Part shown: positions 1-64,000 of the stretch, piece by piece
Numbering within the stretch: the stretch's first letter is position 1
How the letters are laid out: each line of letters opens with the position of its first letter
Assembly: GCA_009377525.1 (NCBI GenBank)
Contig: WHTW01000008.1
Location: 430-64,429 of the forward strand
Origin: Rhodospirillales bacterium
Lineage (GTDB): Bacteria > Pseudomonadota > Alphaproteobacteria > Reyranellales > Reyranellaceae
Direction of reading: 5' to 3'
DNA length: 64,000 nucleotides
Notes under the pieces: model-generated
Databases searched by the model: none
The model's input: the letters and a program-made list of their open reading frames with translations, nothing else
What the model was told of the DNA's origin: nothing
Program-made: the position numbers and the translations under genes

Positions 1-215
1 ACGTCGATGCGGCGTGTCGTGGACGCGTTGGGCGATCGGGTCACCCTGCATCGCGGTGACCATCAGGTCTACGCGCGCTGCCCGGTGCCCGGCCACGACG
101 ACCAGAATCCGAGCCTGTCGGTGACGTGGAAGCTGGCCCGCGACGGCGGCGGCCGGACGTTCGTGCGCTGCCAGCGGTCATGCTCGGCCGCCGAGGTCGT
201 GGCCGCGCTCGGCCT
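1..215 (+). other. Primase-like zinc-binding fragment at the window edge
   Basis: The first ~70 codons of the open frame resemble the N-terminal CHC2-type zinc domain of phage or actinobacterial primases. A CPVPGHDDQNPSLSV block is followed by a Cys-x3-Cys pair (VRCQRSCS) and then VVAALGL. The frame is open to base 1, so the true start may lie outside the window. Primase zinc domains are normally followed by TOPRIM or helicase modules, but here the sequence runs directly into an arginase fold. The fragment therefore looks foreign, and an assembly chimera or illegitimate recombination is the likely explanation. The domain call rests on motif recognition only. Confidence 0.5.
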
Positions 216-924
216 GGTCGATTGCGGCAACGTCCGCCTGACGCCCAGCAAGATCGAAGACGCCTTCGCGCGCACCGAGCAGGCGGTCGATCGCATCGTC
301 GCGGCAAGCGCCATCCCCATCACGATCGGCGGCGACGGCTCGGTGACCGTGCCGGTGGCGCGCGCGGTCGGCAAGAAGCACGGCAAGATGGCCGCGCTGC
401 ACATCGACGCGCACACCGATGCTTATCCCTACGACGCGACGGAGAAGTACAACTCCGCCACCCAGTTCACCCACGTCGCCGAGGAAGGGTTGGTCGATCC
501 GGCCTTCTCCTGGCACGTCGGTATCCGCGGCACGACCTACGCGCAGGGCGTCGTGCCGCGGGCGATGAGCCTCGGCTACAAGGTGGTGACGCTCGACGAA
601 CTGGTGCGCGGCGGCTTCGCCCAGCGCATGGCCGAGTTCCGCGACAAGGTCGGCAAGCGGCCGGTCTATCTCTGTTTCGACATGGACGTGTTCGATCCCT
701 CGGTCGCGCCGGGCGTCTGCACGCCGACCTGGGGCGGGCTGTCGGCACGCGAGGGCATCGACCTGCTGCGCTGCCTTAACGATCTCAACATCGTGGCGGT
801 CGACGTCAACACGGTGAGCCCGCCGCAGGACGTGAACGGCATGGCGGCCCATCTCTGCGCCCATGTCATCTACGAGACGCTGGTCCTGCTCTGCCGCCAG
901 ATGGGTCTCGCAGCCGCGAAGTAG
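7..924 (+). CDS. Arginase/agmatinase-family ureohydrolase with a chimeric N-terminus
   Basis: From about residue 72 onward the protein matches the arginase/agmatinase/formiminoglutamase family, binuclear-metal enzymes that hydrolyse guanidino compounds to amines and urea. Visible motifs are GGDGS near residue 110, DAHTD near 133 and DMDVFDP near 225. The usual first motif is GGDHS; here the metal-ligand His is Gly, so one metal site may be altered or the substrate may differ from arginine or agmatine. The ~100 residues normally preceding GGDHS are mostly missing and replaced by a primase-like segment joined around bases 205-225. A functional full-length enzyme from this exact frame is doubtful. 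The stop codon abuts a palindromic repeat. Confidence 0.6.
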   Translation: MRRVVDALGDRVTLHRGDHQVYARCPVPGHDDQNPSLSVTWKLARDGGGRTFVRCQRSCSAAEVVAALGLVDCGNVRLTPSKIEDAFARTEQAVDRIVAASAIPITIGGDGSVTVPVARAVGKKHGKMAALHIDAHTDAYPYDATEKYNSATQFTHVAEEGLVDPAFSWHVGIRGTTYAQGVVPRAMSLGYKVVTLDELVRGGFAQRMAEFRDKVGKRPVYLCFDMDVFDPSVAPGVCTPTWGGLSAREGIDLLRCLNDLNIVAVDVNTVSPPQDVNGMAAHLCAHVIYETLVLLCRQMGLAAAK

Positions 925-1005
925 TCATCGTCTTCCGGACCGCCGGCTTCCAGCCGGCTTCATGATCATGAGCCGGCTGGAAGCCGGCGGTCCGGAAGAG
1001 CATGA
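925..1005. repeat. 81-nt palindromic repeat, copy 1
   Basis: A perfect 29-bp inverted repeat (931-959 against 971-999) encloses an 11-nt loop containing CATGATCATG. The outer flanks TCATCG and GAGCATGA extend the symmetry imperfectly. It starts immediately after the TAG stop of the arginase-family gene. A second copy with the same length, outer arms and central CATGA..CATGAG, but a different stem core, lies at 1423-1503. This is REP/BIME-like: a dispersed intergenic hairpin unit that could also act as a transcription terminator for the gene upstream. Confidence 0.75.
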
Positions 1006-1075
1006 TCCGATCCATGAGACTTCTCGCTTTGGCCACGGTGATCGTGCGGTCGGCCGCCTTGCGGAAACGCCCGCC

Positions 1076-1408
1076 ATGATCAAGACGATCGGCCTGTTGA
1101 CGCGCACGGACGGCTGGACCCACGAGCAGTTCATGAAGCATTGGATCGAGATCCATGCGCCATTGGCCCGTGCCGTACCCGGCCTGCGCCGCTACGTGCA
1201 GAACCACATCGCGGGTGAACGCACGCGCGCCGACATTCCCGCCACCGCCGTCGAGATCGACGGCATCGCCGAGCTGTGGTTCGACGATCAGGCGGCGCTG
1301 GACGACGCCGCCCGTTCACCCGAGATGAAGGCGCTGCACGACGACGGCGCCAGGTTCATCGGCCGCATCAGGAGCTACGTCGTCGAGGAGAAGACGGTGA
1401 TCGGTTGA
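1076..1408 (+). CDS. EthD-domain protein
   Basis: A 110-residue protein opening MIKTIGLLTRTDGWTHEQF with HWIEIHAPLA and VPGLRRYVQNHI, the conserved layout of EthD-family dimeric alpha+beta-barrel proteins. Members are small stress or catabolic proteins, and EthD itself accompanies ether-degrading P450 systems. The exact role here is unknown. The ATG at 1076 is preferred because the family fold begins there; an earlier in-frame ATG at 863 would read through the repeat. The gene is flanked on both sides by copies of the 81-nt palindromic repeat, which isolates it transcriptionally. Confidence 0.75.
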   Translation: MIKTIGLLTRTDGWTHEQFMKHWIEIHAPLARAVPGLRRYVQNHIAGERTRADIPATAVEIDGIAELWFDDQAALDDAARSPEMKALHDDGARFIGRIRSYVVEEKTVIG

Positions 1409-1422
1409 GTGTCATTGTCTTC

Positions 1423-1503
1423 TCATGCTCTTCTGGACCGCGCGCATCCTGCGCGCTCATGAATCATGAGCGAGCCGGAGGCTCGCGGTCCGGAAGACCA
1501 TGA
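1423..1503. repeat. 81-nt palindromic repeat, copy 2
   Basis: This has the same outer frame as the copy at 925-1005 (TCATGCTCTTC..GGACCG and CGGTCC..GAAGACCATGA) and the same central CATGA..CATGAG. The stem cores differ: each arm forms its own mini-hairpin (GCGC..GCGC on the left, CGAGC..GCTCG on the right). The outer arms pair with one mismatch. Both copies being exactly 81 nt suggests a family with conserved ends and a variable core, dispersed by a trans-acting function not encoded here. Confidence 0.7.
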
Positions 1504-1579
1504 GCGCCACGGACCTGCCCGCGCGAAGCCGAAGCGGCTTCGCTTCGGCGAAGGCAGGGTGGCGCGCTCCCGGCAAAAA

Positions 1580-2548
1580 TCACTCCGGCTCGATGCCGGC
1601 GGCCTTCGCCGTGTCGCGCCAGACGACCAGCTCTTCCTTGACGCGCCGCGCGAAGGCATCCGGCGGCTCGCCGCCAGGCTCGCTGGCAAGGTCGCGGATC
1701 TTGGCCAGGACCTCGGGCTCGGCCAGCACGGCAACGACGTCATTGCGGATGCGCAGCGCCAGCTCCGGCGGCATGTTGCCCGGCCCGAGCAACGCGAACC
1801 AGGCCGGCCGATCGACGCCCGGCACGCCGGCCTCGGCCATGGTCGGCACGTCCGGCAGGACCGACAACCGCTTCTCACTGGTTACCGCCAGCATGCGCAG
1901 ATTGCCATTGCGATGATGCGACATCGCCGTGAGCGGGCTGGTGAAGCCCACCGGGATGTGCCCGCCCACCAGCTCCTGCATCATCGGCGCGGCCCCCTTG
2001 TAGGCCACGTTCTCGATCTCGAGCCCGCTCTTGACCCGGAACAGCTCGCCCACCATGCGCGTCGTGTTCTCGGTGCTACCGAACTGGTACTTGCCCGGGT
2101 TTGCGCGCGCGGCGGCGAGGAACTTGTCCATGCTGTCGAAGCCCGCCTTGGGCGAGCCGACCAGGGTCAGCGCGCCCTTCACCAGGACTGTGATCGGCGT
2201 GAAATCGCGCTCGGTGTCGTAGGGCAGCTGCTTGGTGGTGTAGGGATTGATGGTGTGCGCGCTGGTCATCACCAGCAGCGTGTAGCCATCCGGCGCGGCC
2301 TTGGCGACGATGTCGCTGCCCAAGATGCCGCTGGCGCCGCCCTTGTTGTCGATGACGACCGTCTGCTTCCAGCGCTCGGCCAGCTTCGGCATGATCAGCC
2401 GCGCCACGAGGTCGGTGCCGCCGCCAGCGGGATAGGGCACCACGACCCGCACCTGCTTGTTCGGATAGGCCTGGCCCCGCGCCAAGGCCGGCGCCAAGCC
2501 CAAGCCTGCCGCCGCCGCGACAAAGCCGCGCCGCTTCAATCCCGCCAT
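1580..2548 (-). CDS. Tripartite tricarboxylate transporter substrate-binding protein (Bug family)
   Basis: A 322-aa periplasmic receptor of the Bug/TctC family. The N-terminus KRRGFVAAAAGLGLAPALA looks like a twin-arginine or Sec signal with cleavage after ARGQA. The mature start YPNKQVRVVVPYPAGGGTD is the Bug signature, and VVIDNKGGASGILGSD follows. Such proteins bind dicarboxylates, tricarboxylates or aromatic acids and deliver them to TctAB-type permeases. No permease is adjacent, so this is one of the orphan Bug receptors common in environmental proteobacteria. The start is supported by GGGAGG seven bases upstream. Confidence 0.88.
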   Translation of the reverse strand: MAGLKRRGFVAAAAGLGLAPALARGQAYPNKQVRVVVPYPAGGGTDLVARLIMPKLAERWKQTVVIDNKGGASGILGSDIVAKAAPDGYTLLVMTSAHTINPYTTKQLPYDTERDFTPITVLVKGALTLVGSPKAGFDSMDKFLAAARANPGKYQFGSTENTTRMVGELFRVKSGLEIENVAYKGAAPMMQELVGGHIPVGFTSPLTAMSHHRNGNLRMLAVTSEKRLSVLPDVPTMAEAGVPGVDRPAWFALLGPGNMPPELALRIRNDVVAVLAEPEVLAKIRDLASEPGGEPPDAFARRVKEELVVWRDTAKAAGIEPE

Positions 2549-2600
2549 CGTACCTCCCAGGTTTCTTGCAGCGCGAAGCTAGCAGTGCTTCGCCGCACGC

Positions 2601-2990
2601 TCAATTCGGCCAAAGGCGCTCGGTCTCGCCAATGAGAGTCTCCAGCCTGTCGAGGGCCGCGGCGGCCCTGCCGGCGCCCAGGTCGGCATAGAGGCGCGCG
2701 ACGCTGCGCGAGAAGTCGGCGGGCTTCAGTGCAAAGCCGTCGACGGCCGCAACCGCACCCTTCTCGTTCAGGAGCCAGCGGCCATTCAGCGCGAACAGCA
2801 CCTGGCAGAGGCTGGCGACGGCGCGAAAGATGCAGCCCGCCACATAGGAGATATCGCCACGGTCGAGGCTCTTGCGCGCGTTGGCCATGGCAAACGATGC
2901 CTCCCCCGAAACGCTTGCGCAGCGCGGCGGCCATGCACGACCGCGAGCCCGCCCGTCTTTCGATGATGCTCGGCCATCCAGGTGCGCCAC
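2601..2990 (-). pseudogene. C-terminal remnant of a nucleotidyltransferase-type protein
   Basis: The C-terminal ~100 residues are well formed: ARKSLDRGDISYVAGCIF, then LCQVLFALNGRWLLNEKGA and a helical tail ending ERLWPN. They resemble the C-terminal helical domain of ~260-aa DUF4037-like nucleotidyltransferase proteins. The N-terminal nucleotidyltransferase half (GSx..DxD) is absent. The first ~30 residues of the open frame are low-quality Arg-rich sequence. It is most likely a 5'-truncated gene left after a deletion that also removed most of the neighbouring gene at 2920-3103. Family recognition is from memory and moderate. Confidence 0.45.
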
Positions 2991-3103
2991 GCCTGCTCGA
3001 TGCCGTCGACCGTCTGGGCATGCGCCCGAGCTGCCGCCACATTTGGCACAGACCTCACACCGGCGACAAGGACGAGGCGTGCGCCATGGCCGGCCGTCGA
3101 CAA
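2920..3103 (-). pseudogene. Possible N-terminal fragment of an exported serine hydrolase
   Basis: In a different frame from the remnant downstream, this segment encodes a short hydrophobic start followed by VDGIEQAWRTWMAEHHRKTG and GLAVVHGRR. The pattern resembles the region after the signal peptide in class C beta-lactamase-like serine hydrolases. It has no catalytic SxxK and runs out of frame within ~60 residues. With the neighbouring nucleotidyltransferase tail it suggests two genes fused by a deletion, leaving one head and one tail. This is weakly supported and the identity may be wrong. Confidence 0.25.
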
Positions 3104-3160
3104 GGTCGCGGACCCATTGAAGTGATGCTAGAACGCCGCTGAATTCAGTGGAGGGAACTC

Positions 3161-4657
3161 ATGGCGATCGAGATCGGCCACTACATCGACGGCAAGCGCG
3201 TGGCGGGCGAGAGCGGCCGCACTGGCGACGTCACGAACCCGGCAACGGGCGAGGTGACGGGCAAGGTGGCCTTGGCCTCGGAAGCGGAAATCGATGCCGC
3301 GGTGCAGATCGCCAAGAAGGCGCAACTCGCTTGGGCAGCGACGCCGCCGCAGCGCCGCCAGCGCGTCATGTTCAACCTCAAAGGGCTGATGGAGAAGCGC
3401 CTCGACGATCTGGCGCGCCTGATGTCGCTCGAGCACGGCAAGACCTTCGACGACGCCAAGGGCGAGGTCGGCCGCGGGCTGGAGGTCGTCGAGTTCGCCT
3501 GCGGCATCGCCCATCACATGCGCGGCGACTTCACCGAGCAGGTCGCGACCGACATGGATACCTGGTCGATCCGCCAGCCGCTCGGCGTGGTGGCCGGCAT
3601 CACGCCGTTCAACTTCCCGATCATGATCCCGTGCTGGATGGGCGCCATGGCGGTGGCCTGCGGCAACGCCTTCATCCTGAAGCCCTCGGAGAAGGATCCC
3701 AGCGCGCCCATGCTGCTGGCCGAGCTGTTCGCCGAGGCCGGCCTGCCGGCCGGCATCTTCCAGGTGCTGAACGGCGACAAGGTCGCAGTCGACGCGTTGC
3801 TGAAGCACCCCGACGTGCCGGCGATCTCCTTCGTCGGCTCGACGGCGATCGGCCAGTACGTCTATCACCAGGGCACCGAGCGCAACAAGCGCGTGCAGGC
3901 CCTGTGCGGCGCCAAGAACCACATGGTGGTCATGCCCGACGCCGATCTCGACCAGGCGACCGACGCGCTGATCGGCGCGGGTTACGGTGCTGCGGGCGAG
4001 CGCTGCATGGCGATCTCGGTGGCGGTCGCGGTGGGCGATGTCGGCGACAAGCTGATGGCGAAGCTGGCACCGCGCGTGCAGGCGCTCAAGGTCGGGCCGG
4101 GCCTCGACCCGCAGTCGGAGATGGGCCCGCTGGTGACCCGCCAGCATCGCGACAAGGTCATGGGCTATGTCGACCAGGGCGTGAAGGAAGGGGCCAAGCT
4201 GGTGGTCGACGGCCGCGGGCTCAGGCTGCAGGGCTACGAGAACGGCAACTTCATGGGCGGCTGCCTGTTCGACAACGTCGCCAAGGACATGACGATCTAC
4301 AAGGACGAGATCTTCGGGCCCGTCCTGTCGGTGGTGCGCTCCAAGAGCTTCGACGAGGCGATCGGGCTGGTGAACGACCATGCCTACGGCAACGGCACGG
4401 CGATCTTCACCCGCGACGGCGACGCCGCGCGCGCCTTCGCCAGCAACGTCAAGATCGGCATGGTCGGCATCAACGTGCCGATCCCCGTGCCGGTCGCCTA
4501 TCACAGCTTCGGCGGCTGGAAGGCCTCGATCTTCGGCGATCACGGCATCTACGGCATGGAAGGCGTGCGCTTCTACACCAAGCTCAAGACCGTGACCGCG
4601 CGCTGGCCGACCGGCATCCGGGCGGGCGCGGAGTTCGCGTTCAAGGCGAGGAACTAA
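3161..4657 (+). CDS. mmsA: Methylmalonate-semialdehyde dehydrogenase (CoA-acylating)
   Basis: A 498-aa aldehyde dehydrogenase of the MmsA type. It oxidises methylmalonate semialdehyde or malonate semialdehyde with NAD and CoA to propionyl-CoA or acetyl-CoA, in valine, beta-alanine or inositol breakdown. Features are the Rossmann-region GVVAGITPFNFPIMIP, ILKPSEKDPS, FVGSTAIG, the catalytic Cys282 within GERCMAIS (the CMAIS form is typical of MmsA), and EIFGPVLSV. The length matches the family. The start has GGAGGG upstream. Its 3' end overlaps the convergent GMC oxidoreductase by 17 nt. No valine-pathway genes are adjacent. Confidence 0.92.
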   Translation: MAIEIGHYIDGKRVAGESGRTGDVTNPATGEVTGKVALASEAEIDAAVQIAKKAQLAWAATPPQRRQRVMFNLKGLMEKRLDDLARLMSLEHGKTFDDAKGEVGRGLEVVEFACGIAHHMRGDFTEQVATDMDTWSIRQPLGVVAGITPFNFPIMIPCWMGAMAVACGNAFILKPSEKDPSAPMLLAELFAEAGLPAGIFQVLNGDKVAVDALLKHPDVPAISFVGSTAIGQYVYHQGTERNKRVQALCGAKNHMVVMPDADLDQATDALIGAGYGAAGERCMAISVAVAVGDVGDKLMAKLAPRVQALKVGPGLDPQSEMGPLVTRQHRDKVMGYVDQGVKEGAKLVVDGRGLRLQGYENGNFMGGCLFDNVAKDMTIYKDEIFGPVLSVVRSKSFDEAIGLVNDHAYGNGTAIFTRDGDAARAFASNVKIGMVGINVPIPVPVAYHSFGGWKASIFGDHGIYGMEGVRFYTKLKTVTARWPTGIRAGAEFAFKARN

Positions 4658-6293
4658 GAGCTGAGACCGGCCGGCCGTCCTCGATCACCATCCGGGCCGC
4701 CTTCTCGGCGATCATGATGGTCGGCGTGTTGGTGTTGCCCGAGGTGATCGTGGGCATCACCGAGGCATCGATCACGCGCAGGCCGTGCAGGCCCCGGACA
4801 CGCAAGCGCTCGTCGACGACGGACATGGGATCGGACGCCATGCCCATCTTGGCCGTCCCGACAGGATGGAAGATCGTCGTCCCGATGTCGCCGGCAGCCT
4901 TGGCGAGCGAGGCATCGTCGTCGCCGACGGCGGGACCCGGCAGGAATTCCTCGGGCCGATAGGGCTGCAGCGCTGGCTGCCGCATCAGGCGGCGCGTGAC
5001 GCGGATCGCATCCGCCGCCACGCGCCGGTCCTCGTAGGTCGCGAGATAGTTGGGGGCGATGACCGGCTTGGCCGACGGATCCGTGGAGCGCAGCCGTATC
5101 GTGCCGCGCGAGGTCGGCTGCAGGTTGCAGGCGCTGACCGTCACGGCGGGGAAGCGGTGCAGGGGATCGCCGAACTTGTCGAGCGACAGCGGCTGGACGT
5201 GGAACTGGATGTTCGCGCGTTCGTGCTCGGGCGAGGACCTGGTGAAGATGCCGAGCTGCGAGGGCGCCATGGTGAGGGGCCCGGTCTGGAACAAGGCGTA
5301 TTCGGCGCCCATCAGTGCCCGGCCGACCAGCGAATGATAGGTCTCGTTCAGCGTCTTGACGCCATGCACCTTGAAGATCGCGCGCTGCTGCAGATGGTCC
5401 TGCAGGTTGCGGCCGACGCCGGGCGTGTCGCGGACCACGGCAATGCCCTGTTCGGCCAGCCACTCACCCGGGCCGATGCCGGAAAGCTGCAAGATCTGTG
5501 GCGAACCGACAGCGCCCGCCGACAGAATGACCTCCCCCTTGGTGCGCGCCTCGATGAGCCGGCCATCCTGGCGGAACTGCACGCCGACGGCGCGTCCATC
5601 CTCGACGATCACCTTCTCGACCAGGACCCCGGTCTCGAGCCGCAGATTGGTGCGATTGAAGACGGGCTTCAGGAAGGCGCGAGCCGACGACCAGCGCACG
5701 CCACGCTTCTGGTTGACGTGAAAGTAGCCGACGCCGGTATTGTCGCCAGTATTGAAGTCGGGCGTCTCGGGGATGCCCATCTCCGCGGCGGCCTTGGCTA
5801 CCGCGTCCAGCACCGCCCATTGGACACGCGGTTGCTCGACCCGCCATTCGCCGCCGGCGCCGTGATGCTCGGTGTCGCCGAGGAAGTGATCGTCGAGCCG
5901 CTTGAAGACCGGACGGACGTCGTCCCATCCCCAGCCGGGCAGGCCGAGCTGCCGCCAGTGATCGTAGTCCTGAGCCTGGCCGCGCATGGAGATCATGGCG
6001 TTGATGGCCGAGCAGCCGCCGATCACCTTGCCGCGCGGGTATTTCAGGCTGCGGCCGTTCAGCCCCGGCTCCTTCTCGGTCTCGAACATCCAGTCCGAGC
6101 GCGGATTGCCGATGGCAAAGAGATAGCCGACCGGAATATGGAACCAGATCCAGTTGTCGCGCCCGCCCGCTTCCAGCATCAGGACGCGCGAGCGGGCATC
6201 GGCCGACAGGCGGTTGGCCAGCACGCAGCCGGCGGAGCCGGCGCCGACGACGATGTAGTCGAACTCACCTTCGAGATGGGCGGCGGTTTCCAC
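4641..6293 (-). CDS. GMC-family FAD oxidoreductase (choline/alcohol dehydrogenase-like)
   Basis: A 550-aa glucose-methanol-choline oxidoreductase. The FAD dinucleotide fold YIVVGAGSAGC lies at residues 14-24, with LEAGG following. The GMC signature PRGKVIGGCSAINAM and the second signature GAVGSPQILQLSGIGP are present. The catalytic His is in FHPVGTAKMG near residue 476, and the C-terminal GNTNTPTIMIAEKAA is conserved. The substrate is probably an aliphatic or polyethylene-glycol-type alcohol, which cannot be specified. Translation appears to start at GTG 6293 with AGGAG upstream. It lies 28 bases downstream of hepT on the same strand. Confidence 0.88.
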   Translation of the reverse strand: METAAHLEGEFDYIVVGAGSAGCVLANRLSADARSRVLMLEAGGRDNWIWFHIPVGYLFAIGNPRSDWMFETEKEPGLNGRSLKYPRGKVIGGCSAINAMISMRGQAQDYDHWRQLGLPGWGWDDVRPVFKRLDDHFLGDTEHHGAGGEWRVEQPRVQWAVLDAVAKAAAEMGIPETPDFNTGDNTGVGYFHVNQKRGVRWSSARAFLKPVFNRTNLRLETGVLVEKVIVEDGRAVGVQFRQDGRLIEARTKGEVILSAGAVGSPQILQLSGIGPGEWLAEQGIAVVRDTPGVGRNLQDHLQQRAIFKVHGVKTLNETYHSLVGRALMGAEYALFQTGPLTMAPSQLGIFTRSSPEHERANIQFHVQPLSLDKFGDPLHRFPAVTVSACNLQPTSRGTIRLRSTDPSAKPVIAPNYLATYEDRRVAADAIRVTRRLMRQPALQPYRPEEFLPGPAVGDDDASLAKAAGDIGTTIFHPVGTAKMGMASDPMSVVDERLRVRGLHGLRVIDASVMPTITSGNTNTPTIMIAEKAARMVIEDGRPVSALSSSP

Positions 6294-6321
6294 TATCGGC
6301 GTGCTCCTGCGATATCAGGTC

Positions 6322-6660
6322 TTAAAGACCGAGCTTCTCGAGCTTCAAGATCAACTGCGGCAAGTCCTCCCGGATGACTCGCCAATGTCTCGCATAGTCG
6401 ACCTCGTCGTAGTCGTGCACGACTACATTGCGCAGACCGATGATTCGTCGCCACTCGATGTCTGGATGGCCCAGCTTGGCAGCATCGGACAATCGGCGTG
6501 CCGCCTCCCCAATGATGTTGAAGCCGCGATCGGTCGCCCATTGCAGCGTCCGATCGTTCAATAGCTCTTCGATCGATCGTTGTTGCCACATCTCCCGTAG
6601 ATGTCGGGCAGCATCGAGCATGTCATAGAGCAACGCCCGATCTCGTTCCTCAAGCTGCAT
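6322..6660 (-). CDS. hepT: HepT-family ribonuclease toxin (HEPN)
   Basis: A 112-aa HEPN-fold protein of the HepT (DUF86) family, the RNase toxin of HepT-MntA toxin-antitoxin systems. The diagnostic R-x4-H-x-Y motif is intact as Arg77-NVVV-His82-Asp-Tyr84. In characterised systems Arg and His are catalytic and the Tyr is AMPylated by MntA to silence the toxin. Other family blocks are DRGFNIIGEAARRL and the IIGLRN lead-in. The start MQLEERDRALL overlaps the end of mntA by 11 nt, which implies translational coupling with the antitoxin made first. Confidence 0.88.
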   Translation of the reverse strand: MQLEERDRALLYDMLDAARHLREMWQQRSIEELLNDRTLQWATDRGFNIIGEAARRLSDAAKLGHPDIEWRRIIGLRNVVVHDYDEVDYARHWRVIREDLPQLILKLEKLGL

Positions 6661-6952
6661 ACAAGACCGACTTGTCGCGCAGGATTGAGGCCTTGCGATA
6701 GGGATTGCGGATCGCCCTCTCTTCAACGAGGTCGACATCCCTGCCGAACAGGCCTGCCAGTTCCTCGCGCAAATCCACAAGATCCAATGTGCTCCAAGGC
6801 GCATCGGGATCGAAGGTAACCAGCAGATCGACATCGCTGTCCGTCCGGTCCGAGCCGCGCGCGACCGAGCCGAAAACCGATAGCTCCAGTATTCGCCAGC
6901 GCCGACAAAGACCGGCTAGTGATTCCCAGGATGGAAGATGGATGGTGTCCAT
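6650..6952 (-). CDS. mntA: MntA-type minimal nucleotidyltransferase antitoxin
   Basis: A 100-aa minimal nucleotidyltransferase with a perfect G-S-x10-D-x-D motif (Gly28-Ser29, Asp40, Asp42) and a third acidic strand near FGRDVDLVEE. In HepT-MntA pairs this protein transfers AMP from ATP to the HepT tyrosine and neutralises the RNase. Gene order (antitoxin first, 11-nt overlap) matches the family. All catalytic residues are present in both partners, so the module looks functional. It sits at the edge of an accessory patch that also holds the direct-repeat-bounded cassette at 7516-8770. Confidence 0.88.
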   Translation of the reverse strand: MDTIHLPSWESLAGLCRRWRILELSVFGSVARGSDRTDSDVDLLVTFDPDAPWSTLDLVDLREELAGLFGRDVDLVEERAIRNPYRKASILRDKSVLYAA

Positions 6953-7086
6953 GTTGTTGCCTGCAGCATCATTATGTCACGACTCGTGGCGGTGGCCTAA
7001 CTTATCAGCCCTGTGCACAGGGGATGCGATGGCCAGGACTGCTGCCGGACCAACAACGCCCACCGGCAGGTCAGAAAGCTCAAGCG

Positions 7087-7506
7087 CTAATTCTTTGGCT
7101 CCCCTTCCGGCCCCCACTCTTCATAGCGCGCAATGCCGGCGGCGTCCCAGTCGCACCACGCCGGCCGATGGCCGAGGAAGATGTGCTCGACCGGCCGCGC
7201 GCCGGGGTCGTCGTCGAGCAGGGCGACCCGCAGCAGCACGTTGGTCTCGCCGGGATGTTCGGCAATGAGCTGCGAGCCGCAGATCGAGCAGAAATGACGG
7301 TTCTTGCCGGGTGAGGATTCGTAGATGCTCGTCCTGTCTTCGCCGCGCAGCCAGCGGAAGTTGGCTCTCGGGACGGAGGCGTAGACGTTGGCCGGAGCGG
7401 CATGCGCCTTCCGGCAGGAACGGCAGGAGCACAGGCCGATATGCAACCCTGCCGCAGGCGGCGTTGCTTCATAGGCGACGGCGCCGCAAAGGCAGCTTCC
7501 TTTCAT
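7087..7506 (-). CDS. GFA-domain zinc protein (CENP-V/GFA family)
   Basis: A 139-aa protein of the glutathione-dependent formaldehyde-activating (GFA/CENP-V) fold. Zinc ligands are visible as Cys5/Cys7 (SCLCGAV), Cys26/Cys28/Cys31 (CSCRSC) and Cys73/Cys76 (FCSICGSQL). The family binds zinc; formaldehyde-glutathione activity is proven for only a few members, so the substrate is unknown. The start has a strong GGAGGGG, and a 23-nt direct repeat ends just upstream of that site. The gene was probably once the second gene of an operon with the SDR at 8777-9598. Confidence 0.85.
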   Translation of the reverse strand: MKGSCLCGAVAYEATPPAAGLHIGLCSCRSCRKAHAAPANVYASVPRANFRWLRGEDRTSIYESSPGKNRHFCSICGSQLIAEHPGETNVLLRVALLDDDPGARPVEHIFLGHRPAWCDWDAAGIARYEEWGPEGEPKN

Positions 7507-7515
7507 CGCACCCCT

Positions 7516-7538
7516 CCATCAGATCTGCGAGTAGCCGC
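7516..7538. repeat. Left direct repeat of the cassette (attL-like)
   Basis: This 23-nt sequence contains the palindrome CAGATCTG followed by GAGTAGCCGC with one intervening base. It matches 8748-8770 at 22 of 23 positions (C at 7529 versus A at 8761). It lies just upstream of the GGAGGGG ribosome site of the GFA gene. The other copy lies just after the SDR stop. Confidence 0.75.
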
Positions 7539-7650
7539 AACATTGGAGGTCATTGCAGTCGTCCTCGATTGATCACATGATGCGGTCAAAATCACAAATA
7601 CACACAAGATTGCTTCTAGCTGATCGATTTATGCAACAACTACGAGCACA

Positions 7651-8052
7651 ATGAGCACGATAGTTGGAACAGGCGGAGGCGCCGCTACCGCCGCAGGGAT
7701 GGATTTTCAGCACCGCGTCGGCGCACATATTCTTTCTAGCGTGCTTTGCGGTTTGCCAACAAATGCTGCACTGCAGTTTGCCGTTCTGTCGAAAATTAGC
7801 GCCGTCCATTTCGAAACGGGTGGTCTAGTCGACGACTTGAATGTCTATCTTGCGGACGGGTCACGCGTCTTCGTTCAGGCCAAGCGGACTATCCATTTCT
7901 CCGATCTTGGCACTTCTCCGTTCTGGGCGGTGATCAAGAGCTTTGCAGATAATTTTCTTCGACATGCTGATGAAGTGCCTATTCATTTGCTAGCGGTAAG
8001 TCCGGATTGCAACGCGCCTATGGGGAGGCGTCAAATCTCGTGGTTTAGATAG
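7651..8052 (+). pseudogene. N-terminal PD-(D/E)xK nuclease-like fragment (Cap4/DUF4297-like)
   Basis: A 133-residue open frame. FQHRVGAHILSSVL is followed by VHFETGGLVDDLNVYLADGS and VFVQAKRT. An acidic residue after a strand followed by Q-x-K is the PD-(D/E)xK pattern of the effector-nuclease domain at the N-terminus of Cap4/DUF4297-type anti-phage proteins. Those proteins are far longer and carry sensor or ATPase regions. Here the frame loses quality after ~115 residues (LLAVSPDCNA) and ends at 8052, while a good-quality frame (+1) is open from 8000. I infer a frameshift or internal deletion. Family assignment is by motif and moderate. Confidence 0.5.
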
Positions 8053-8125
8053 TAAGTGGGCTGTAAAATTCAGGCTTGATGATGGCAGCTATGAATACGC
8101 CTATGATCGAGGCCGGCTCCATCGA

Positions 8126-8680
8126 ATGACGAAACCGCACGCTGAGAAATTCGCAAAGAATTTGGATCGCACCGCAAAGCAAGGGAGAGGCTCCGATGAA
8201 GCCCTTTGCTACATTAAGGAAGGTCGCAAATTCGGCCCGAAGCATCTGCTTAGAAGTATCGCACATAAAGAAGAAAAGGTGCTTGAGATTACAGGTGCGA
8301 GTGTTGACTTCGTGTCGGCTGAGGTCGCTAAAGCGTACGATGTCTTTGACAACTGGTATGCGCCCATTTGTGTGCTTGTCGATGGTCATAGCGGTGAGGC
8401 CATCTCGTTGGGATTCTATTCGTTTTTGATCACTGATCCTTTTGAATGGTCGCAACGGGTACCAGAACTTATCGGTAAGCACATACTGCCAGAAGACGTG
8501 GAGTTCAAAGTGTTGGCTGACGATTCTGAAGTTGACGCTTTTCTTCTCACAACGTTTGAAAGTAGCAGGCGCGTTCTTGTAGACCCGATGGTGGACTCAG
8601 CCAACGGGTCCATCCGAGGCATCGAGATTGTTGCCTTGGCTGATTTGGAAGCTGAAGCTGAAGCTAAAGGTGGTCTATAA
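8126..8680 (+). CDS. Unrecognised protein in the AT-rich cassette
   Basis: A 184-residue frame from the first ATG, but the same frame is open without a start codon back to 8000. It reads protein-like from about 8054 (KWAVKFRLDDGSYEYAYD), so the true protein probably begins earlier or is the continuation of the broken gene at 7651. It is a soluble, acidic, mixed alpha/beta sequence. Landmarks are PHAEKFAKNLDRTAKQGRG, the repeated GPKHLL / GKHILPEDVEF pattern, NWYAPICVLVDGHSGEA and a Glu/Ala-rich tail. I see no transmembrane segment, signal peptide or known catalytic motif and do not recognise the family. Codon use is clearly AT-richer than in neighbouring genes. Confidence 0.55.
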   Translation: MTKPHAEKFAKNLDRTAKQGRGSDEALCYIKEGRKFGPKHLLRSIAHKEEKVLEITGASVDFVSAEVAKAYDVFDNWYAPICVLVDGHSGEAISLGFYSFLITDPFEWSQRVPELIGKHILPEDVEFKVLADDSEVDAFLLTTFESSRRVLVDPMVDSANGSIRGIEIVALADLEAEAEAKGGL

Positions 8681-8747
8681 ATCGCCTTCTTGGTTCCAAA
8701 TTAGGCCAAGCCCGGATGTCAGCTGGGACAGATCGCTTTAACTTTTC

Positions 8748-8770
8748 CCATCAGATCTGAGAGTAGCCGC
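8748..8770. repeat. Right direct repeat of the cassette (attR-like)
   Basis: This is the second copy of the 23-nt repeat, starting CCATCAGATCTG, in the same orientation as 7516-7538 with a single mismatch. It lies 6 nt beyond the TAG stop of the SDR gene (8777-8779). If the insert recombined out between the repeats, SDR and GFA would become consecutive genes on the minus strand. Confidence 0.75.
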
Positions 8771-8776
8771 TGCCGA

Positions 8777-9598
8777 CTATGTCGACGCCGCGCCCCAACC
8801 CTTCTCGATCCAGCCGAACTCCTTGAGGATCTGCTGGCTGTAGGTGACGCGGCCGTTCACCTTCTCCGTCGGTTCGCTCGCCAGCAAGAGCGCCGCGCGA
8901 GCCATCATCGAGGGCGGCTCGCCGCGCGGATCGTCGAGCCCGTCGACCAGCTTGTGATAGACGGTGCCCGGCGTCGGCACGACCCGAGACGGCGACACGC
9001 AGGCGACGGCGATGCCGCCATGCTGCGCCACCTCTTGCGCCAGGCCCTGAGTGAAACGCTCGAGGGCGGCCTTGCTCGCGCCGTACATCACGCCGCCGCG
9101 CACCGTCCGGTCCTCGTAGGGCCCGCGGCCGGGACCGATCGCCGATCCCGAGCTGATGTTGACGATGGCGCCGCGGCCGGCCGCGATCATGTCGGGCAGA
9201 ACCGCCTTGGACAGGATGAAGGGCGCGTGGTCATTGACGGCGAACGCCTTGATCCAGCGATTGGTCGGATAGTCGGCCGTCGGGATGTAATAATTGAGCG
9301 CGGCGTTGTTCACCAACGTGTCGATCCGGCCATAGGCGGCGCGCGCGGCTTGCACCAACCTGAGGCACTCCGCTTCCGACGAAATGTCCGCGGCGACAGC
9401 CGTCGCCTCGCCGCCTGCTGCCTTGATGTCGGCCACCGTCGTGGCGAGCGAGCCTTTGAGCTGGTGGTCGCCTTCGTTCAGCGTGCGCGCCACGCACACG
9501 ACCTTGGCGCCTTCCCCAGCGAACAATTCGGCGATCGCTTGCCCGATGCCACGGCTCGCTCCCGTGACGATGGCAACCCGTCCCGTCATCTTCCGCAT
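8777..9598 (-). CDS. Short-chain dehydrogenase/reductase
   Basis: A 273-aa classical SDR. The cofactor motif TGASRGIG lies at residues 12-19, followed by NNAALN (NNAG-like), the catalytic Ser region NISSGSA, and Tyr-x3-Lys in YGASK near residue 168. An Arg in VCVARTL after the second strand hints at NADP preference. The substrate is unknown. The start chosen is ATG 9598, with GGGAGG upstream and the motif at the expected distance; a longer frame adds ~99 non-homologous residues. The gene is divergent from the amidohydrolase at 9684. Confidence 0.88.
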   Translation of the reverse strand: MRKMTGRVAIVTGASRGIGQAIAELFAGEGAKVVCVARTLNEGDHQLKGSLATTVADIKAAGGEATAVAADISSEAECLRLVQAARAAYGRIDTLVNNAALNYYIPTADYPTNRWIKAFAVNDHAPFILSKAVLPDMIAAGRGAIVNISSGSAIGPGRGPYEDRTVRGGVMYGASKAALERFTQGLAQEVAQHGGIAVACVSPSRVVPTPGTVYHKLVDGLDDPRGEPPSMMARAALLLASEPTEKVNGRVTYSQQILKEFGWIEKGWGAAST

Positions 9599-9683
9599 GG
9601 CTGCCTCCCTCTGACTGTCGAAATCTGCCCCTTGCCGTCCCAGCCGGCCGACGCGCACAATTCGGGCAATAAGGGAGCGACGC

Positions 9684-10826
9684 ATGCAGTACAACCGCAT
9701 TTCTGCCGACTGCCACCTCGACCTGCCCTGGATGCCGCCTGACCTGTTCACGTCGATGGCCTCGCGCGAGATGAAAGAGCGCATGCCGTACGTCGTCGAC
9801 AGCGACGAGGGTCCGAAATGGACGGCCAGGAACGGCGCCGGCTTCGGCTTCAAGAACGGCGTCGGCCCGGCCGGCAGCAAGTACGTCAAGGGCAAGCATC
9901 ACCGCGTCGACGTGATGGCCGAGACCGGCCTCTACGAGGACGGCGCCAAGGACATCCGCCGCGTCTCCGACCCGCATCTGCGCATCAAGGACCTCGACCG
10001 CGACGGCGTCGATGCCGAGGTGATCTACGGCATCCTGGGCGCGGCCGGCCGGCTGAACGACAAGGATGCGGCCAACGAGATGCTGCGCATCTACAACGAC
10101 TGGCTGAAGGCCTTCTGCAGCCACTATCCCGACCGGCACATCGGGCTCGCCTGCCTGCCCTACGGCGACATCGACGCGGCGGTGAAGGAGATCCATCGCG
10201 TCGCCAAGCTCGGCATCAAAGGCCTCGAGCTCTCCTGCTCGTGGGACATGGAGCCGATGTGGCATCCGATGTGGGAGCCTCTGTGGAAGGCGGTGAACGA
10301 CGTGCAGCTGCCGCTGCACTTCCACACCTTCCCCAACGTGCCGCCCGACATGATCGGCAAGTATCCCGGCCGCGTCGGCCGCTCGGTGTTCTTCACCGTG
10401 GTCTCCGGCTTCCAGATGAACCTGGTGAACATCCTGGCGGCGATCATCGCGGCCAACGTGCTGGAGCGCTATCCCAACATCCGCATCGCCTTCGGCGAGT
10501 CGGGATGCGGCTGGATCCCCTATGCGCTCGACCGCATGGACTTCGAATGGGAGGACCGCTTCACCGACCTCGGGCTGAAGATGAAGCCTTCCGACTACTG
10601 GCGCCGCCAGTGCAAGGCCACCTTCCAATTCGACCGCATCGGCACCAAGCTGATCGACGACATGGGCGCGGAGAGCCTGATGTGGGGCTCGGATTATCCG
10701 CACGGCGACGGCGTGTGGCCGCACTCCGACAAGTACATCAAGGAGCAGTTCGCCGAGGTCTCGCCGGAGGTGACCAAGATGATCACCTGCACCAATGCCG
10801 GCAAGTTCTACGGGCTGATCAACTGA
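9684..10826 (+). CDS. Amidohydrolase-2 family metal-dependent hydrolase/decarboxylase
   Basis: A 380-aa TIM-barrel protein of the amidohydrolase-2 (ACMSD-like) group. It opens with ISADCHLDLPW, and strands end in LPLHFHTFP, FGESGCGWIPY and the signature GSDYPHGDGVWP, where Asp and His would bind or activate the metal. Relatives decarboxylate or hydrolyse aromatic acids such as aminocarboxymuconate semialdehyde or resorcylate, but nothing here fixes the substrate. The ATG is preceded by AGGGAG at good spacing. It is divergent from the SDR, suggesting a shared control region at 9599-9683. Confidence 0.82.
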   Translation: MQYNRISADCHLDLPWMPPDLFTSMASREMKERMPYVVDSDEGPKWTARNGAGFGFKNGVGPAGSKYVKGKHHRVDVMAETGLYEDGAKDIRRVSDPHLRIKDLDRDGVDAEVIYGILGAAGRLNDKDAANEMLRIYNDWLKAFCSHYPDRHIGLACLPYGDIDAAVKEIHRVAKLGIKGLELSCSWDMEPMWHPMWEPLWKAVNDVQLPLHFHTFPNVPPDMIGKYPGRVGRSVFFTVVSGFQMNLVNILAAIIAANVLERYPNIRIAFGESGCGWIPYALDRMDFEWEDRFTDLGLKMKPSDYWRRQCKATFQFDRIGTKLIDDMGAESLMWGSDYPHGDGVWPHSDKYIKEQFAEVSPEVTKMITCTNAGKFYGLIN

Positions 10827-10966
10827 ACCTGCCGACGACGTCGGCACCCGAGGCCATCCACGAAAGCCTCGATGAAGCGGACGGGGTTGTCCGGGTCGAC
10901 GTAATCGTCCACCGCTTCAGGCAGAAGCAGCAGTTGCGAGCGGTCTGTTCCTGAAAGGTGGGCCAT
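10808..10966 (-). pseudogene. IS1182-type transposase N-terminal remnant
   Basis: Only the first ~40 residues of an IS1182-family transposase remain: GTDRSQLLLLPEAVDDYV followed by DNPVRFIEAFVDGL. This is the typical opening of such enzymes before the DDE domain. The frame then degenerates and stops at 10808, overlapping the end of the amidohydrolase gene. No inverted terminal repeats or catalytic domain are visible. It marks a former insertion sequence. Confidence 0.7.
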
Positions 10967-11009
10967 GGCAGGAGTTATGCACGGCTGCTGCGAAGGCATG
11001 GGAGGGTGG

Positions 11010-11543
11010 TTAGCTGCCGTTCCATTCCGAGCGCACCAACTCGTACCAAACTTCGCCGTACTCGCTGCCCGGAAAGGGATCGGGCCAGTCGACGGAGACT
11101 GTGCGCGCATAATTCAAACCGATCTTTTCCATCACGCGGCGCGATGCGTGGTTCACCGCCGTCGTGGTCGCCACGATCTTGTCATACCCACCGCTTCTGA
11201 ACCCCCAGTCGACGAGAGCTGAAGCCCCTTCCGAGGCCAACCCCTGACCCCAATCCATCCGGCGCAGGCGATATCCGAGTTCGGCCAACGTCTCACTCTC
11301 TGGCCACAAACAGAACCACCCGACGAACGCGCCGTTGGTTGTGCGACGCGCCGTCCAAACGTAAGGCTCTGTTCCTCTGGGCATGAGGAACGTCGCGTTC
11401 GGATCGATTTGCTCATGGTCGACGGCGTGTCCGCCGTTAAGAAGACGCATGACCTCCGGATCAAGCTCAAGGTTGATGAAGTCAGCGCGGTCACTCGGGC
11501 AGCATGGACTGAGCGTCAGCCGCATCGTCTTCAAAACGGCCAT
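11010..11543 (-). CDS. GNAT-family N-acetyltransferase (RimJ/RimL-like)
   Basis: A 177-aa GNAT protein of the RimJ/RimL-type group. It starts LKTMRLTLSPCCPSDRADF and contains YVWTARRTTNGAFVGWF. The acetyl-CoA region ELGYRLRRMDWGQGLASEG has the expected Q/R-x-x-G-x-G/A pattern, and NHASRRVMEKIGLNYART closes the fold. Such enzymes acetylate protein N-termini, antibiotics or small amines; the substrate here is unknown. ATG 11543 is chosen because the family strand begins six residues later; an alternative start at 11606 adds 21 residues. Confidence 0.78.
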   Translation of the reverse strand: MAVLKTMRLTLSPCCPSDRADFINLELDPEVMRLLNGGHAVDHEQIDPNATFLMPRGTEPYVWTARRTTNGAFVGWFCLWPESETLAELGYRLRRMDWGQGLASEGASALVDWGFRSGGYDKIVATTTAVNHASRRVMEKIGLNYARTVSVDWPDPFPGSEYGEVWYELVRSEWNGS

Positions 11544-11734
11544 TTTGGAACATCCATCCATCGCCTTACCAAGTAAGCCTTGATTTGCTCGTAGTTCCAG
11601 ACCCAAGGCAAATCGGTCGCTAGTCTAAGCGCCGGATTAGGATCAGATTCGAAAGAAATTCCCTGAAGTCGAGTTTTCGGACGGTCTGCCTGACTTTTGC
11701 GTCGACCACGTGCGGATCGGTGGCTTTTTCGCAA

Positions 11735-11811
11735 TGGTTGCGGGGGCAAGATTTGAACCTACGACCTTCAGGCTATGAGCCTGACGAGCTACCGGCCTGC
11801 TCCACCCCAGT
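11735..11811 (-). tRNA. Degenerate initiator tRNA-Met(CAT)-like sequence
   Basis: A 77-nt minus-strand sequence retains the initiator-type D-arm (GAGC..GCTC), anticodon arm TCAGG-CTCATAG-CCTGA with anticodon CAT, the GGTTCAAAT T-loop and a 3' ACCA. The acceptor stem is broken: with 5' ACTGGGG against CCCCGCA, pairs 1-72 and 2-71 are mismatched and 3-70 is a T-G wobble. The T-stem has two wobbles. Loop position 38 is G rather than A. It may be a pseudo-tRNA or the remnant of an integration site rather than the working fMet tRNA. A covariance-model score would decide. Confidence 0.6.
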
Positions 11812-11892
11812 ATCGAGGCCGTCACCGCGTAGATGGCTACGCGGCCTTCACGGTGCTGGCCATCGTCGCGTAGATCGCGATCGCAGCATAGG

Positions 11893-12132
11893 CTAGCTGA
11901 AAGCCTTGAAGGTGATCAGGGTGAAGGTGTCCTTCACGCCGGCAAGCGTCTGGATCTTGCTGGTGACGAAATGACCGATGTCGGTCTTTTCGTCGAGATA
12001 GCACTTCATGAGGAGGTCGTACTGGCCGGATGTCGAATAGACCTCCGACACCTGATCGACACCACAAGCATCGTCGGCCACATCGTAGGCCTTACCGAGC
12101 TCGCATTTCACCATGATGAAGATGGTCTGCAT
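11893..12132 (-). CDS. Stand-alone Lrp/AsnC ligand-binding (RAM) protein
   Basis: A 79-aa protein consisting only of the Lrp/AsnC effector domain. It opens MQTIFIMVKCELGKAYDVAD, then VSEVYSTSGQYDLLMK, the hallmark GxYDL of RAM domains, and KIQTLAGVKDTFTLITF. It lacks a helix-turn-helix, so it cannot bind DNA by itself. Such SraL/Lrp-C proteins form ring oligomers and may sense amino acids or modulate full-length Lrp regulators. The start follows from the family N-terminus. Confidence 0.85.
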   Translation of the reverse strand: MQTIFIMVKCELGKAYDVADDACGVDQVSEVYSTSGQYDLLMKCYLDEKTDIGHFVTSKIQTLAGVKDTFTLITFKAFS

Positions 12133-12158
12133 GGTCCCCTGCGGGTTGGGGGACCACT

Positions 12159-13667
<1,509 letters not shown>

Positions 13668-13708
13668 TTAATTTCCGTGACTTAGTCCATTTTTCCGCTG
13701 GACTGTGG

Positions 13709-13748
13709 AGCGGTCTCATCAAGGCCTGAAGATTCGGGCCGGACCGCT
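13709..13748 (-). promoter_or_regulatory. Hairpin in the rhlE 5' leader
   Basis: AGCGGTC (13709-13715) pairs with GACCGCT (13742-13748), and an inner GGCC (13723-13726) pairs with GGCC (13737-13740). The result is an interrupted stem ~40-80 nt upstream of the helicase start codon on the minus-strand transcript. Helicase genes are often controlled through structured leaders, but no known RNA family is recognised here. Confidence 0.35.
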
Positions 13749-13820
13749 GGCGGCACTCATATGAGCCTTGAGCTGCCTTAAGTCAATGCAGCCCCCCTGC
13801 GCGGCTGCGTCGCGCACCGA

Positions 13821-14117
13821 TCAGGCCTTGAGCTCGATCTCCACGAAAACGAACTCGAAGCTGTTGGGATTGATGACGTCGTGCTCCACGCCGGTCTGGC
13901 GGGCGTACGACACGCCGGCCCGCAGGGGCGCCGGCACCGTCGCCTTGCCGTCAAAAATGTGCAATTCGCCGGTCGTCACCGGCACCACGACATAGTCGTG
14001 ATTGTGGCGGTGCCAGCCCGTATGGCCACCCGGGGGAAAGCGCCATTCGGTGACGATGACGCGGTCGTTCTCGACCTGAATGGTCGGCTTGGCGAGGGGA
14101 CGCTGATCGGTACTCAT
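13821..14117 (-). CDS. Small cupin-domain protein
   Basis: A 98-aa single-domain cupin. The motif WHRHNHDYVVVPV holds two His ligands and is followed by GELHIFDGK and AGVSYARQTGVEHDVIN, whose His completes the usual metal site. Small cupins of this kind are isomerases, dioxygenases or sensors; the substrate is not deducible. There is no signal peptide, so it is cytoplasmic. It stands alone between rhlE (upstream on the same strand, ~150 nt away) and the divergent MATE pump. Confidence 0.82.
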   Translation of the reverse strand: MSTDQRPLAKPTIQVENDRVIVTEWRFPPGGHTGWHRHNHDYVVVPVTTGELHIFDGKATVPAPLRAGVSYARQTGVEHDVINPNSFEFVFVEIELKA

Positions 14118-14209
14118 CGCGAAAAGCTAATGCGACTCGCGGCTTTTGTCAGGTGACAGACGGCTGCACCCTGCTAAATGGTGTATATGCACGTGTACAG
14201 GAGAGGCCC

Positions 14210-15637
14210 ATGGCCCATCCGCTTCTGACGGCACCCATCGGCAAGAGCCTGTGGAACCTTGCCGCGCCGACCACCGCCGTGATGGTGGCGCAGACCTTCG
14301 TGGCCATCGCCGAGACCTTCATCTTCGGGCGCCTCGGCACCGAAGCGCTGGCCGGCTTCGCCCTGGTTTTCCCCTTCATGATGATGATGACCATGATGGC
14401 GGCAGGCGGCATGGGCGGCGGCGTGGCGGCGGCCATGGCCCGTGCGGTGGGCGGCGGCCGCATCGAGGATGCGCGCGCGCTCGTCCTGCATGCCTTGGTG
14501 CTGGGCGCCGTGCTGGCGCTGCTGTTCACCCTGCTGGCCTGGACGGTGGCGCCTGCCCTCTATCGCCTGCTGGGCGGTGAAGGCCGGTCGCTCGACAATG
14601 CATTGACCTACTCCCACGTCCTGTTCAGCGGGGCGCTGGTCATCTGGGCCAACTTCTTCCTGTCGGCGCTGCTGCGCGGCGGCGGCGATGCAGCCACGCC
14701 CGGCCGCTACATGCTGTTTTCCTCGATCGCCCAGGTGCCGCTGTCCTACGGGCTGGCGCTGGGCATCGGCGACTGGCCGGGGCTCGGCATGGCGGGCCCG
14801 GCGATCTCCTCGCTGCTCACCTCCCTGGTCTCCGCCATCCTGCAGGCGCGCGCCCTGTGGCGCGGCAAGCTGGGCTTCGTGCCGACAGTCGCCGGCGTCG
14901 GCCTGCAAGGCCGCCTGTTCTGGGACATCCTGCGGGTCGGCCTGATCGCCTCCTTCTCGGCCTTCACCGCCAACCTCACCGCCATGCTGGTGACCGGACT
15001 GGTCGGCCGCTTCGGCGTCGCGGCCCTTGCCGGCTACGGCATCGGCGTGCGGCTGGAGTTCATGCTGGTGCCGCTGGCCTTCGGCATCGGCTCAGGCCTC
15101 ACGACCCTGGTCGGCGTCGCGGCCGGCGCCAACGACTGGAAGCGCGCCGTGCGCGCCGCCTGGATCGGCAGCCTGACGGCGGCCGGCGCGCTCGGCCTCT
15201 GCGGCTGGATCCTCGCCTTCGTCCCCGAGGGCTGGGCGCGCCTCTTCACCGATGACGCCAAGGTGGTCGACGCCACCGTCGCCTACATCACGCGCGTGGC
15301 ACCGTTCTACTGCCTGTTCGGGCTCGGCATGACGCTGTCGTTTGCCAGCCAAGGCGCGGGCCGCATGAAGGCGCCCTTCGCCGCCGGCATAGCCCGCCTC
15401 CTCATCGCCACGGTCGGCGGCTGGTTCGCCGTCGAGATCCTGGGTTGGGGCTTGGGCGGCGTGTTCGTCGCCGTCGCGGCCGGCATGATCGCCTTCGGCG
15501 GCCTGATCGCGGGACCGCTGCTCCTCATACCGTGGGGGCCCCTACGCTCAGGGGAGGGGCATGCTAAGCTTTCTCCAACTACCGGAGGAAGCGATGCAGC
15601 ACCCCTCGATCGCAACCTGGAACCGCAATCCCGCTGA
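14210..15637 (+). CDS. MATE-family multidrug/Na+ or H+ antiporter
   Basis: A 475-aa inner-membrane protein with about 12 hydrophobic segments arranged as two similar halves. It opens PIGKSLWNLAAPTTAVMVAQ, with the MATE-typical Pro in the first helix, and contains FLSALLRGGGDAATP and YGIGVRLEFMLVPLAFGIGSGL. MATE pumps export cationic drugs or metabolites using ion gradients. ATG 14210 is preferred, with AGGAGAGG upstream. The C-terminus runs 44 nt into the downstream methyltransferase gene, so the two are translationally coupled. Confidence 0.9.
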   Translation: MAHPLLTAPIGKSLWNLAAPTTAVMVAQTFVAIAETFIFGRLGTEALAGFALVFPFMMMMTMMAAGGMGGGVAAAMARAVGGGRIEDARALVLHALVLGAVLALLFTLLAWTVAPALYRLLGGEGRSLDNALTYSHVLFSGALVIWANFFLSALLRGGGDAATPGRYMLFSSIAQVPLSYGLALGIGDWPGLGMAGPAISSLLTSLVSAILQARALWRGKLGFVPTVAGVGLQGRLFWDILRVGLIASFSAFTANLTAMLVTGLVGRFGVAALAGYGIGVRLEFMLVPLAFGIGSGLTTLVGVAAGANDWKRAVRAAWIGSLTAAGALGLCGWILAFVPEGWARLFTDDAKVVDATVAYITRVAPFYCLFGLGMTLSFASQGAGRMKAPFAAGIARLLIATVGGWFAVEILGWGLGGVFVAVAAGMIAFGGLIAGPLLLIPWGPLRSGEGHAKLSPTTGGSDAAPLDRNLEPQSR

Positions 15638-16274
15638 AGAAGAAGCGATGGGCGCAGCGCATGCGCCGATCTGGCGGCGCATGATCAACGTTTCCGTGCC
15701 GCACGACCTGCACGAGTCGACCATCCTCGACTATGGCTGCAACCAGGGCGGCTTCCTGCGCATGCTGTACGACCGCCACCCCTACAAGAGCGCGGTCGGC
15801 ATCGACATCGCCCGCGAATCGGTGGCGCGCGCCGAGCTGCTGAAAGGCCATCGGCCGGTCGAGCACAAGGTCACCGACAGCGCCGCGTCGCTCGGCCGCA
15901 CCTTCGACTATGCCTTCAGCCACGAGGTGATCTACCTGCTGTGCGACCTGGCGGCGCACGCCCGCGACATGAAGGCCGCCGTCCGCCCCGGCGGCTCCTA
16001 TGTCGCGGCGATGGGCTGCCACGTCGACAGCGCGGTGTGGCCGCGCTGGCGCAAACTGATCTCCGAGACCTCGTCGATCCCGATCTACGACCATTCGCTG
16101 GAAGACGTCTCGAAGGCGTTCTCCGAGGCGGGCTTCACCGTGGCCGTGCGGCCGCTCGACCTCGATGCCTTCATGCCGGTGACCGTGGGCAGCGCCTACT
16201 TCCCCAAGGTGGTCGACCAGCTGCGCTACTACAGCCAGGACAAGGTGCTGTTCAGGTTCGTTCGGGCGCCATAG
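15594..16274 (+). CDS. SAM-dependent methyltransferase (class I)
   Basis: A 226-aa Rossmann-fold methyltransferase. Motif I is ILDYGCNQGGFLRML, the acidic end of strand 2 is VGIDIARESV, and strand 4 is FDYAFSHEVIYLL. AAVRPGGSYVAAM follows, with a C-terminal beta-hairpin region. The substrate is unknown. ATG 15594 is chosen because GGAGGAAG precedes it and the earlier in-frame ATG at 15561 lacks a site. It overlaps the MATE gene end by 44 nt, so pump and methyltransferase may act on the same compound, but this is inference. Confidence 0.82.
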   Translation: MQHPSIATWNRNPAEEEAMGAAHAPIWRRMINVSVPHDLHESTILDYGCNQGGFLRMLYDRHPYKSAVGIDIARESVARAELLKGHRPVEHKVTDSAASLGRTFDYAFSHEVIYLLCDLAAHARDMKAAVRPGGSYVAAMGCHVDSAVWPRWRKLISETSSIPIYDHSLEDVSKAFSEAGFTVAVRPLDLDAFMPVTVGSAYFPKVVDQLRYYSQDKVLFRFVRAP

Positions 16275-16278
16275 TCCC

Positions 16279-16851
16279 TCAGCCGAGTTCTACGGCGTAG
16301 CGATCAAGAATCCGAGCAAGCACCGTCGGATTGGACAGCCAATCGTTCGGTGGCCCGGACGGCACGACCGCCGGATCGCCGCGCTCGAATAAGGCGACGC
16401 AAAGCTGATCGTCGTCGTAGCGCGATCGATATTCGATACCGTCGAACCCGGCTGCGTGAGCTGCCGAACTCCAGCGTCGCGGCAGGTCGTGCGTCACTTC
16501 GGCTGTGGCCCCTGCCTGGGCAAGATGGCGCCCGTGTAGAGGCAGGAGCCGAAGGGGTCGCACCGTGCGCAGGCGGGACCAGCGTCGCTGCGCCATATCG
16601 GCGCGATCGACATAGCGGCGGCCAGGTTTCCGCAAATGCGTCTCGGCAAAGGCGCCCTCGACCTGATGTGCGGCGTAGAGAACACCGTAGACGCCCCGCG
16701 GGGTCATCGAACCTGTAGGTCGGGCCCTTGCCGAATAAACCGGACCGTAGTCCGCATGATGAGAGCGATAGAACTCGGTACGGGCGGCGACGGGCGCGAC
16801 CGGCGCATTCCCGCCGGTCAGTCGCGGTTGAGGTTCCCCGGCATCGGCCAT
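16279..16851 (-). CDS. RES-domain toxin
   Basis: A 190-aa RES-domain protein. The fold is marked by FYRSHHADYGPVYSARA (the Arg) and GVYGVLYAAHQVEGAFAET (the Glu), with a conserved Ser later (WSSAAHAAGFDGIEYRSR). RES toxins resemble ADP-ribosyltransferases; characterised members (MbcT, RES-Xre) deplete NAD+ or modify a target to stop growth. It follows its upstream partner by 6 nt on the same strand, antitoxin first, as in known RES-Xre systems. What is unusual is the partner (16858-17829), about twice the usual antitoxin size. Confidence 0.82.
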   Translation of the reverse strand: MADAGEPQPRLTGGNAPVAPVAARTEFYRSHHADYGPVYSARARPTGSMTPRGVYGVLYAAHQVEGAFAETHLRKPGRRYVDRADMAQRRWSRLRTVRPLRLLPLHGRHLAQAGATAEVTHDLPRRWSSAAHAAGFDGIEYRSRYDDDQLCVALFERGDPAVVPSGPPNDWLSNPTVLARILDRYAVELG

Positions 16852-16857
16852 GCGGAA

Positions 16858-17829
16858 CTATACCGCGCCCTGCTCCCCTTCCGCACGCGCCGATTGCATG
16901 ACGAAATCAACTTCGCCTTTATCGCCTTTGCGCAGAGCATCCAGTGGACGACGTCCACTCAGCCGCTCATCCGGCGAAAGGAAGAAATCCATGCACGCCC
17001 ACGGGCTCAACCCGCCCAAGGCCGCCATGACGTCCTCGAAACCCGGTAGAACCTTACCTTCCTTCAACTGCCACCAGGGATAGCGCCAATCGCCACTGCC
17101 GGTCGGGATGGCGAGCAGGTCGCCAGCGCGACGGCGCTTGTCGACCGCCTGACGCGAGATGCCCAAGGCATCGGCAAATTCCTGACCGCTTGCCGTACCG
17201 TCTTCCATCGCAAGCAATTGCCGACGCCTCTCGACGCCCCGCATCAGGGACGCCGCCAAAGGATGCGTTGATTTCGCCAGAATCCCCGCCGCAGCCGGCG
17301 ATGCGAGGAACCAGATCAAAGCCGACAAGTCGTCCGGCGCCGACAAAGCTTCGAGAGCGGTCTGCTCGTCGACTTGATCGATGAGCTTCACGAGGGCTGT
17401 GATTGATTTGCTCCGCAGCAGATCGCGCGCCGTTGGCTTGGTGACCTTACCCTCGGGCAAGACAGATCGGATGACGTCGAAGGCACGCGCCTCGACACCT
17501 CCGCCAGAAACCCTACCGACCGTGTCCTCGCTCGGATCGATCACAAGGAACTGAATATCCTCATGCGGAAGCATCGGCCGAACGGGCCGATACGTCTTGA
17601 GCAAGAACTCGTCCGCTGCCGGTCCAACGTCGCTTAGATATGTTTCCATCATTCGCCACAGGTCGCCGGCGTGGACGATCGCGAGTGATTCCGCCGACAC
17701 GTCGCTCGTTGGATCATCGATACCTTGAATGACAGCCGCACTCCCAAAGCCGGCAGCCTTGGTCATCGCTGCAAAGGTTCGTGCGTCGATGTTGCGGAAC
17801 GACATGAAGATGTTCGGCTTGACAGCCAT
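16858..17829 (-). CDS. Long RES-partner antitoxin: unknown N-terminus, HTH and DUF2384-like tail
   Basis: A 323-aa protein encoded just before the RES toxin. The C-terminal ~110 residues are antitoxin-like: a helix-turn-helix (EFADALGISRQAVDKRR, near residues 212-228), then FFLSPDERLSGRRPLDALRK, the signature of the toxin-binding MbcA/ParS/Xre domain. The first ~200 residues (FRNIDARTFAAMTKAAGFG; IQFLVIDPSED; FDVIRSVLPEGK) match nothing I recognise, whereas typical RES antitoxins are ~120-160 aa. It probably represses its own promoter. The start is backed by GGGAG, with a TTGACA promoter 33-60 nt upstream. Confidence 0.7.
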   Translation of the reverse strand: MAVKPNIFMSFRNIDARTFAAMTKAAGFGSAAVIQGIDDPTSDVSAESLAIVHAGDLWRMMETYLSDVGPAADEFLLKTYRPVRPMLPHEDIQFLVIDPSEDTVGRVSGGGVEARAFDVIRSVLPEGKVTKPTARDLLRSKSITALVKLIDQVDEQTALEALSAPDDLSALIWFLASPAAAGILAKSTHPLAASLMRGVERRRQLLAMEDGTASGQEFADALGISRQAVDKRRRAGDLLAIPTGSGDWRYPWWQLKEGKVLPGFEDVMAALGGLSPWACMDFFLSPDERLSGRRPLDALRKGDKGEVDFVMQSARAEGEQGAV

Positions 17830-17862
17830 GGATACTGCTCCCGGCCGTGGTTGACAAAGGGA

Positions 17863-17891
17863 GAAATAAGTATCATCGCGTCTAATGTCAA
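17863..17891 (-). promoter_or_regulatory. Candidate promoter of the RES toxin-antitoxin operon
   Basis: Reading the minus strand, a perfect -35 TTGACA (17891-17886) is followed after 17 nt by TATTTC (17868-17863), ending 33 nt before the antitoxin start. A second TTGACA on the plus strand at 17851-17856 makes an inverted TTGACA..TGTCAA pair around the site. That pair could be an operator for the HTH antitoxin. This is sequence inspection only. Confidence 0.45.
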
Positions 17892-17924
17892 CTTTTGCTA
17901 AATTTAGTCTTTATTTACAGGCTC

Positions 17925-20900
17925 TTATCGTGCCCCTATTTTCCTGAGGGAACGGTCCACCCACAGCGCAGCGATCTTCTCCTGGACCCCGTTCTGGCGC
18001 AGGCGCTGGCGCAGGCAGTCGAAGTTGACGCGGTCGAGCTCCTGGTCCTGGTTGAAACAGGAGAACACCACCGATTCCTTGCCCGTCACCGGATCCTTGT
18101 GGAGCTGCAGGCACTGGGCGCAGATCTCCTTCATCATGCATTGCATGGGGGAGTTGATCGACCCCAGCGCGCGATGCTCGGGCTTAAGGTACGACGCGAG
18201 CACGCCGCGCCGCGCCAGCCGCACGGCATTCATCATGCCGTCCGAGCCGATGGCGACGATGCGGTCGGCGTCCTTGAAAGGGATCGGCTGTTCGCCGAGC
18301 TCGCCCGAGGCGTAGCGGCGCATGGCCTCGACGATGTTGGCGACCACCGTCTTGTCCTGCGGCCGGTCGACCGGGAAGCCCGGCCCCTCGTCGCACGCCC
18401 AGACGACGACGTCGGCCGCGGCCTCGATCTCCTCGACCTTGTAGCGGTCGGAGGGCTTCTTGTAGCCCGCGAAGTACAGGACCTTGCTGCCGGCCTTGCG
18501 GAAGGCCTGGCCAATCGAGAACAGCACGGCGTTGCCCAGGCCGCCGCCCGCCAGCACCACGGTCTCGTCCGGCTCGATCTCGGTCGGCGTGCCGGTGGGC
18601 CCCATGACGATCACCGGCTCGCCGGGTTCCAGCAAGGCGCAAAGATCGGAGGAGCCGCCCATCTCGAGCGTGATCAACGACAGCAGGCCCTTGTCCTTGT
18701 CGACCCAGGCGCCGGTCAGCGCCAGGCCCTCCATGGTGAGCAGCGTGCCGTCGACCTTCTTCGACCGCGCCTCGTAGTTCTGCAGACGATAGAACTGGCC
18801 GGGCTCGAAGTTGCGCGCTGCGGCAGGCGCCTCGACCACGACCTCGACGATGGTCGGCGTCAGGCGAACGACGCGCACGACCTTGGCGCGCCACTGCGCG
18901 TTGGCCTGGCCGAGGATCTCGGCGGGCGAGCGCTTGGACGCCGGCAGCTTCTCCATGGTGCGCGTCAGCACCGGATAGCCCTGCTTGGCACCGCCCATCG
19001 CCTTGACGACATTGCCGGCAAAGGACGGATGCAAATCGCCAAAGAACGACATGAAGCGGCCGTCGGCGGCGCGATACATCAGCACGCGCACGTCGGCGGG
19101 CTTGGCCACGCGCTCAGGTGTGGCGGGGTTGCCTTCCTCGTCGAGGGCCCGGAAGTACTTGCCGTCGATGAAGGCGTGCGTTGTGTCCTCGCGGGCCAGC
19201 ACGGTGTTGGGCTGGGTGCCCGCCGCCACCAGGATGGTGCGGGCCGGCAGTGTCGCCTCGACCTTCTGGCCGTTCTGCTCGCCGGCCACCCTGAGTGCGC
19301 TGGCGTGGCCATTTGCGTCAACCTCGACCGCGACCGGCGACAGGCCTTCGGCGAAGCGGATGTCCTCCTCCAACGCCTTCAGCACCTCTTCGTGATTCAG
19401 CGTGTAGGACGGCGAATCGATCAGCCGGCGGCGATAGGCGATGGTGACGCCGCCCCAGCCGTTCACCAGGCCGGCGATTTCCGGCGTCCGGCCCTCGCGC
19501 TCAGCCATCGCGCGCTCGGCGCGGATGGCCTCGGCATGGGCGATGAATTCGCGCGCGATCTCGCGCTCCTCGGCATTCATGGCGGCGAAAACCGCCGCCT
19601 CACCGCGCTCCTGCACCAGGATCTCGTGGCGCGCCAGGAACTTCTCGACCTGCAGCGGATAGTAGGCGAGCGATTCGGTCGCCGTGTCGATCGCGGTCAG
19701 GCCGCCACCGATCACCGCCACCGGCAGGCGGATCTGCAGGTTGGCGATGGAGTCCTTCTTGGCCGCACCGGTGAGCTGCAGCGCCATCAGGAAGTCCGAC
19801 GCCGCGCGCACGCCGCGCGCCAGGCCGTTGGGCAGGTCGAGCACCGTGGGCTTGCCGGCGCCGGCGCACAGCGCCACGTGGTCGAAGCCCATGGCGAAGG
19901 CATCCTCGACCGTGACCGTGCCGCCGAAGCGCACGCCGCCGAACATCGAGAACAGTCGGCGCCGCTCGAGCAGCAGGCGCACCATCTTCAGGTAGTTCTT
20001 GTCCCAGCGCACGGTGATGCCGTACTCGGCGACGCCACCGAAGCCCGCCATGGCGCGCTCGCCGAGGTCCTCGCGCAGCGAGGCCGTGTCGCGTACCGCC
20101 GCGAAGGCATGGCGCGCGCCATCGGCCGACACGCCGGACTGCTCGACAGGCAGCGGCTCGATCTTCAGGCCGTCGATCCCGACCACGGCGTGGCCGTCAT
20201 TCATCAGGTGATGGGCGAGGTTGAAGCCGGCAGGCCCCAGTCCCACCACCAGCACGGTGCGGCCGGTCGCTGGCCGGGGCAGCGGCCGGCGCAGGTTCAG
20301 CGGATTCCAGCGCGTCAGCAGCGAGTAGATCTCGAAGCCCCAGGGCAGGCCGAGCACGTCCTTCAGGGTACGGGTCTCGATCTGCGGGATGTCGACGGGT
20401 TCCTGCTTCTGGTAGATGCAGGCCTTCATGCAGTCGTTGCAGATGCGATGCCCGGTCGCCGCCACCAGCGGATTGTCGACGGCGGCGATCGCCAGCGCGC
20501 CGATGGACAAGCCCTCGCTCTTCAGCAGGTTCATCTCCGAGATCTTCTCCTCCAGCGGGCAGCCTGCCAGCGTGACGCCGAACGGCGACTTCTGGAAGGC
20601 GCTGGTCTTGCGATCCTTGAGCCCGCGTGAGCAGCTGTCCTTGCCCTGGTTGTGGCACCAGATGCAGTAGTTGGAGTGATCGAGTGCGCGGACGAGGTCG
20701 AAACCCTCGTCGGTCAGCGCGAAGCCCTCACGGTGGCGCAACATCGGCCGCGGCAGGCGCATGCGCGTGACGCCATCGACGACTTCGGTCTCGATCGGCA
20801 CGAGATGCTCGAAGTCGAGCTTATGCGGCACCTTGAACAGTGGCCCGTCACGATGGCGCCTCTTGCCTTCAGGTGAATGCAGCGCCCAGGCGGCGTAGCG

Positions 20901-21413
20901 CGTCAGCGCCTCGATCTCGGGCGTCGGCGCCGCGATCTTGAACTCGGCGCCGGCATGCTCTCGCACCGCCAGGGCGAAGGCGAGCTCCCACTCTTCCAGT
21001 CCGTCCTCGAGCCGGGCCGGCAGGGCGACCTCGGCCGTGACCTTGTCGCCGTCCAGCGTTGCGGCAGTGTCCGCCTTGATGGTGCGCGTCACGTAGCGCT
21101 GCACGAACAGGCGCTTGCAATCGAAGATGGGCGCCAGCCTGTTGTGACGGGCGCGCAGCTCGGCGGCCTCATTGCTCACACCGAACAGCGCTCCCAGGAA
21201 ATCCTCGAGCGGACGGGCCAGCTCGATCAGCAGATTGGATTCATCCTTGTCCGCCAGTGCATCAGGCGCGGCGCGCGCGGCCATCAGCCGGGCATGCGCC
21301 TCAATGTGGCTCTCCTTCAGCCAGTCTACGAAGGCGACATCGAGGCGGACGAGACCCTCGCGGTCGTAAAGGTCGGTAAAGCCGAGACCGTGGCTCAGCG
21401 AAGGCGACGCCAT
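17925..21413 (-). CDS. 1162-aa multidomain Fe-S/FAD oxidoreductase (GltD-like plus FNR-like reductase)
   Basis: A very large flavoprotein in three parts. Residues ~1-380 are helical and end in Cys clusters (CIWCHNQGKDSC near 250; GCPLEEKI; RICNDCMKAC), similar to the Fe-S entry domain of GltD/DPYD-type enzymes. Residues ~385-830 form a pyridine-nucleotide oxidoreductase with VLVVGLGPAGFNLAHHL and PVAVIGGGLTAIDTATE. From ~835 a ferredoxin-reductase/PyrK-like module (FEPGQFYRLQNYE, VIVMGPTGTPTEI, VVLAGGGLGNAVLFSIGQ) ends in a CAQCLQLH..CFNQDQELD cluster. It probably moves electrons between NAD(P)H and an unknown acceptor. It is monocistronic with no obvious partner. Confidence 0.8.
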   Translation of the reverse strand: MASPSLSHGLGFTDLYDREGLVRLDVAFVDWLKESHIEAHARLMAARAAPDALADKDESNLLIELARPLEDFLGALFGVSNEAAELRARHNRLAPIFDCKRLFVQRYVTRTIKADTAATLDGDKVTAEVALPARLEDGLEEWELAFALAVREHAGAEFKIAAPTPEIEALTRYAAWALHSPEGKRRHRDGPLFKVPHKLDFEHLVPIETEVVDGVTRMRLPRPMLRHREGFALTDEGFDLVRALDHSNYCIWCHNQGKDSCSRGLKDRKTSAFQKSPFGVTLAGCPLEEKISEMNLLKSEGLSIGALAIAAVDNPLVAATGHRICNDCMKACIYQKQEPVDIPQIETRTLKDVLGLPWGFEIYSLLTRWNPLNLRRPLPRPATGRTVLVVGLGPAGFNLAHHLMNDGHAVVGIDGLKIEPLPVEQSGVSADGARHAFAAVRDTASLREDLGERAMAGFGGVAEYGITVRWDKNYLKMVRLLLERRRLFSMFGGVRFGGTVTVEDAFAMGFDHVALCAGAGKPTVLDLPNGLARGVRAASDFLMALQLTGAAKKDSIANLQIRLPVAVIGGGLTAIDTATESLAYYPLQVEKFLARHEILVQERGEAAVFAAMNAEEREIAREFIAHAEAIRAERAMAEREGRTPEIAGLVNGWGGVTIAYRRRLIDSPSYTLNHEEVLKALEEDIRFAEGLSPVAVEVDANGHASALRVAGEQNGQKVEATLPARTILVAAGTQPNTVLAREDTTHAFIDGKYFRALDEEGNPATPERVAKPADVRVLMYRAADGRFMSFFGDLHPSFAGNVVKAMGGAKQGYPVLTRTMEKLPASKRSPAEILGQANAQWRAKVVRVVRLTPTIVEVVVEAPAAARNFEPGQFYRLQNYEARSKKVDGTLLTMEGLALTGAWVDKDKGLLSLITLEMGGSSDLCALLEPGEPVIVMGPTGTPTEIEPDETVVLAGGGLGNAVLFSIGQAFRKAGSKVLYFAGYKKPSDRYKVEEIEAAADVVVWACDEGPGFPVDRPQDKTVVANIVEAMRRYASGELGEQPIPFKDADRIVAIGSDGMMNAVRLARRGVLASYLKPEHRALGSINSPMQCMMKEICAQCLQLHKDPVTGKESVVFSCFNQDQELDRVNFDCLRQRLRQNGVQEKIAALWVDRSLRKIGAR

Positions 21414-21513
21414 GTCAGGAATATCCGGGTGGGCCGAGGGGTGATTCGTTCGTGTGCGAACCGATTAGACAACGCAGGGCCGAAGCGCAAGACATCAGCG
21501 ATTCGCGAAACTA

Positions 21514-22581
21514 ATGCCTGATGACGCGACGGGCTGCTTCACGCATGGTCCCGCCGACATGCAACCCGTCCCGGCATCCGTACGCAACTGGCTGATCGTC
21601 GTTGCCGCGATGATTTTCTTCATGATCGTCATCGGCGCCCTCACCCGGCTCACCGAGTCGGGGCTTTCGATGGTCGAATGGCGGCCGGTGACGGGGTGGT
21701 TGCCGCCGCTGTCCGACGCGGCCTGGCAGGCGGAGCTGCAGAAATATCTTTCCTCGCCGCAGGGAAGATCGACCAACCGTGGTTTCACGATCGTCGAGTT
21801 CAAGGAAATCTTCTGGCTGGAGTACATCCACCGCCTGTGGGGCCGGCTGATCGGCGTGGTCTTCGCCCTGCCGCTTGCCTGGTTCTGGATCCACGGCAGA
21901 CTTTCGCCGGCACTGAAGCCGCGCCTGGCGGCGTTGCTGCTTTTGGGCGGCCTGCAGGGTGCCTTGGGCTGGGTGATGGTGGCTTCCGGGCTGATCGACC
22001 GGCCGTCGGTCAGCCACTACCGCCTGGCTGGCCATCTGCTGCTGGCGGTGGTGCTCTACGCCTACACAGTGTGGCTGATCCTGGAGCTTGGTCCGCAAGG
22101 CGCACGTCACGACGACCGGCGCACGCGACGCGACGCGACGGTTTTGATCGGGCTGCTGTTCATCGTGCTCGCCTGGGGCGCGCTGATGGCCGGCCTGCGC
22201 GCCGGCGCGGCCCACAACACCTTCCCGACCATGTCGGGTCACTGGATTCCGCCCGGCCTGTTCGAGGCATCGCCGTGGTGGATCAACCTTCTTGAGAATC
22301 CGACGACGATACAGTTCGTCCATCGCTGGCTGGCCAAGCTCCTGGTGCTGGGCGTGCTGGTCATGGCTTGGCGCGCGCGTCGGGCGGAAGCCGTGCTGGC
22401 CGCGGCGATGGCCTTGATCCAGCTAAGCCTCGGAATTGCCACGATCCTGACGGGAGTCGACATCGCCATTGCAACATTGCACCAGGCTGGAGCGGTAATA
22501 TTGCTGACTTTTGTGATCGTCGTGCGGCATCGCGCGACATCTTCTCGGGCCAGCCCGGTGTCGGCTATTGTTGGAGGATGA
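21514..22581 (+). CDS. ctaA: Heme A synthase (COX15/CtaA)
   Basis: A 355-aa integral membrane enzyme (8 predicted helices) that oxidises the C8 methyl of heme O to the formyl of heme A for cytochrome aa3 oxidase. Hallmarks are GALTRLTESGLSMVEWRPVTG, EYIHRLWGR, HYRLAGHLLLA, FVHRWLAKLL and TLHQAGAVILL, carrying the heme-ligand histidines. AGAAHNTFPTMSG is also typical of alphaproteobacterial type-2 CtaA. An alternative start at 21559 (MQPVPASVRNW) fits the family N-terminus better; neither has a strong ribosome site. The downstream gene follows closely on the same strand. Confidence 0.9.
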   Translation: MPDDATGCFTHGPADMQPVPASVRNWLIVVAAMIFFMIVIGALTRLTESGLSMVEWRPVTGWLPPLSDAAWQAELQKYLSSPQGRSTNRGFTIVEFKEIFWLEYIHRLWGRLIGVVFALPLAWFWIHGRLSPALKPRLAALLLLGGLQGALGWVMVASGLIDRPSVSHYRLAGHLLLAVVLYAYTVWLILELGPQGARHDDRRTRRDATVLIGLLFIVLAWGALMAGLRAGAAHNTFPTMSGHWIPPGLFEASPWWINLLENPTTIQFVHRWLAKLLVLGVLVMAWRARRAEAVLAAAMALIQLSLGIATILTGVDIAIATLHQAGAVILLTFVIVVRHRATSSRASPVSAIVGG

Positions 22582-22606
22582 GCAGGACCATCAGCCGACC
22601 CTCTCC

Positions 22607-24136
22607 ATGACTCGACCTGGTTTGGTGATCGGCGCCGCGATCGTGGCGGCGGCGGGAGCGACGGCTGCGTGGCTGATGCTGCCACCGCAGACCGCATCTC
22701 GACTGGCCGACGCCATCAAGCCAGTGGCCGACGCTGTCAAGCCAACCGCGCAATCCGCAACCATCGCCGTGCCCGAGTCGACCTCTCCGCCCGAGGTGAC
22801 GAGCGCCGACTTCGGCCAGCCGGAGGCGCCATCTACGACAACCGCTGCTGCCACCGCCAAGGACAAGGAAGCATCCTCGGTCGACTGGCCGGCGCTGCCC
22901 ATCGACGAGGTGCGCGACCGCGCGAACGGCGACGACGTGATCGCCATGGAGGAGCTGGCGCGCCGCCTCGTGCAGGGCATCGGGGTTGCCAAGGATCAGC
23001 AGGCCGCCGCCGGCTGGCTGCTGCGCGCCGCCCAGCGCGGCTCAGGGCAATCCGCCTTCAACGTCGGCGTGATGTACGAGCGTGGTTTCGTGGTCGAGCG
23101 CGATTCGACCAAGGCCATCGAATGGTACCGCAAGGCCGCCGAGGCCAACGTGCCGATGGCCAAGCACAACCTCGCCCTGCTGCTGCGCGACGGAAAGGGT
23201 GCGCCGCGCAACGGCAAGGAGGCGATCGAGCTGCTGCAGTCGGCGGCCCGCCAGGGAATGGCCGCCTCGATGTTCACCCTGGGCGACATCTACGAACACG
23301 GCGATGAGGGCCTCAAGGACCCGGCGATCGCGCTCGCCTGGTTCGCCATCGCCGCCGAGTTCGAGCGCCAAACCAGCCGCGGCGGCGAGAGCGCACTTGC
23401 CAAGATGGCGAGCCAACGCGTCCAGGTGCTGCAGCGCATCCTGATGCCGGGTGAACTGGAGCGCGCCCAGCAGTTCGGCCAAGCCGAATTCAAGCAGATC
23501 GTCGAAGCCTTGCAGCCACCCAAGCCGGCAGCGCCGCCGCCGACCGAGACGGCAGGGCTGCCTCAACCTGCCTTCCCGCCTTTGCCACCCGCCGCGTCTG
23601 CATCGGAGCCACCGGGCTGGCCCAAGGCCGCCGACGATCAGATTCGCGTCATCCAGCAGGCCCTGGTCGATCTCAAGTTGCTGCGTGACAAGCCCGATGG
23701 CGCACTTGGGCCGATGACGCGCAGCGCCATCCGCGCTTTCCAACGCAGCGTGGCAATGCCCGAGACCGGCGACCCGACCGTCGACGTGTTCCTGGCGCTG
23801 CAAGACGCGATCAAGGCCGAGGCAGCGAAGGCGGAGTCTGCAGACAAGGCACAGGCCGCGAAAGCGGATGCACCGCCAGTCGCGGCCGCAGAGCCAATAG
23901 CCGACGTCTGGCCGAGTACCACCGTCGATCAGGTGAAGGTGATCCAGACCCTGCTGCGTGACCTCAATTTTTCGCGCGAGGCACCTGACGGCGTCCTCGG
24001 ACCGGCGACGCGCGCGGCCATCCGCGACTATGAGCGCTCGCTCGGCCTTGCGCAGACCGGCGAACCCAGCAAGACACTGTTCGATTCGCTGAAAGAAGTG
24101 CGCGGTCTGACAGCGCCGGTGACCAAGTCGGACTGA
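22607..24136 (+). CDS. Sel1-repeat protein with two peptidoglycan-binding domains
   Basis: A 509-aa protein with an N-terminal membrane anchor (GLVIGAAIVAAAGATAAWLM) and an Ala/Thr/Pro-rich linker. Sel1/TPR-like repeats lie around residues 105-240 (AAGWLLRAAQRGSGQSAFN, AIEWYRKAAEANVPMAKHN, AIELLQSAARQGMAASMF). Two C-terminal PG_binding_1 domains (DGALGPMTRSAIRAFQ and DGVLGPATRAAIRDYE) are separated by an Ala-rich linker. It probably sits in the periplasm, gripping the cell wall and scaffolding other proteins. The frame is open to TTG 22568, overlapping ctaA, but ATG 22607 starts just before the anchor. Confidence 0.83.
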   Translation: MTRPGLVIGAAIVAAAGATAAWLMLPPQTASRLADAIKPVADAVKPTAQSATIAVPESTSPPEVTSADFGQPEAPSTTTAAATAKDKEASSVDWPALPIDEVRDRANGDDVIAMEELARRLVQGIGVAKDQQAAAGWLLRAAQRGSGQSAFNVGVMYERGFVVERDSTKAIEWYRKAAEANVPMAKHNLALLLRDGKGAPRNGKEAIELLQSAARQGMAASMFTLGDIYEHGDEGLKDPAIALAWFAIAAEFERQTSRGGESALAKMASQRVQVLQRILMPGELERAQQFGQAEFKQIVEALQPPKPAAPPPTETAGLPQPAFPPLPPAASASEPPGWPKAADDQIRVIQQALVDLKLLRDKPDGALGPMTRSAIRAFQRSVAMPETGDPTVDVFLALQDAIKAEAAKAESADKAQAAKADAPPVAAAEPIADVWPSTTVDQVKVIQTLLRDLNFSREAPDGVLGPATRAAIRDYERSLGLAQTGEPSKTLFDSLKEVRGLTAPVTKSD

Positions 24137-24147
24137 TGGAGCCGAGT

Positions 24148-24981
24148 CTAGACGAACCTTCCGATGTGGCGCCACCAGGACGCCGGCAGCGCCGATGCCG
24201 CGCGTCGCGCCAGGTCTGGCGAATCGTAGAGGGCAAAGCAGCTGGCGCCGCTGCCGCTCATGGCGACATGGCGCGCTTCGGTTCGAGCGAGCCCCTCGAG
24301 GACCTGCCCGACCAAGGGCGCAAGCAAGACCGCCGCTGCCGTAAGATCGTTGCCGCGATCGGCAAGGACGCCGGCGAGTTCCGCCAGATCCCGCCACGGC
24401 CGCGGCGCCGGCCGCACCGGAGAGAACGCGCCGCGGCGCGCGGCGAAGACGTCGCGAGTGGGCAGCGCCGTGCCAGGATTGACCAGCATGACGGCGCACT
24501 CGGGCAACGGCGGCGCCCCGGTCAGGCGTTCACCGACGCCCGAGACGAAGGCGGCGCGGCCGGCAAGGCACATCGGCACATCGGCGCCCAGGCGTGCTGC
24601 GAGATCGAACAGCTCCTCTTCCGGCATCGTCACCCGCCAGAGCTCGACGAGTTCGCGCAGCGCTGCGGCGGCATCGGCCGAGCCGCCGCCCAGTCCCGCC
24701 GCAACGGGTATGTGCTTGATGAGGCGGATCGCGGCCCGTGGCGCCACCCCTGCCCGGTCGGCCAACAGCCGCGCCGCCTTCAGCACCAGGTTGTCGGCCT
24801 CTCCGGCCAGTGCCCCAGCCAGCGGTCCATCGAGACCGAGCGACAGGCGGTCGTCAGGCCGCGCCTCGACCTGATCGGCCAGGTCGACGAAGGCCACGAG
24901 GGAGTCGAGCAGATGATAGCCGTCGTCGCGTCGGCCGACGACGTTCAGCCAGAGATTGACCTTTGCATGTGCCGGCCGCAC
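24148..24981 (-). CDS. ispE: 4-diphosphocytidyl-2-C-methyl-D-erythritol kinase
   Basis: A 277-aa GHMP kinase that phosphorylates CDP-methylerythritol with ATP, the fourth step of the MEP isoprenoid pathway, cytoplasmic. Motifs are RPAHAKVNLWLNVVGRRDDGYH (first motif, with the Lys and Asn), PVAAGLGGGSADAAA (ATP loop) and HVAMSGSGASCFALY (third motif). It starts at GTG 24981, since no ATG is in frame; the conserved core begins four residues later. It lies 20 nt downstream of the TPR gene, in an ETF-QO, TPR, ispE order that is common in alphaproteobacteria. Confidence 0.92.
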   Translation of the reverse strand: MRPAHAKVNLWLNVVGRRDDGYHLLDSLVAFVDLADQVEARPDDRLSLGLDGPLAGALAGEADNLVLKAARLLADRAGVAPRAAIRLIKHIPVAAGLGGGSADAAAALRELVELWRVTMPEEELFDLAARLGADVPMCLAGRAAFVSGVGERLTGAPPLPECAVMLVNPGTALPTRDVFAARRGAFSPVRPAPRPWRDLAELAGVLADRGNDLTAAAVLLAPLVGQVLEGLARTEARHVAMSGSGASCFALYDSPDLARRAASALPASWWRHIGRFV

Positions 24982-25001
24982 CAGATCGACTCGCGTGTGG
25001 C

Positions 25002-26801
25002 TCAGCCGCCTTGCTTGGCTTCGGCAGGCTTCTCATAGACCGTCGGCTTGTCGTTGGCGGCACTCAGCCCGTTCTCGAGCTTGTCCTTGATCACCGGCAG
25101 GCGGTCCTTGTCGGGCTTCTGGTTCAGCGCCCGCTCCCACTGGAAGCGCGCCTCGCGCTTGCGGCCGACATGCCAGTAGGCATCGCCGAGATGCTCGATG
25201 ATGGTGGCGTCGTCACCCTTCTGCTCGGCGGCGCGCTCCAGCCATTCCACGGCCTTGTCGTACTGGCCCACGCGATAGAAGGCCCAGCCCACCGAATCGG
25301 TGATGGCGCCGTCGTCGGGCCGAAGCTCGGTGGCGCGCTGCAGCATCTTCATGCCTTCTTCCAGATGCAGGCCCTGGTCGATCCAGCTGTAGCCGAGGTA
25401 GTTCAGCACATGCGGCTGCTCGGGCGAGAGCTCGAGCGCCTTCTTCATGTCGGCTTCGGCCTTGGGCCATTGCTTGGTTCGCTCGAGCACGATGCCGCGG
25501 CCGAAGAACACCGACCAGTGGCGCTCCTCGAGATTGCGGATGCGCATGATCGCCGTGTCGTAGGCCTGCACGGCGTCGCTGTACTTCTCCTTGCTGCGCA
25601 GAAGGTCGGCCAGGGTCAAGGCGGCGTCGATGCGATTGGGCTTCTCGGCAACCAGGATCTTGAGGCGGCTGACCGCCTGATCGAACTTCTCCTGCTGGGC
25701 GTCGAGCGCGGCGGCGCGCAGCCGGGCCTGCCAGTAGAGCGGCGAGTTCTGACGGATCTTGCCCAGCGCCTCGATGGCCTTGGGGACCATCTGGAACTGC
25801 TCATAGAGGCCGGCGATCATCAGCCAGGCGAAGTCGTGTTCCGGCTTCAGGCTGGCGGCGAGCTGATAGAAGATCAGCGCCAGGTCGGCGCGCGCATTGC
25901 GCGGATCGGACGACATTATGCCGCCGATATCGAACAGGATCTCGGAGATGCCTGAAGCCGGCGTCGGTCGCGGCGGGATCGGCGCATTGGGGGCGATCAG
26001 GCCGTCCATCACCACGGCGTCGCTGTACTCCTCGCCGTAGGTCTTCAGCAGCTCGCGCGCCTCTGCCATCGTGCCGAGCCGCATCAGGCCCTCGGCGACG
26101 GCGACCGTCGTGCGAAGACCGTTCTTGTCGAGCGTCATGGCGCGACGGTACTTCTCCTCGGCGGCGGCCTTGTCGCCGGCCATCTCGTCGATCTGCGCCT
26201 CGATCACCAGCGCCGGCGCTTCGGCACGCTCGCCTGCCTTCGGCTTCAGCTTGGCGAGGCTCGCGCGCGCTGCGGCATAGTCCTTCTCGCCGGCCTTCAA
26301 CCACGCCATCACATACTCACGCAGCGGGCCGAGCTGGCTGTCGCCGCCAATGCGTCCCAGCCGCTGCTCGGCGGCGCGATAGTCACGCTTTTTGATGGAC
26401 TGGATGGCCAACACGAGGTTGGGCAGGCCATCACCCGGCCGGGCCGCCAGGATGGCAGGCGCGAGCTGGGCGGCCTGATCGATGCGGCCGGCGTAGAGGC
26501 GAATGCGAAAGGCCGCGTAGACCAGCTCGGGGTCGTTCGGCGCCTGGCCGAGCGCCAGGTCGATCTGTTCGACGGCAGTGTCGTAATCGTGATCCTGCTC
26601 GGCAACGCGCGCGGCGAGATAGCGGCCGGTCAATGTGATGGCGGAAAGCTGGAGACCGCGCGGAGGCTGTGCCTGGCGCTGCGCCGGCGGCTTGGTCTGG
26701 GCTCCGCCGGAGCCGCCCTGCTGGGCATCGCCAGTCGCGGGGATCGAAAGAAGCAGCGCTGCCGACAGCAGCGCGAGATGTGTACGTCGCATGCAACTCA
26801 C
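25002..26801 (-). CDS. Exported tetratricopeptide-repeat protein
   Basis: A 599-aa protein with a signal peptide (RRTHLALLSAALLLSIPAT.. DAQQ) and TPR repeats through most of its length. The C-terminal tandem is clearest: PHVLNYLGYSWIDQG, ITDSVGWAFYRVGQYDKAVE, TIIEHLGDAYWHVGRK. Proteins of this type sit in the periplasm or at the outer membrane and scaffold complexes; no enzyme motif is visible. Start options are GTG 26801, which overlaps the ETF-QO stop by 4 nt (GTGA), and ATG 26792. The overlap implies translational coupling to ETF-QO. Confidence 0.82.
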   Translation of the reverse strand: MSCMRRTHLALLSAALLLSIPATGDAQQGGSGGAQTKPPAQRQAQPPRGLQLSAITLTGRYLAARVAEQDHDYDTAVEQIDLALGQAPNDPELVYAAFRIRLYAGRIDQAAQLAPAILAARPGDGLPNLVLAIQSIKKRDYRAAEQRLGRIGGDSQLGPLREYVMAWLKAGEKDYAAARASLAKLKPKAGERAEAPALVIEAQIDEMAGDKAAAEEKYRRAMTLDKNGLRTTVAVAEGLMRLGTMAEARELLKTYGEEYSDAVVMDGLIAPNAPIPPRPTPASGISEILFDIGGIMSSDPRNARADLALIFYQLAASLKPEHDFAWLMIAGLYEQFQMVPKAIEALGKIRQNSPLYWQARLRAAALDAQQEKFDQAVSRLKILVAEKPNRIDAALTLADLLRSKEKYSDAVQAYDTAIMRIRNLEERHWSVFFGRGIVLERTKQWPKAEADMKKALELSPEQPHVLNYLGYSWIDQGLHLEEGMKMLQRATELRPDDGAITDSVGWAFYRVGQYDKAVEWLERAAEQKGDDATIIEHLGDAYWHVGRKREARFQWERALNQKPDKDRLPVIKDKLENGLSAANDKPTVYEKPAEAKQGG

Positions 26802-28453
26802 ATGTTGGGATAGTTGGGACCGCCGCCACCTTCTGGCACGGCCCAGTCGATGTTCTGTGCCGGATCCTTGATGTCGCAGGTCTTGCAGTGCACGCAGTTC
26901 TGCGCGTTGATCTGGAAGCGCGGCTGGCCGTTGTCGGAGGTCACCACCTCGTAAACACCCGCCGGGCAGTAGCGTTGCGCGGGCTCTGCATAGAGCGGCA
27001 GGTTGACCGCGATCGGGATCGACGGGTCGCGCAGCCGGAGATGAACCGGCTGGTCCTCCTCATGGTTGGTGTTCGACAGGAACACCGACGACAGCTTGTC
27101 GAACGACAGCACGCCGTCCGGCTTGGGATACTGGATGGGCTGGAATTCGGCGGCCGGCCGCAGGCATTCGTGGTCGGCCTTCTTGTGGTGCATCGTCCAC
27201 GGCACGCGGATGCCGAGATCGTGCAGCCACATGTCCATGCCGCCATAGAGCGTGCCCAGCGTGGTGCCCCACCGCAGCGCCGGCTTCACGTTGCGTACCT
27301 TGTCGAGATCTTTCCAGATCCACGACGCCTTCAATTTCACGGGATAGGCGATGAGCTCGTCGCCGCCGGTCTTGCCGGCCGCCAGCGCTTCGAAGGCCGC
27401 CTCGGCCGCCAGCATGCCGCTCTTGATGGCGTTATGGCTGCCCTTGATGCGCGGCAGGTTCACGAAGCCCGCCGAACAGCCGATCAGCGCGCCGCCCGGG
27501 AAGGTGAGCTTGGGGATCGACTGAACACCACCTTCATTGATGGCGCGCGAGCCATAGGCCAAGCGCTTGCCGCCTTGCAGGTACTTGGCGACCTCAGGGT
27601 GTGTCTTGAAGCGCTGGAACTCGTCGAATGGCGACAGATAGGGGTTCTCGTACCCGAGATGGACCACGAAGCCGATAGAAACGAGGTTGTCGCCGAAAAG
27701 GTACATGAAGGAGCCGCCGTGGCTGCCGGTCTCGCTGAGCGGCCAACCCTGCGAGTGCACGACCAGGCCCTTCTTGAAGCGGGCTGGCTCGACCTGCCAC
27801 AGCTCCTTCAACCCGATGCCGAACTTCTGCGGATCGGCGCCGTCACGCAGGTCGAACTTGGCCATGAGCTGCTTGGCGAGCGAGCCGCGCACGCCCTCGG
27901 CGATCAGGGTGTACTTGGCGTGCAGCTCCATGCCCGGCGTGTAGCTGTCCTTGTGCTTGCCATCCTTTGCGACGCCCATGTCGCCCGTGGCGACGCCCTT
28001 CACCGAGCCGTCCTCGTTGTAGAGCACCTCGGCGCCGGCGAAGCCCGCATAGATCTCGACGCCCAGCGCCTCGGCCTGCTGGCCGAGCCAGCGGCAGACG
28101 TCGCCCAGGCTGACGATGTAGTTGCCGTGGTTGTTCATCAGCCGCGGCATCAGGAAATTGGGGAAACGGTAGGAGCCGGCCTTGGTCAGGAACAGGAACT
28201 GATCGTCGCTCACCTGGGTGTCGATCGGCGCGCCCTGCTCCTTCCAGTCCGGGATCAGCTCGTTGAGGCCGATGGGGTCGACGACTGCACCCGACAGGAT
28301 GTGGGCACCGATCTCCGAGCCCTTCTCGATCAGGCAGACGGAAACCTCGTGGTTGCGCTCGGCGGCAAGTTGCTTGAGGCGAATCGCCGCCGACAGCCCG
28401 GCCGGGCCGCCGCCAACGATCAGCACGTCATATTCCATCGACTCGCGCGCCAT
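26798..28453 (-). CDS. Electron transfer flavoprotein-ubiquinone oxidoreductase
   Basis: A 551-aa ETF-QO, a peripheral inner-membrane protein passing electrons from acyl-CoA and other dehydrogenases via ETF to ubiquinone. The FAD fold DVLIVGGGPAGLSAAIRL is at the N-terminus, with EKGSEIGAHILSGAV and GCSAGFVNLPRIKGSHNA in the membrane-binding middle. The C-terminal 4Fe-4S site is CPAGVYEV..CVHCKTCDIKDP. The length matches the family. It serves the acyl-CoA dehydrogenase at 52154 and others in the genome. Transcription probably continues into the TPR and ispE genes. Confidence 0.94.
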   Translation of the reverse strand: MARESMEYDVLIVGGGPAGLSAAIRLKQLAAERNHEVSVCLIEKGSEIGAHILSGAVVDPIGLNELIPDWKEQGAPIDTQVSDDQFLFLTKAGSYRFPNFLMPRLMNNHGNYIVSLGDVCRWLGQQAEALGVEIYAGFAGAEVLYNEDGSVKGVATGDMGVAKDGKHKDSYTPGMELHAKYTLIAEGVRGSLAKQLMAKFDLRDGADPQKFGIGLKELWQVEPARFKKGLVVHSQGWPLSETGSHGGSFMYLFGDNLVSIGFVVHLGYENPYLSPFDEFQRFKTHPEVAKYLQGGKRLAYGSRAINEGGVQSIPKLTFPGGALIGCSAGFVNLPRIKGSHNAIKSGMLAAEAAFEALAAGKTGGDELIAYPVKLKASWIWKDLDKVRNVKPALRWGTTLGTLYGGMDMWLHDLGIRVPWTMHHKKADHECLRPAAEFQPIQYPKPDGVLSFDKLSSVFLSNTNHEEDQPVHLRLRDPSIPIAVNLPLYAEPAQRYCPAGVYEVVTSDNGQPRFQINAQNCVHCKTCDIKDPAQNIDWAVPEGGGGPNYPNM

Positions 28454-28571
28454 TCCCGTCTCGCTCTGCAGTGCCTTTTCAACATGGACGCGCCGCCGGG
28501 AGGCGACGATCCTTCAGTCGTAGATAGCCTGTTGGGGGGTAAATCGCCACCCAGCCAAAAGGGGAATTCCC

Positions 28572-29639
28572 GTGGCAGAGCTGACCGGAATCGAGAGCAA
28601 ACTCTTCACCGCCCATGATTTTGGGCTGGAAAGCGGGCAATCGCTGCCCGTGCTGGAGCTCGCCTACGAAGCTTACGGTACCCTGTCACCAAAGCGCGAC
28701 AATGCGATCCTGGTCGTGCATGGCTACACGTCGAGCCATCACGCCGCAGGCCGCAACGCACCCGGCAAGCAAGGACGCGGCGTCGCCGAGGGCGCGGCCG
28801 GCTGGTTCGACGGGCTGATCGGCCCTGGCAAGGCGGTCGACACCACCCGCTACTTCGTGGTGTCGGTGAATGCGCTGGGATCGGCGCACGGCAGCACTGG
28901 GCCCAATGCCAAGGATCCGCGCACCAGCAAGCCCTATGGGCCGACTTTCCCCGAGATCACGATGCGCGACATCGTGGCGGCTGAGAAGCTTTTGGTCGAT
29001 TCGCTGGGTCTCACGAGCCTGGTTGCAGTGATCGGCCCGTCGATGGGCGGCTTCCAGTCGTTCCAGTGGGCCGCTTCCTATCCCGGCTTCATGAGGGCGA
29101 TCGTGCCCTCGGTGACGGCGCCGCGCTCGCCAGGCGGCCTCGATCGGCTGGAGGCATTGCAGAAGCGCCTGGCCAGCGATCCCAACTGGAACGGCGGCTG
29201 GTATTACGACAATGGCGGCATCGCCCGCACGCTCGAGGAGATCCGCTTCGAGACCCTGATGAACTACGGCCAGAACGAAATCCTCGCCGAGACCATGCCC
29301 GATCCCAAGGCGCGCGAGGCAGCGATCCGCGCCAACGCCAAGGCGTGGTCGCAGATCTATGACGGGCATTCGATGGTGGTGCTGCGCCGCGCGATCGGCA
29401 GCTTCGACATCACGGCCGACTACGCCAAGCTCAAGAACACCAAGGTACTCTACGTGCAGTCGCCGTCCGACAAGCTGTTCGACATCGCGCTCAGCCCCGG
29501 TTACGTGAGCGACATGCGCAAGGCCGGCATCGACGTCACCTACGTTGAACTGCCGACCAACAAGGGCCACATGGCAAGCCACGCCGATGCCGCCCTGTGG
29601 GCCCCCATCCTCGGCGCTTTCCTGAGCCGCCTGACATGA
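28572..29639 (+). CDS. MetX-like alpha/beta hydrolase (homoserine O-acetyltransferase family)
   Basis: A 355-aa alpha/beta-hydrolase of the homoserine acetyltransferase group. The opening LPVLELAYEAYGTLSPKRDN and ILVVHGYTSSHHAAG match MetX. The nucleophile is Ser157 in GPSMGGFQSFQWA (MetX usually GGSMGG), the acid is the Asp in SPSDKLF, and the His is in NKGHMASHAD. Differences around the nucleophile and in the cap make true homoserine acetylation uncertain; related proteins act as plain esterases. Translation starts at GTG with AAAGGGG upstream. The stop overlaps the next gene by ATGA. Confidence 0.8.
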   Translation: MAELTGIESKLFTAHDFGLESGQSLPVLELAYEAYGTLSPKRDNAILVVHGYTSSHHAAGRNAPGKQGRGVAEGAAGWFDGLIGPGKAVDTTRYFVVSVNALGSAHGSTGPNAKDPRTSKPYGPTFPEITMRDIVAAEKLLVDSLGLTSLVAVIGPSMGGFQSFQWAASYPGFMRAIVPSVTAPRSPGGLDRLEALQKRLASDPNWNGGWYYDNGGIARTLEEIRFETLMNYGQNEILAETMPDPKAREAAIRANAKAWSQIYDGHSMVVLRRAIGSFDITADYAKLKNTKVLYVQSPSDKLFDIALSPGYVSDMRKAGIDVTYVELPTNKGHMASHADAALWAPILGAFLSRLT

Positions 29640-30478
29640 ACCAGACGATCGCCCGCGAAGACCTCGAATCGCTGCTCCGATGGTACGTCGACCAGGGGGT
29701 CGACGAGACCATCGGCGAGGAGGCCATCGACCGCTTCGCTGCGCCCGCACCGCAGGCTGCACCTCTGCCGGTCCAGCAACAGGCACCGGCTGCACCAACG
29801 CCCATACGCCCCGCACCGGCGGCTCCCGCTCCGCTTCGCGGCCCGGTTCCCATCGAATCGCCTCAGCTCGTCGAGGACGCGCGGGCTCTGGCGCAACGCT
29901 GCAACAGCGTCGCAGAGCTCGAGGCGGCGGTGCGTGCCTTCGAGGGTTGCGCGCTCAAGCGCACAGCGAAGAACACCGTGTTCGCCGATGGCGTGGTCGG
30001 TTCGCCGGTCATGATCGTGGGTGAGGCGCCGGGCGCCGACGAAGACCGCCTGGGCAAGCCGTTCGTGGGCGTGAGCGGTCAGCTCATGGATCGCATGTTC
30101 GATGCCATCGGCATGAGCCGCGAGCGCGATCTCTACATCACCAACATCCTGTTCTGGCGGCCGCCCGGCAACCGCACCCCGACGCTGGCCGAGCAGGCGA
30201 TCTGCATGGCCTTCACGCGGCGCCATATCGAGCTCGCCCGGCCCAGAGTGCTGGTGTTGGCCGGCGGCACGGCGGCCAAGTCGGTGCTCGACACGACCGA
30301 AGGCATCATGCGCCTGCGCGGCAAGTGGACGAGCCTTTCTCTGGACGACGGCAGCGCCGTCCCTACCCTGCCGACTTTCCATCCGGCCTATCTGCTGCGC
30401 ACGCCCGCCAGCAAGCGGCAAAGCTGGTCCGACCTCTTGTCGCTCGACAAGAAGCTGCGCGAGCTCGGCATCAGATGA
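29636..30478 (+). CDS. Uracil-DNA glycosylase, family 4-like
   Basis: A 280-aa DNA repair enzyme that excises uracil from DNA. A variable Ala/Pro-rich linker (residues ~40-75) follows an N-terminal helical segment. Catalytic motif A is GEAPGADEDRLGKPFVG and the minor-groove motif is FHPAYLLR. Of the four Cys that hold the 4Fe-4S cluster in classical family 4 enzymes, only the first (GCALK) and last (AICMAF) positions appear; GNR is preceded by Trp instead of Cys. Alphaproteobacterial relatives seem to share this. It overlaps the upstream hydrolase and the downstream GFA gene by ATGA. Confidence 0.85.
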   Translation: MNQTIAREDLESLLRWYVDQGVDETIGEEAIDRFAAPAPQAAPLPVQQQAPAAPTPIRPAPAAPAPLRGPVPIESPQLVEDARALAQRCNSVAELEAAVRAFEGCALKRTAKNTVFADGVVGSPVMIVGEAPGADEDRLGKPFVGVSGQLMDRMFDAIGMSRERDLYITNILFWRPPGNRTPTLAEQAICMAFTRRHIELARPRVLVLAGGTAAKSVLDTTEGIMRLRGKWTSLSLDDGSAVPTLPTFHPAYLLRTPASKRQSWSDLLSLDKKLRELGIR

Positions 30479-30903
30479 TGCAACACACCGGCGGATGCAT
30501 GTGCGGCGCCGTGCGCTTCAAGACGACGGGCGAGCCGTCGCGCGTGACCATCTGTCATTGCACCTGGTGTCAGCGCCGCACCGGCACGGCCTTCGGCACG
30601 GAGGTCGTGTTCAACAGCGACCAAGTCGAAATGACGGGCACCGAGATCGCACGCCATCGGCACATCTCCGACGAATCAGGGCGATGGCTCGAGGTCGAGT
30701 TCTGCCGGCGTTGCGGCACGAGCCTCGGTTTCACGCTGGAGGCAGTTCCCGGCGTGCGCACCTTGCCGGCTGGTGCGTTCGACGATCCGACTTGGATCAA
30801 GGCGGAACGCTACAAGTTCCGTCACGTCTTCCTGCGATCAAGGCGAGAGTGGTCGGACCTCTCGCCTCACGTCGAGCAATACGAACGGCACTTCCGCTCG
30901 TAG
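30475..30903 (+). CDS. GFA-domain zinc protein, second copy
   Basis: A 142-aa GFA/CENP-V-fold protein with zinc Cys sets GGCMCGAVRF, ICHCTWCQRRTG and EFCRRCGTSLGF. HCTWCQR is the classical GFA pattern, and the Cys pattern differs from the GFA protein at 7087, so these are different subfamilies. The substrate is unproven; these proteins are often linked to aldehyde or thiol chemistry. ATG 30475 overlaps the glycosylase stop by 4 nt; a second ATG at 30478 is also possible. It is the last gene of the MetX-like/UDG/GFA operon. Confidence 0.85.
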   Translation: MMQHTGGCMCGAVRFKTTGEPSRVTICHCTWCQRRTGTAFGTEVVFNSDQVEMTGTEIARHRHISDESGRWLEVEFCRRCGTSLGFTLEAVPGVRTLPAGAFDDPTWIKAERYKFRHVFLRSRREWSDLSPHVEQYERHFRS

Positions 30904-30916
30904 CTCGACGGGTTCG

Positions 30917-33184
30917 TCAGTCGGCGGCCTTGGCCAGCGGCTCGGGTTCCAGCGCCTCCAGCACCTTCGGCGGCGACATCGGCAGGCTGTAAAGCCGCAG
31001 TCCCAGGGCACCGTGGATGGCGTTGGCGACGGCGGCCATCACTGGCACAAGCGGCACCTCGCCGACGCCACGCACGCCCTGCGGATGCTTCGGGTTGGGA
31101 ACCTCGATCATGACGGCATCGAGCATCGGCAGGTCCGACATGACGGGCATGCGATAGTCGAGGAAGCCCGCGTTATCGAGCTTGCCGTGCTTGTCGTAGA
31201 TGTACTCCTCGCTCAACGCCCAGCCGATGCCCTGGGCGACGCCGCCCTGGATCTGGCCCTCGACGTAGTCGGGATGGATCGCCCGCCCGACATCCTGGAA
31301 GGCGGTGTAGCGCGTGACCCAGGCGCGGCCGGTCGCGGGGTCGACCTCGACGTCGCAGATATGCGTGCTGAAGCCGCCCTCGGCGCCGGCGGTGTTGCTC
31401 GACGCGCCGGCCCCGATCGGCCCGCCGGTCTCGCTCGCCTTGGCGGCGATCTGGGCGAGCGACAGCGGCTCGAACTTGCCGGCATTGTCGCCGGCCGGAC
31501 GGGCATAGCCGTTGTCCCAGCTGACCGCCTCGGGCTCGATCTTCCAGATCTTGGCGGCACGCTCGCACAGGGTCTTGATGACCTTCTCCGCCGACTGCGT
31601 GACCACCATCGCGGAGGCGAAGGTGACACGGCTGCCGCCGGTCAGGTTGGAGAAGCCGATGCTGCTGGTGTCGCCGATCAACACCTGGATCTTGCTGTGG
31701 TCGATGCCCAGAAGCTCGGCGGCGATGTTGGCCGTCGAGGCGCGCGAGCCGCCGATATCGGGATGGCCGGTCATCACGACGACCGAGCCGTCCTCGTTGA
31801 TGCGCATTTCCGCGCTCGATTCGCCACCGGCATTGAACCAGTAGCCGCTCGCCACGCCGCGGCCCTGGTTGGGACCGAGCGGCGCCTTGTAGTGCGGATG
31901 GGCCAACGCCTGCTTCACGGTCTCCTGGTAGCCCATGACGGGATAGACCGGACCGTGCACCGCCTTGGTGCCCTGCTTGGCGGAGTTCTTGAGGCGGAGC
32001 TCGAGGGGATCCATGCCGAGCTTCTCGGCGAGCTCATCGAGCACGCACTCGACCGCATAGGCGCCGATCGGCGCGCCGGGCGCGCGATAGGCCGCGACCT
32101 TCGAGCGGTTGGAAACGACGTCGTAGCCCAGCGTGTGGGCATTCGCGATGTCGTAGGGTCCGAAGGCGCAGCCGGCGGCACCGCGGATCGGCGAGCCGGG
32201 GAAGGCGCCGGCCTGCAGCCAGTAGGTGCCCTGGCCGGCGACGATCGTGCCGTCCTTCTTGGCGCCGATCTTGACCTTGCTCATCGAACCCGAGGTCGGG
32301 CCGGAGGCGCGGAACACCTCCTCGCGCGACATCACCATCTTGACCGGCCTGCCCGACTTCTTGGCCAGCACCAGCGCCAGCGGCTCGAGGTAAATGATGG
32401 TCTTTCCGCCGAAACCACCGCCGATCTCCGCCGGAATGGCGCGGATGTCGCTCTGCTGCATGCCCGTGAGCAGCGCGGACATGGCGCGGACCATGAATTG
32501 GCCCTGGCTGGAACTCCAGATCGTGGCCTTGCCGTCGACGACGCTGACCAGGCAGGCGTGCGGCTCGATGTAGCCCTGGTGCACCGCCTCGGTCTCGAAG
32601 CTGCGCTCGACGATCACGTCGGCTTCCTTGAAGCCCGCCTCGATATCACCCTTCTTGTGCTCGAGGGTGCCCGCGATGTTGGAGGGCTTGCCGTCGAACT
32701 TGACGTGCTCGTGCAGGATGGCAGCGCTTGGTTTCATCGCATCCTTGACGTTGATCGCCCAGGGCAGCACTTCGTAGTCGACCTTGATCAGCTTGCAGGC
32801 GGCTGCCGCGACCTCCTGTGTGATCGCGGCGACGGCGGCCACCGGATGGCCATGGAACAGCGCCTTGTCGCGCGCCATGACGTTGCGGCACATCCAGCGC
32901 ATGTCCTGGATGCCCAGCATCACCGGTCCCTTGTCGATCGGGAAATCGACGATGTCCTTGGACGTCATGACGGCCATCACGCCCGGCAGCGCCTCGGCCT
33001 TGGAAGTGTCGATCGACTTGATGCGGGCATGCGGATGAGGGCTGCGCAGCACCTTGCCCCAGATCATGCCAGGCATTGTCGTGTCGGCGGCGTAGGCGGC
33101 CCGTCCGGTGACCTTGTCGGCGCCGTCAGGCCGGGGGGTACGCTTGCCAATCCACTTGTTGTCGGGGTTGTCGGTCATGGTCAT
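30917..33184 (-). CDS. Xanthine dehydrogenase-family molybdopterin-binding subunit (orphan)
   Basis: A 755-aa large subunit of a molybdenum hydroxylase. The opening is GKRTPRPDGADKVTGRAAYA, with MIWGKVLRSPHPHARI. GGGFGGKTIIYLEPLALVLA is the molybdopterin-contact region, TGHPDIGGSRASTANIAAEL follows, and the catalytic-Glu region is VRGVGEVPLVPVMAAVANAI. Such enzymes hydroxylate aromatic heterocycles, aldehydes, CO or hydroxybenzoyl-CoA, and need a 2Fe-2S subunit and usually an FAD subunit. Neither is adjacent, so either partners lie elsewhere or the gene is a remnant of a larger operon. The length is normal. Confidence 0.88.
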   Translation of the reverse strand: MTMTDNPDNKWIGKRTPRPDGADKVTGRAAYAADTTMPGMIWGKVLRSPHPHARIKSIDTSKAEALPGVMAVMTSKDIVDFPIDKGPVMLGIQDMRWMCRNVMARDKALFHGHPVAAVAAITQEVAAAACKLIKVDYEVLPWAINVKDAMKPSAAILHEHVKFDGKPSNIAGTLEHKKGDIEAGFKEADVIVERSFETEAVHQGYIEPHACLVSVVDGKATIWSSSQGQFMVRAMSALLTGMQQSDIRAIPAEIGGGFGGKTIIYLEPLALVLAKKSGRPVKMVMSREEVFRASGPTSGSMSKVKIGAKKDGTIVAGQGTYWLQAGAFPGSPIRGAAGCAFGPYDIANAHTLGYDVVSNRSKVAAYRAPGAPIGAYAVECVLDELAEKLGMDPLELRLKNSAKQGTKAVHGPVYPVMGYQETVKQALAHPHYKAPLGPNQGRGVASGYWFNAGGESSAEMRINEDGSVVVMTGHPDIGGSRASTANIAAELLGIDHSKIQVLIGDTSSIGFSNLTGGSRVTFASAMVVTQSAEKVIKTLCERAAKIWKIEPEAVSWDNGYARPAGDNAGKFEPLSLAQIAAKASETGGPIGAGASSNTAGAEGGFSTHICDVEVDPATGRAWVTRYTAFQDVGRAIHPDYVEGQIQGGVAQGIGWALSEEYIYDKHGKLDNAGFLDYRMPVMSDLPMLDAVMIEVPNPKHPQGVRGVGEVPLVPVMAAVANAIHGALGLRLYSLPMSPPKVLEALEPEPLAKAAD

Positions 33185-33273
33185 GGCCGTTCGTCCTCAA
33201 ATGTGCGGTAAACGAGGAAATTCGCCCCTCAATCAGACCGGGTCACGACCGCCAGATCAAGCGGGATATGGTT

Positions 33274-33699
33274 CTACAGTTTCTTCCTGAGAAAGAACTT
33301 CTTGTGACCTTTGGGGTAGTCGTCGAGGGTGGCGAACACCTCGTAGCCCCGTTGCTCGTAGAACGGCCGAGCCTGGAAGGAATGAGTGTCGAGCTCGACC
33401 GAATGGCAGCCACGCTCCCGAGCATAGGCCTCGGCCTGGTCCATCAGCCGTGTCCCCCAGTCCTTGCCGCGCACGGCTTCATCGACCCATAGGAAGGAGA
33501 TGTACAGCCAGCCACCCCAAACCTGGCCTAAAAGGCCGCCCATCGTCTCGCCGCGGTCGTTTCTCAGGAACAGGTGCAGCGGATACCAGGCCGAGACGCC
33601 GGTCACGGCGATATTGAACGCATCGAGATGGTCGCGGACGAACTGGGCGCCCGTGCCTGTCTGGTCGAAAACGATCTTCAGGTCATCTGCCGGCTTCAA
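33274..33699 (-). CDS. GNAT-family N-acetyltransferase
   Basis: A 141-aa GNAT domain. GGWLYISFLWVDEAVRGKDWG and TRLMDQAEAYARERGC hold the acetyl-CoA loop (R-G-K-D-W-G in place of R-G-x-G-x-G/A). SVELDTHSFQARPFYEQRGY is the typical last strand and helix. The substrate is unknown. The best start is TTG 33699, which lies inside the end of fdsD (17-nt overlap). It is therefore read as the last gene of the formate dehydrogenase operon, though no functional link to formate oxidation is known. Confidence 0.8.
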   Translation of the reverse strand: MKPADDLKIVFDQTGTGAQFVRDHLDAFNIAVTGVSAWYPLHLFLRNDRGETMGGLLGQVWGGWLYISFLWVDEAVRGKDWGTRLMDQAEAYARERGCHSVELDTHSFQARPFYEQRGYEVFATLDDYPKGHKKFFLRKKL

Positions 33700-33931
33700 G
33701 AGGCGCCCCGCGTTTCGCCTCCTTTAGCCTCCCGATGGCTTCTCGAACAGGGCCATCCAGGCCCGCCCCGCCGGCCCGCCAATGGGCGACGATGCTGGCC
33801 TTCATGCGCGGATCCCAGAACTTCTCCAGATGGTCGGCAATGCCCGCGACCGGATCGCCATCGCGCTGCGGCGTGAAGAACTTGCCGATCTGGTTGGCCA
33901 TCATCACCAGCTTGTCGAGCGTGCCGGACAT
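33683..33931 (-). CDS. fdsD: Formate dehydrogenase delta subunit
   Basis: An 82-aa small subunit of NAD-dependent, molybdenum-containing formate dehydrogenase. It opens LDKLVMMANQIGKFFTPQRD, followed by GIADHLEKFWDPRMKASIVAH, the FdsD signature. FdsD is required for assembly and activity of the FdsABG complex. It begins 3 nt after the fdsA stop, completing a canonical fdsG-B-A-D order, except that the accessory sulfurtransferase gene fdsC usually found between A and D is absent from this window. Confidence 0.9.
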   Translation of the reverse strand: MSGTLDKLVMMANQIGKFFTPQRDGDPVAGIADHLEKFWDPRMKASIVAHWRAGGAGLDGPVREAIGRLKEAKRGAPLEAGR

Positions 33932-33934
33932 CGC

Positions 33935-36775
33935 CTACTCCGCAGCCACCTTGGCGATGCGCCGGCTGTGCTCGGCCTGCTCGGCGTACTCGCGCTGCCA
34001 GTCGCTGGGCCCGTTGGACGGCGAGACCTGCACGGCGGTCACCTTGTACTCGGGGCAATTGGTCGCCCAGTCCGAGAACTCGGTGGTGACGACGTTGGCC
34101 TGCGTGTCGGGATGGTGGAAGGTCGTATAGACCACGCCCGGCGCCACGCGATCGGTGATCCTGGCGCGCAGCGCCGTGCCGCCCGCCCGGCTGTCGAGCT
34201 TCACCCAGTCGCCATCGCGCACGCCGCGTTCCTCGGCATCGTGCGGATGGATTTCCAGCACATCCTCCTCGTGCCAAATCACGTTGTCGGTGCGCCGTGT
34301 CTGGGCGCCGACATTGTACTGGCTGAGGATGCGGCCGGTGGTCAGCAGCAGCGGGAAACGCGGGCCGACCTTCTCATCTGTCGGCACGTACTCGGTGATC
34401 ATGAAGTTGCCTTTGCCGCGGGCGAAGCCACCGATATGCATGACCGGCGTGCCAAGCGGCGCCTTTTCGTTGCACGGCCACTGGACGGAGCCGACCTTGT
34501 CGAGAAGCTCGAACGAGACGCCGGCGAAGGTCGGCGTCAGCCGGGCGATCTCGTCCATGATCTCGGAGGGATGGCTGTAGGGCATCTCGAAGCCCATCGC
34601 CTTGGCGATGGCGAGCGTGATCTCCCAGTCGGCCATGCCGTTCTTGGGCGTCATCACCTTGCGCACGCGGTTGATGCGGCGCTCGGCGTTGGTGAAGGTG
34701 CCGTCCTTCTCGAGGAAGGTCGAGCCCGGCAGGAAGACGTGGGCGTAGTTCGCGGTCTCGTTCAGGAACAGATCCTGCACGACGACGCATTCCATCGCCG
34801 CAAGGGCTGCCTGGACGTGCTTGGTGTTGGGATCGGACTGCAGGATGTCCTCGCCCTGCACGTAGATGCCCTTGAAAGTGCCGTCGATCGCCGCATCGAA
34901 CATGTTGGGGATGCGGAGCCCTGGCTCGGCATCGAGCGGGCGGCCCCACAGCTTCTCGAACATGGCGCGCGTGGCGTCGTCGGAGATATGGCGGTAGCCC
35001 GAGAGCTCGTGCGGGAAGCTACCCATGTCGCACGAGCCCTGGACGTTGTTCTGGCCGCGCAGCGGGTTCACGCCGACGCCGGGACGGCCGAGATTGCCGG
35101 TTGCCATGGCGAGGTTGGCGAGCCCCATCACGGCCGTGGTGCCTTGGCTGTGCTCGGTGACGCCGAGGCCATAGTAGATCGCGCTGTTCTTGCCCGAGGC
35201 ATAGAGCCGGGCGGCACCGCGGATTGCGTCTGCCGACACGCCGGCAATCAGGCCGACGGTTTCGGGACTGTTCTGCGGCCCCGACACGAAGGCGGCCCAA
35301 TGCTCGAAAGCGCTGGGGTCACAGTACTCGCGGACGAACTTCTCGTTCGCCAGGCCCTCGGTGACGATGACATGAGCGATGGCGTTCAGGATGGCGGCAT
35401 TGGTGCCCGGACGAAGCGGCAGGTGATGCTGGGCTTCGATGTGCGGGGTGCGCACGAGATCAATGCGTCGCGGATCGATGATGATCAGCTTGGCGCCTTG
35501 GCGCAGCCGCTTCTTCATGCGCGAGGCGAACACCGGATGGGCGTCGGTCGGGTTGGCGCCGATGATCAGGACGACGTCGGTATGCTCGACCGAGTCGAAG
35601 TCCTGCGTGCCCGCCGAGGTGCCGAAGGTGGTCTTGAGGCCATAGCCGGTGGGCGAATGGCAGACCCGGGCGCAGGTATCGACGTTGTTGTTGCCGAAGC
35701 CGCCGCGCACCAGCTTCTGCACCAGGTAAGTCTCCTCGTTGGTGCAGCGCGAGGAGGTGATGCCACCGATCGCCAGCCGGCCGTACCTGGCCTGCAGACG
35801 CTTGAACTCCGAGGCGACGCGCCCGATCGCCACTTCCCATGTCACTTCGCACCACGGCTGGTCGATGGTCTCGCGGATCATCGGCTTCAGGATGCGCTCG
35901 CGATGATTGGCATAGCCCCAGGCGAACCGGCCTTTCACGCACGAATGGCCGCGATTGGCCTTGCCGTCCTTGTAGGGGACCATGCGCACCAGCTCCTCGC
36001 CGCGCATCTCGGCCTTGAAGCTGCAGCCGACGCCGCAATAGGCGCAGGTCGTCACCACCGAATGCTCGGGCACGCCGATGTCGATGACACTCTTCTCCGA
36101 CAGCGTTGCGGTCGGGCAGGCCTGCACGCAGGCGCCGCACGACACGCATTCCGAATCGACGAACGACTCGGCCATGCCAGCCGACACCTTGGAGTCGAAG
36201 CCGCGACCCTGGATGGTAAGCGCAAACGTGCCCTGCACTTCCTCGCAGGCGCGCACGCAGCGTGAGCAGACGATGCACTTCGACGGATCGAAGGTGAAAT
36301 ACGGGTTGGACTCGTCCTTGGCCTGCCTGGTGTGGTTCTCGCCGTCGTAGCCGTAGCGTACGTCGCGCAGGCCGACGGCGCCCGCCATGTCCTGCAATTC
36401 GCAGTCGCCGTTGGCCGCACAAGTCAGGCAGTCGAGCGGATGGTCGGAGATGTAGAGCTCCATCACGCCCTTGCGGATCTGCTTCAGTCGCTCGGTCTGG
36501 GTCGACACCACCATGCCGTTGCCGACGGGCGTGGTGCACGAAGCGGGCGTGCCGGGGCGACCCTGGATCTCAACCAGGCAGAGCCGGCACGATCCGAACG
36601 CGTCGACCGAGTCGGTGGCGCAGAGCTTGGGCACCTGGGTGCCGATATCCATCGCCGCGCGCATGATCGAGGTGCCGGCGGGCACCGTGACGGCCTGGCC
36701 GTCGATGGTGAGGGTCACCATCTCGGACGACTTGCTGGCTGGCGTGCCGTAATCGGTCTCGTGAACGAGAGACAT
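33935..36775 (-). CDS. fdsA: NAD-dependent formate dehydrogenase alpha subunit (Mo, multi-Fe-S)
   Basis: A 946-aa catalytic subunit oxidising formate to CO2 in the cytoplasm. The N-terminal 2Fe-2S domain is FGSCRLCLVEIQG. Next come the NuoG-type His/Cys cluster region (HPLDCLTCAANGDC), two 4Fe-4S ferredoxin sets (CIVCSRCVRACEEVQG, CVSCGACVQACPTATL) and the CAYCGVGCSF cluster. The bis-MGD domain has molybdenum ligand Cys372 in CARVCHSPTG, so a cysteine rather than selenocysteine enzyme, with the adjacent catalytic His. The start has AAGGAG. Electrons pass to NAD+ through FdsB and FdsG. Confidence 0.95.
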   Translation of the reverse strand: MSLVHETDYGTPASKSSEMVTLTIDGQAVTVPAGTSIMRAAMDIGTQVPKLCATDSVDAFGSCRLCLVEIQGRPGTPASCTTPVGNGMVVSTQTERLKQIRKGVMELYISDHPLDCLTCAANGDCELQDMAGAVGLRDVRYGYDGENHTRQAKDESNPYFTFDPSKCIVCSRCVRACEEVQGTFALTIQGRGFDSKVSAGMAESFVDSECVSCGACVQACPTATLSEKSVIDIGVPEHSVVTTCAYCGVGCSFKAEMRGEELVRMVPYKDGKANRGHSCVKGRFAWGYANHRERILKPMIRETIDQPWCEVTWEVAIGRVASEFKRLQARYGRLAIGGITSSRCTNEETYLVQKLVRGGFGNNNVDTCARVCHSPTGYGLKTTFGTSAGTQDFDSVEHTDVVLIIGANPTDAHPVFASRMKKRLRQGAKLIIIDPRRIDLVRTPHIEAQHHLPLRPGTNAAILNAIAHVIVTEGLANEKFVREYCDPSAFEHWAAFVSGPQNSPETVGLIAGVSADAIRGAARLYASGKNSAIYYGLGVTEHSQGTTAVMGLANLAMATGNLGRPGVGVNPLRGQNNVQGSCDMGSFPHELSGYRHISDDATRAMFEKLWGRPLDAEPGLRIPNMFDAAIDGTFKGIYVQGEDILQSDPNTKHVQAALAAMECVVVQDLFLNETANYAHVFLPGSTFLEKDGTFTNAERRINRVRKVMTPKNGMADWEITLAIAKAMGFEMPYSHPSEIMDEIARLTPTFAGVSFELLDKVGSVQWPCNEKAPLGTPVMHIGGFARGKGNFMITEYVPTDEKVGPRFPLLLTTGRILSQYNVGAQTRRTDNVIWHEEDVLEIHPHDAEERGVRDGDWVKLDSRAGGTALRARITDRVAPGVVYTTFHHPDTQANVVTTEFSDWATNCPEYKVTAVQVSPSNGPSDWQREYAEQAEHSRRIAKVAAE

Positions 36776-36785
36776 GGCCTGCTCC

Positions 36786-38339
36786 TTATTCCGCCGCGGC
36801 CTTGAGGCCAGATTTGCTGGGGTCTTGGCGGTCGAAATCCTCGGGGAAATGCCGGATGGCGCTCATCACCGGATAGGGCGTGAAGCCGCCAAGGGCGCAT
36901 AGCGAGCCGAACTTCAGCGTCTGACAGAGGTCGGTGATCAGCGCGAGATTGGCCTCGACGCGCTCGCCGCGGATGATCTTGTCCATGGTCTCCGTGCCGC
37001 GCACCGAGCCGATGCGGCAGGGCGTGCACTTGCCGCAGGATTCGATGGCGCAGAATTCCAGCGCGAAGCGTGCCTGATGGGCCATGTCGACCGTGTCGTC
37101 GAACACCACGACGCCGCCATGGCCGATCAGCCCATCGAGGGCAGCAAAGGCCTCGTAGTCGAAGGGCGTGTCGAACAGCTTGCGTGGGAAGTAGGCGCCC
37201 AATGGACCGCCGACCTGGACGGCGCGCGCCGGCCGGCCGGTGCAGGTGCCGCCGCCGATATCCTCGACGATCTCGCCCAGGGTCAGGCCAAAGGCCGCCT
37301 CGAACAGGCCGCCATGCTTGGCGTTTCCGGCGAGCTGGATCGGCATGGTGCCGCGCGAGCGGCCCATGCCCAGGGCGGCATAGTGCTCCGCGCCGTCCGC
37401 CAGGATGGCGGGCACTGTCGCGAGCGAGATCAAGTTATTGATGACCGTGGGCTTGCCGAACAAGCCCTTGTGCGCCGGCAAGGGCGGCTTGGCTCGCACC
37501 TGGCCGCGCTTGCCTTCGAGGCTTTCCAGCAGCGAGGTCTCCTCGCCGCAGACATAGGCGCCGGCGCCGACGCGCACTTCCAGGTCAAACTTGGCTTCGG
37601 CGCCTAAGAGGCCCTCGCGCTCGGCCAACACGATGGCGTGCTCCATGACGCGGATGGCGTCGGGATACTCGGAGCGGACGTAGATGTAGCCCTTGGTCGC
37701 GCCGACCGCGAAGCCCGCGATCGCCATGCCCTCGATCAGCAGGAAGGGATCGCCCTCCATGATCATGCGGTCGGCATAGGTGCCCGAATCGCCTTCGTCG
37801 GCATTGCAGACGATGTATTTCCGGTCGGCCGCGGTGTCGGCGACGGTCTTCCACTTGATGCCAGTCGGGAAGCCCGCGCCGCCGCGGCCGCGCAGGCCCG
37901 ACTTGGTGACGGCCTCGACTGTCGCCGCAGGACCAATGCTGCGGGCCCGCTCGAGGCCGCGCCATCCACCATGAGCGCGATAGTCCGCCAAGGACAGCGG
38001 ATCGACGATGCCGCAGCGGGCGAAGGTGATTCGCGTCTGGCGCTTGAGGAAGGGAATGTCCTCCGGCCTGCCGACGCAAAGCGGATGCGAAGCTGCCGGC
38101 ATGCCGTCAACGAACAAGCCCGGCACGTCCTTGGCCGTCACAGGCCCGAAGCCAACGCGAACACCACCGATCTCGACTTCGATCAGAGGTTCCAGCCAGA
38201 ACAGGCCACGCGAGCCGGTGCGCACCACCTCGACGGCGAGTCCCTGGCGCTTGGCCTCGTCGGCGATCGCGGCCGCAACCTTGTCGGCGCCGACGGCGCG
38301 GGCCGCGGCGTCGCGGGGAACGAAGATGCGCGTGGCCAT
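36786..38339 (-). CDS. fdsB: Formate dehydrogenase beta subunit (FMN/NADH module)
   Basis: A 517-aa NuoF-like subunit carrying the NAD-reducing site. A thioredoxin-like N-terminal domain (~110 aa) precedes the FMN/NAD region GLRGRGGAGFPTGIKWK, NADEGDSGTYADR and GAGAYVCGEETSLLESLEG. The C-terminal 4Fe-4S site is ESCGKCTPCRIGS with a further Cys in LCALGG. FMN accepts electrons from the Fe-S chain of FdsA and reduces NAD+. Its start shares one base with the fdsG stop (TGATG), and fdsA follows after 10 nt, indicating one polycistronic mRNA. Confidence 0.95.
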   Translation of the reverse strand: MATRIFVPRDAAARAVGADKVAAAIADEAKRQGLAVEVVRTGSRGLFWLEPLIEVEIGGVRVGFGPVTAKDVPGLFVDGMPAASHPLCVGRPEDIPFLKRQTRITFARCGIVDPLSLADYRAHGGWRGLERARSIGPAATVEAVTKSGLRGRGGAGFPTGIKWKTVADTAADRKYIVCNADEGDSGTYADRMIMEGDPFLLIEGMAIAGFAVGATKGYIYVRSEYPDAIRVMEHAIVLAEREGLLGAEAKFDLEVRVGAGAYVCGEETSLLESLEGKRGQVRAKPPLPAHKGLFGKPTVINNLISLATVPAILADGAEHYAALGMGRSRGTMPIQLAGNAKHGGLFEAAFGLTLGEIVEDIGGGTCTGRPARAVQVGGPLGAYFPRKLFDTPFDYEAFAALDGLIGHGGVVVFDDTVDMAHQARFALEFCAIESCGKCTPCRIGSVRGTETMDKIIRGERVEANLALITDLCQTLKFGSLCALGGFTPYPVMSAIRHFPEDFDRQDPSKSGLKAAAE

Positions 38340-38800
38340 CAGCCGACCTCGCGCGCGATGTCGTCGATCGAGGCCGACGTCAGCCGCCCCATCGGTTCAC
38401 CGTCGAGCATTGCCGAAGGTCCCGAGGCACAGAGGCCCAGGCAATAGGTGGCTTCGACGGTGAGACGTCCGTCGGGTGTCGTGCCGCCCCACTCCAGGCC
38501 GAAGCGATCCAGGATCTGTTGTGCAAGCTTCTCGCCATTGACCGACTGGCAGGCTTCGGCGCGACACAGCTTCAGCACATGCCGACCGGCCGGCGCCTCC
38601 CGGAAGTCGTGATAGAAGGAGACGACGCCATGCACCTCGGCGCGCGTCAGGTTGAGGGCATGGGCGATGAACGGCACGGCCGGCGCCGGCACATGGCCAA
38701 ACGCGGCCTGCATGTCGTGCAGGATGGGCAGCAACGCACCTTCGCGACCCGTGTGGCGACGGATGATGTCGTTGGCCTGCGCTTCGCTCCACGCCGCCAT
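38339..38800 (-). CDS. fdsG: Formate dehydrogenase gamma subunit (2Fe-2S, NuoE-like)
   Basis: A 153-aa NuoE-like subunit. GALLPILHDMQAAFGHVP and VHGVVSFYHDFRE are the conserved helical part. The thioredoxin-fold 2Fe-2S site is formed by the Cys pair in LCRAEAC (C-x4-C) and the pair in YCLGLC (C-x3-C). It is the first gene of the fds operon. ATG 38800 has TTGGAG six bases upstream; the longer TTG start at 38812 is less likely. The ~200 nt upstream contain repeated CTATC motifs that may be regulator sites. Confidence 0.93.
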   Translation of the reverse strand: MAAWSEAQANDIIRRHTGREGALLPILHDMQAAFGHVPAPAVPFIAHALNLTRAEVHGVVSFYHDFREAPAGRHVLKLCRAEACQSVNGEKLAQQILDRFGLEWGGTTPDGRLTVEATYCLGLCASGPSAMLDGEPMGRLTSASIDDIAREVG

Positions 38801-38895
38801 GTTGAACTCCAATGGCTACCGGCCGAACATCCGGCCATCGCTGCCTAGCTATTGAGCCCTGGTCAGCCAGCACACAATAAAGCTGATGCGTGCTG

Positions 38896-38946
38896 CGATA
38901 GAACAAATCTATCGATTTTGAAGGCTATCGCCAACTTTACCTATCA
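38896..38946. promoter_or_regulatory. Repeated CTATC(G/A) operator-like array upstream of fdsG
   Basis: A 6-bp inverted repeat CGATAG-N7-CTATCG (38896-38914) contains ATAG-N7-CTAT, the form bound by OxyR-type LysR regulators. CTATC recurs at 38909, 38925 and 38941, exactly 16 bp apart (CTATCG, CTATCG, CTATCA). The block is AT-rich and lies 96-146 nt upstream of the fdsG start and just after the lysR gene. It could be the binding site of that LysR protein or another fds activator. This is inspection only. Confidence 0.45.
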
Positions 38947-38998
38947 TGGTGCTCTATATCTGGCGCCGTTTAGATGGTGCAATACTATATATTGATTT

Positions 38999-39889
38999 TC
39001 AGCCCATGGTCTTCGCCAGATGGCTCGCCTCGGCCACCAAAGCCGAGGCCAGAGGCGTCATAGGTTCACGCGGCGGCACCACCAGCCCGATCTGGTGGAC
39101 GGCCTCCGGCTCGATGATCGGGATAGACCGCAGGCGTTCGGTCAGGCCGAGCGTATCGGCCAGCTTCTCCGGCATCACGCTCGCCCAGCGCCCGGTGCGG
39201 ACGTGCGAGAACAGCACGATCATGGAGTTGGATTCGAGTGTCGGCTCGGGCCGGCTGCCGGCAGCGTGCAGGAGGCTGTCGATGATGCGCCGGTTCTGCA
39301 TGTCCGGGGTCAGCAGGCATAGCGGGATGCGCCCGACCTCGGCCCAGGTGACCTTGTCGCGTTCGCCCAACGGGCTGTCGGCCGAGGTCAGGAGCCGGTA
39401 CTGCTCGAGATAGAGCGGCACGGCGCGCATGCGGCCCAGCGGTTCATTGTCGATGTAGGTCAGGCCGGCATCGACCTCGAGATTTTCAAGCATCGACAGG
39501 ACATCGGCCGAAGTCCTCGACAGGATCGTGAACTTCACATTGGGATGCTTGGCCCGATAGGGCGTAGTCAGGGCCGATACCATGGCCAGTGCCGTGGGTA
39601 CGGCCGCGATCTTCAGGTGACCACTCAACCCCTGCTTGAGAGTGCGTACCTCCTCGCGCATGGCCCGCGCGTCGGCGACGATGGTGCGCGCCCAGTCCAG
39701 CACGCGCTCGCCCTCGGCGGTGAAGCCCAGGAAGCGCGACGTGCGCTGCACAAGCATGACACCCAGCGTGTCTTCGAGCTGCTTGATCCCTGCGGAAAAG
39801 GTCGGCTGGGTCACGCCGCACTGCTCGGCGGCCTTGCCGAAGTTCTTTTCCCGCGCCAAGGCGATGAGGAACTCGAGCTTGTCGATCAT
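38999..39889 (-). CDS. LysR-family transcriptional regulator
   Basis: A 296-aa LysR regulator. The winged HTH occupies residues ~1-60 (KLEFLIALAREKNFGKAAEQ, GVTQPTFSAGIKQLEDTLGV, LVQRTSRFLGFTAEG). An effector-binding domain follows (GHLKIAAVPTALAMVSALTT, LPLYLEQYRLL-like core, GRWASVMPEKLADTLGL). ATG 39889 gives the canonical N-terminus; a longer frame adds 20 residues. It sits upstream of fdsGBAD on the same strand and is divergent from the tripartite transporter receptor gene, so it could control either. The effector is unknown, possibly formate or a carboxylate. Confidence 0.87.
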   Translation of the reverse strand: MIDKLEFLIALAREKNFGKAAEQCGVTQPTFSAGIKQLEDTLGVMLVQRTSRFLGFTAEGERVLDWARTIVADARAMREEVRTLKQGLSGHLKIAAVPTALAMVSALTTPYRAKHPNVKFTILSRTSADVLSMLENLEVDAGLTYIDNEPLGRMRAVPLYLEQYRLLTSADSPLGERDKVTWAEVGRIPLCLLTPDMQNRRIIDSLLHAAGSRPEPTLESNSMIVLFSHVRTGRWASVMPEKLADTLGLTERLRSIPIIEPEAVHQIGLVVPPREPMTPLASALVAEASHLAKTMG

Positions 39890-39978
39890 TGGTTCGTCGG
39901 CGCTCGACCCGTCACCGGGATCATTGTAGAGTTTTTCCAGAACTAGCACAAAAAAGTGCTTCGGGAGGAACCATCGTC

Positions 39979-40989
39979 ATGACCCATACGCTTCGTTCGC
40001 GAGTGGTCGCTGTCGCCATGACTGCACTCGCCGCTGGCCTCTACGTCACACCGGCATCCGCCTGGGAACCTACGCGTAACGTCGAATTCATCGTGCCCGC
40101 CGGCACCGGCGGCGGCGCCGACCAGATGGCGCGCATGATCCAGGGGATCGTCACCAAGCACAACCTGATGAAGCAGAGCGTGGTGGTGATCAACAAGGCC
40201 GGCGGCGCCGGCGGCGAAGGCTTCCTGGACATCAAGAATTCCAAGGGCAATCCCAACAAGCTGGTGATCACGCTCTCGAACCTGTTCACCACGCCGCTTG
40301 CCACCGGCATTCCCTTCTCGTGGAAGGAGATGACGCCGGTCGCCATGCTGGCGCTCGACGAGTTCGTGCTGTGGGTCAATGCCGATTCGCCTTACAAGAC
40401 GGTCGCCGAGCTGGTGGCCGCCATCAAGGCGGCCCCTCCGGGCAAATTCAAGATGGGTGGCACGGGTTCCAAGCAGGAGGACCAGATCATCACCGTCGCG
40501 CTCGAGAAGGCGACCGGCACCAAGTTCACCTACGTGCCCTACAAGGGCGGCGGCGAGGTCGCGGTCCAGCTCGTCGGCAAGCATGTCGACATGACCGTCA
40601 ACAACCCGATCGAAGGGGTGGCCCAGTGGCGCGCCGGCAAGGTCCGCCCGCTCTGCGTGTTCGACAGCAAGCCGCTCGCCGGCAAGGCCAAGATCGCTGG
40701 CGACCTGTCGTGGTCGAGCATCCCAACCTGCAAGTCGCAGGGTCTCGACATCGAATACCTGATGCTGCGCGGCGTGTTCATGCCCGCGAACGTGCCGAAG
40801 GACGCGGTCGACTACTATGTCGAGCTGTTCAAGAAGGTGCGCGCGACGCCGGAATGGGCGCAGCTCATGGCCGACGGCGCCTTCAATCAATCGTTCATGA
40901 CCGGTGCCGACTACACCAAGTGGGTCGAGGGCGAGGAGAAACGCCATCGCAACCTGATGAAGGAAGCGGGCTTCCTCGCAACGAATTGA
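39979..40989 (+). CDS. Tripartite tricarboxylate transporter receptor (Bug/TctC family)
   Basis: A 336-aa periplasmic binding protein. The signal peptide RVVAVAMTALAAGLYVTPASA precedes the mature WEPTRNVEFIVPAGTGGGAD. VVVINKAGGAGGEGFLDIK is the Bug ligand-loop region, and FTYVPYKGGGEVAVQLVGKH is the second loop. Start ATG 39979 has GGGAGGAA. It is followed by tctB and tctA, giving a full high-affinity TTT uptake system. The ligand is not readable from sequence; position between fds and oxalate genes suggests a small carboxylate. Confidence 0.9.
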   Translation: MTHTLRSRVVAVAMTALAAGLYVTPASAWEPTRNVEFIVPAGTGGGADQMARMIQGIVTKHNLMKQSVVVINKAGGAGGEGFLDIKNSKGNPNKLVITLSNLFTTPLATGIPFSWKEMTPVAMLALDEFVLWVNADSPYKTVAELVAAIKAAPPGKFKMGGTGSKQEDQIITVALEKATGTKFTYVPYKGGGEVAVQLVGKHVDMTVNNPIEGVAQWRAGKVRPLCVFDSKPLAGKAKIAGDLSWSSIPTCKSQGLDIEYLMLRGVFMPANVPKDAVDYYVELFKKVRATPEWAQLMADGAFNQSFMTGADYTKWVEGEEKRHRNLMKEAGFLATN

Positions 40990-41070
40990 TCACAAATTCC
41001 AGACCAACCTTGCCGGGAGCGACGCCATCCTCCCGGCATTGTTTTGCCGAGCACTGAAGGGCAAGGGTTC

Positions 41071-41571
41071 ATGTCGGATTCCCCTGACGGTCAATCCTCC
41101 GGGCCGCGTCAGCATCTCGTCGAAGTCGGCGTTGCCGCCTTCATGGTCCTGTTGGGCATCATCGCCATCATCGGCAGCCTGCGTGTCGGCACCGGCTGGG
41201 GGGCGGAAGGTCCCAAGTCGGGCTTCTTCCCCTTCTGGATCGGCCTGATCGTCGTCGGCACCAGCCTCTACAACATGGTGCGCGCCTACACCCACGGCAG
41301 CCGCAAACTGTTCGCGAGCTGGATGCAGATCGCACAGGTCCTCAAGGTAGTGCTGCCGCTCACGATCTATGTCGGCGTCATCCCGTGGATCGGCATCTAT
41401 CTCGCGTCGGCATTGCTGATCGCCGGCTTCATGCGTTGGATCGGCCGCTACGGCTGGCTGCTGACCTTGGCCATCAGCATCGGCCTGCCGGTGGTGACGT
41501 ACTTCACGTTCGAGATGTGGTTCCTCGTGCCCCTGCCCAAGGGGCCGATCGAGGACATGCTCGGCCTCTAG
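41071..41571 (+). CDS. tctB: Tripartite tricarboxylate transporter small membrane subunit
   Basis: A 166-aa protein with four hydrophobic segments (VGVAAFMVLLGIIAIIGSL, FFPFWIGLIVVGTSLYNM, VVLPLTIYVGVIPWIGIY, LLTLAISIGLPVVTYFTFEM), matching the TctB family. GPKSGFFPFWIG is a family signature. TctB pairs with the large TctA permease. ATG 41071 is chosen over the TTG at 41044 for its position relative to the first helix. It lies 81 nt after the receptor gene and 28 nt before tctA. Confidence 0.88.
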   Translation: MSDSPDGQSSGPRQHLVEVGVAAFMVLLGIIAIIGSLRVGTGWGAEGPKSGFFPFWIGLIVVGTSLYNMVRAYTHGSRKLFASWMQIAQVLKVVLPLTIYVGVIPWIGIYLASALLIAGFMRWIGRYGWLLTLAISIGLPVVTYFTFEMWFLVPLPKGPIEDMLGL

Positions 41572-41599
41572 ACCGACAAGAATAAAGGGATCGAAGGGG

Positions 41600-43105
41600 A
41601 TGGAAGCTATTGGCGATCTGATGTCGGGCTTCGCCGTCGTGTTGAGCTGGCAGAACTTCGTCTACATGGTGATCGGCATCGTGCTGGGGGTGATCATCGG
41701 GGTGTTGCCGGGCCTGGGCGGCGCCAATGGCGTAGCGATCCTGCTGCCGCTCACCTTCAGCATGCCACCGACATCGGCCATCATCCTGCTGTCCTGCATC
41801 TACTGGGGAGCGCTGTTCGGCGGCGCCATCACCTCCATTCTGTTCAACATACCGGGCGAGCCGTGGTCGGTGGCCACGACCTTCGACGGCCATCCCATGG
41901 CGCAGAAGGGCCAGGCGGGCGAGGCGCTGACGGCGGCGTTCACCTCGTCCTTCGTCGGTGCGCTGTTCGCCGTCATCGTCATCACTCTTGCGGCGCCGCT
42001 GGTCGCGAGCTTTGCGCTGCAGTTCGGTCCGGCCGAGAAGTTCTCGGTGTTCTTCCTCGCCTTCTGCAGCTTCGTCGGCATGGGCAAGGAGCCGCCGACC
42101 AAGACCATTGCCGCCATGATGCTGGGCTTCGCGTTGGCCGCCGTCGGCACCGATACGGTGACCGGCCAGCTTCGTCTCACCTTCGGCTCGACCGAGCTTT
42201 TGAGCGGCTTCGACTTCCTGGTGGCCGTGATCGGCCTGTTCGGCATCGGCGAGATCCTGCTCACCATGGAGGAAGGGCTCTCCTTCAAGGGCAAGGCCGC
42301 CAGGATCAATGCCGCCGTCGTCTGGCAGACGTGGAAGGAGCTGCCGCGCTACTGGATGACCTCGCTGCGCTCCTGCCTGATCGGCTGCTGGATGGGCATC
42401 ACGCCCGCTGGTGCAACGCCAGCGTCGTTCATGAGCTACGGCATCGCCAAGCGCGCCTCGCGCAGGGGCGACAAGTTCGGCACCGGCGAGATCGAAGGCG
42501 TGGTGGCGCCGGAGACCGCAGCGCACGCCGCGGGCACGTCGGCGCTGCTGCCCATGCTGTCGCTGGGTGTGCCGGGCTCGCCGACCGCCGCCGTGCTGCT
42601 GGGCGGCCTGCTGATCTGGGGCCTGCAGCCCGGGCCATTGCTGTTCGTCGAGCAGAAGGAATTCGTCTGGGGCCTGATCGCCAGCATGTATCTCGGCAAC
42701 ATCGTCGGCCTGATCGTCGTGCTCACGATGGTGCCGTTCTTCGCCGCCATCCTGCGCGTGCCGTTCGGCATCATCGCGCCCATCATCCTGGTGATCTGCG
42801 CCATCGGCGCCTACACCGTGCACAACAACACCTTCGACATCATCATGATGCTGGTGTTCGGCGTCGCCGGCTACTTCCTGAAGAAGTGCAACTACCCGCT
42901 GGCGCCGCTGGTCCTGGCCATCGTGCTGGGCGACAAGGCCGAGGAATCCTTCAGGCAGTCTTTGCTGATCTCGCAAGGTGGCCTGGGAATCTTCTTCTCG
43001 AACGGCCTGGTCAGCACCATCATGGCGCTGGGTCTGGTCGCCCTGTTCTGGCCCGTCCTGTCGAACCTGTACGGCCGCCTGCTGACGCCCGCTCGCCCGA
43101 CATGA
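41600..43105 (+). CDS. tctA: Tripartite tricarboxylate transporter large permease
   Basis: A 501-aa permease with about 11-12 membrane segments. It carries the TctA signatures GVLPGLGGANGVAILLPLT near the N-terminus and the internal repeat GVPGSPTAAVLLGGLLIWGL. IYWGALFGGAITSILFNIPG and KTIAAMMLGFALAAVGTDTV are also diagnostic. It couples uptake to an ion gradient, probably Na+ or H+. Start ATG 41600 has AAGGGG upstream. It is the last gene of the operon; a hairpin (43113-43132) lies just after the stop. Confidence 0.93.
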   Translation: MEAIGDLMSGFAVVLSWQNFVYMVIGIVLGVIIGVLPGLGGANGVAILLPLTFSMPPTSAIILLSCIYWGALFGGAITSILFNIPGEPWSVATTFDGHPMAQKGQAGEALTAAFTSSFVGALFAVIVITLAAPLVASFALQFGPAEKFSVFFLAFCSFVGMGKEPPTKTIAAMMLGFALAAVGTDTVTGQLRLTFGSTELLSGFDFLVAVIGLFGIGEILLTMEEGLSFKGKAARINAAVVWQTWKELPRYWMTSLRSCLIGCWMGITPAGATPASFMSYGIAKRASRRGDKFGTGEIEGVVAPETAAHAAGTSALLPMLSLGVPGSPTAAVLLGGLLIWGLQPGPLLFVEQKEFVWGLIASMYLGNIVGLIVVLTMVPFFAAILRVPFGIIAPIILVICAIGAYTVHNNTFDIIMMLVFGVAGYFLKKCNYPLAPLVLAIVLGDKAEESFRQSLLISQGGLGIFFSNGLVSTIMALGLVALFWPVLSNLYGRLLTPARPT

Positions 43106-43112
43106 GCGAGCG

Positions 43113-43132
43113 CTGTGGCGTCGGTGCCACAG
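43113..43132 (+). terminator. Hairpin after tctA
   Basis: CTGTGGC (43113-43119) pairs perfectly with GCCACAG (43126-43132) around a 6-nt loop, starting 8 nt after the tctA stop. There is no T-run after it, so intrinsic termination would be weak. It may protect the mRNA end. Confidence 0.4.
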
Positions 43133-43234
43133 TGCGACGGCGTCGATCGAGAGATCGTCGAGCCACGCTTGATTCCCGGCGCATCCGCTCTTAGGGTGCG
43201 CGCCCTCGATGCAACCTCAGCCAGGGAGACGTTG

Positions 43235-43306
43235 ATGATTTCCATCATGTTCAGCGCCACCGCTCCCGTCGGCTGCGTATCGGACCTCGAGCGCTTCAAG
43301 CACTAG
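43235..43306 (+). CDS. Possible 23-aa small protein or leader peptide
   Basis: A short frame coding MISIMFSATAPVGCVSDLER followed by three residues. It has a good ribosome site (AGGGAGAC, 5 nt before ATG) and nearly all codons ending in G or C, as in genuine genes here. It lies in the 343-nt gap between tctA and the ABC exporter, ~140 nt before the exporter start, where a regulatory leader peptide would fit. No family is recognised. The rest of this gap (43133-43234 and 43307-43448) shows nothing I can identify. Confidence 0.3.
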   Translation: MISIMFSATAPVGCVSDLERFKH

Positions 43307-43448
43307 GTCCGGCCGCGGCCGCCGATTGGGCCGCCTGCATCCGTTTTTCTGACCAATCACGTCGTCGGACGTTGTCGCGCCTCATCCCGGCGCGCGGTCT
43401 CACGATCCCTTGAGGAGCCATCGCCCGTTGCGGGCGAGGCATAGAGCA

Positions 43449-45254
<1,806 letters not shown>

Positions 45255-45285
45255 CGCCGGCGACGCGCAATAATATGTCACGGCA

Positions 45286-45324
45286 GACCATTGGACGATG
45301 GTCCGTCGTGGTATTATGAATAAT
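45286..45324 (+). promoter_or_regulatory. Operator/promoter candidate for the GntR-oxalate operon
   Basis: GACCAT-N6-ATGGTC (45286-45303) is a 6-bp inverted repeat, followed by the palindrome ATTAT-GA-ATAAT (45313-45324). A -35-like TTGGAC (45291-45296) lies 15 nt before TATTAT (45312-45317), or 18 nt before TATGAA. The region is AT-rich, 48-86 nt upstream of the gntR start, and fits an autoregulated GntR promoter. Confidence 0.4.
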
Positions 45325-45371
45325 GTATCCAGCCGGTGTGGCCGGCGACAGCGAGGGACAGCCCGTTTCCC

Positions 45372-46061
45372 ATGAGCGAAGCGCGTCTGGTGGTCGCCCC
45401 GATCGATAATCGGGAGACGTTCAAGGACAAGGCCTACACGGCCTTGCGCAACGTCATCATGTCCTCGGACATCTACCGCTCCCGCACCGACCTCCGGCTC
45501 GACGAGCGGCAGCTCGCACAGGACTTCGGCATCTCGCGCACGCCGGTGCGCGAAGCGATGGCCCAGCTCGAACGCGAAGGCTTCGTGCGTTCGGTGCCGC
45601 GACGTGGCGTCTATGTCGTGCGCAAGACCAAGCGCGAAGTAATCGAGCTGATCCAGGCGTGGGCGGCGCTCGAGAGCATGGCGGCGCGGTTGATCACCGA
45701 AAGCGCGAGCGATCAGGACATCGCCGGCCTCAGGCGCATGTTCGCGACCTTCGAGGACGACGAGCTGCACGCCAAGCTCGACGAGTATTCCGAGGTCAAC
45801 ATCCACTTCCACCAGACCCTGATCGAGCTCAGCGGCAACCAGGCGCTGATCCGGCTGGCGGAGAATTTGTTCACCCACATGCGCATGATCCGTGGCAGCA
45901 CGATCGGCGAGGATGACCGCGTCGAGCGCTCGATCCGCGATCACATGAACATCATCCAGGCGCTCGAGGTGCGCGACACCGAGCGCGCCGAGGATCTGGT
46001 GCGCCAGCATGCGCTTGGCCTTGCCGAGCATGTGGCCAAGCACGCCGACTATCTGGACTGA
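45372..46061 (+). CDS. GntR-family (FadR/FCD) transcriptional regulator
   Basis: A 229-aa regulator. The N-terminal winged HTH is [55 protein letters not shown]. An all-helical FCD ligand domain follows ([54 protein letters not shown]), with the Asp/His residues that bind metal and carboxylate ligands in this family. ATG 45372 gives the expected start. It lies 23 nt upstream of oxc, so it probably responds to oxalate, oxalyl-CoA or formate and controls oxc-frc. Confidence 0.9.
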
Positions 46062-46084
46062 CGAAGGGAATTCGGGAGGAAACC

Positions 46085-47815
46085 ATGGCCGAGGCAGCAC
46101 TCAAGGCAGCAACAGAAGAGACCCAGGACCTGACAGACGGCTTCAGCCTCGTCATCGATTCGATGAAACTGAACGGCATCGACACGATCTACGGTGTGCC
46201 GGGCATTCCCATCACCGACCTCGGTCGCCTAGCCCAGGCCGCCGGCATCCGCGTGCTCTCGTTCCGCCACGAACAGAATGCGGGATATGCGGCGGCGATC
46301 GCGGGCTTCCTGACCAAGAAGCCCGGCGTATGCCTGACCGTTTCGGCGCCCGGCTTCCTGAACGGCCTGACCGCGCTCGCCCACGCCACGACGAACTGCT
46401 TCCCGATGATCCTGGTCTCGGGCTCGTCCGAGCGCGAGATCGTCGACCTGCAGCAGGGCGACTACGAGGAGATGGACCAGCTCGCCATCGCCAAGCCGCT
46501 CTGCAAGGCGGCCTACCGCGTCCTGCACGCTCAGGACATCGGCATCGGCTTCGCGCGCGCCGTCCGCGCGGCTGTTTCCGGCCGTCCCGGCGGTGTCTAC
46601 CTCGACCTGCCGGCGAAGCTGTTTGCCCAGGTCATGAACGCCGATGCCGGCGCCAAGTCGCTGGTGAAGGTGATCGATCCGGCGCCGGCGCAGTTTCCCG
46701 CGCCGGCCGCGATCAAGCGTGCGCTCGATGTCCTGAAGGCCGCCAAGCGTCCGCTGATCATCCTCGGCAAGGGCGCCGCCTATGCCCAGGCCGACGACGC
46801 GATCCGCGCTCTGGTCGAGAAGAGCGGCGTTCCCTTCCTGCCGATGAGCATGGCCAAGGGCCTGCTGCCCGACACCCATCCGCAATGCGCCGGCGCCGCG
46901 CGCTCGACGGTGCTGAAGGACTCCGACGTCGTCATGCTGATCGGCGCGCGGCTCAACTGGCTGCTGTCGCACGGCAAGGGCAAGACCTGGGGTGACGCGC
47001 CGAAGAAGTTCATCCATGTCGACATCGAGCCCAGGGAGATGGACAGCAACGTCGAGATTGCCGCACCGGTGGTGGGCGACATCGGCTCCTGCGTGTCGGC
47101 GATGCTCGAAGCGATGGGCGGCAGCTGGCCGGCGGCGCCCGCCGACTGGATCGGCGCGGTCACGGCCAAGCGCGACGAGAACGTCGCCAAGATGGCGCCG
47201 CGCCTGATGAACAACAAGTCGCCAATGGACTATCACGGCGCCCTGGGCGCCCTGCGCACGATCATCAAGGAGCGGCCGGACGCCATCCTCGTCAACGAAG
47301 GCGCCAACACGCTCGACCTCGCGCGCGGCGTGATCGACATGTACAAGCCGCGCAAGCGGCTGGACGTCGGCACCTGGGGCGTGATGGGCGTCGGCATGGG
47401 TTCGGCCATCGCTGCCGCGGTGGAGACCGGCAATCCCGTGCTCGCGGTCGAGGGCGACAGCGCCTTCGGCTTCTCGGGCATGGAGGTCGAGACGATCTGC
47501 CGCTATCAGCTGCCGATCTGCGTCGTGATCTTCAACAACGACGGCATCTATCGCGGCACCGACCAGAACGCCAATGGTGGGGCGGATCCCGCGCCGACGG
47601 TCTTCGTGAAGGGGTCGCGCTACGACAAGATGATGGAAGCCTTCGGCGGCGTCGGCGTCAACGCAACCACGCCGGACGAGCTCAAGCGCGCGGTGAATGC
47701 GGCGATGGATTCACGCAAGCCCACGCTGATCAACGCGGTGATCGATCCCGCGGCCGGCAGCGAGAGCGGCCGCATCGGCAACCTCAATCCACAAAGTAAG
47801 CTGCGCAAGAAGTAG
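46085..47815 (+). CDS. oxc: Oxalyl-CoA decarboxylase
   Basis: A 576-aa thiamine-diphosphate enzyme converting oxalyl-CoA to formyl-CoA and CO2. It has the N-terminal Pyr domain ([34 protein letters not shown], the Glu that activates ThDP) and [15 protein letters not shown]. The middle domain is ADP-binding in this family. The C-terminal PP domain has the ThDP/Mg motif [20 protein letters not shown] to [31 protein letters not shown] is the Oxc-type substrate region. GGGAGGAA precedes the start. It forms the oxalate pathway with frc. Confidence 0.93.
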
Positions 47816-47857
47816 GTCCTCGCGGCATCAACGACATTCAAGCGACCGGAGAAGAAC

Positions 47858-49294
47858 ATGGCTAAGAAGAAGAAAGACAAGAAGGCGAAGAGCAAGGACA
47901 AGGCTTCCAAGAAAGCCAAGGCGGCGAAGAAGCTGGTGCTCAAGGTCGTCGCCAAGAAGGCCAACGGCAACGGCAATGGCCTGCCCAAGGTCTCGTCCAA
48001 GCCCTGGGGCAAGGACGGCAAGGCGCTGGACGGCGTGAAGATCCTCGACTTCACGCATGTCCAGTCGGGCCCGACCTGCACGCAGCTTCTCGCCTGGTTC
48101 GGCGCCGACGTGATCAAGATCGAGCGGCCGGGCACAGGCGACATCACGCGCGGCCAGCTCCAGGATGTGCCGGGCGTCGACAGCCTCTATTTCACCATGC
48201 TCAACCACAACAAGCGCTCGATCACGCTCGATTCCAAGAGCAAGGAGGGCATGAAGGTACTGGAGCGCCTGGTGAAGACCTGCGATGTGCTGGTCGAGAA
48301 CTTCGCGCCGGGCGCGCTCGACCGCATGGGGCTCACCTGGGAGCACATCCACGCGCTCAACCCGCGCATGATCGTGGCCTCCGTGAAGGGCTTCGGCCCC
48401 GGCCCTTACGAGGACTGCAAGGTCTACGAGAACGTGGCGCAATGTGCCGGCGGTTCGGCCTCGACCACCGGCTTCCATGACGGCCTGCCGCTGGTGACCG
48501 GCGCGCAGATCGGCGATTCCGGCACCGGCCTGCACCTGGCGCTGGGCATCGTGAGCGCCCTATACCAGCGCAAGCGCACGGGTCGCGGCCAGCGCGTGCT
48601 GACGGCCATGCAGGACGGCGTACTGAACCTCTGCCGCGTCAAGCTGCGCGACCAGCAGCGCCTCGCCCATGGCCCGCTGACGGAATACACGCAGTATGGC
48701 CAGGGCATCCCGTTCGGCGAAGCGGTGCCGCGCGCCGGCAACGATTCCGGCGGCGGCCAGCCCGGCGTCATCCTGAAGTGCAAGGGCTGGGAGACCGATC
48801 CCAACGCCTACATCTACTTCATCACCCAGGCGCCGGTGTGGGAGAAGATCTGCGACCTGATCGGCGAGCCCGACTGGAAGACCCATCCCGACTACGCCAA
48901 GCCGCCGGCCCGCCTGCCGCGGCTCAAGGAGATCTTCGAGCGGATCGAGCAGTGGACCATGACCAAGACCAAGTTCGAGGTCATGAACGAGTGCAACGCG
49001 TTCGACATCCCGGTCGGCCCGATCCTGTCGATGAAGGAGCTGGCCGAGGAGCCGTCGCTGCGCCACACCGGCACCGTCGTCGAGGTCGATCACCCGACGC
49101 GCGGCAAGTACCTGTCGGTCGGCAACCCGATCAAGCTTTCCGACAGTGTTACCGAGGTCGAGCGTTCGCCTCTCCTGGGCGAGCACACCGACGAGATCCT
49201 GACCAAGGTGCTGAAGTTCACGCCGCGCGAGATCGCCGAGATCAAGGCGTCCGGTGCGACGGGACAAGCGCCCAAAGCCCAAGCCGCGGAGTAG
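47858..49294 (+). CDS. frc: Formyl-CoA:oxalate CoA-transferase with Lys-rich N-terminal extension
   Basis: A 478-aa family III CoA-transferase that moves CoA from formyl-CoA to oxalate, feeding Oxc and releasing formate. From residue ~57 it aligns with Oxalobacter Frc: [52 protein letters not shown]. The catalytic Asp is in GDSGTG (Asp220, equivalent to Asp169), and RGGN/GGGGQPG-like Gly loops follow (NDSGGGQPG). Residues 1-50 are an unusual Lys/Ala-rich segment ([19 protein letters not shown]) absent from the classical enzyme. It lies 42 nt after oxc. Confidence 0.93.
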
Positions 49295-49298
49295 CAAG

Positions 49299-50228
49299 AT
49301 GCGCATCGTGGTCCATGGCCAGCAGGCCTTCGGCAAGTCCGTGCTGGAGGCGCTGCTGAAGCGCGGCGAGAACGTCGTCGGCGTCTATGTCGCGCCCGAA
49401 AAGCCCGGCCAGAAGGCAGATCCTCTGAAGGAAGCGGCGCTGGCGGCCAAGCTGCCGGTGTTCCAGCCCGCCTCCTACCGCAAGCCCGAAGTGTGGGAAG
49501 AGTTCAAGGCGCTGAAGCCCGATCTGCAGGTCATGGCTTTCGTCACGCTGTTCGTGCCCGAAGAGTTCCTGAACATCCCGACGCACGGCACGATCCAGTA
49601 TCATCCCTCGCTGCTGCCCGCCTATCGCGGCGCCAGCGCGATCAACTGGCCGATCATCCTGGGCGAAAAGGAAACCGGCCTCTCGATCTTCTGGCCCGAC
49701 AACGGTCTCGATACCGGCGACGTTCTGCTGCAGAAGAAGACGCCGATCGGCCCCAAGGACACGTTGGGAACGGTGTACTTCGACCGCCTGTTCCCGATGG
49801 GCGTCGACGCCATGCTGGAAGCGGTTGAGCTGGTGAAGGCCGGCACGGCGCCGCGCATCAAGCAGGACGACTCGAAGGCCACCTATGAAGGCCGTGCCAC
49901 GGCCGACATCGCCCGCATCGACTGGGGCAAGTCGTGGCGCCAGATCGATCCGCTGGTGCGCGGCTGCAATCCCGCGCCCGGCGCCTGGACGACGCTCGAC
50001 GGCAAGACCCTGCAGATCTTCGACATCCAGCCAATCCCGGCACGCGATCCCAAGGGCATCGGCGGCAAGTACGGCGAGGTGGTTGAGGTCTCAGCCGACG
50101 GCTTCACCGTCGTCGTGCCCGATGGCCGCATCAAGGTCCTGCGCGTGAAACCGGCGGACGGTCCGAAGGTCGGCGCCAGCGAATGGGCGGCTGCGAGCAA
50201 GCTAGCCGTGGGTGCCCGGCTCGTCTGA
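49299..50228 (+). CDS. 10-formyl-THF hydrolase-like formyltransferase
   Basis: A 309-aa stand-alone version of the N-terminal domain of 10-formyltetrahydrofolate dehydrogenase (ALDH1L type). It opens MRIVVHGQQAFGKSVLEALL. The catalytic region IQYHPSLLPAYRGASAINW holds His102, and FWPDNGLDTGD holds Asp138, matching His106 and Asp142 of rat FDH. The C-terminal ~100 residues are the OB-like formyltransferase C domain. It may hydrolyse 10-formyl-THF to formate and THF, or transfer formyl groups between folate and CoA. It lies 4 nt after frc and before fhs, so it belongs to oxalate/formate C1 traffic. Confidence 0.82.
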   Translation: MRIVVHGQQAFGKSVLEALLKRGENVVGVYVAPEKPGQKADPLKEAALAAKLPVFQPASYRKPEVWEEFKALKPDLQVMAFVTLFVPEEFLNIPTHGTIQYHPSLLPAYRGASAINWPIILGEKETGLSIFWPDNGLDTGDVLLQKKTPIGPKDTLGTVYFDRLFPMGVDAMLEAVELVKAGTAPRIKQDDSKATYEGRATADIARIDWGKSWRQIDPLVRGCNPAPGAWTTLDGKTLQIFDIQPIPARDPKGIGGKYGEVVEVSADGFTVVVPDGRIKVLRVKPADGPKVGASEWAAASKLAVGARLV

Positions 50229-50268
50229 TCACACGGCACGCCTCTTTCGCCCTTTCGTCTTTCTTCCT

Positions 50269-50365
50269 CCTCTCCCCCTTGGGGGAGAGGTTGGGTGAGG
50301 GGGTGATGCAGAAGACGATCTTCGAGTTGCCCCCTCACCTAACCTCTCCCCCCAAGGGGGAGAGG
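50269..50365. repeat. Palindromic CTCTCCCCC / GGGGGAGAG repeat
   Basis: A 97-nt inverted repeat. The left arm (50269-50303) is itself a hairpin, CCTCTCCCCCTT-GGGGGAGAGG, followed by TTGGGTGAGGGGG. The right arm (50329-50365) is nearly its reverse complement, ending AAGGGGGAGAGG. Units with this sequence are widespread between genes in alphaproteobacteria. It lies in the 189-nt gap between the formyltransferase and fhs and may attenuate transcription there. Confidence 0.75.
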
Positions 50366-50417
50366 AACATGAGGAGAGGCCGAGGAACAGAAACGTAGTT
50401 GGGGAAGGAACCCGTCG

Positions 50418-52115
50418 ATGCCCGCGTCACAGCACACCAATCCCAAGTCCGACATCCAGATCGCCCAGGAAGCCACCAAGCGGCCGATCATGGAGCTGGC
50501 ACGCGAGAAGCTCGGCATCGCGCCGGAGAACCTGGAACCTTACGGCCACTACAAGGCCAAGGTCTCGATGGACTACATCAAGTCGCTGAAGGACAAGCCC
50601 GACGGGAAGCTGATCCTGGTGTCGGCGATCTCGCCGACACCAGCCGGCGAAGGCAAGACCACGACCACGGTGGGCCTGACCGACGCACTCAATCACATTG
50701 GCAAGAAGGCCATGCTCTGCCTGCGCGAACCCTCGCTCGGGCCGTCCTTCGGCATGAAGGGTGGCGCGGCCGGCGGCGGCTATGCCCAGGTCGTGCCGAT
50801 GGAGGACATCAACCTCCACTTCACCGGCGACTTCCACGCCATCGGCGCGGCGCACAACCTCCTGTCGGCGCTGATCGACAACCATATCTACTGGGGCAAT
50901 GGGCTCGGTATCGACGGCCGCCGCGTCGCCTGGCGCCGCGCCATCGACATGAACGATCGCAGCCTGCGCCAGATGGTGTCGTCGCTGGGCGGCGTCGCCA
51001 ACGGCTTCCCGCGCGAGGACGGCTTCGACATCACCGTCGCCTCGGAAGTCATGGCGATCTTCTGCCTCGCCAAGGATCTCGAAGACCTCAAGGCTAGGTT
51101 GGGCAACATCATCGTCGCCTACACGCGCGACCGTAAGCCGGTGCGCGCGGCCGACCTCAAGGCGCATGGGCCGATGGCGGTTCTGTTGAAAGATGCGCTT
51201 TCACCAAACCTGGTGCAGACGCTCGAAGGCACGCCCGCCTTCATCCATGGCGGGCCGTTCGCCAACATCGCTCACGGCTGCAACTCGGTGCTGGCCACGA
51301 CGACGGCGCTGAAGCTTGCCGACTACGTCGTCACCGAAGCAGGCTTCGGCGCCGACCTGGGCGGCGAGAAGTTCATGGACATCAAGTGCCGCAAGACCGG
51401 TCTCAAGCCCGACGCGGTGGTGCTGGTGGCGACCATCCGCGCGCTCAAGATGCATGGCGGCGTGAAGAAGGAAGACCTCAAGACCGAGAACCTGAAGGCG
51501 CTCGAAGCGGGCATGTCCAATCTGCAGCGCCATGTCGAGAACGTGCAGAAGTTCGGCCTGGTGCCGGTGGTCTCGATCAACCGCTTCAGTGCCGACAGCG
51601 ACGCCGAGATCGCCCTGGTGAAATCGGCCTGTACCAAGCTCGGTGTCGAGGCGGTGATGGCCGACCACTGGGCCGAGGGCGGCAAGGGCGCGGCCGACGT
51701 CGCGCGCGCCGTGGTCAAGGCGGTCGACAGCGGCAAGAGCAACATGAAGCTGCTCTATGCCGACGACCTGCCGTTGGTCGAAAAAATCCGCACCATCGCC
51801 CGCGAGATCTACCGCGCCAAGGACATCGACGTGGCCAAGCCCGTGCGGGATCAGCTCGCACAGTTCGAGGCAATGGGCTACGGCAAGGTGCCGGTGTGCA
51901 TCGCCAAGACGCAATTCAGCTTCACGACGAATCCCGACGCTAAGGGCGCGCCCGACAATCACATCGTGACGGTGCGCGAGGTCAGGCTGTCGGCGGGTGC
52001 GGAATTCGTGGTGGCCATCTGCGGCGACATCATGACCATGCCCGGCCTGCCCAAGGTGCCGGCCGCCAACAGCATCGATATCGGTCCAGACGGCAAGATT
52101 GTCGGGCTGTTTTAG
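50418..52115 (+). CDS. fhs: Formate-tetrahydrofolate ligase
   Basis: A 565-aa ATP-dependent enzyme making 10-formyl-THF from formate and THF, the entry of formate into C1 metabolism. [20 protein letters not shown] is the family start. The P-loop is [14 protein letters not shown] (about residues 74-87), then [24 protein letters not shown]-type [20 protein letters not shown] and [19 protein letters not shown]. The length is standard. It collects formate released by Frc, so the oxalate cluster and the C1 pool are joined. The start has GAAGGAAC upstream. Confidence 0.95.
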
Positions 52116-52153
52116 TCTATAGGGTCTCCTCAGAAAGAACCGAGGAGACCCCG

Positions 52154-53428
52154 ATGAACGTGATGGCCAAGCGGGACGCGCCGGTGCGTCCCGACCTCAA
52201 CAACCCCGAGCTCAACAACCTCGCCATGTCGAAGGAGGCGCAGCCCCTGTTGGACGCGGTGATGAAGCACATCGAGGAGAACGTCGCGCCGATGGCCGAC
52301 GAGTTCTTCCGCTTGGGAGAAGGCCGCAAGGACCCCTGGAGCTGGGCGCCCGGTCAGCTCGAGCTGCTCGAGGTCGCCAAGAACAAGGCCAAGAAGTCCG
52401 GCCTGTGGAACTTCTTCCTGCCCGGCTCGGAGATCGGCCGCGGGCTCACCAATCTCGACTACGCCTACATCGCCGCCGAGCTTGGCAAGCAGCCGCTCGC
52501 GTCGGAGTCGCTCAACTGCTCGGCGCCGGATACCGGCAACATGGAAGTGCTCGAGAAGGTCGGCACGCCCGAGCAGAAAGAGACGTGGCTGAAGCCGCTA
52601 CTCAACGGCGAGATCCGCTCGGCCTATGCGATGACCGAGCCTAACGTCGCCTCGTCAGATGCCAAGAACGTCGCCACGCGCGCCGAGCTCGACGGCGACG
52701 AGTGGGTCATCAACGGCGAGAAGTACTATATCTCCGGCGCCGGCGATCCGCGCTGCAAGATCATGATCACCATGGTCAAGACCAGCCCGGACGCCTCACC
52801 GCAGTTCCAGCAGTCGCAGATCCTGGTGCCCATCGACACCCCGGGCGTGAAGATTCTGGGACCGATGCATGTCTTCGGCCACGACCACGCGCCGCGCGGC
52901 CACATGCACATCAAGTTCGAGAATGCCCGGGTGCCGAAGGAGAACATCCTGTTGGGCGAAGGTCGCGGCTTCGAGATCTCGCAGGTCCGCCTCGGCCCGG
53001 GCCGCATTCACCATTGCATGCGCTCGATCGGCGCCGCCGAGAAAGCGCTCGACCTGATGGTCAAGCGCGGCTCGACGCGCCAGGCGTTCGGCAAGAACCT
53101 GATCGCGCTCGGCAAAAATCTCGAGACCGTGTCGCGCGCGCGCATCGAGATCGAGGCCATGCGGCTGATGGTTCTGAAGGCCGCCAGGGCAATGGATGTG
53201 CTGGGCAACCGCGAAGCCCGCGTCTGGGTCAGCATGGTGAAGGCCATGGTGCCGGAGCGGGTGTGCCAGATCATCGACCAGGCGATCCAGATTCATGGCG
53301 CCACCGGCATCTCGCAATGGACGCCGCTTGCGGAGATGTACGCCCAGCAGCGCACCCTGCGCCTGGCCGACGGTCCGGACGAGGTCCATCACATGGTGGT
53401 GGGCCGCGCCGAGCTCAGCCGCCACTGA
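52154..53428 (+). CDS. Acyl-CoA dehydrogenase (ACAD10/11-like)
   Basis: A 424-aa FAD enzyme dehydrogenating acyl-CoA at alpha-beta and passing electrons to ETF, then ETF-QO (26798). The N-terminal helical domain has PWSWAPGQLELLEVAKNKAK. The FAD site is AYAMTEPNVASSDAKN with WVINGEKYYISGAGDPRCK. The C-terminal domain has GRIHHCMRSIGAAEKALDLM and the end QIHGATGISQWTPLAEMYAQ. The form with GLWNFFLPG and MTEPxVASSDA is typical of the ACAD10/11 long-chain group. GAGGAG precedes the start, 38 nt after fhs. Confidence 0.9.
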   Translation: MNVMAKRDAPVRPDLNNPELNNLAMSKEAQPLLDAVMKHIEENVAPMADEFFRLGEGRKDPWSWAPGQLELLEVAKNKAKKSGLWNFFLPGSEIGRGLTNLDYAYIAAELGKQPLASESLNCSAPDTGNMEVLEKVGTPEQKETWLKPLLNGEIRSAYAMTEPNVASSDAKNVATRAELDGDEWVINGEKYYISGAGDPRCKIMITMVKTSPDASPQFQQSQILVPIDTPGVKILGPMHVFGHDHAPRGHMHIKFENARVPKENILLGEGRGFEISQVRLGPGRIHHCMRSIGAAEKALDLMVKRGSTRQAFGKNLIALGKNLETVSRARIEIEAMRLMVLKAARAMDVLGNREARVWVSMVKAMVPERVCQIIDQAIQIHGATGISQWTPLAEMYAQQRTLRLADGPDEVHHMVVGRAELSRH

Positions 53429-53431
53429 TTT

Positions 53432-53563
53432 CCTCCCCAGCGAAGCTGGGGAGGTGTCGCCGTCATACGGCGACGGAGGGGTCATGAGCATCGTCACTGG
53501 TGCTCATAACCCCTCCGCCCGCTACGCGGGCACCTCCCCTTCGCGGATTCCGCGAAGGGGAGG
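53432..53563. repeat. Composite hairpin array between convergent genes
   Basis: Five hairpins lie in tandem: CCTCCCCAGC..GCTGGGGAGG (53432-53454), GTCGCCG..CGGCGAC, a longer GGAGGGGT..ATGAGCA / TGCTCAT..ACCCCTCC stem, GCCCGC..GCGGGC, and CCTCCCCTTCGCG..CGCGAAGGGGAGG (53533-53563). The outer units are near mirror images, so the whole array is palindromic. It fills the gap between the convergent acyl-CoA dehydrogenase and malate synthase genes, where it could terminate transcription from both sides. Confidence 0.75.
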
Positions 53564-53569
53564 AACTTT

Positions 53570-55186
53570 CTACGTCGCCGCCTTCTCGTCGGCCAGGACG
53601 CGCTCGTAGGCCGGCAGAGTCAGGAACTCCTCGAACGTCGGTTGTTCGACCAGCTCGATCATGAGCTGGGCAGCATCCTCGTAGCGCGCCTGGGCGTAAG
53701 CGTCTTCGCCCATCGCGGCCTTCACCTTGTCGTTCTCCTCGCGCACGATCCCGCGCACGAATTCTTTTGTGACCGGCTGGCCGTCCTGCAGGGTCTGGCC
53801 ATGGCGCACCCACTGCCAGACCTGGGCGCGGCTGATCTCGGCCGTGGCGGCATCCTCCATCAGGTTGAACAGCGGCACGCAGCCGATACCGCGCAGCCAC
53901 GCCTCGACATAGCCGATACCCACGGCCACGTTCTGGCGCAGCCCGGCCTCGGTCTTGGTGCCGGCCGGCGCCGCGATCAGGTCGGCGGCGCAGACGTGAA
54001 CGTCCTGGCGCTTGCGGGCGATCTGGTTAGCGCCCTTCATCACCGCGTCGAACTCCGCCTTGGTGATCGCCACCAGCCCGGGATGGGCGACCCAGGTACC
54101 GTCATGGCCGTCGCCCGCCTCGCGCTTCTTGTCGGCACGCACGCGGTCCATCGCCGCTTCATTGGCGACGGCATCGTTCTTGATCGGGATCTGCGCCGCC
54201 ATGCCGCCCATGGCATGGACCTCGCGGCGATGGCAGGTCTTGATCAGGAGCTGGCTGTAGCTGCGCAGGAAATGCGCCGTCATGGTGACCTGTGCGCGGT
54301 CGGGCAAAACCGACCACTCCTGCTCGCGGAACTTCTTGATGAAGCTGAAGATGTAGTCCCAGCGGCCGCAGTTGAGGCCGGCGGAGTGGTCGCGCAGCTC
54401 CCACAAAATCTCATCCATCTCGAAAGTGGCGAGGATGGTCTCGATCAGCACGGTGGCCTTGATCGACTTCTGCGGGATGCCGCGCGCGTCCTGGGCATGA
54501 ACGAACACGTCGTTCCACAGTCGCGCCTCGAGATGGCTCTCGATCTTGGGTAGGTAGAAATATGGGCCGCTGCCACGCGCCAGCAGCTCGCGGGCATTGT
54601 GGAAGAAGTAGAGCCCGAAATCGAACAGCGAGCCCGACATCGGCACGCCATCGACCGTCATGTGCTTCTCCGGCAAATGCCAGCCGCGCGGCCGCACGAA
54701 CAAGACGGCCGTGTTGTCGTTCAACTTGTACTCACGACCCGACTGCGGATCGGTGTAGTCGATCTCGCGGTGCACCGCGCTCGCCAGGTTGAATTGCCCG
54801 TCGACCATGTTGGTCCATGAGGGCGTGCTCGCATCCTCGAAGTCGGCCATGAAGACGGTGGCGCCGCAATTCAGGGCGTTGATGATCATCTTGCGGTCGA
54901 CCGGGCCTGTGATCTCGACGCGGCGGTCGAGGATGTCCTGCGGCAGCGGCGCCACAGTCCAGTCGCTCTCCCGGATCTGCGCGGTCTCGGGCAGGAAATC
55001 GGGCCTCTCCCCGGCGTCCAGCCGCTTCTGGCGCTCGACCCGGGCTGCCAGCAGCTCCTCCCGGCGCGAATTGAAACGGCGCTGCAGGTCGGCGACGAAA
55101 GCCACTGCCTCCTTGGTGAGCACTTTCTCGAAGTCGGGATTGATGACGCCGTCGATTGAAACGCCCTCGGGAAGATCCAACGTCAC
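53570..55186 (-). CDS. aceB: Malate synthase A
   Basis: A ~538-aa enzyme condensing glyoxylate with acetyl-CoA to malate, completing the glyoxylate bypass. Family blocks are [46 protein letters not shown] and the magnesium/active-site region [40 protein letters not shown] and [11 protein letters not shown] are also present. GTG 55186 has AGGGAG at 8-nt spacing and is preferred; the in-frame GTG 55195 is also possible. No isocitrate lyase is adjacent; glyoxylate could also come from urate/allantoin or glycolate breakdown. Confidence 0.93.
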
Positions 55187-55278
55187 GCTATGCACTCCCT
55201 CAAAATCCGTTAGTTTGCTTGCAGGGGAGCGCGATATAGGGCCTTGAGAGCACTTGGGGCAAGGCGCTACGACAACGC

Positions 55279-56466
55279 ATGGACGCCGTTTTCGTCGTTG
55301 AATGGCTCAATCTGGTGCTGCGCTGGGCCCACATGATCGTGGGCGTCGCCTGGATCGGCGCCTCCTTCTATTTCATCTGGCTGGACAACCACCTCCATCC
55401 GCCGCTCGATCCGGCCGATGCCGCCAAGGGCATCGGCGGCGAGGTCTGGGCGGTGCATGGTGGCGGCTTCTACACCGCCAAGAAGTTCACCCTCGCCCCC
55501 GAGAAGCTTCCGCCCGAGCTGCACTGGTTCAAGTGGGAGGCTTACACCACCCTGATCACCGGCTTCTTCCTGCTGTGCCTGGTCTTCTACTACGGCGCGG
55601 AAGTGGCGTTGATCGACCCGTCGGTGATGCCCCTCACCAAGGCCGAAGCGATCGCCATCGGGCTCGGCTTCCTGGTGCTGGGCTGGCTGGTCTATGACGG
55701 GCTATGCCGCTCGGCCTTCGGCGAGGACGACGCCATCCTGGGCGGCCTGCTGATGGTCTATTGCGCCGTGTCGGCCTGGGCGCTCTGCCACCTGTTCTCG
55801 GGACGCGGCGCCTACATCCATTTCGGCGCCATGCTGGGCACCATCATGGTGCTGAACGTCTACTACGTGATCATCCCCGGCCAGCGCGAGCTGGTGAAGG
55901 CCAAGGAGGAAGGCCGCACCCCTGATCCCAAGTACGGGCTGATGGGCCGCCAGCGCTCGGTCCACAACACCTATTTCACCCTGCCCGTGCTGTTCACCAT
56001 GATCAGCGGCCACTATGCCGGCCTCTACGGGCACGAGTGGAACTGGGTCCTGCTGTTGCTGATCTCCGCAGGCGGCGCCCTGGTGCGGATATGGTTCGTG
56101 CAGCGCCACAAGGGCAACCAGAACCCCCTGGTCCTGGCAACCGGCCTGGTCGTGCTGGCGATCACCGCCCTCGTCTCCCTGCCCCGGCCCGAGGCCGATA
56201 TCGGCCCGCCCGCCTCCTTCGCCGAGGTCCAGCCGATCTTCAAGGAGCGCTGCCAGTCCTGCCATGCCGCCAAGCCCATGCAGGCAGGCTTTGCCGCCCC
56301 GCCCAAGGGGGTGATCCTGGAGACATCTGAGGAAATCCGGGCCCGGGCCGCGATGATCAACCAGCAAGTGTGGGTCACCCGGGTCATGCCGCCCGGCAAC
56401 CTCACCCACATGACCGACGCCGAGCGACGCATGATTGCGCGCTGGTTCAAGGGCGGCGCAGAATAG
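55279..56466 (+). CDS. puuD: Urate hydroxylase PuuD with C-terminal cytochrome c
   Basis: A 395-aa membrane protein of the PuuD (DUF989) family that oxidises urate to 5-hydroxyisourate. Eight or so hydrophobic helices span residues 1-310, with [38 protein letters not shown] and [21 protein letters not shown] periplasmic cytochrome c domain follows, with heme site C325-x2-C328-H329 (CQSCH) and an axial Met in [11 protein letters not shown]. Electrons from urate thus reach the respiratory chain without producing H2O2. No other purine genes are adjacent. Confidence 0.92.
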
Positions 56467-56471
56467 AGGCC

Positions 56472-56933
56472 ATGATGGCTCGCTCGGGACGGATGCCGTG
56501 GCGGCGCCTGCTGACGGCGGTATTGGCGGCAGTCGCGATCTTTCTCTACTGGACGCACGTCGCCGAGCGCGGACAGCGCGACCTCGTGCGCAGCCCGGCC
56601 GCTACCGACACCAGCATGTCGACGCAATCTCGCGGCTGGGGCGCCAGTGCCGGCTTTGCCGACCAGCGCCGCCTCGACGAGCATTTCGAGAAGCATGGCG
56701 CGGAGTTCGGTCGCATCACCAAGCAGGACTACCTGCGCCAGGCCCAGCTTCTACGCGATGCCAGGGTCGGCGGTCCCGTGCTCGAAGCCGTTCGACGCGA
56801 TGGCGTCGTCACGCGCTACGACCAGCAGACGGGAGCTTTCATCGCCTTCAATGCCAACGGCGTCATCCGCACCTTCTTCAAGCCCAACGACGGCGAGCGC
56901 TACTGGCGCCGCCAGGCGGAGCGCCGGGAATGA
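56472..56933 (+). CDS. Membrane-anchored CdiA-CT-like nuclease toxin
   Basis: A 153-aa protein. A hydrophobic N-terminal segment (LLTAVLAAVAIFLYW, residues ~13-27) is followed by a low-complexity linker. The C-terminal ~85-residue domain contains LDEHFEKHGAEFGRITKQDY, GGPVLEAVRRDGVVTRYD and FNANGVIRTFFKPNDG. This tail resembles the BECR/EndoU-like RNase domains at the C-terminus of contact-dependent inhibition (CdiA) and other polymorphic toxins. Here it is a separate short gene without the large secretion module. The stop overlaps the start of the next gene (ATGA), as for toxin-immunity pairs. Activity and secretion are inferred. Confidence 0.6.
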   Translation: MMARSGRMPWRRLLTAVLAAVAIFLYWTHVAERGQRDLVRSPAATDTSMSTQSRGWGASAGFADQRRLDEHFEKHGAEFGRITKQDYLRQAQLLRDARVGGPVLEAVRRDGVVTRYDQQTGAFIAFNANGVIRTFFKPNDGERYWRRQAERRE

Positions 56934-57307
56934 AACCACCGCCGCCGCCCGGCCCACCCGACGTCGCCGACCTCCGAGAGTTGATCGACCAGTGGGCCGA
57001 ATTCACCAACGACCTGGTCAAGGGCTATAGCTTCGACCTCGACAACTGGCTGAACGACGTCGACGTGCGCGAACTGATCCTCGAGGCGCTGCCGATGTTC
57101 AGCAGCGAGGAGCTGGGCGAGCACGCGCTGAAGCTCGATCAGGCCGACAAGGCCTTCATGTCGGCGACCCGCGACTTCAAGAAGTGCGTATGGGGCAAGG
57201 GTACGTCCCGGAAGGAGAGATGGACGCCACAGAAGAACTGGTGGTACTTCCGCACGCCGCTCAGCTCCAACGGCCAGCTCGAGGACGAGCTGGCGACAAT
57301 TCGCTGA
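56930..57307 (+). CDS. Putative immunity protein for the CdiA-CT-like toxin
   Basis: A 125-aa acidic, soluble, mostly helical protein with a Pro-rich start (PPPPPGPPDVADL), then LIDQWAEFTNDLVKGYSFDLD and VRELILEALPMFSSEEL. A Trp/Lys-rich part (RWTPQKNWWYFRTPL) ends the chain. It has no signal peptide or membrane segment. It is translationally coupled to the nuclease-like gene by a 4-nt overlap, the usual layout for immunity proteins. I do not recognise the family; the role is inferred from position. Confidence 0.5.
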   Translation: MKPPPPPGPPDVADLRELIDQWAEFTNDLVKGYSFDLDNWLNDVDVRELILEALPMFSSEELGEHALKLDQADKAFMSATRDFKKCVWGKGTSRKERWTPQKNWWYFRTPLSSNGQLEDELATIR

Positions 57308-57313
57308 GAGCCG

Positions 57314-58084
57314 ATGAGCCAGCCGAAAATCCTGGTCGAGACCGCGCCGCCGGTCACCACGATCATCATCAATCGTCCGCAGGTGAAGAACGCCCTCGAC
57401 AACGAGGCGGCCCACGCCTTGGCCGCGGCGCTGAAAGCTTTCGAGGCGGACACCGAGGCCCGCGTCGCCGTGCTGACCGGTGTGGGCGGCGCCTTCTGCG
57501 CCGGTGCCGATCTCAAGGAGCTGGGATCGGGCACCGACTACTTTCCGTGGGCCGGCAGCGACGACGGCCCTCTGCGCGCACCGCTTGCCAAGCCGGTGAT
57601 CGCCGCCATCGAGGGCCATGCCTGCGCCGGCGGGCTGGGTGTGGCGCTGTTCTGCGACATCCGCATCGTCGACGAAACGGCGACTTTCGGCGTGTTCTCG
57701 CGCCGCTGGGGCGTGCCGATGAGTGACGGCACGACCGTGCGCCTGCCGCGCATCGTCGGCCAAGGTCGCGCGTTGGACATGCTGCTGACAGGCCGCGCCG
57801 TCGGCGCCGACGAGGCGATCACCATTGGGTTGGCCACCCGCAAGGTGGCGCGTGCCACGACGCGGATGGAGGCCGAAGCGCTTGCCCGCCAGATCGCGGG
57901 CTTCCCGCCGATCGCCATGATATCCGACAGGCAGTCGGCCTACGAAAGCTTCGACCGCGACCAGGCTTCCGCCGTGCGGCGGGAAATGGAATTGTCGCTG
58001 GCGGCGCGGCGGCGGGAATCGCAGAAAGGCGCGGCGCGTTTCGCCAAGGGCGACGGTCGGCACGGCAAGTTCGAGAGGCAGTGA
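57314..58084 (+). CDS. Enoyl-CoA hydratase/isomerase family protein
   Basis: A 256-aa crotonase-fold protein. VTTIIINRPQVKNALDNEAA is the N-terminal strand. The oxyanion-hole segments are GGAFCAGADLKELG and EGHACAGGLGVALFCDIRI. FGVFSRRWGVPMSDGTTVRL lies where the catalytic Glu residues usually are, and here one appears to be Gly/Val, so hydratase activity cannot be assumed. A hydrolase or isomerase is possible. It is closely related in layout to the enoyl-CoA hydratase at 60344. The next gene starts directly after its stop. Confidence 0.85.
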   Translation: MSQPKILVETAPPVTTIIINRPQVKNALDNEAAHALAAALKAFEADTEARVAVLTGVGGAFCAGADLKELGSGTDYFPWAGSDDGPLRAPLAKPVIAAIEGHACAGGLGVALFCDIRIVDETATFGVFSRRWGVPMSDGTTVRLPRIVGQGRALDMLLTGRAVGADEAITIGLATRKVARATTRMEAEALARQIAGFPPIAMISDRQSAYESFDRDQASAVRREMELSLAARRRESQKGAARFAKGDGRHGKFERQ

Positions 58085-59107
58085 ATGCGGGCATTGGTTT
58101 GCGAGGCTTACGGGCCGATCGAAGGTCTCAAGATTGCCGATGTGCCAGTGCCTGAGCCCGAGGCGGGCGAAGTGCTGTTGCGGGTCGGCGCGGCTGGCGT
58201 GAGCTTCGCCGCCCTGTTGGGCGTGCAGGGCAAGCACCAGAACAAGCCGCCCCTGCCTTATGTGCCAGGCAATGAGATGGCCGGACACATCGTCAAGCTG
58301 GGTGCAGGCGTCACCAATCTCTCGGTCGGCCAGCGGATCGCCACCGGTGTCAGTCAGGGCGCCTTTGCCGAATACGCGGTGGCGACGGCGGCGAACGTCC
58401 TGCCGATCCCCGAGACCATGCCGTATGCGCAGGCGACCAACTTTCCGACCCTCTATCCGACGGCTTACGGCGCGCTGAAGTGGAAGGCCAACATGCAGCC
58501 GGGCGAGGTGCTGCTGGTGCACGGCGCGGGCGGCGGCTCAGGCCTGACGGCGATCGAGGTCGGCAAGGCGATGGGCGCCGTCGTCATTGCCTCCGCCGGC
58601 GGCGCCGACAAGCTCGCGGCTGCGCGGGAAGCCGGCGCGGATCACCTTATCGACTACCGCTCGGAAGACCTGCGCGGCCGGGTGCTGGAGCTGACCGGTG
58701 GCCACGGCGCCGACGTCATCTACGATCCGGTCGGCGGATCAGCCTTCGACATCTCACTGCGTTGCGTGGCGCCGGAAGGAAGGCTGATCCCGATGGGCTT
58801 TGCCAGCGGCACCATCCCGCAGATTCCGGCCAACATCCTGTTGGTCAAGAACGTGACAGTGATCGGCTTCTACTACGGCTACTACACGGGCTGGGGTGGT
58901 CGCGGCGAGCCGACGGAGAAGGACGCAGCTTCGTTGGCGAAGCGCCGGGCCATGGTGGCGGCTGCGCAGGCCGAGCTGATGCGCTGGTTCACCGAGGACA
59001 AGCTCAGGGCCACGATTGCCGGCACCTTCGATCTCGCCGACTGGGTCCAGGGCTTCAAGCTGGTCGAGGAGCGCACCGTGGTCGGCAAGGCCGTCCTTGT
59101 CCCCTGA
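58085..59107 (+). CDS. NADPH:quinone oxidoreductase-family (zeta-crystallin-like) protein
   Basis: A 340-aa MDR-superfamily enzyme without zinc ligands. The GroES-like N-terminal domain is PLPYVPGNEMAGHIVKLGAG. The nucleotide site is LLVHGAGGGSGLTAIEVGKAMGA near residue 145, followed by a Ser/Ala region compatible with NADPH. GADVIYDPVGGSAFD and VIGFYYGYYTGWGGRG are in the C-terminal part. It reduces quinones or enones with NADPH. The ATG abuts the stop of the enoyl-CoA hydratase gene (TGAATG), so the two are co-transcribed. Confidence 0.88.
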   Translation: MRALVCEAYGPIEGLKIADVPVPEPEAGEVLLRVGAAGVSFAALLGVQGKHQNKPPLPYVPGNEMAGHIVKLGAGVTNLSVGQRIATGVSQGAFAEYAVATAANVLPIPETMPYAQATNFPTLYPTAYGALKWKANMQPGEVLLVHGAGGGSGLTAIEVGKAMGAVVIASAGGADKLAAAREAGADHLIDYRSEDLRGRVLELTGGHGADVIYDPVGGSAFDISLRCVAPEGRLIPMGFASGTIPQIPANILLVKNVTVIGFYYGYYTGWGGRGEPTEKDAASLAKRRAMVAAAQAELMRWFTEDKLRATIAGTFDLADWVQGFKLVEERTVVGKAVLVP

Positions 59108-59150
59108 GGGAGGCTTGTTTGCGGGTGACTTTCCGGCATAGTTCCCACGC

Positions 59151-59537
59151 ATGCCGGTGCAGTGGACCGTATCCCATCCGACCCGCCTGGTGATCGCAGT
59201 CGCCAGGGGCGATCTCCGCCTTCTGGATATTGAGCACTATCTCGACGGCGTCGTCACGGCGAATGTCCTGGCATACCGCAAGATCTTCGACATGACGCAG
59301 GCGACGCCCAACCTCAGCGATGACGACTTGATGGCGCTGGGAGCGCGCATCCGTGCCTACATCGCGCTGGGCCGCATCGGCGCTTTGGCCATCGTCGCAA
59401 CCACCGAGAAGAGCCACCGGCAGGCCCGCATGTTCGCCGCTCTCGCCGAGGCTGATCGGCCGATCAAGATCTTCCGTGAACTCCATCTGGCGCGGCAATG
59501 GCTGGACGCCCAACCCGATCCGCAGCCCGGGTCCTGA
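59151..59537 (+). CDS. Hypothetical STAS/SpoIIAA-like protein
   Basis: A 128-aa cytoplasmic protein. WTVSHPTRLVIAVARGDLRL, DIEHYLDGVVTANVLAYRKIFD and MALGARIRAYIALGRIGALAIVAT resemble the beta-alpha arrangement of STAS/SpoIIAA-like proteins found in alphaproteobacteria. AEADRPIKIFRELHLARQWL is the C-terminal helix. No catalytic motif is visible. Family assignment is by pattern and tentative. It is separated by 43 nt from the quinone oxidoreductase gene and convergent with the phytanoyl-CoA dioxygenase. Confidence 0.6.
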   Translation: MPVQWTVSHPTRLVIAVARGDLRLLDIEHYLDGVVTANVLAYRKIFDMTQATPNLSDDDLMALGARIRAYIALGRIGALAIVATTEKSHRQARMFAALAEADRPIKIFRELHLARQWLDAQPDPQPGS

Positions 59538-59540
59538 GGT

Positions 59541-60347
59541 TCAAAGGACTTTCGGAAACATCGCGCATTCGAGCTTGTCGCCGGGCTTGAGCCCGTGCCC
59601 TTCGAGGGGCGGCGAGATCTGGCCGATACGCGCGGCGTAGCGCGCATCGTCGCCACACCAGCGCGTCGCCCAGGCCCGGCGCCGGCGCGCGGTCGACAGG
59701 TTGCCCGACGCGCCGTGCAGCGTGAGCGCATGGAAGGCGATGACATCACCCGGCTCGATGTCCCAGGCGAGGAATTCGTGACGCTCGCGTTCGGCATCGA
59801 GATCGGGCAGCGGCTCGAAGCGTGGATCGGCGACCGCCAGGTCGACGCCACCCTGCCGGAAGAATTTCGGCTGGAACCACCGGCCCCAGCGATGCGAGCC
59901 CTTCACGTACTCCACGCACGTCGCGTGATCGACCGGATCGAGCGGCAGCCACAGCGAGACGATCTGCTCGCCGTCGATCGGATAGTAGGGCTGGTCGTGA
60001 TGCCAGGGAGTGCGTTCGCGCGTGCCCGGCTCCTTCACCAGGAGATGGTCGTGATAGTAGACGACCTCGCGTGAGCCCATGATCCGGGCGGCAATCTCGC
60101 GCGCCGGCGAGCGATAGACGAAGTCGCGGGCCGCCGCATGGCGTTGCCAGAGCTGGAAATCGACGAAGAACAGGCCGGGCGCCCCCTGCGGCGTGTTGAG
60201 CCGCACCATGGGACCAGGACTTGCCATGTCGGCATCGACCGCCTCTCGCAGGCGCTCGATCCAGTCGAGGGCGAAGGTGCCGCGCAGGCAGATCGCGCCG
60301 TCGGCGCGATAGCGCGCGACCTCCTCGTCGGTCGGGAGGCGCGTCAC
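59541..60347 (-). CDS. Phytanoyl-CoA dioxygenase-family protein
   Basis: A 268-aa Fe(II)/2-oxoglutarate oxygenase of the PhyH family. ARYRADGAICLRGTFALDWIERL is the N-terminal region. The iron ligands are His and Asp in TPWHHDQPYYPIDGEQI and the distal His in VIAFHALTLHGASGN. CVEYVKGSHRWGRWF is the family's typical core strand. The substrate (acyl-CoA, amino acid or secondary metabolite) is unknown. The start codon overlaps the stop of the upstream enoyl-CoA hydratase gene by 4 nt. Confidence 0.88.
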   Translation of the reverse strand: MTRLPTDEEVARYRADGAICLRGTFALDWIERLREAVDADMASPGPMVRLNTPQGAPGLFFVDFQLWQRHAAARDFVYRSPAREIAARIMGSREVVYYHDHLLVKEPGTRERTPWHHDQPYYPIDGEQIVSLWLPLDPVDHATCVEYVKGSHRWGRWFQPKFFRQGGVDLAVADPRFEPLPDLDAERERHEFLAWDIEPGDVIAFHALTLHGASGNLSTARRRRAWATRWCGDDARYAARIGQISPPLEGHGLKPGDKLECAMFPKVL

Positions 60348-61129
60348 CAGATGTTGCCGAAGTTGCCGCCGCGGCCCTTGCCTTCGGCGAAGCGCGCGGC
60401 GCCTGAGCGCGCCTCGGCCTGCAGCGCCGGCAGGCCGCGTTCCGCTTCATTGACCAGCGCCTCGGCGACATCGAGGCCCCACTGTTCATAGGACGACCGG
60501 CGGTCCGAGCGCAGGCAGGTTTGCGGAAACCGCGTGAGTTGCTGGGCGAGCGCGATCGCCTCGGTCAGCGCCTGGCCCTGCGGCACCAGGCGATTGGCCA
60601 ACCCCCACTCAAGCGCTTCGCGCGCACCGACCTCTCGTCCGGTCAGGATCATGTCCAGCGCGCGGCTGTGGCCGATCAGGCGCGGCAGACGCACCGTGCC
60701 GCCATCGACCAGGGGCACGCCCCAGCGTCGGCAGAACACGCCGAACTTGGCGCTCTCGGACGCCACGCGCATGTCGCACCACAACGCCAGCTCGAGGCCG
60801 CCAGCGACGGCATAGCCTTCGACAGCCGCGATCACCGGCTTGGACAGCAGATGGCGCGTCGGTCCCATCGGACCCGGGGCTTTGGCGTCATACAGCGGCG
60901 CGTCCGCCGATCTCGGCCTGGCGGCGACCTTGAGGTCGTAGCCGGCACAGAACGTGCCGCCACGCCCGGTCAGGATCGCCACCGATTGGCTGGCGTCAGC
61001 GTCGAAGGCGAGGAAGGCGTCGCGCAACAGCACCGCCGTCTCCGGATCGACGGCATTGCGCGCCTCAGCGAAGCGGTCGATCGCCACGACCGTGATCGGC
61101 CCTTCCTTTTCAACCACGACCTTCGCCAT
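60344..61129 (-). CDS. Enoyl-CoA hydratase/isomerase family protein
   Basis: A 261-aa crotonase-fold protein. ITVVAIDRFAEARNAVDPET is the first region. GRGGTFCAGYDLKVAA and EGYAVAGGLELALWCDMRVA form the oxyanion hole. FGVFCRRWGVPLVDGGTVRL is the active-site helix region; its catalytic Glu position is not clear. It resembles the protein at 57314. It is coupled to the dioxygenase downstream (ATGA overlap) and lies 15 nt after the MaoC gene, so the three probably act on the same acyl-CoA. Confidence 0.87.
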   Translation of the reverse strand: MAKVVVEKEGPITVVAIDRFAEARNAVDPETAVLLRDAFLAFDADASQSVAILTGRGGTFCAGYDLKVAARPRSADAPLYDAKAPGPMGPTRHLLSKPVIAAVEGYAVAGGLELALWCDMRVASESAKFGVFCRRWGVPLVDGGTVRLPRLIGHSRALDMILTGREVGAREALEWGLANRLVPQGQALTEAIALAQQLTRFPQTCLRSDRRSSYEQWGLDVAEALVNEAERGLPALQAEARSGAARFAEGKGRGGNFGNIW

Positions 61130-61144
61130 GTTCGCCTCTTGTCG

Positions 61145-61603
61145 CTAGCGTCCTTGCATCATGCGCAACGGCGTGTAGACCAGCACCGTCTCGCCCTTCT
61201 GGTTCTTGACGTTGTTGGTGGTGCGCACCAGCGCCCGCATCGGATCCTTGGAGGTCGGCCGGATCTCGGTGAGCTCGATCTCGACGTGGATGGTGTCGCC
61301 GACATAGGTCGGTCCCTTGATGTCGAAACCCATCGACAGGAAGGCGAGCCCGGTGCCCTGCAGCGTGGTCGGGATCACCAACCCCTCGGCCATGGAATAG
61401 ACCAAGGCACCCGGCACCGGATGGCCGCCACGCATCGGCGCGTGCTCTTTCACGTATTCCTTGTTGGTGAACAATTCCTCGGAAAAACCGCAAAGAGTGA
61501 CGAAATTCAGCAGATCAGCCTCGAATAAGGTCCGACCATAGGTGACGAAGCGGTCGCCGATCTTGAGCTCGCGCCAGTTCCAGCCCTCGCCGAGTTGCTT
61601 CAT
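61145..61603 (-). CDS. MaoC-like hot-dog dehydratase
   Basis: A 152-aa MaoC/(R)-hydratase-type hot-dog protein. It opens WRELKIGDRFVTYGRTLFEADLLNF; in R-hydratases the catalytic pair is Asp/His near this position, here FEADLLNFVTLCG. PVPGALVYSMAEGL is the second conserved stretch and GPTYVGDTIHVEIELTEIRP the core strand. The usual catalytic His is replaced by Val/Leu, so dehydratase activity needs testing. ATG 61603 is chosen because family homology starts there; a longer frame begins at 61681. Confidence 0.8.
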   Translation of the reverse strand: MKQLGEGWNWRELKIGDRFVTYGRTLFEADLLNFVTLCGFSEELFTNKEYVKEHAPMRGGHPVPGALVYSMAEGLVIPTTLQGTGLAFLSMGFDIKGPTYVGDTIHVEIELTEIRPTSKDPMRALVRTTNNVKNQKGETVLVYTPLRMMQGR

Positions 61604-61614
61604 GGTCGCGGCCG

Positions 61615-61800
61615 TCAATGGGCGTGGGCGCCGGATTGGACGCCTTCGGCCAGCACGTAGAGCCGGCTGCAATAGGGGCATTCCACCCGCCCCTCTTCGC
61701 CCAGGTTGAGATAGACTTTAGGATGGCCCAGGGCGCCGCCGCCGCCATCGCAGGCAACGCGGTCAGTATCGACAGTGATGACTTCAAACGGCTCGGTCAC
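61615..61800 (-). CDS. CHCC zinc-finger protein (NDUFS6-like)
   Basis: A 61-aa zinc-finger protein of the CHCC type also found in complex I subunit NDUFS6. The core VDTDRVACDGGGGALGHPKV gives Cys and His ligands; RVECPYCSRLYVL gives two more Cys. It lies at the end of a MaoC-hydratase-dioxygenase group, 11 nt before the MaoC start. The GTG start at 61800 is chosen because AAAGGAG lies 7 nt upstream and the length fits the family. Longer frames run back into the hydrolase gene on the other strand. Confidence 0.85.
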   Translation of the reverse strand: MTEPFEVITVDTDRVACDGGGGALGHPKVYLNLGEEGRVECPYCSRLYVLAEGVQSGAHAH

Positions 61801-61825
61801 AATCTCACTCCTTTGGCGGCTGGCG

Positions 61826-62842
61826 ATGATAGCGGTCACCGCGGCCCTGGTCATGCTTTCCGCCTGCGCCCCGACCGTTCGGCCCACGGTTTCGGGGAAC
61901 GGATCGGCGGCGAACGGATCGGCGCATACGCCGACCCTCACGTCCGACCGTTATGTCGCAGCCGACGGCACATCGCTACCGGTTGCCGTCTGGCCGGCCG
62001 CGACGGCCGCGCCCAAGGCGGTGATCCTGGGCCTGCACGGCTTCGGCGACTATCGCAAGGCGTGGGACGAACCGGCGCAGATCTGGGCCAAGGACGGCAT
62101 CACGACCTATTCCTACGACCAGCGCGGCTTCGGCAGCAGTCCGACGCGCGGCCGCTGGCCCGGCACCGAGGCCCTGGTCGGCGATGCCAAGGCGATGGTT
62201 TCGCTGCTGCGCGCCCGGTACCCCGGCGTGCCGCTCTATCTGGCCGGCGAGAGCATGGGCGGCGCGGTTGCGCTGGTCGCGGAGGACCAGGGTGCGCAAG
62301 TCGACGGGCTGATCCTGCTCGCCACGGCGCTGCGCTCGCGCGATACGTTCGGGCCGGTGGCAACCGCCGGCCTGTGGTTCTTCGCCCACACCATCCCGTG
62401 GTTCCCCTCCGGTCCGACCTCGATCGACTACAAGCCGACCGACAACCCCAAGACGCTGGAGAAGCTGCGCAACGACCCGCAGATCCTGCGTCAGGCCCGG
62501 CTCGACATGGGGTACGGGCTGGTCGACCTGATGGATGCGGCACGCGAGTCGGCGTCGCGCGTGCACGTGCCCTACCTGATGCTGCACGGCCTTGGCGATC
62601 GCATCATACCGCAGCAGCCGGTGAAGGCCGCCATAGAGATCATGCCGCCGCGGCCTGATTCGAAGCTCGCCTTCTACGAGGAAGGCTATCACCTGCTGCT
62701 GCGCGACAAGGAAGGCAAGACGGTGGCGGCCGACATCGCGGTCTGGATCGCCAACCACGAGGCGCCACTGCCTTCAGGCGCCGAGGCGGCGCGCTCGCAC
62801 CCCGATCTTGCGGCGCTATGGGGCTCCAAACGGAGCCGCTAA
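61826..62842 (+). CDS. Alpha/beta-hydrolase lipoprotein (monoacylglycerol lipase-like)
   Basis: A 338-aa lipoprotein. The signal is IAVTAALVMLSAC with the lipobox Cys at LSAC. The hydrolase fold has KAVILGLHGFGDYRKAW (oxyanion region), the nucleophile elbow LAGESMGGAVAL, an Asp in LHGLGDRIIP and a His in EEGYHLLLRD. It is similar to lysophospholipases/monoacylglycerol lipases and is probably anchored in the outer or inner membrane facing the periplasm. Starts at 61775 or 61826 are possible; 61826 makes the shorter, more typical signal. It is divergent from the zinc-finger gene, their starts only 26 nt apart. Confidence 0.82.
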   Translation: MIAVTAALVMLSACAPTVRPTVSGNGSAANGSAHTPTLTSDRYVAADGTSLPVAVWPAATAAPKAVILGLHGFGDYRKAWDEPAQIWAKDGITTYSYDQRGFGSSPTRGRWPGTEALVGDAKAMVSLLRARYPGVPLYLAGESMGGAVALVAEDQGAQVDGLILLATALRSRDTFGPVATAGLWFFAHTIPWFPSGPTSIDYKPTDNPKTLEKLRNDPQILRQARLDMGYGLVDLMDAARESASRVHVPYLMLHGLGDRIIPQQPVKAAIEIMPPRPDSKLAFYEEGYHLLLRDKEGKTVAADIAVWIANHEAPLPSGAEAARSHPDLAALWGSKRSR

Positions 62843-62846
62843 ATCT

Positions 62847-63155
62847 CTAGGCCGCGCAACGAACGACGACCGTGCCGGTGCCGCGCACGACGCTGGCGTC
62901 GCCGCGCGTCGGCATGTTCTCCATGTTGAGCGTGGTGTAGTTGCCCTTGCACATCGCCAAGGCGCGATTCTGGCAACCGCCCGCCATGCCACAGGTGATC
63001 TGGATAGCCTGCTTGCCGTCGGTCCAGGTGATCATCGTGGCGGTGGTGTCCGAGCGGGGATCAGGCCCGGGCACCGTGCTGGGATTGGTGCAGGCGGCGA
63101 CAAGAGCAGTCATGCCGAGGACAAGAATCCACCGAACCGACGCGCGCGAGACCAT
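62847..63155 (-). CDS. Small lipoprotein of unknown function
   Basis: A 102-aa protein with signal peptide WILVLGMTALVAAC; the lipobox VAAC predicts lipidation. The mature part ITWTDGKQAIQITCGMAGGC..ALAMCKGNY has several Cys that may form disulfides, then VRGTGTVVVRCAA at the end. It resembles small hypothetical lipoproteins of alphaproteobacteria with no assigned function. The gene is convergent with the hydrolase, 4 nt away. Localisation is the outer membrane or periplasm. Confidence 0.65.
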   Translation of the reverse strand: MVSRASVRWILVLGMTALVAACTNPSTVPGPDPRSDTTATMITWTDGKQAIQITCGMAGGCQNRALAMCKGNYTTLNMENMPTRGDASVVRGTGTVVVRCAA

Positions 63156-63256
63156 GTTCTCTCCCCCTTATTGCCGGTGGCCGACCGGGCATATGACAGT
63201 ACCGCGCAGCAACGGGCTCGTATAGTGTCGTCACCCACGGCACTTTGGGGAACTCG

Positions 63257-63532
63257 ATGCGATTGGCCTGGGCCACCTTGCCGATCGTGCTGTTCGCGAC
63301 GTCCACCGTTCAGGCGCAGCCGACCAATGAGCAGCTGGCGGCACGCTGTAGCGAGCTCGGCGCCATCTTCGACAAATACGGCACGCGCCGCAGCGAGGGT
63401 TCCGGCGGTCCCGACAGGATCCGGCTGGGTGCCGGCATCGACTGCCAGAAGGGCCGCTACGCCCAGGGCATCAAGGCGCTCGAGGACCTGCTCAGCCGCA
63501 ATCGCATTCCTTATCCGCCGGCGCCGTACTGA
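63257..63532 (+). CDS. Small exported protein of unknown function
   Basis: A 91-aa protein with signal peptide LAWATLPIVLFATSTVQAQP (cleavage after AQA-like). The mature part has ARCSELGAIFDKYGTRRSEG and IDCQKGRYAQGIKALEDLLS, two Cys that could form a disulfide, and a C-terminal helix. It is found as a hypothetical in related genomes; the function is unknown. ATG 63257 is used because the signal begins there; 63245 is an in-frame alternative. Its stop is adjacent to the stop of the convergent gene at 63533. Confidence 0.65.
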   Translation: MRLAWATLPIVLFATSTVQAQPTNEQLAARCSELGAIFDKYGTRRSEGSGGPDRIRLGAGIDCQKGRYAQGIKALEDLLSRNRIPYPPAPY

Positions 63533-63973
63533 TCACTTGAACGCGATGACCATGGCGTCGGCGCCGAGCGACACGGCGAGGCCTTTGCGCCGGGCCTTCA
63601 GGCTCATGATCACGCCCTGGGGATTTTCGAGCCAAAGCTCGCCGCCGCCCTTGTCACCGAACGCCGCGCCATAGCGTGCCGCTCCATAGGCGCCGGGAAA
63701 CTGGCTGAGCTCGTGGAGATTGTAGACATCGCCGGTCGCTTCCATCTTCGAGATGCCGAACCCGCCAACGCCCAGGCCACCGACGGAGAAGCGATGGCTC
63801 CGGCCCTGGAAATGCAGCGTTCCCTCGCCCACCCCGCCGCTGCCGATGAAGGCCACTTGGAGCTGCTCGATGGTCACCGTGCCGCTTTTCACCCGCTGCT
63901 GCGCCAGGGCCGGCAAGCCCCCCAAGGTAAGGACAGCGCCTGCCAGCAGCCGGCGCCTCGATCGATCAACCAT
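63533..63973 (-). CDS. Exported Gly-rich hypothetical protein
   Basis: A 146-aa protein with a twin-arginine-like signal (RSRRRLLAGAVLTLGGLPALAQ). The mature part has GSGGVGEGTLHFQG, GGLGVGGFGISKMEATGDVYN and NPQGVIMSLKARRKG, a beta-rich pattern similar to DUF1134/EipA-like or YSC84-like proteins. The family is not certain. It is a small periplasmic or envelope protein without a catalytic motif. The stop is base-adjacent to the convergent neighbour. Confidence 0.65.
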   Translation of the reverse strand: MVDRSRRRLLAGAVLTLGGLPALAQQRVKSGTVTIEQLQVAFIGSGGVGEGTLHFQGRSHRFSVGGLGVGGFGISKMEATGDVYNLHELSQFPGAYGAARYGAAFGDKGGGELWLENPQGVIMSLKARRKGLAVSLGADAMVIAFK

Positions 63974-64000
63974 CGCCTCAGCTCCCGACCACGCCCATGC

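Follow-up and report, generated by a model that had tools for sequence, protein, structure and literature searches.

What is a colicin-type nuclease domain doing on a protein of only 153 aa, encoded next to a small acidic protein and carried at the end of a single membrane helix? The gene pair that raises this question lies in the window, the whole 64,000-nt stretch of Reyranellaceae DNA analysed here, and the initial annotation had described it as an orphan, membrane-anchored CdiA-CT/EndoU-like nuclease with a coupled immunity gene. Both open reading frames were found where that annotation had placed them, at 56472–56933 (+, 153 aa) and 56930–57307 (+, 125 aa), with a 4-nt ATGA overlap. The features of the locus are as follows.

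55279..56466, +, PuuD-type urate oxidase gene (Urate_ox_N plus cytochrome c), 5 nt upstream of the pair; a neighbour conserved within Reyranellaceae only
56472..56933, +, gene for a predicted exported BECR (colicin-D/CdiA-CT-like) RNase, 153 aa plus stop, with signal-anchor, linker, and RNase domain
56502..56588, +, codons for a predicted membrane helix, residues about 11–39, hydrophobic core 13–31
56589..56651, +, codons of the disordered linker, residues 40–60, pLDDT about 50
56652..56930, +, codons of the RNase domain, residues 61–153, pLDDT about 97
56930..56933, +, ATGA start/stop overlap (translational coupling), four bases common to both genes
56930..57307, +, immunity-like gene, 125 aa plus stop; product acidic, predicted to be mostly helical, without a Pfam or PDB relative
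57314..58084, +, crotonase/enoyl-CoA hydratase family gene, 6 nt downstream of the pair; a neighbour conserved within Reyranellaceae only

The RNase domain and its anchor

We compared the 153-aa protein with solved structures by sequence and by fold. One significant match was obtained by sequence, PDB chain 8EY4_A (phmmer, E = 2e-6), and a profile built from 40 relatives improved this match to E = 1.5e-21. The entry is named 'CDI toxin-immunity complex from E. coli O32:H37', and its chain A is annotated as a PT-VENN protein. In the AF2 model, a helix at residues 10–39 and a linker with a pLDDT of about 50 precede a compact C-terminal domain of 90 residues, which is composed of two helices, four strands, and a last helix. 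In the Foldseek search with this domain, 8EY4 was the best match (TM-score 0.82 on target, rmsd 1.9), the colicin D tRNase structures 1V74, 1TFK, and 5ZNM came next (E about 1e-3, about 15–19% identity), and no EndoU structure was among the matches listed. These results indicate that the domain is a colicin-D-like BECR RNase, nearer to colicin D than to EndoU. The nuclease match that the initial annotation had proposed to look for was therefore found, and of its label the CdiA-CT part stands and the EndoU part does not.

Y87, T134, and Y144 were invariant among the 40 proteins, and H71, K74, H75, and R133 were nearly so. In colicin-D-like CdiA-CTs, catalysis relies on Lys-Tyr-Thr together with His and Arg (PMC9086364). 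The conserved residues of the RNase domain are of the same types and are likely catalytic, and from their conservation we infer that the domain is active. The characterised BECR CdiA toxins are tRNases, with one rRNase excepted (PMC9086364), and by analogy the substrate of the domain is most likely tRNA. Literature searches on 8EY4, O32:H37, and CPCC (a small protein described below) returned no paper giving the exact substrate of the toxin.

Pfam and NCBIfam contained no family for the 153-aa protein, and a profile search of this 7.35 Mb genome found one copy of the RNase domain and no larger protein with it above chance. In PHROGs, the last 95 residues matched the end of the phage portal family phrog_15528 (4e-14). 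Phage records show the same domain at the C-terminus of portal or head proteins, sometimes with an adjacent CPCC gene, and the domain of one uncultured phage was 45% identical over 87 residues. A phage origin of the locus was rejected, since its surroundings are fixed chromosomal metabolic genes across Reyranellaceae.

As the initial annotation had stated, the protein has a single N-terminal hydrophobic segment (Kyte-Doolittle 1.96, residues 13–31), within the helix of the AF2 model. A conserved Arg-rich N-terminus precedes the helix (consensus xxPWRRLLTAALAAVAIF). The N-terminus xxxR....PWRRLLTAALAAVAIF, or a close variant, occurs in nearly all Reyranellaceae toxin orthologues, with basic residues before the segment and a mean hydropathy of 1.3–2.6. 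The lipobox expected of SitAI toxins was found neither in the 153-aa protein nor in its Reyranellaceae orthologues, which have the helix instead, and lipoboxes were restricted to relatives outside the family. Nearly all of the toxin-clade N-termini examined carry a hydrophobic anchor or a lipobox (e.g. VAAC, LTGC, LVGC). In the other phyla, the toxin protein follows the same plan of a short N-terminal helix or lipobox, a Pro/Ala-rich linker, and the domain, as seen in records from Gemmatimonadota, Blastocatellia, Eisenbacteria, Planctomycetaceae, and Aminicenantes. Envelope export, rather than any one anchor type, thus appears to be the recurring feature of the toxin clade. Because of the positive-inside rule and the lipobox relatives, the RNase domain is predicted to lie outside the cytoplasm, and in the 153-aa protein it should be periplasmic.

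The downstream partner

The partner has a pI of 4.8, and the value was ≤5.1 in 28 of 33 homologues; the RNase domain is basic. Its family shares the motifs F-DLDNWLNDVDVR and CVWG...W....NWWYFR.P. Searches of Pfam, NCBIfam, and the PDB with the partner gave nothing significant, a Pfam search with 33 members gave no match except one marginal DUF, and the partner profile found no relative among the solved chains, those of the 8EY4 entry included. The predicted structure is confident (pLDDT 92.9) and mostly helical, and its fold had no PDB match below E = 0.001. A literature search on Reyranella with toxin and immunity returned one paper, which was unrelated. The partner appears to represent an unannotated putative immunity family, without a Pfam entry or a PDB fold match.

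In the 70 Reyranellaceae genomes that hold it, the partner gene is directly downstream of the toxin gene, and the ATGA overlap is kept in 67 of the 74 pairs examined from this family. Toxin and partner distances correlated, with a mirror-tree r of 0.78 for 33 pairs and 0.61 for the 16 pairs outside Reyranellaceae; neither value was reached in 10,000 permutations, and the correlation partly reflects shared genome ancestry. The canonical partner was also present in 24 of 200 genomes of the phylum around a Gemmatimonas record (G469), with the toxin upstream in 19, a toxin remnant in 1, and no toxin nearby in 4. The toxin occurred without this partner at two loci (L179 and L180). A divergent second paralogue group in Gemmatimonadota (L187–L192 and L215–L221; motif VRHEI...TRE.L.ELD...EWYYWR) had no toxin that could be detected next to it, and its members may protect from a different toxin or serve a different purpose.

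The initial annotation had regarded wide occurrence of the partner without the toxin as evidence against the pairing. No such case was found in Reyranellaceae, and the pattern was seen in 5 of the 24 canonical Gemmatimonadota copies and in the toxin-less divergent group. The view of the 125-aa product as an acidic protein of the immunity type is supported by sequence comparison: it is encoded downstream, acidic, co-inherited with the toxin, and kept in some Gemmatimonadota that lack the toxin. It would presumably neutralise the toxin.

Locus, selection, and distribution

The gaps to the flanking genes are 5 and 6 nt, which places the pair in a closely packed run of metabolic genes. Reyranellaceae loci with enough flanking sequence kept the order puuD, RNase, partner, crotonase, with some hundred extra bases between the genes of this run in other genera. 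In view of the short gaps and the family-wide order, the pair is probably co-transcribed with the metabolic genes. The toxin was found in 71 and the partner in 70 of 75 Reyranellaceae genomes, always adjacent where both were seen; in the one genome with a toxin and no partner, the toxin is 38 bases from a contig end, and both genes were absent from the remaining 4. The two reading frames are genes, not chance ORFs, because they have orthologues throughout the family, keep the ATGA overlap, and are under purifying selection. The pair is a near-universal, single-copy, vertically inherited Reyranellaceae locus amid housekeeping genes. In one congener (G418, C30), which has the standard pair as well, a 521-codon frame ends in a further copy of the domain (L095:8504-8749) and is followed by a small Zn-ribbon-like protein.

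We calculated dN/dS over 1,431 within-Reyranellaceae locus pairs, for which large synonymous distances make the values approximate. The medians were 0.126 for the RNase domain, 0.79 for the linker (residues 35–60), 0.32 for the anchor region, and 0.195 for the partner, compared with 0.187 for puuD and 0.125 for the crotonase gene. These values indicate that purifying selection maintains the enzyme domain and the partner. The linker appears nearly unconstrained, as though flexibility were the sole demand on it. No sign of diversifying selection was seen at the pair in the dN/dS values of the Reyranellaceae loci.

Class-wide, a match was obtained in only 11 of 385 genomes, and the matches outside Reyranellaceae were distant. 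The small pair with a membrane anchor or lipobox recurs in Gemmatimonadota and several other phyla. These phyla are known mainly from metagenome-assembled genomes, whose short contigs may be mis-binned; the cross-phylum finding is independent of such contigs, because long ones (e.g. 4.7 Mb, 946 kb, and 272 kb) also carry the pair. The puuD neighbourhood was not found at the loci of other phyla. The description of the pair as an orphan was thus not borne out, since it is a near-universal family locus that recurs elsewhere as a complete short module.

In regards to the distant alphaproteobacterial relatives, some have a plain signal peptide (L088 and L089) and others a lipobox (L090 and L092). 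At L088:8286-8639, L089:6990-7328(-), L091:6928-7410(-), L094, and L095, the domain is followed by a small Cys-rich Zn-ribbon (CPCC) protein. The domains at these loci are in some cases stand-alone, with a signal peptide or anchor, and in others end larger proteins. The CPCC protein corresponds to PF14206 in two of the four tested and replaces the 125-aa partner type. This switch to an unrelated partner is a pattern typical of toxin-immunity systems. Lipoprotein RNase domains with no obvious adjoining partner were observed in small-genome alphaproteobacteria (L090:7615-8130(-) and L092:6899-7417(+)).

Delivery, related systems, and candidate functions

The initial annotation had suggested a link to secretion genes as a check, and none was found at the pair. 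TpsB (PF03865) was absent from this genome and present in 12 of 75 Reyranellaceae genomes, and the T6SS sheath protein VipB/TssC was present in 25 of 75, this genome included, not adjacent to the pair. Compared with the 71 of 75 genomes that have the toxin, these counts indicate that neither is the general delivery route, and the T6SS was rejected as the general carrier on the same counts. Membership in CDI was also rejected. The linked downstream gene of CDI systems is present by position, but TpsB is missing and so is a large TpsA/filamentous haemagglutinin protein; the whole protein is 153 aa, which agrees with the initial statement that a large secretion module is lacking.

In CDI, the CdiA-CT forms the tip of a large TpsA protein, for which CdiB is the exporter. 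The E. coli O32:H37 CdiA-CT/CdiI pair of 8EY4 has the same toxin domain by sequence and fold, together with an immunity protein, whereas the toxin described here has an anchor and a linker only, the genome has no CdiB, and the partner profile matched none of the 8EY4 chains. Colicin D, the tRNase domain of which belongs to the same fold branch, is a large bacteriocin that is released and also has domains for receptor binding and translocation. Barnase-barstar is an exported BECR RNase with a cytosolic inhibitor, and barnase is a freely secreted enzyme not known to share an operon with barstar; no sequence relation to barnase was found, and the 153-aa enzyme is predicted to be membrane-tethered. 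Ribocin (RbcN) of Pseudomonas aeruginosa is similar in being a stand-alone, species-wide, signal-peptide RNase of CdiA-CT-type fold with no secretion module, but its nearest structures are RNase-A-like (CdiA-CT Ykris), it acts on eukaryotic ribosomes, and the parts of the Ribocin report used here describe no immunity partner, in contrast to the partner gene at this locus (PMC13189344). In SitA/SitI of myxobacteria, too, a nuclease toxin attached to the envelope is encoded next to its immunity gene (PMC5562445), a system to which the lipobox members from other phyla can be compared. The conserved N-terminal region of SitA, however, is long (a query of over 400 aa), and SitA is a polymorphic toxin found only in Myxococcales with traAB (PMC5562445), whereas the toxin protein here is about 150 aa in all and its domain is constant. 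The pair is therefore a member of neither the Ribocin nor the SitA system, and it has a CdiA-CT domain without being CDI.

The reading that we favour, at somewhat better than even odds, is a Sec-exported, envelope-tethered antibacterial RNase with a cytosolic immunity protein. Sec would insert the 153-aa protein so that its N-terminus stays cytoplasmic and its RNase domain faces the periplasm, tethered by a flexible linker and a single membrane helix that is not cleaved; in other phyla a lipid anchor would often serve instead. The domain would be an endoribonuclease of the colicin-D-like BECR type and would most likely cut tRNA. The partner, made by coupled translation, would stay in the cytoplasm and bind the basic RNase domain, so that the producer would be safe from unexported toxin or from toxin returning from siblings. 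The most likely role would be interbacterial antagonism, with the enzyme reaching neighbours by release, vesicles, or membrane contact and without a CdiB-type or T6SS machine. Homology to dedicated toxins, the orphan immunity genes, and the CPCC exchange in relatives fit a weapon. Against it stands the fixed, single-copy, vertically inherited locus in housekeeping surroundings, since polymorphic weapons vary and have a patchy distribution; release would be impeded by an inner-membrane anchor, and no secretion gene is linked to the pair. A possible but clearly less probable reading is that the tethered tRNase-like enzyme and its own immunity protein are permanently periplasmic, a Reyranellaceae core trait also found across several phyla, and that no secretion machine fires the enzyme, which would have a resident role in kin control or in policing cells, phage, or conjugative elements that arrive.

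The main rival, considerably less likely than the favoured reading, follows the logic of barnase-barstar: a resident envelope RNase, not a weapon, would digest extracellular or periplasmic RNA, either to scavenge it or to attack RNA that comes in or is released, and the partner would be a safety inhibitor guarding only against unexported precursor. The near-universal, single-copy, fixed locus under purifying selection would suit such an enzyme, as would the anchored or lipidated form, which keeps it with the producer; yet its nearest solved homologues are dedicated antibacterial toxins, and partners without a toxin are expected for immunity against neighbours and less so for a safety inhibitor. 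The neighbour puuD, the product of which degrades urate, an end product of purine breakdown, also points toward a resident enzyme, but the puuD neighbourhood was not found at the loci of other phyla and the purine link is thus not part of the module; a connection with purine metabolism was weakened on this account, the neighbour being Reyranellaceae-specific. It is unlikely that the pair works like a toxin-antitoxin unit within the cell that makes it, during stress or as abortive infection against phage, with a cytoplasmic domain and a membrane segment that serves as tether or sensor. The tight bicistronic coupling would agree with such a unit, and the BECR fold also occurs in RelE-type toxins (PMC11980606). 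However, the positive-inside Arg-rich N-terminus and the lipobox variants argue for a domain outside the cytoplasm, the toxin is the first gene in order, the partner matches no known antitoxin family or DNA-binding domain in Pfam and no PDB fold, and the pair is core and immobile in Reyranellaceae, in contrast to typical type II modules. Least credible is a domesticated, catalytically dead relic kept for RNA binding, envelope structure, or a similar role: fixation of the locus and vertical inheritance would be compatible with it, but the residues that never vary are of the kind an active site would require. A dead toxin would also have no need of an inhibitor, yet the partner accompanies the toxin in 70 of 71 genomes, and the toxin of the remaining genome lies at a contig end.

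According to the usual view, polymorphic toxin domains depend on large delivery proteins, are patchily distributed, and change quickly. Here one of them occurs in a minimal form of anchor, linker, and enzyme with a new putative immunity family, fixed across Reyranellaceae and recurrent in other phyla. If the enzyme is active, the usefulness of a bare, envelope-displayed nuclease would become testable, and the same would hold for its entry into neighbours unaided by a machine and for the turning of weapon domains into resident functions.
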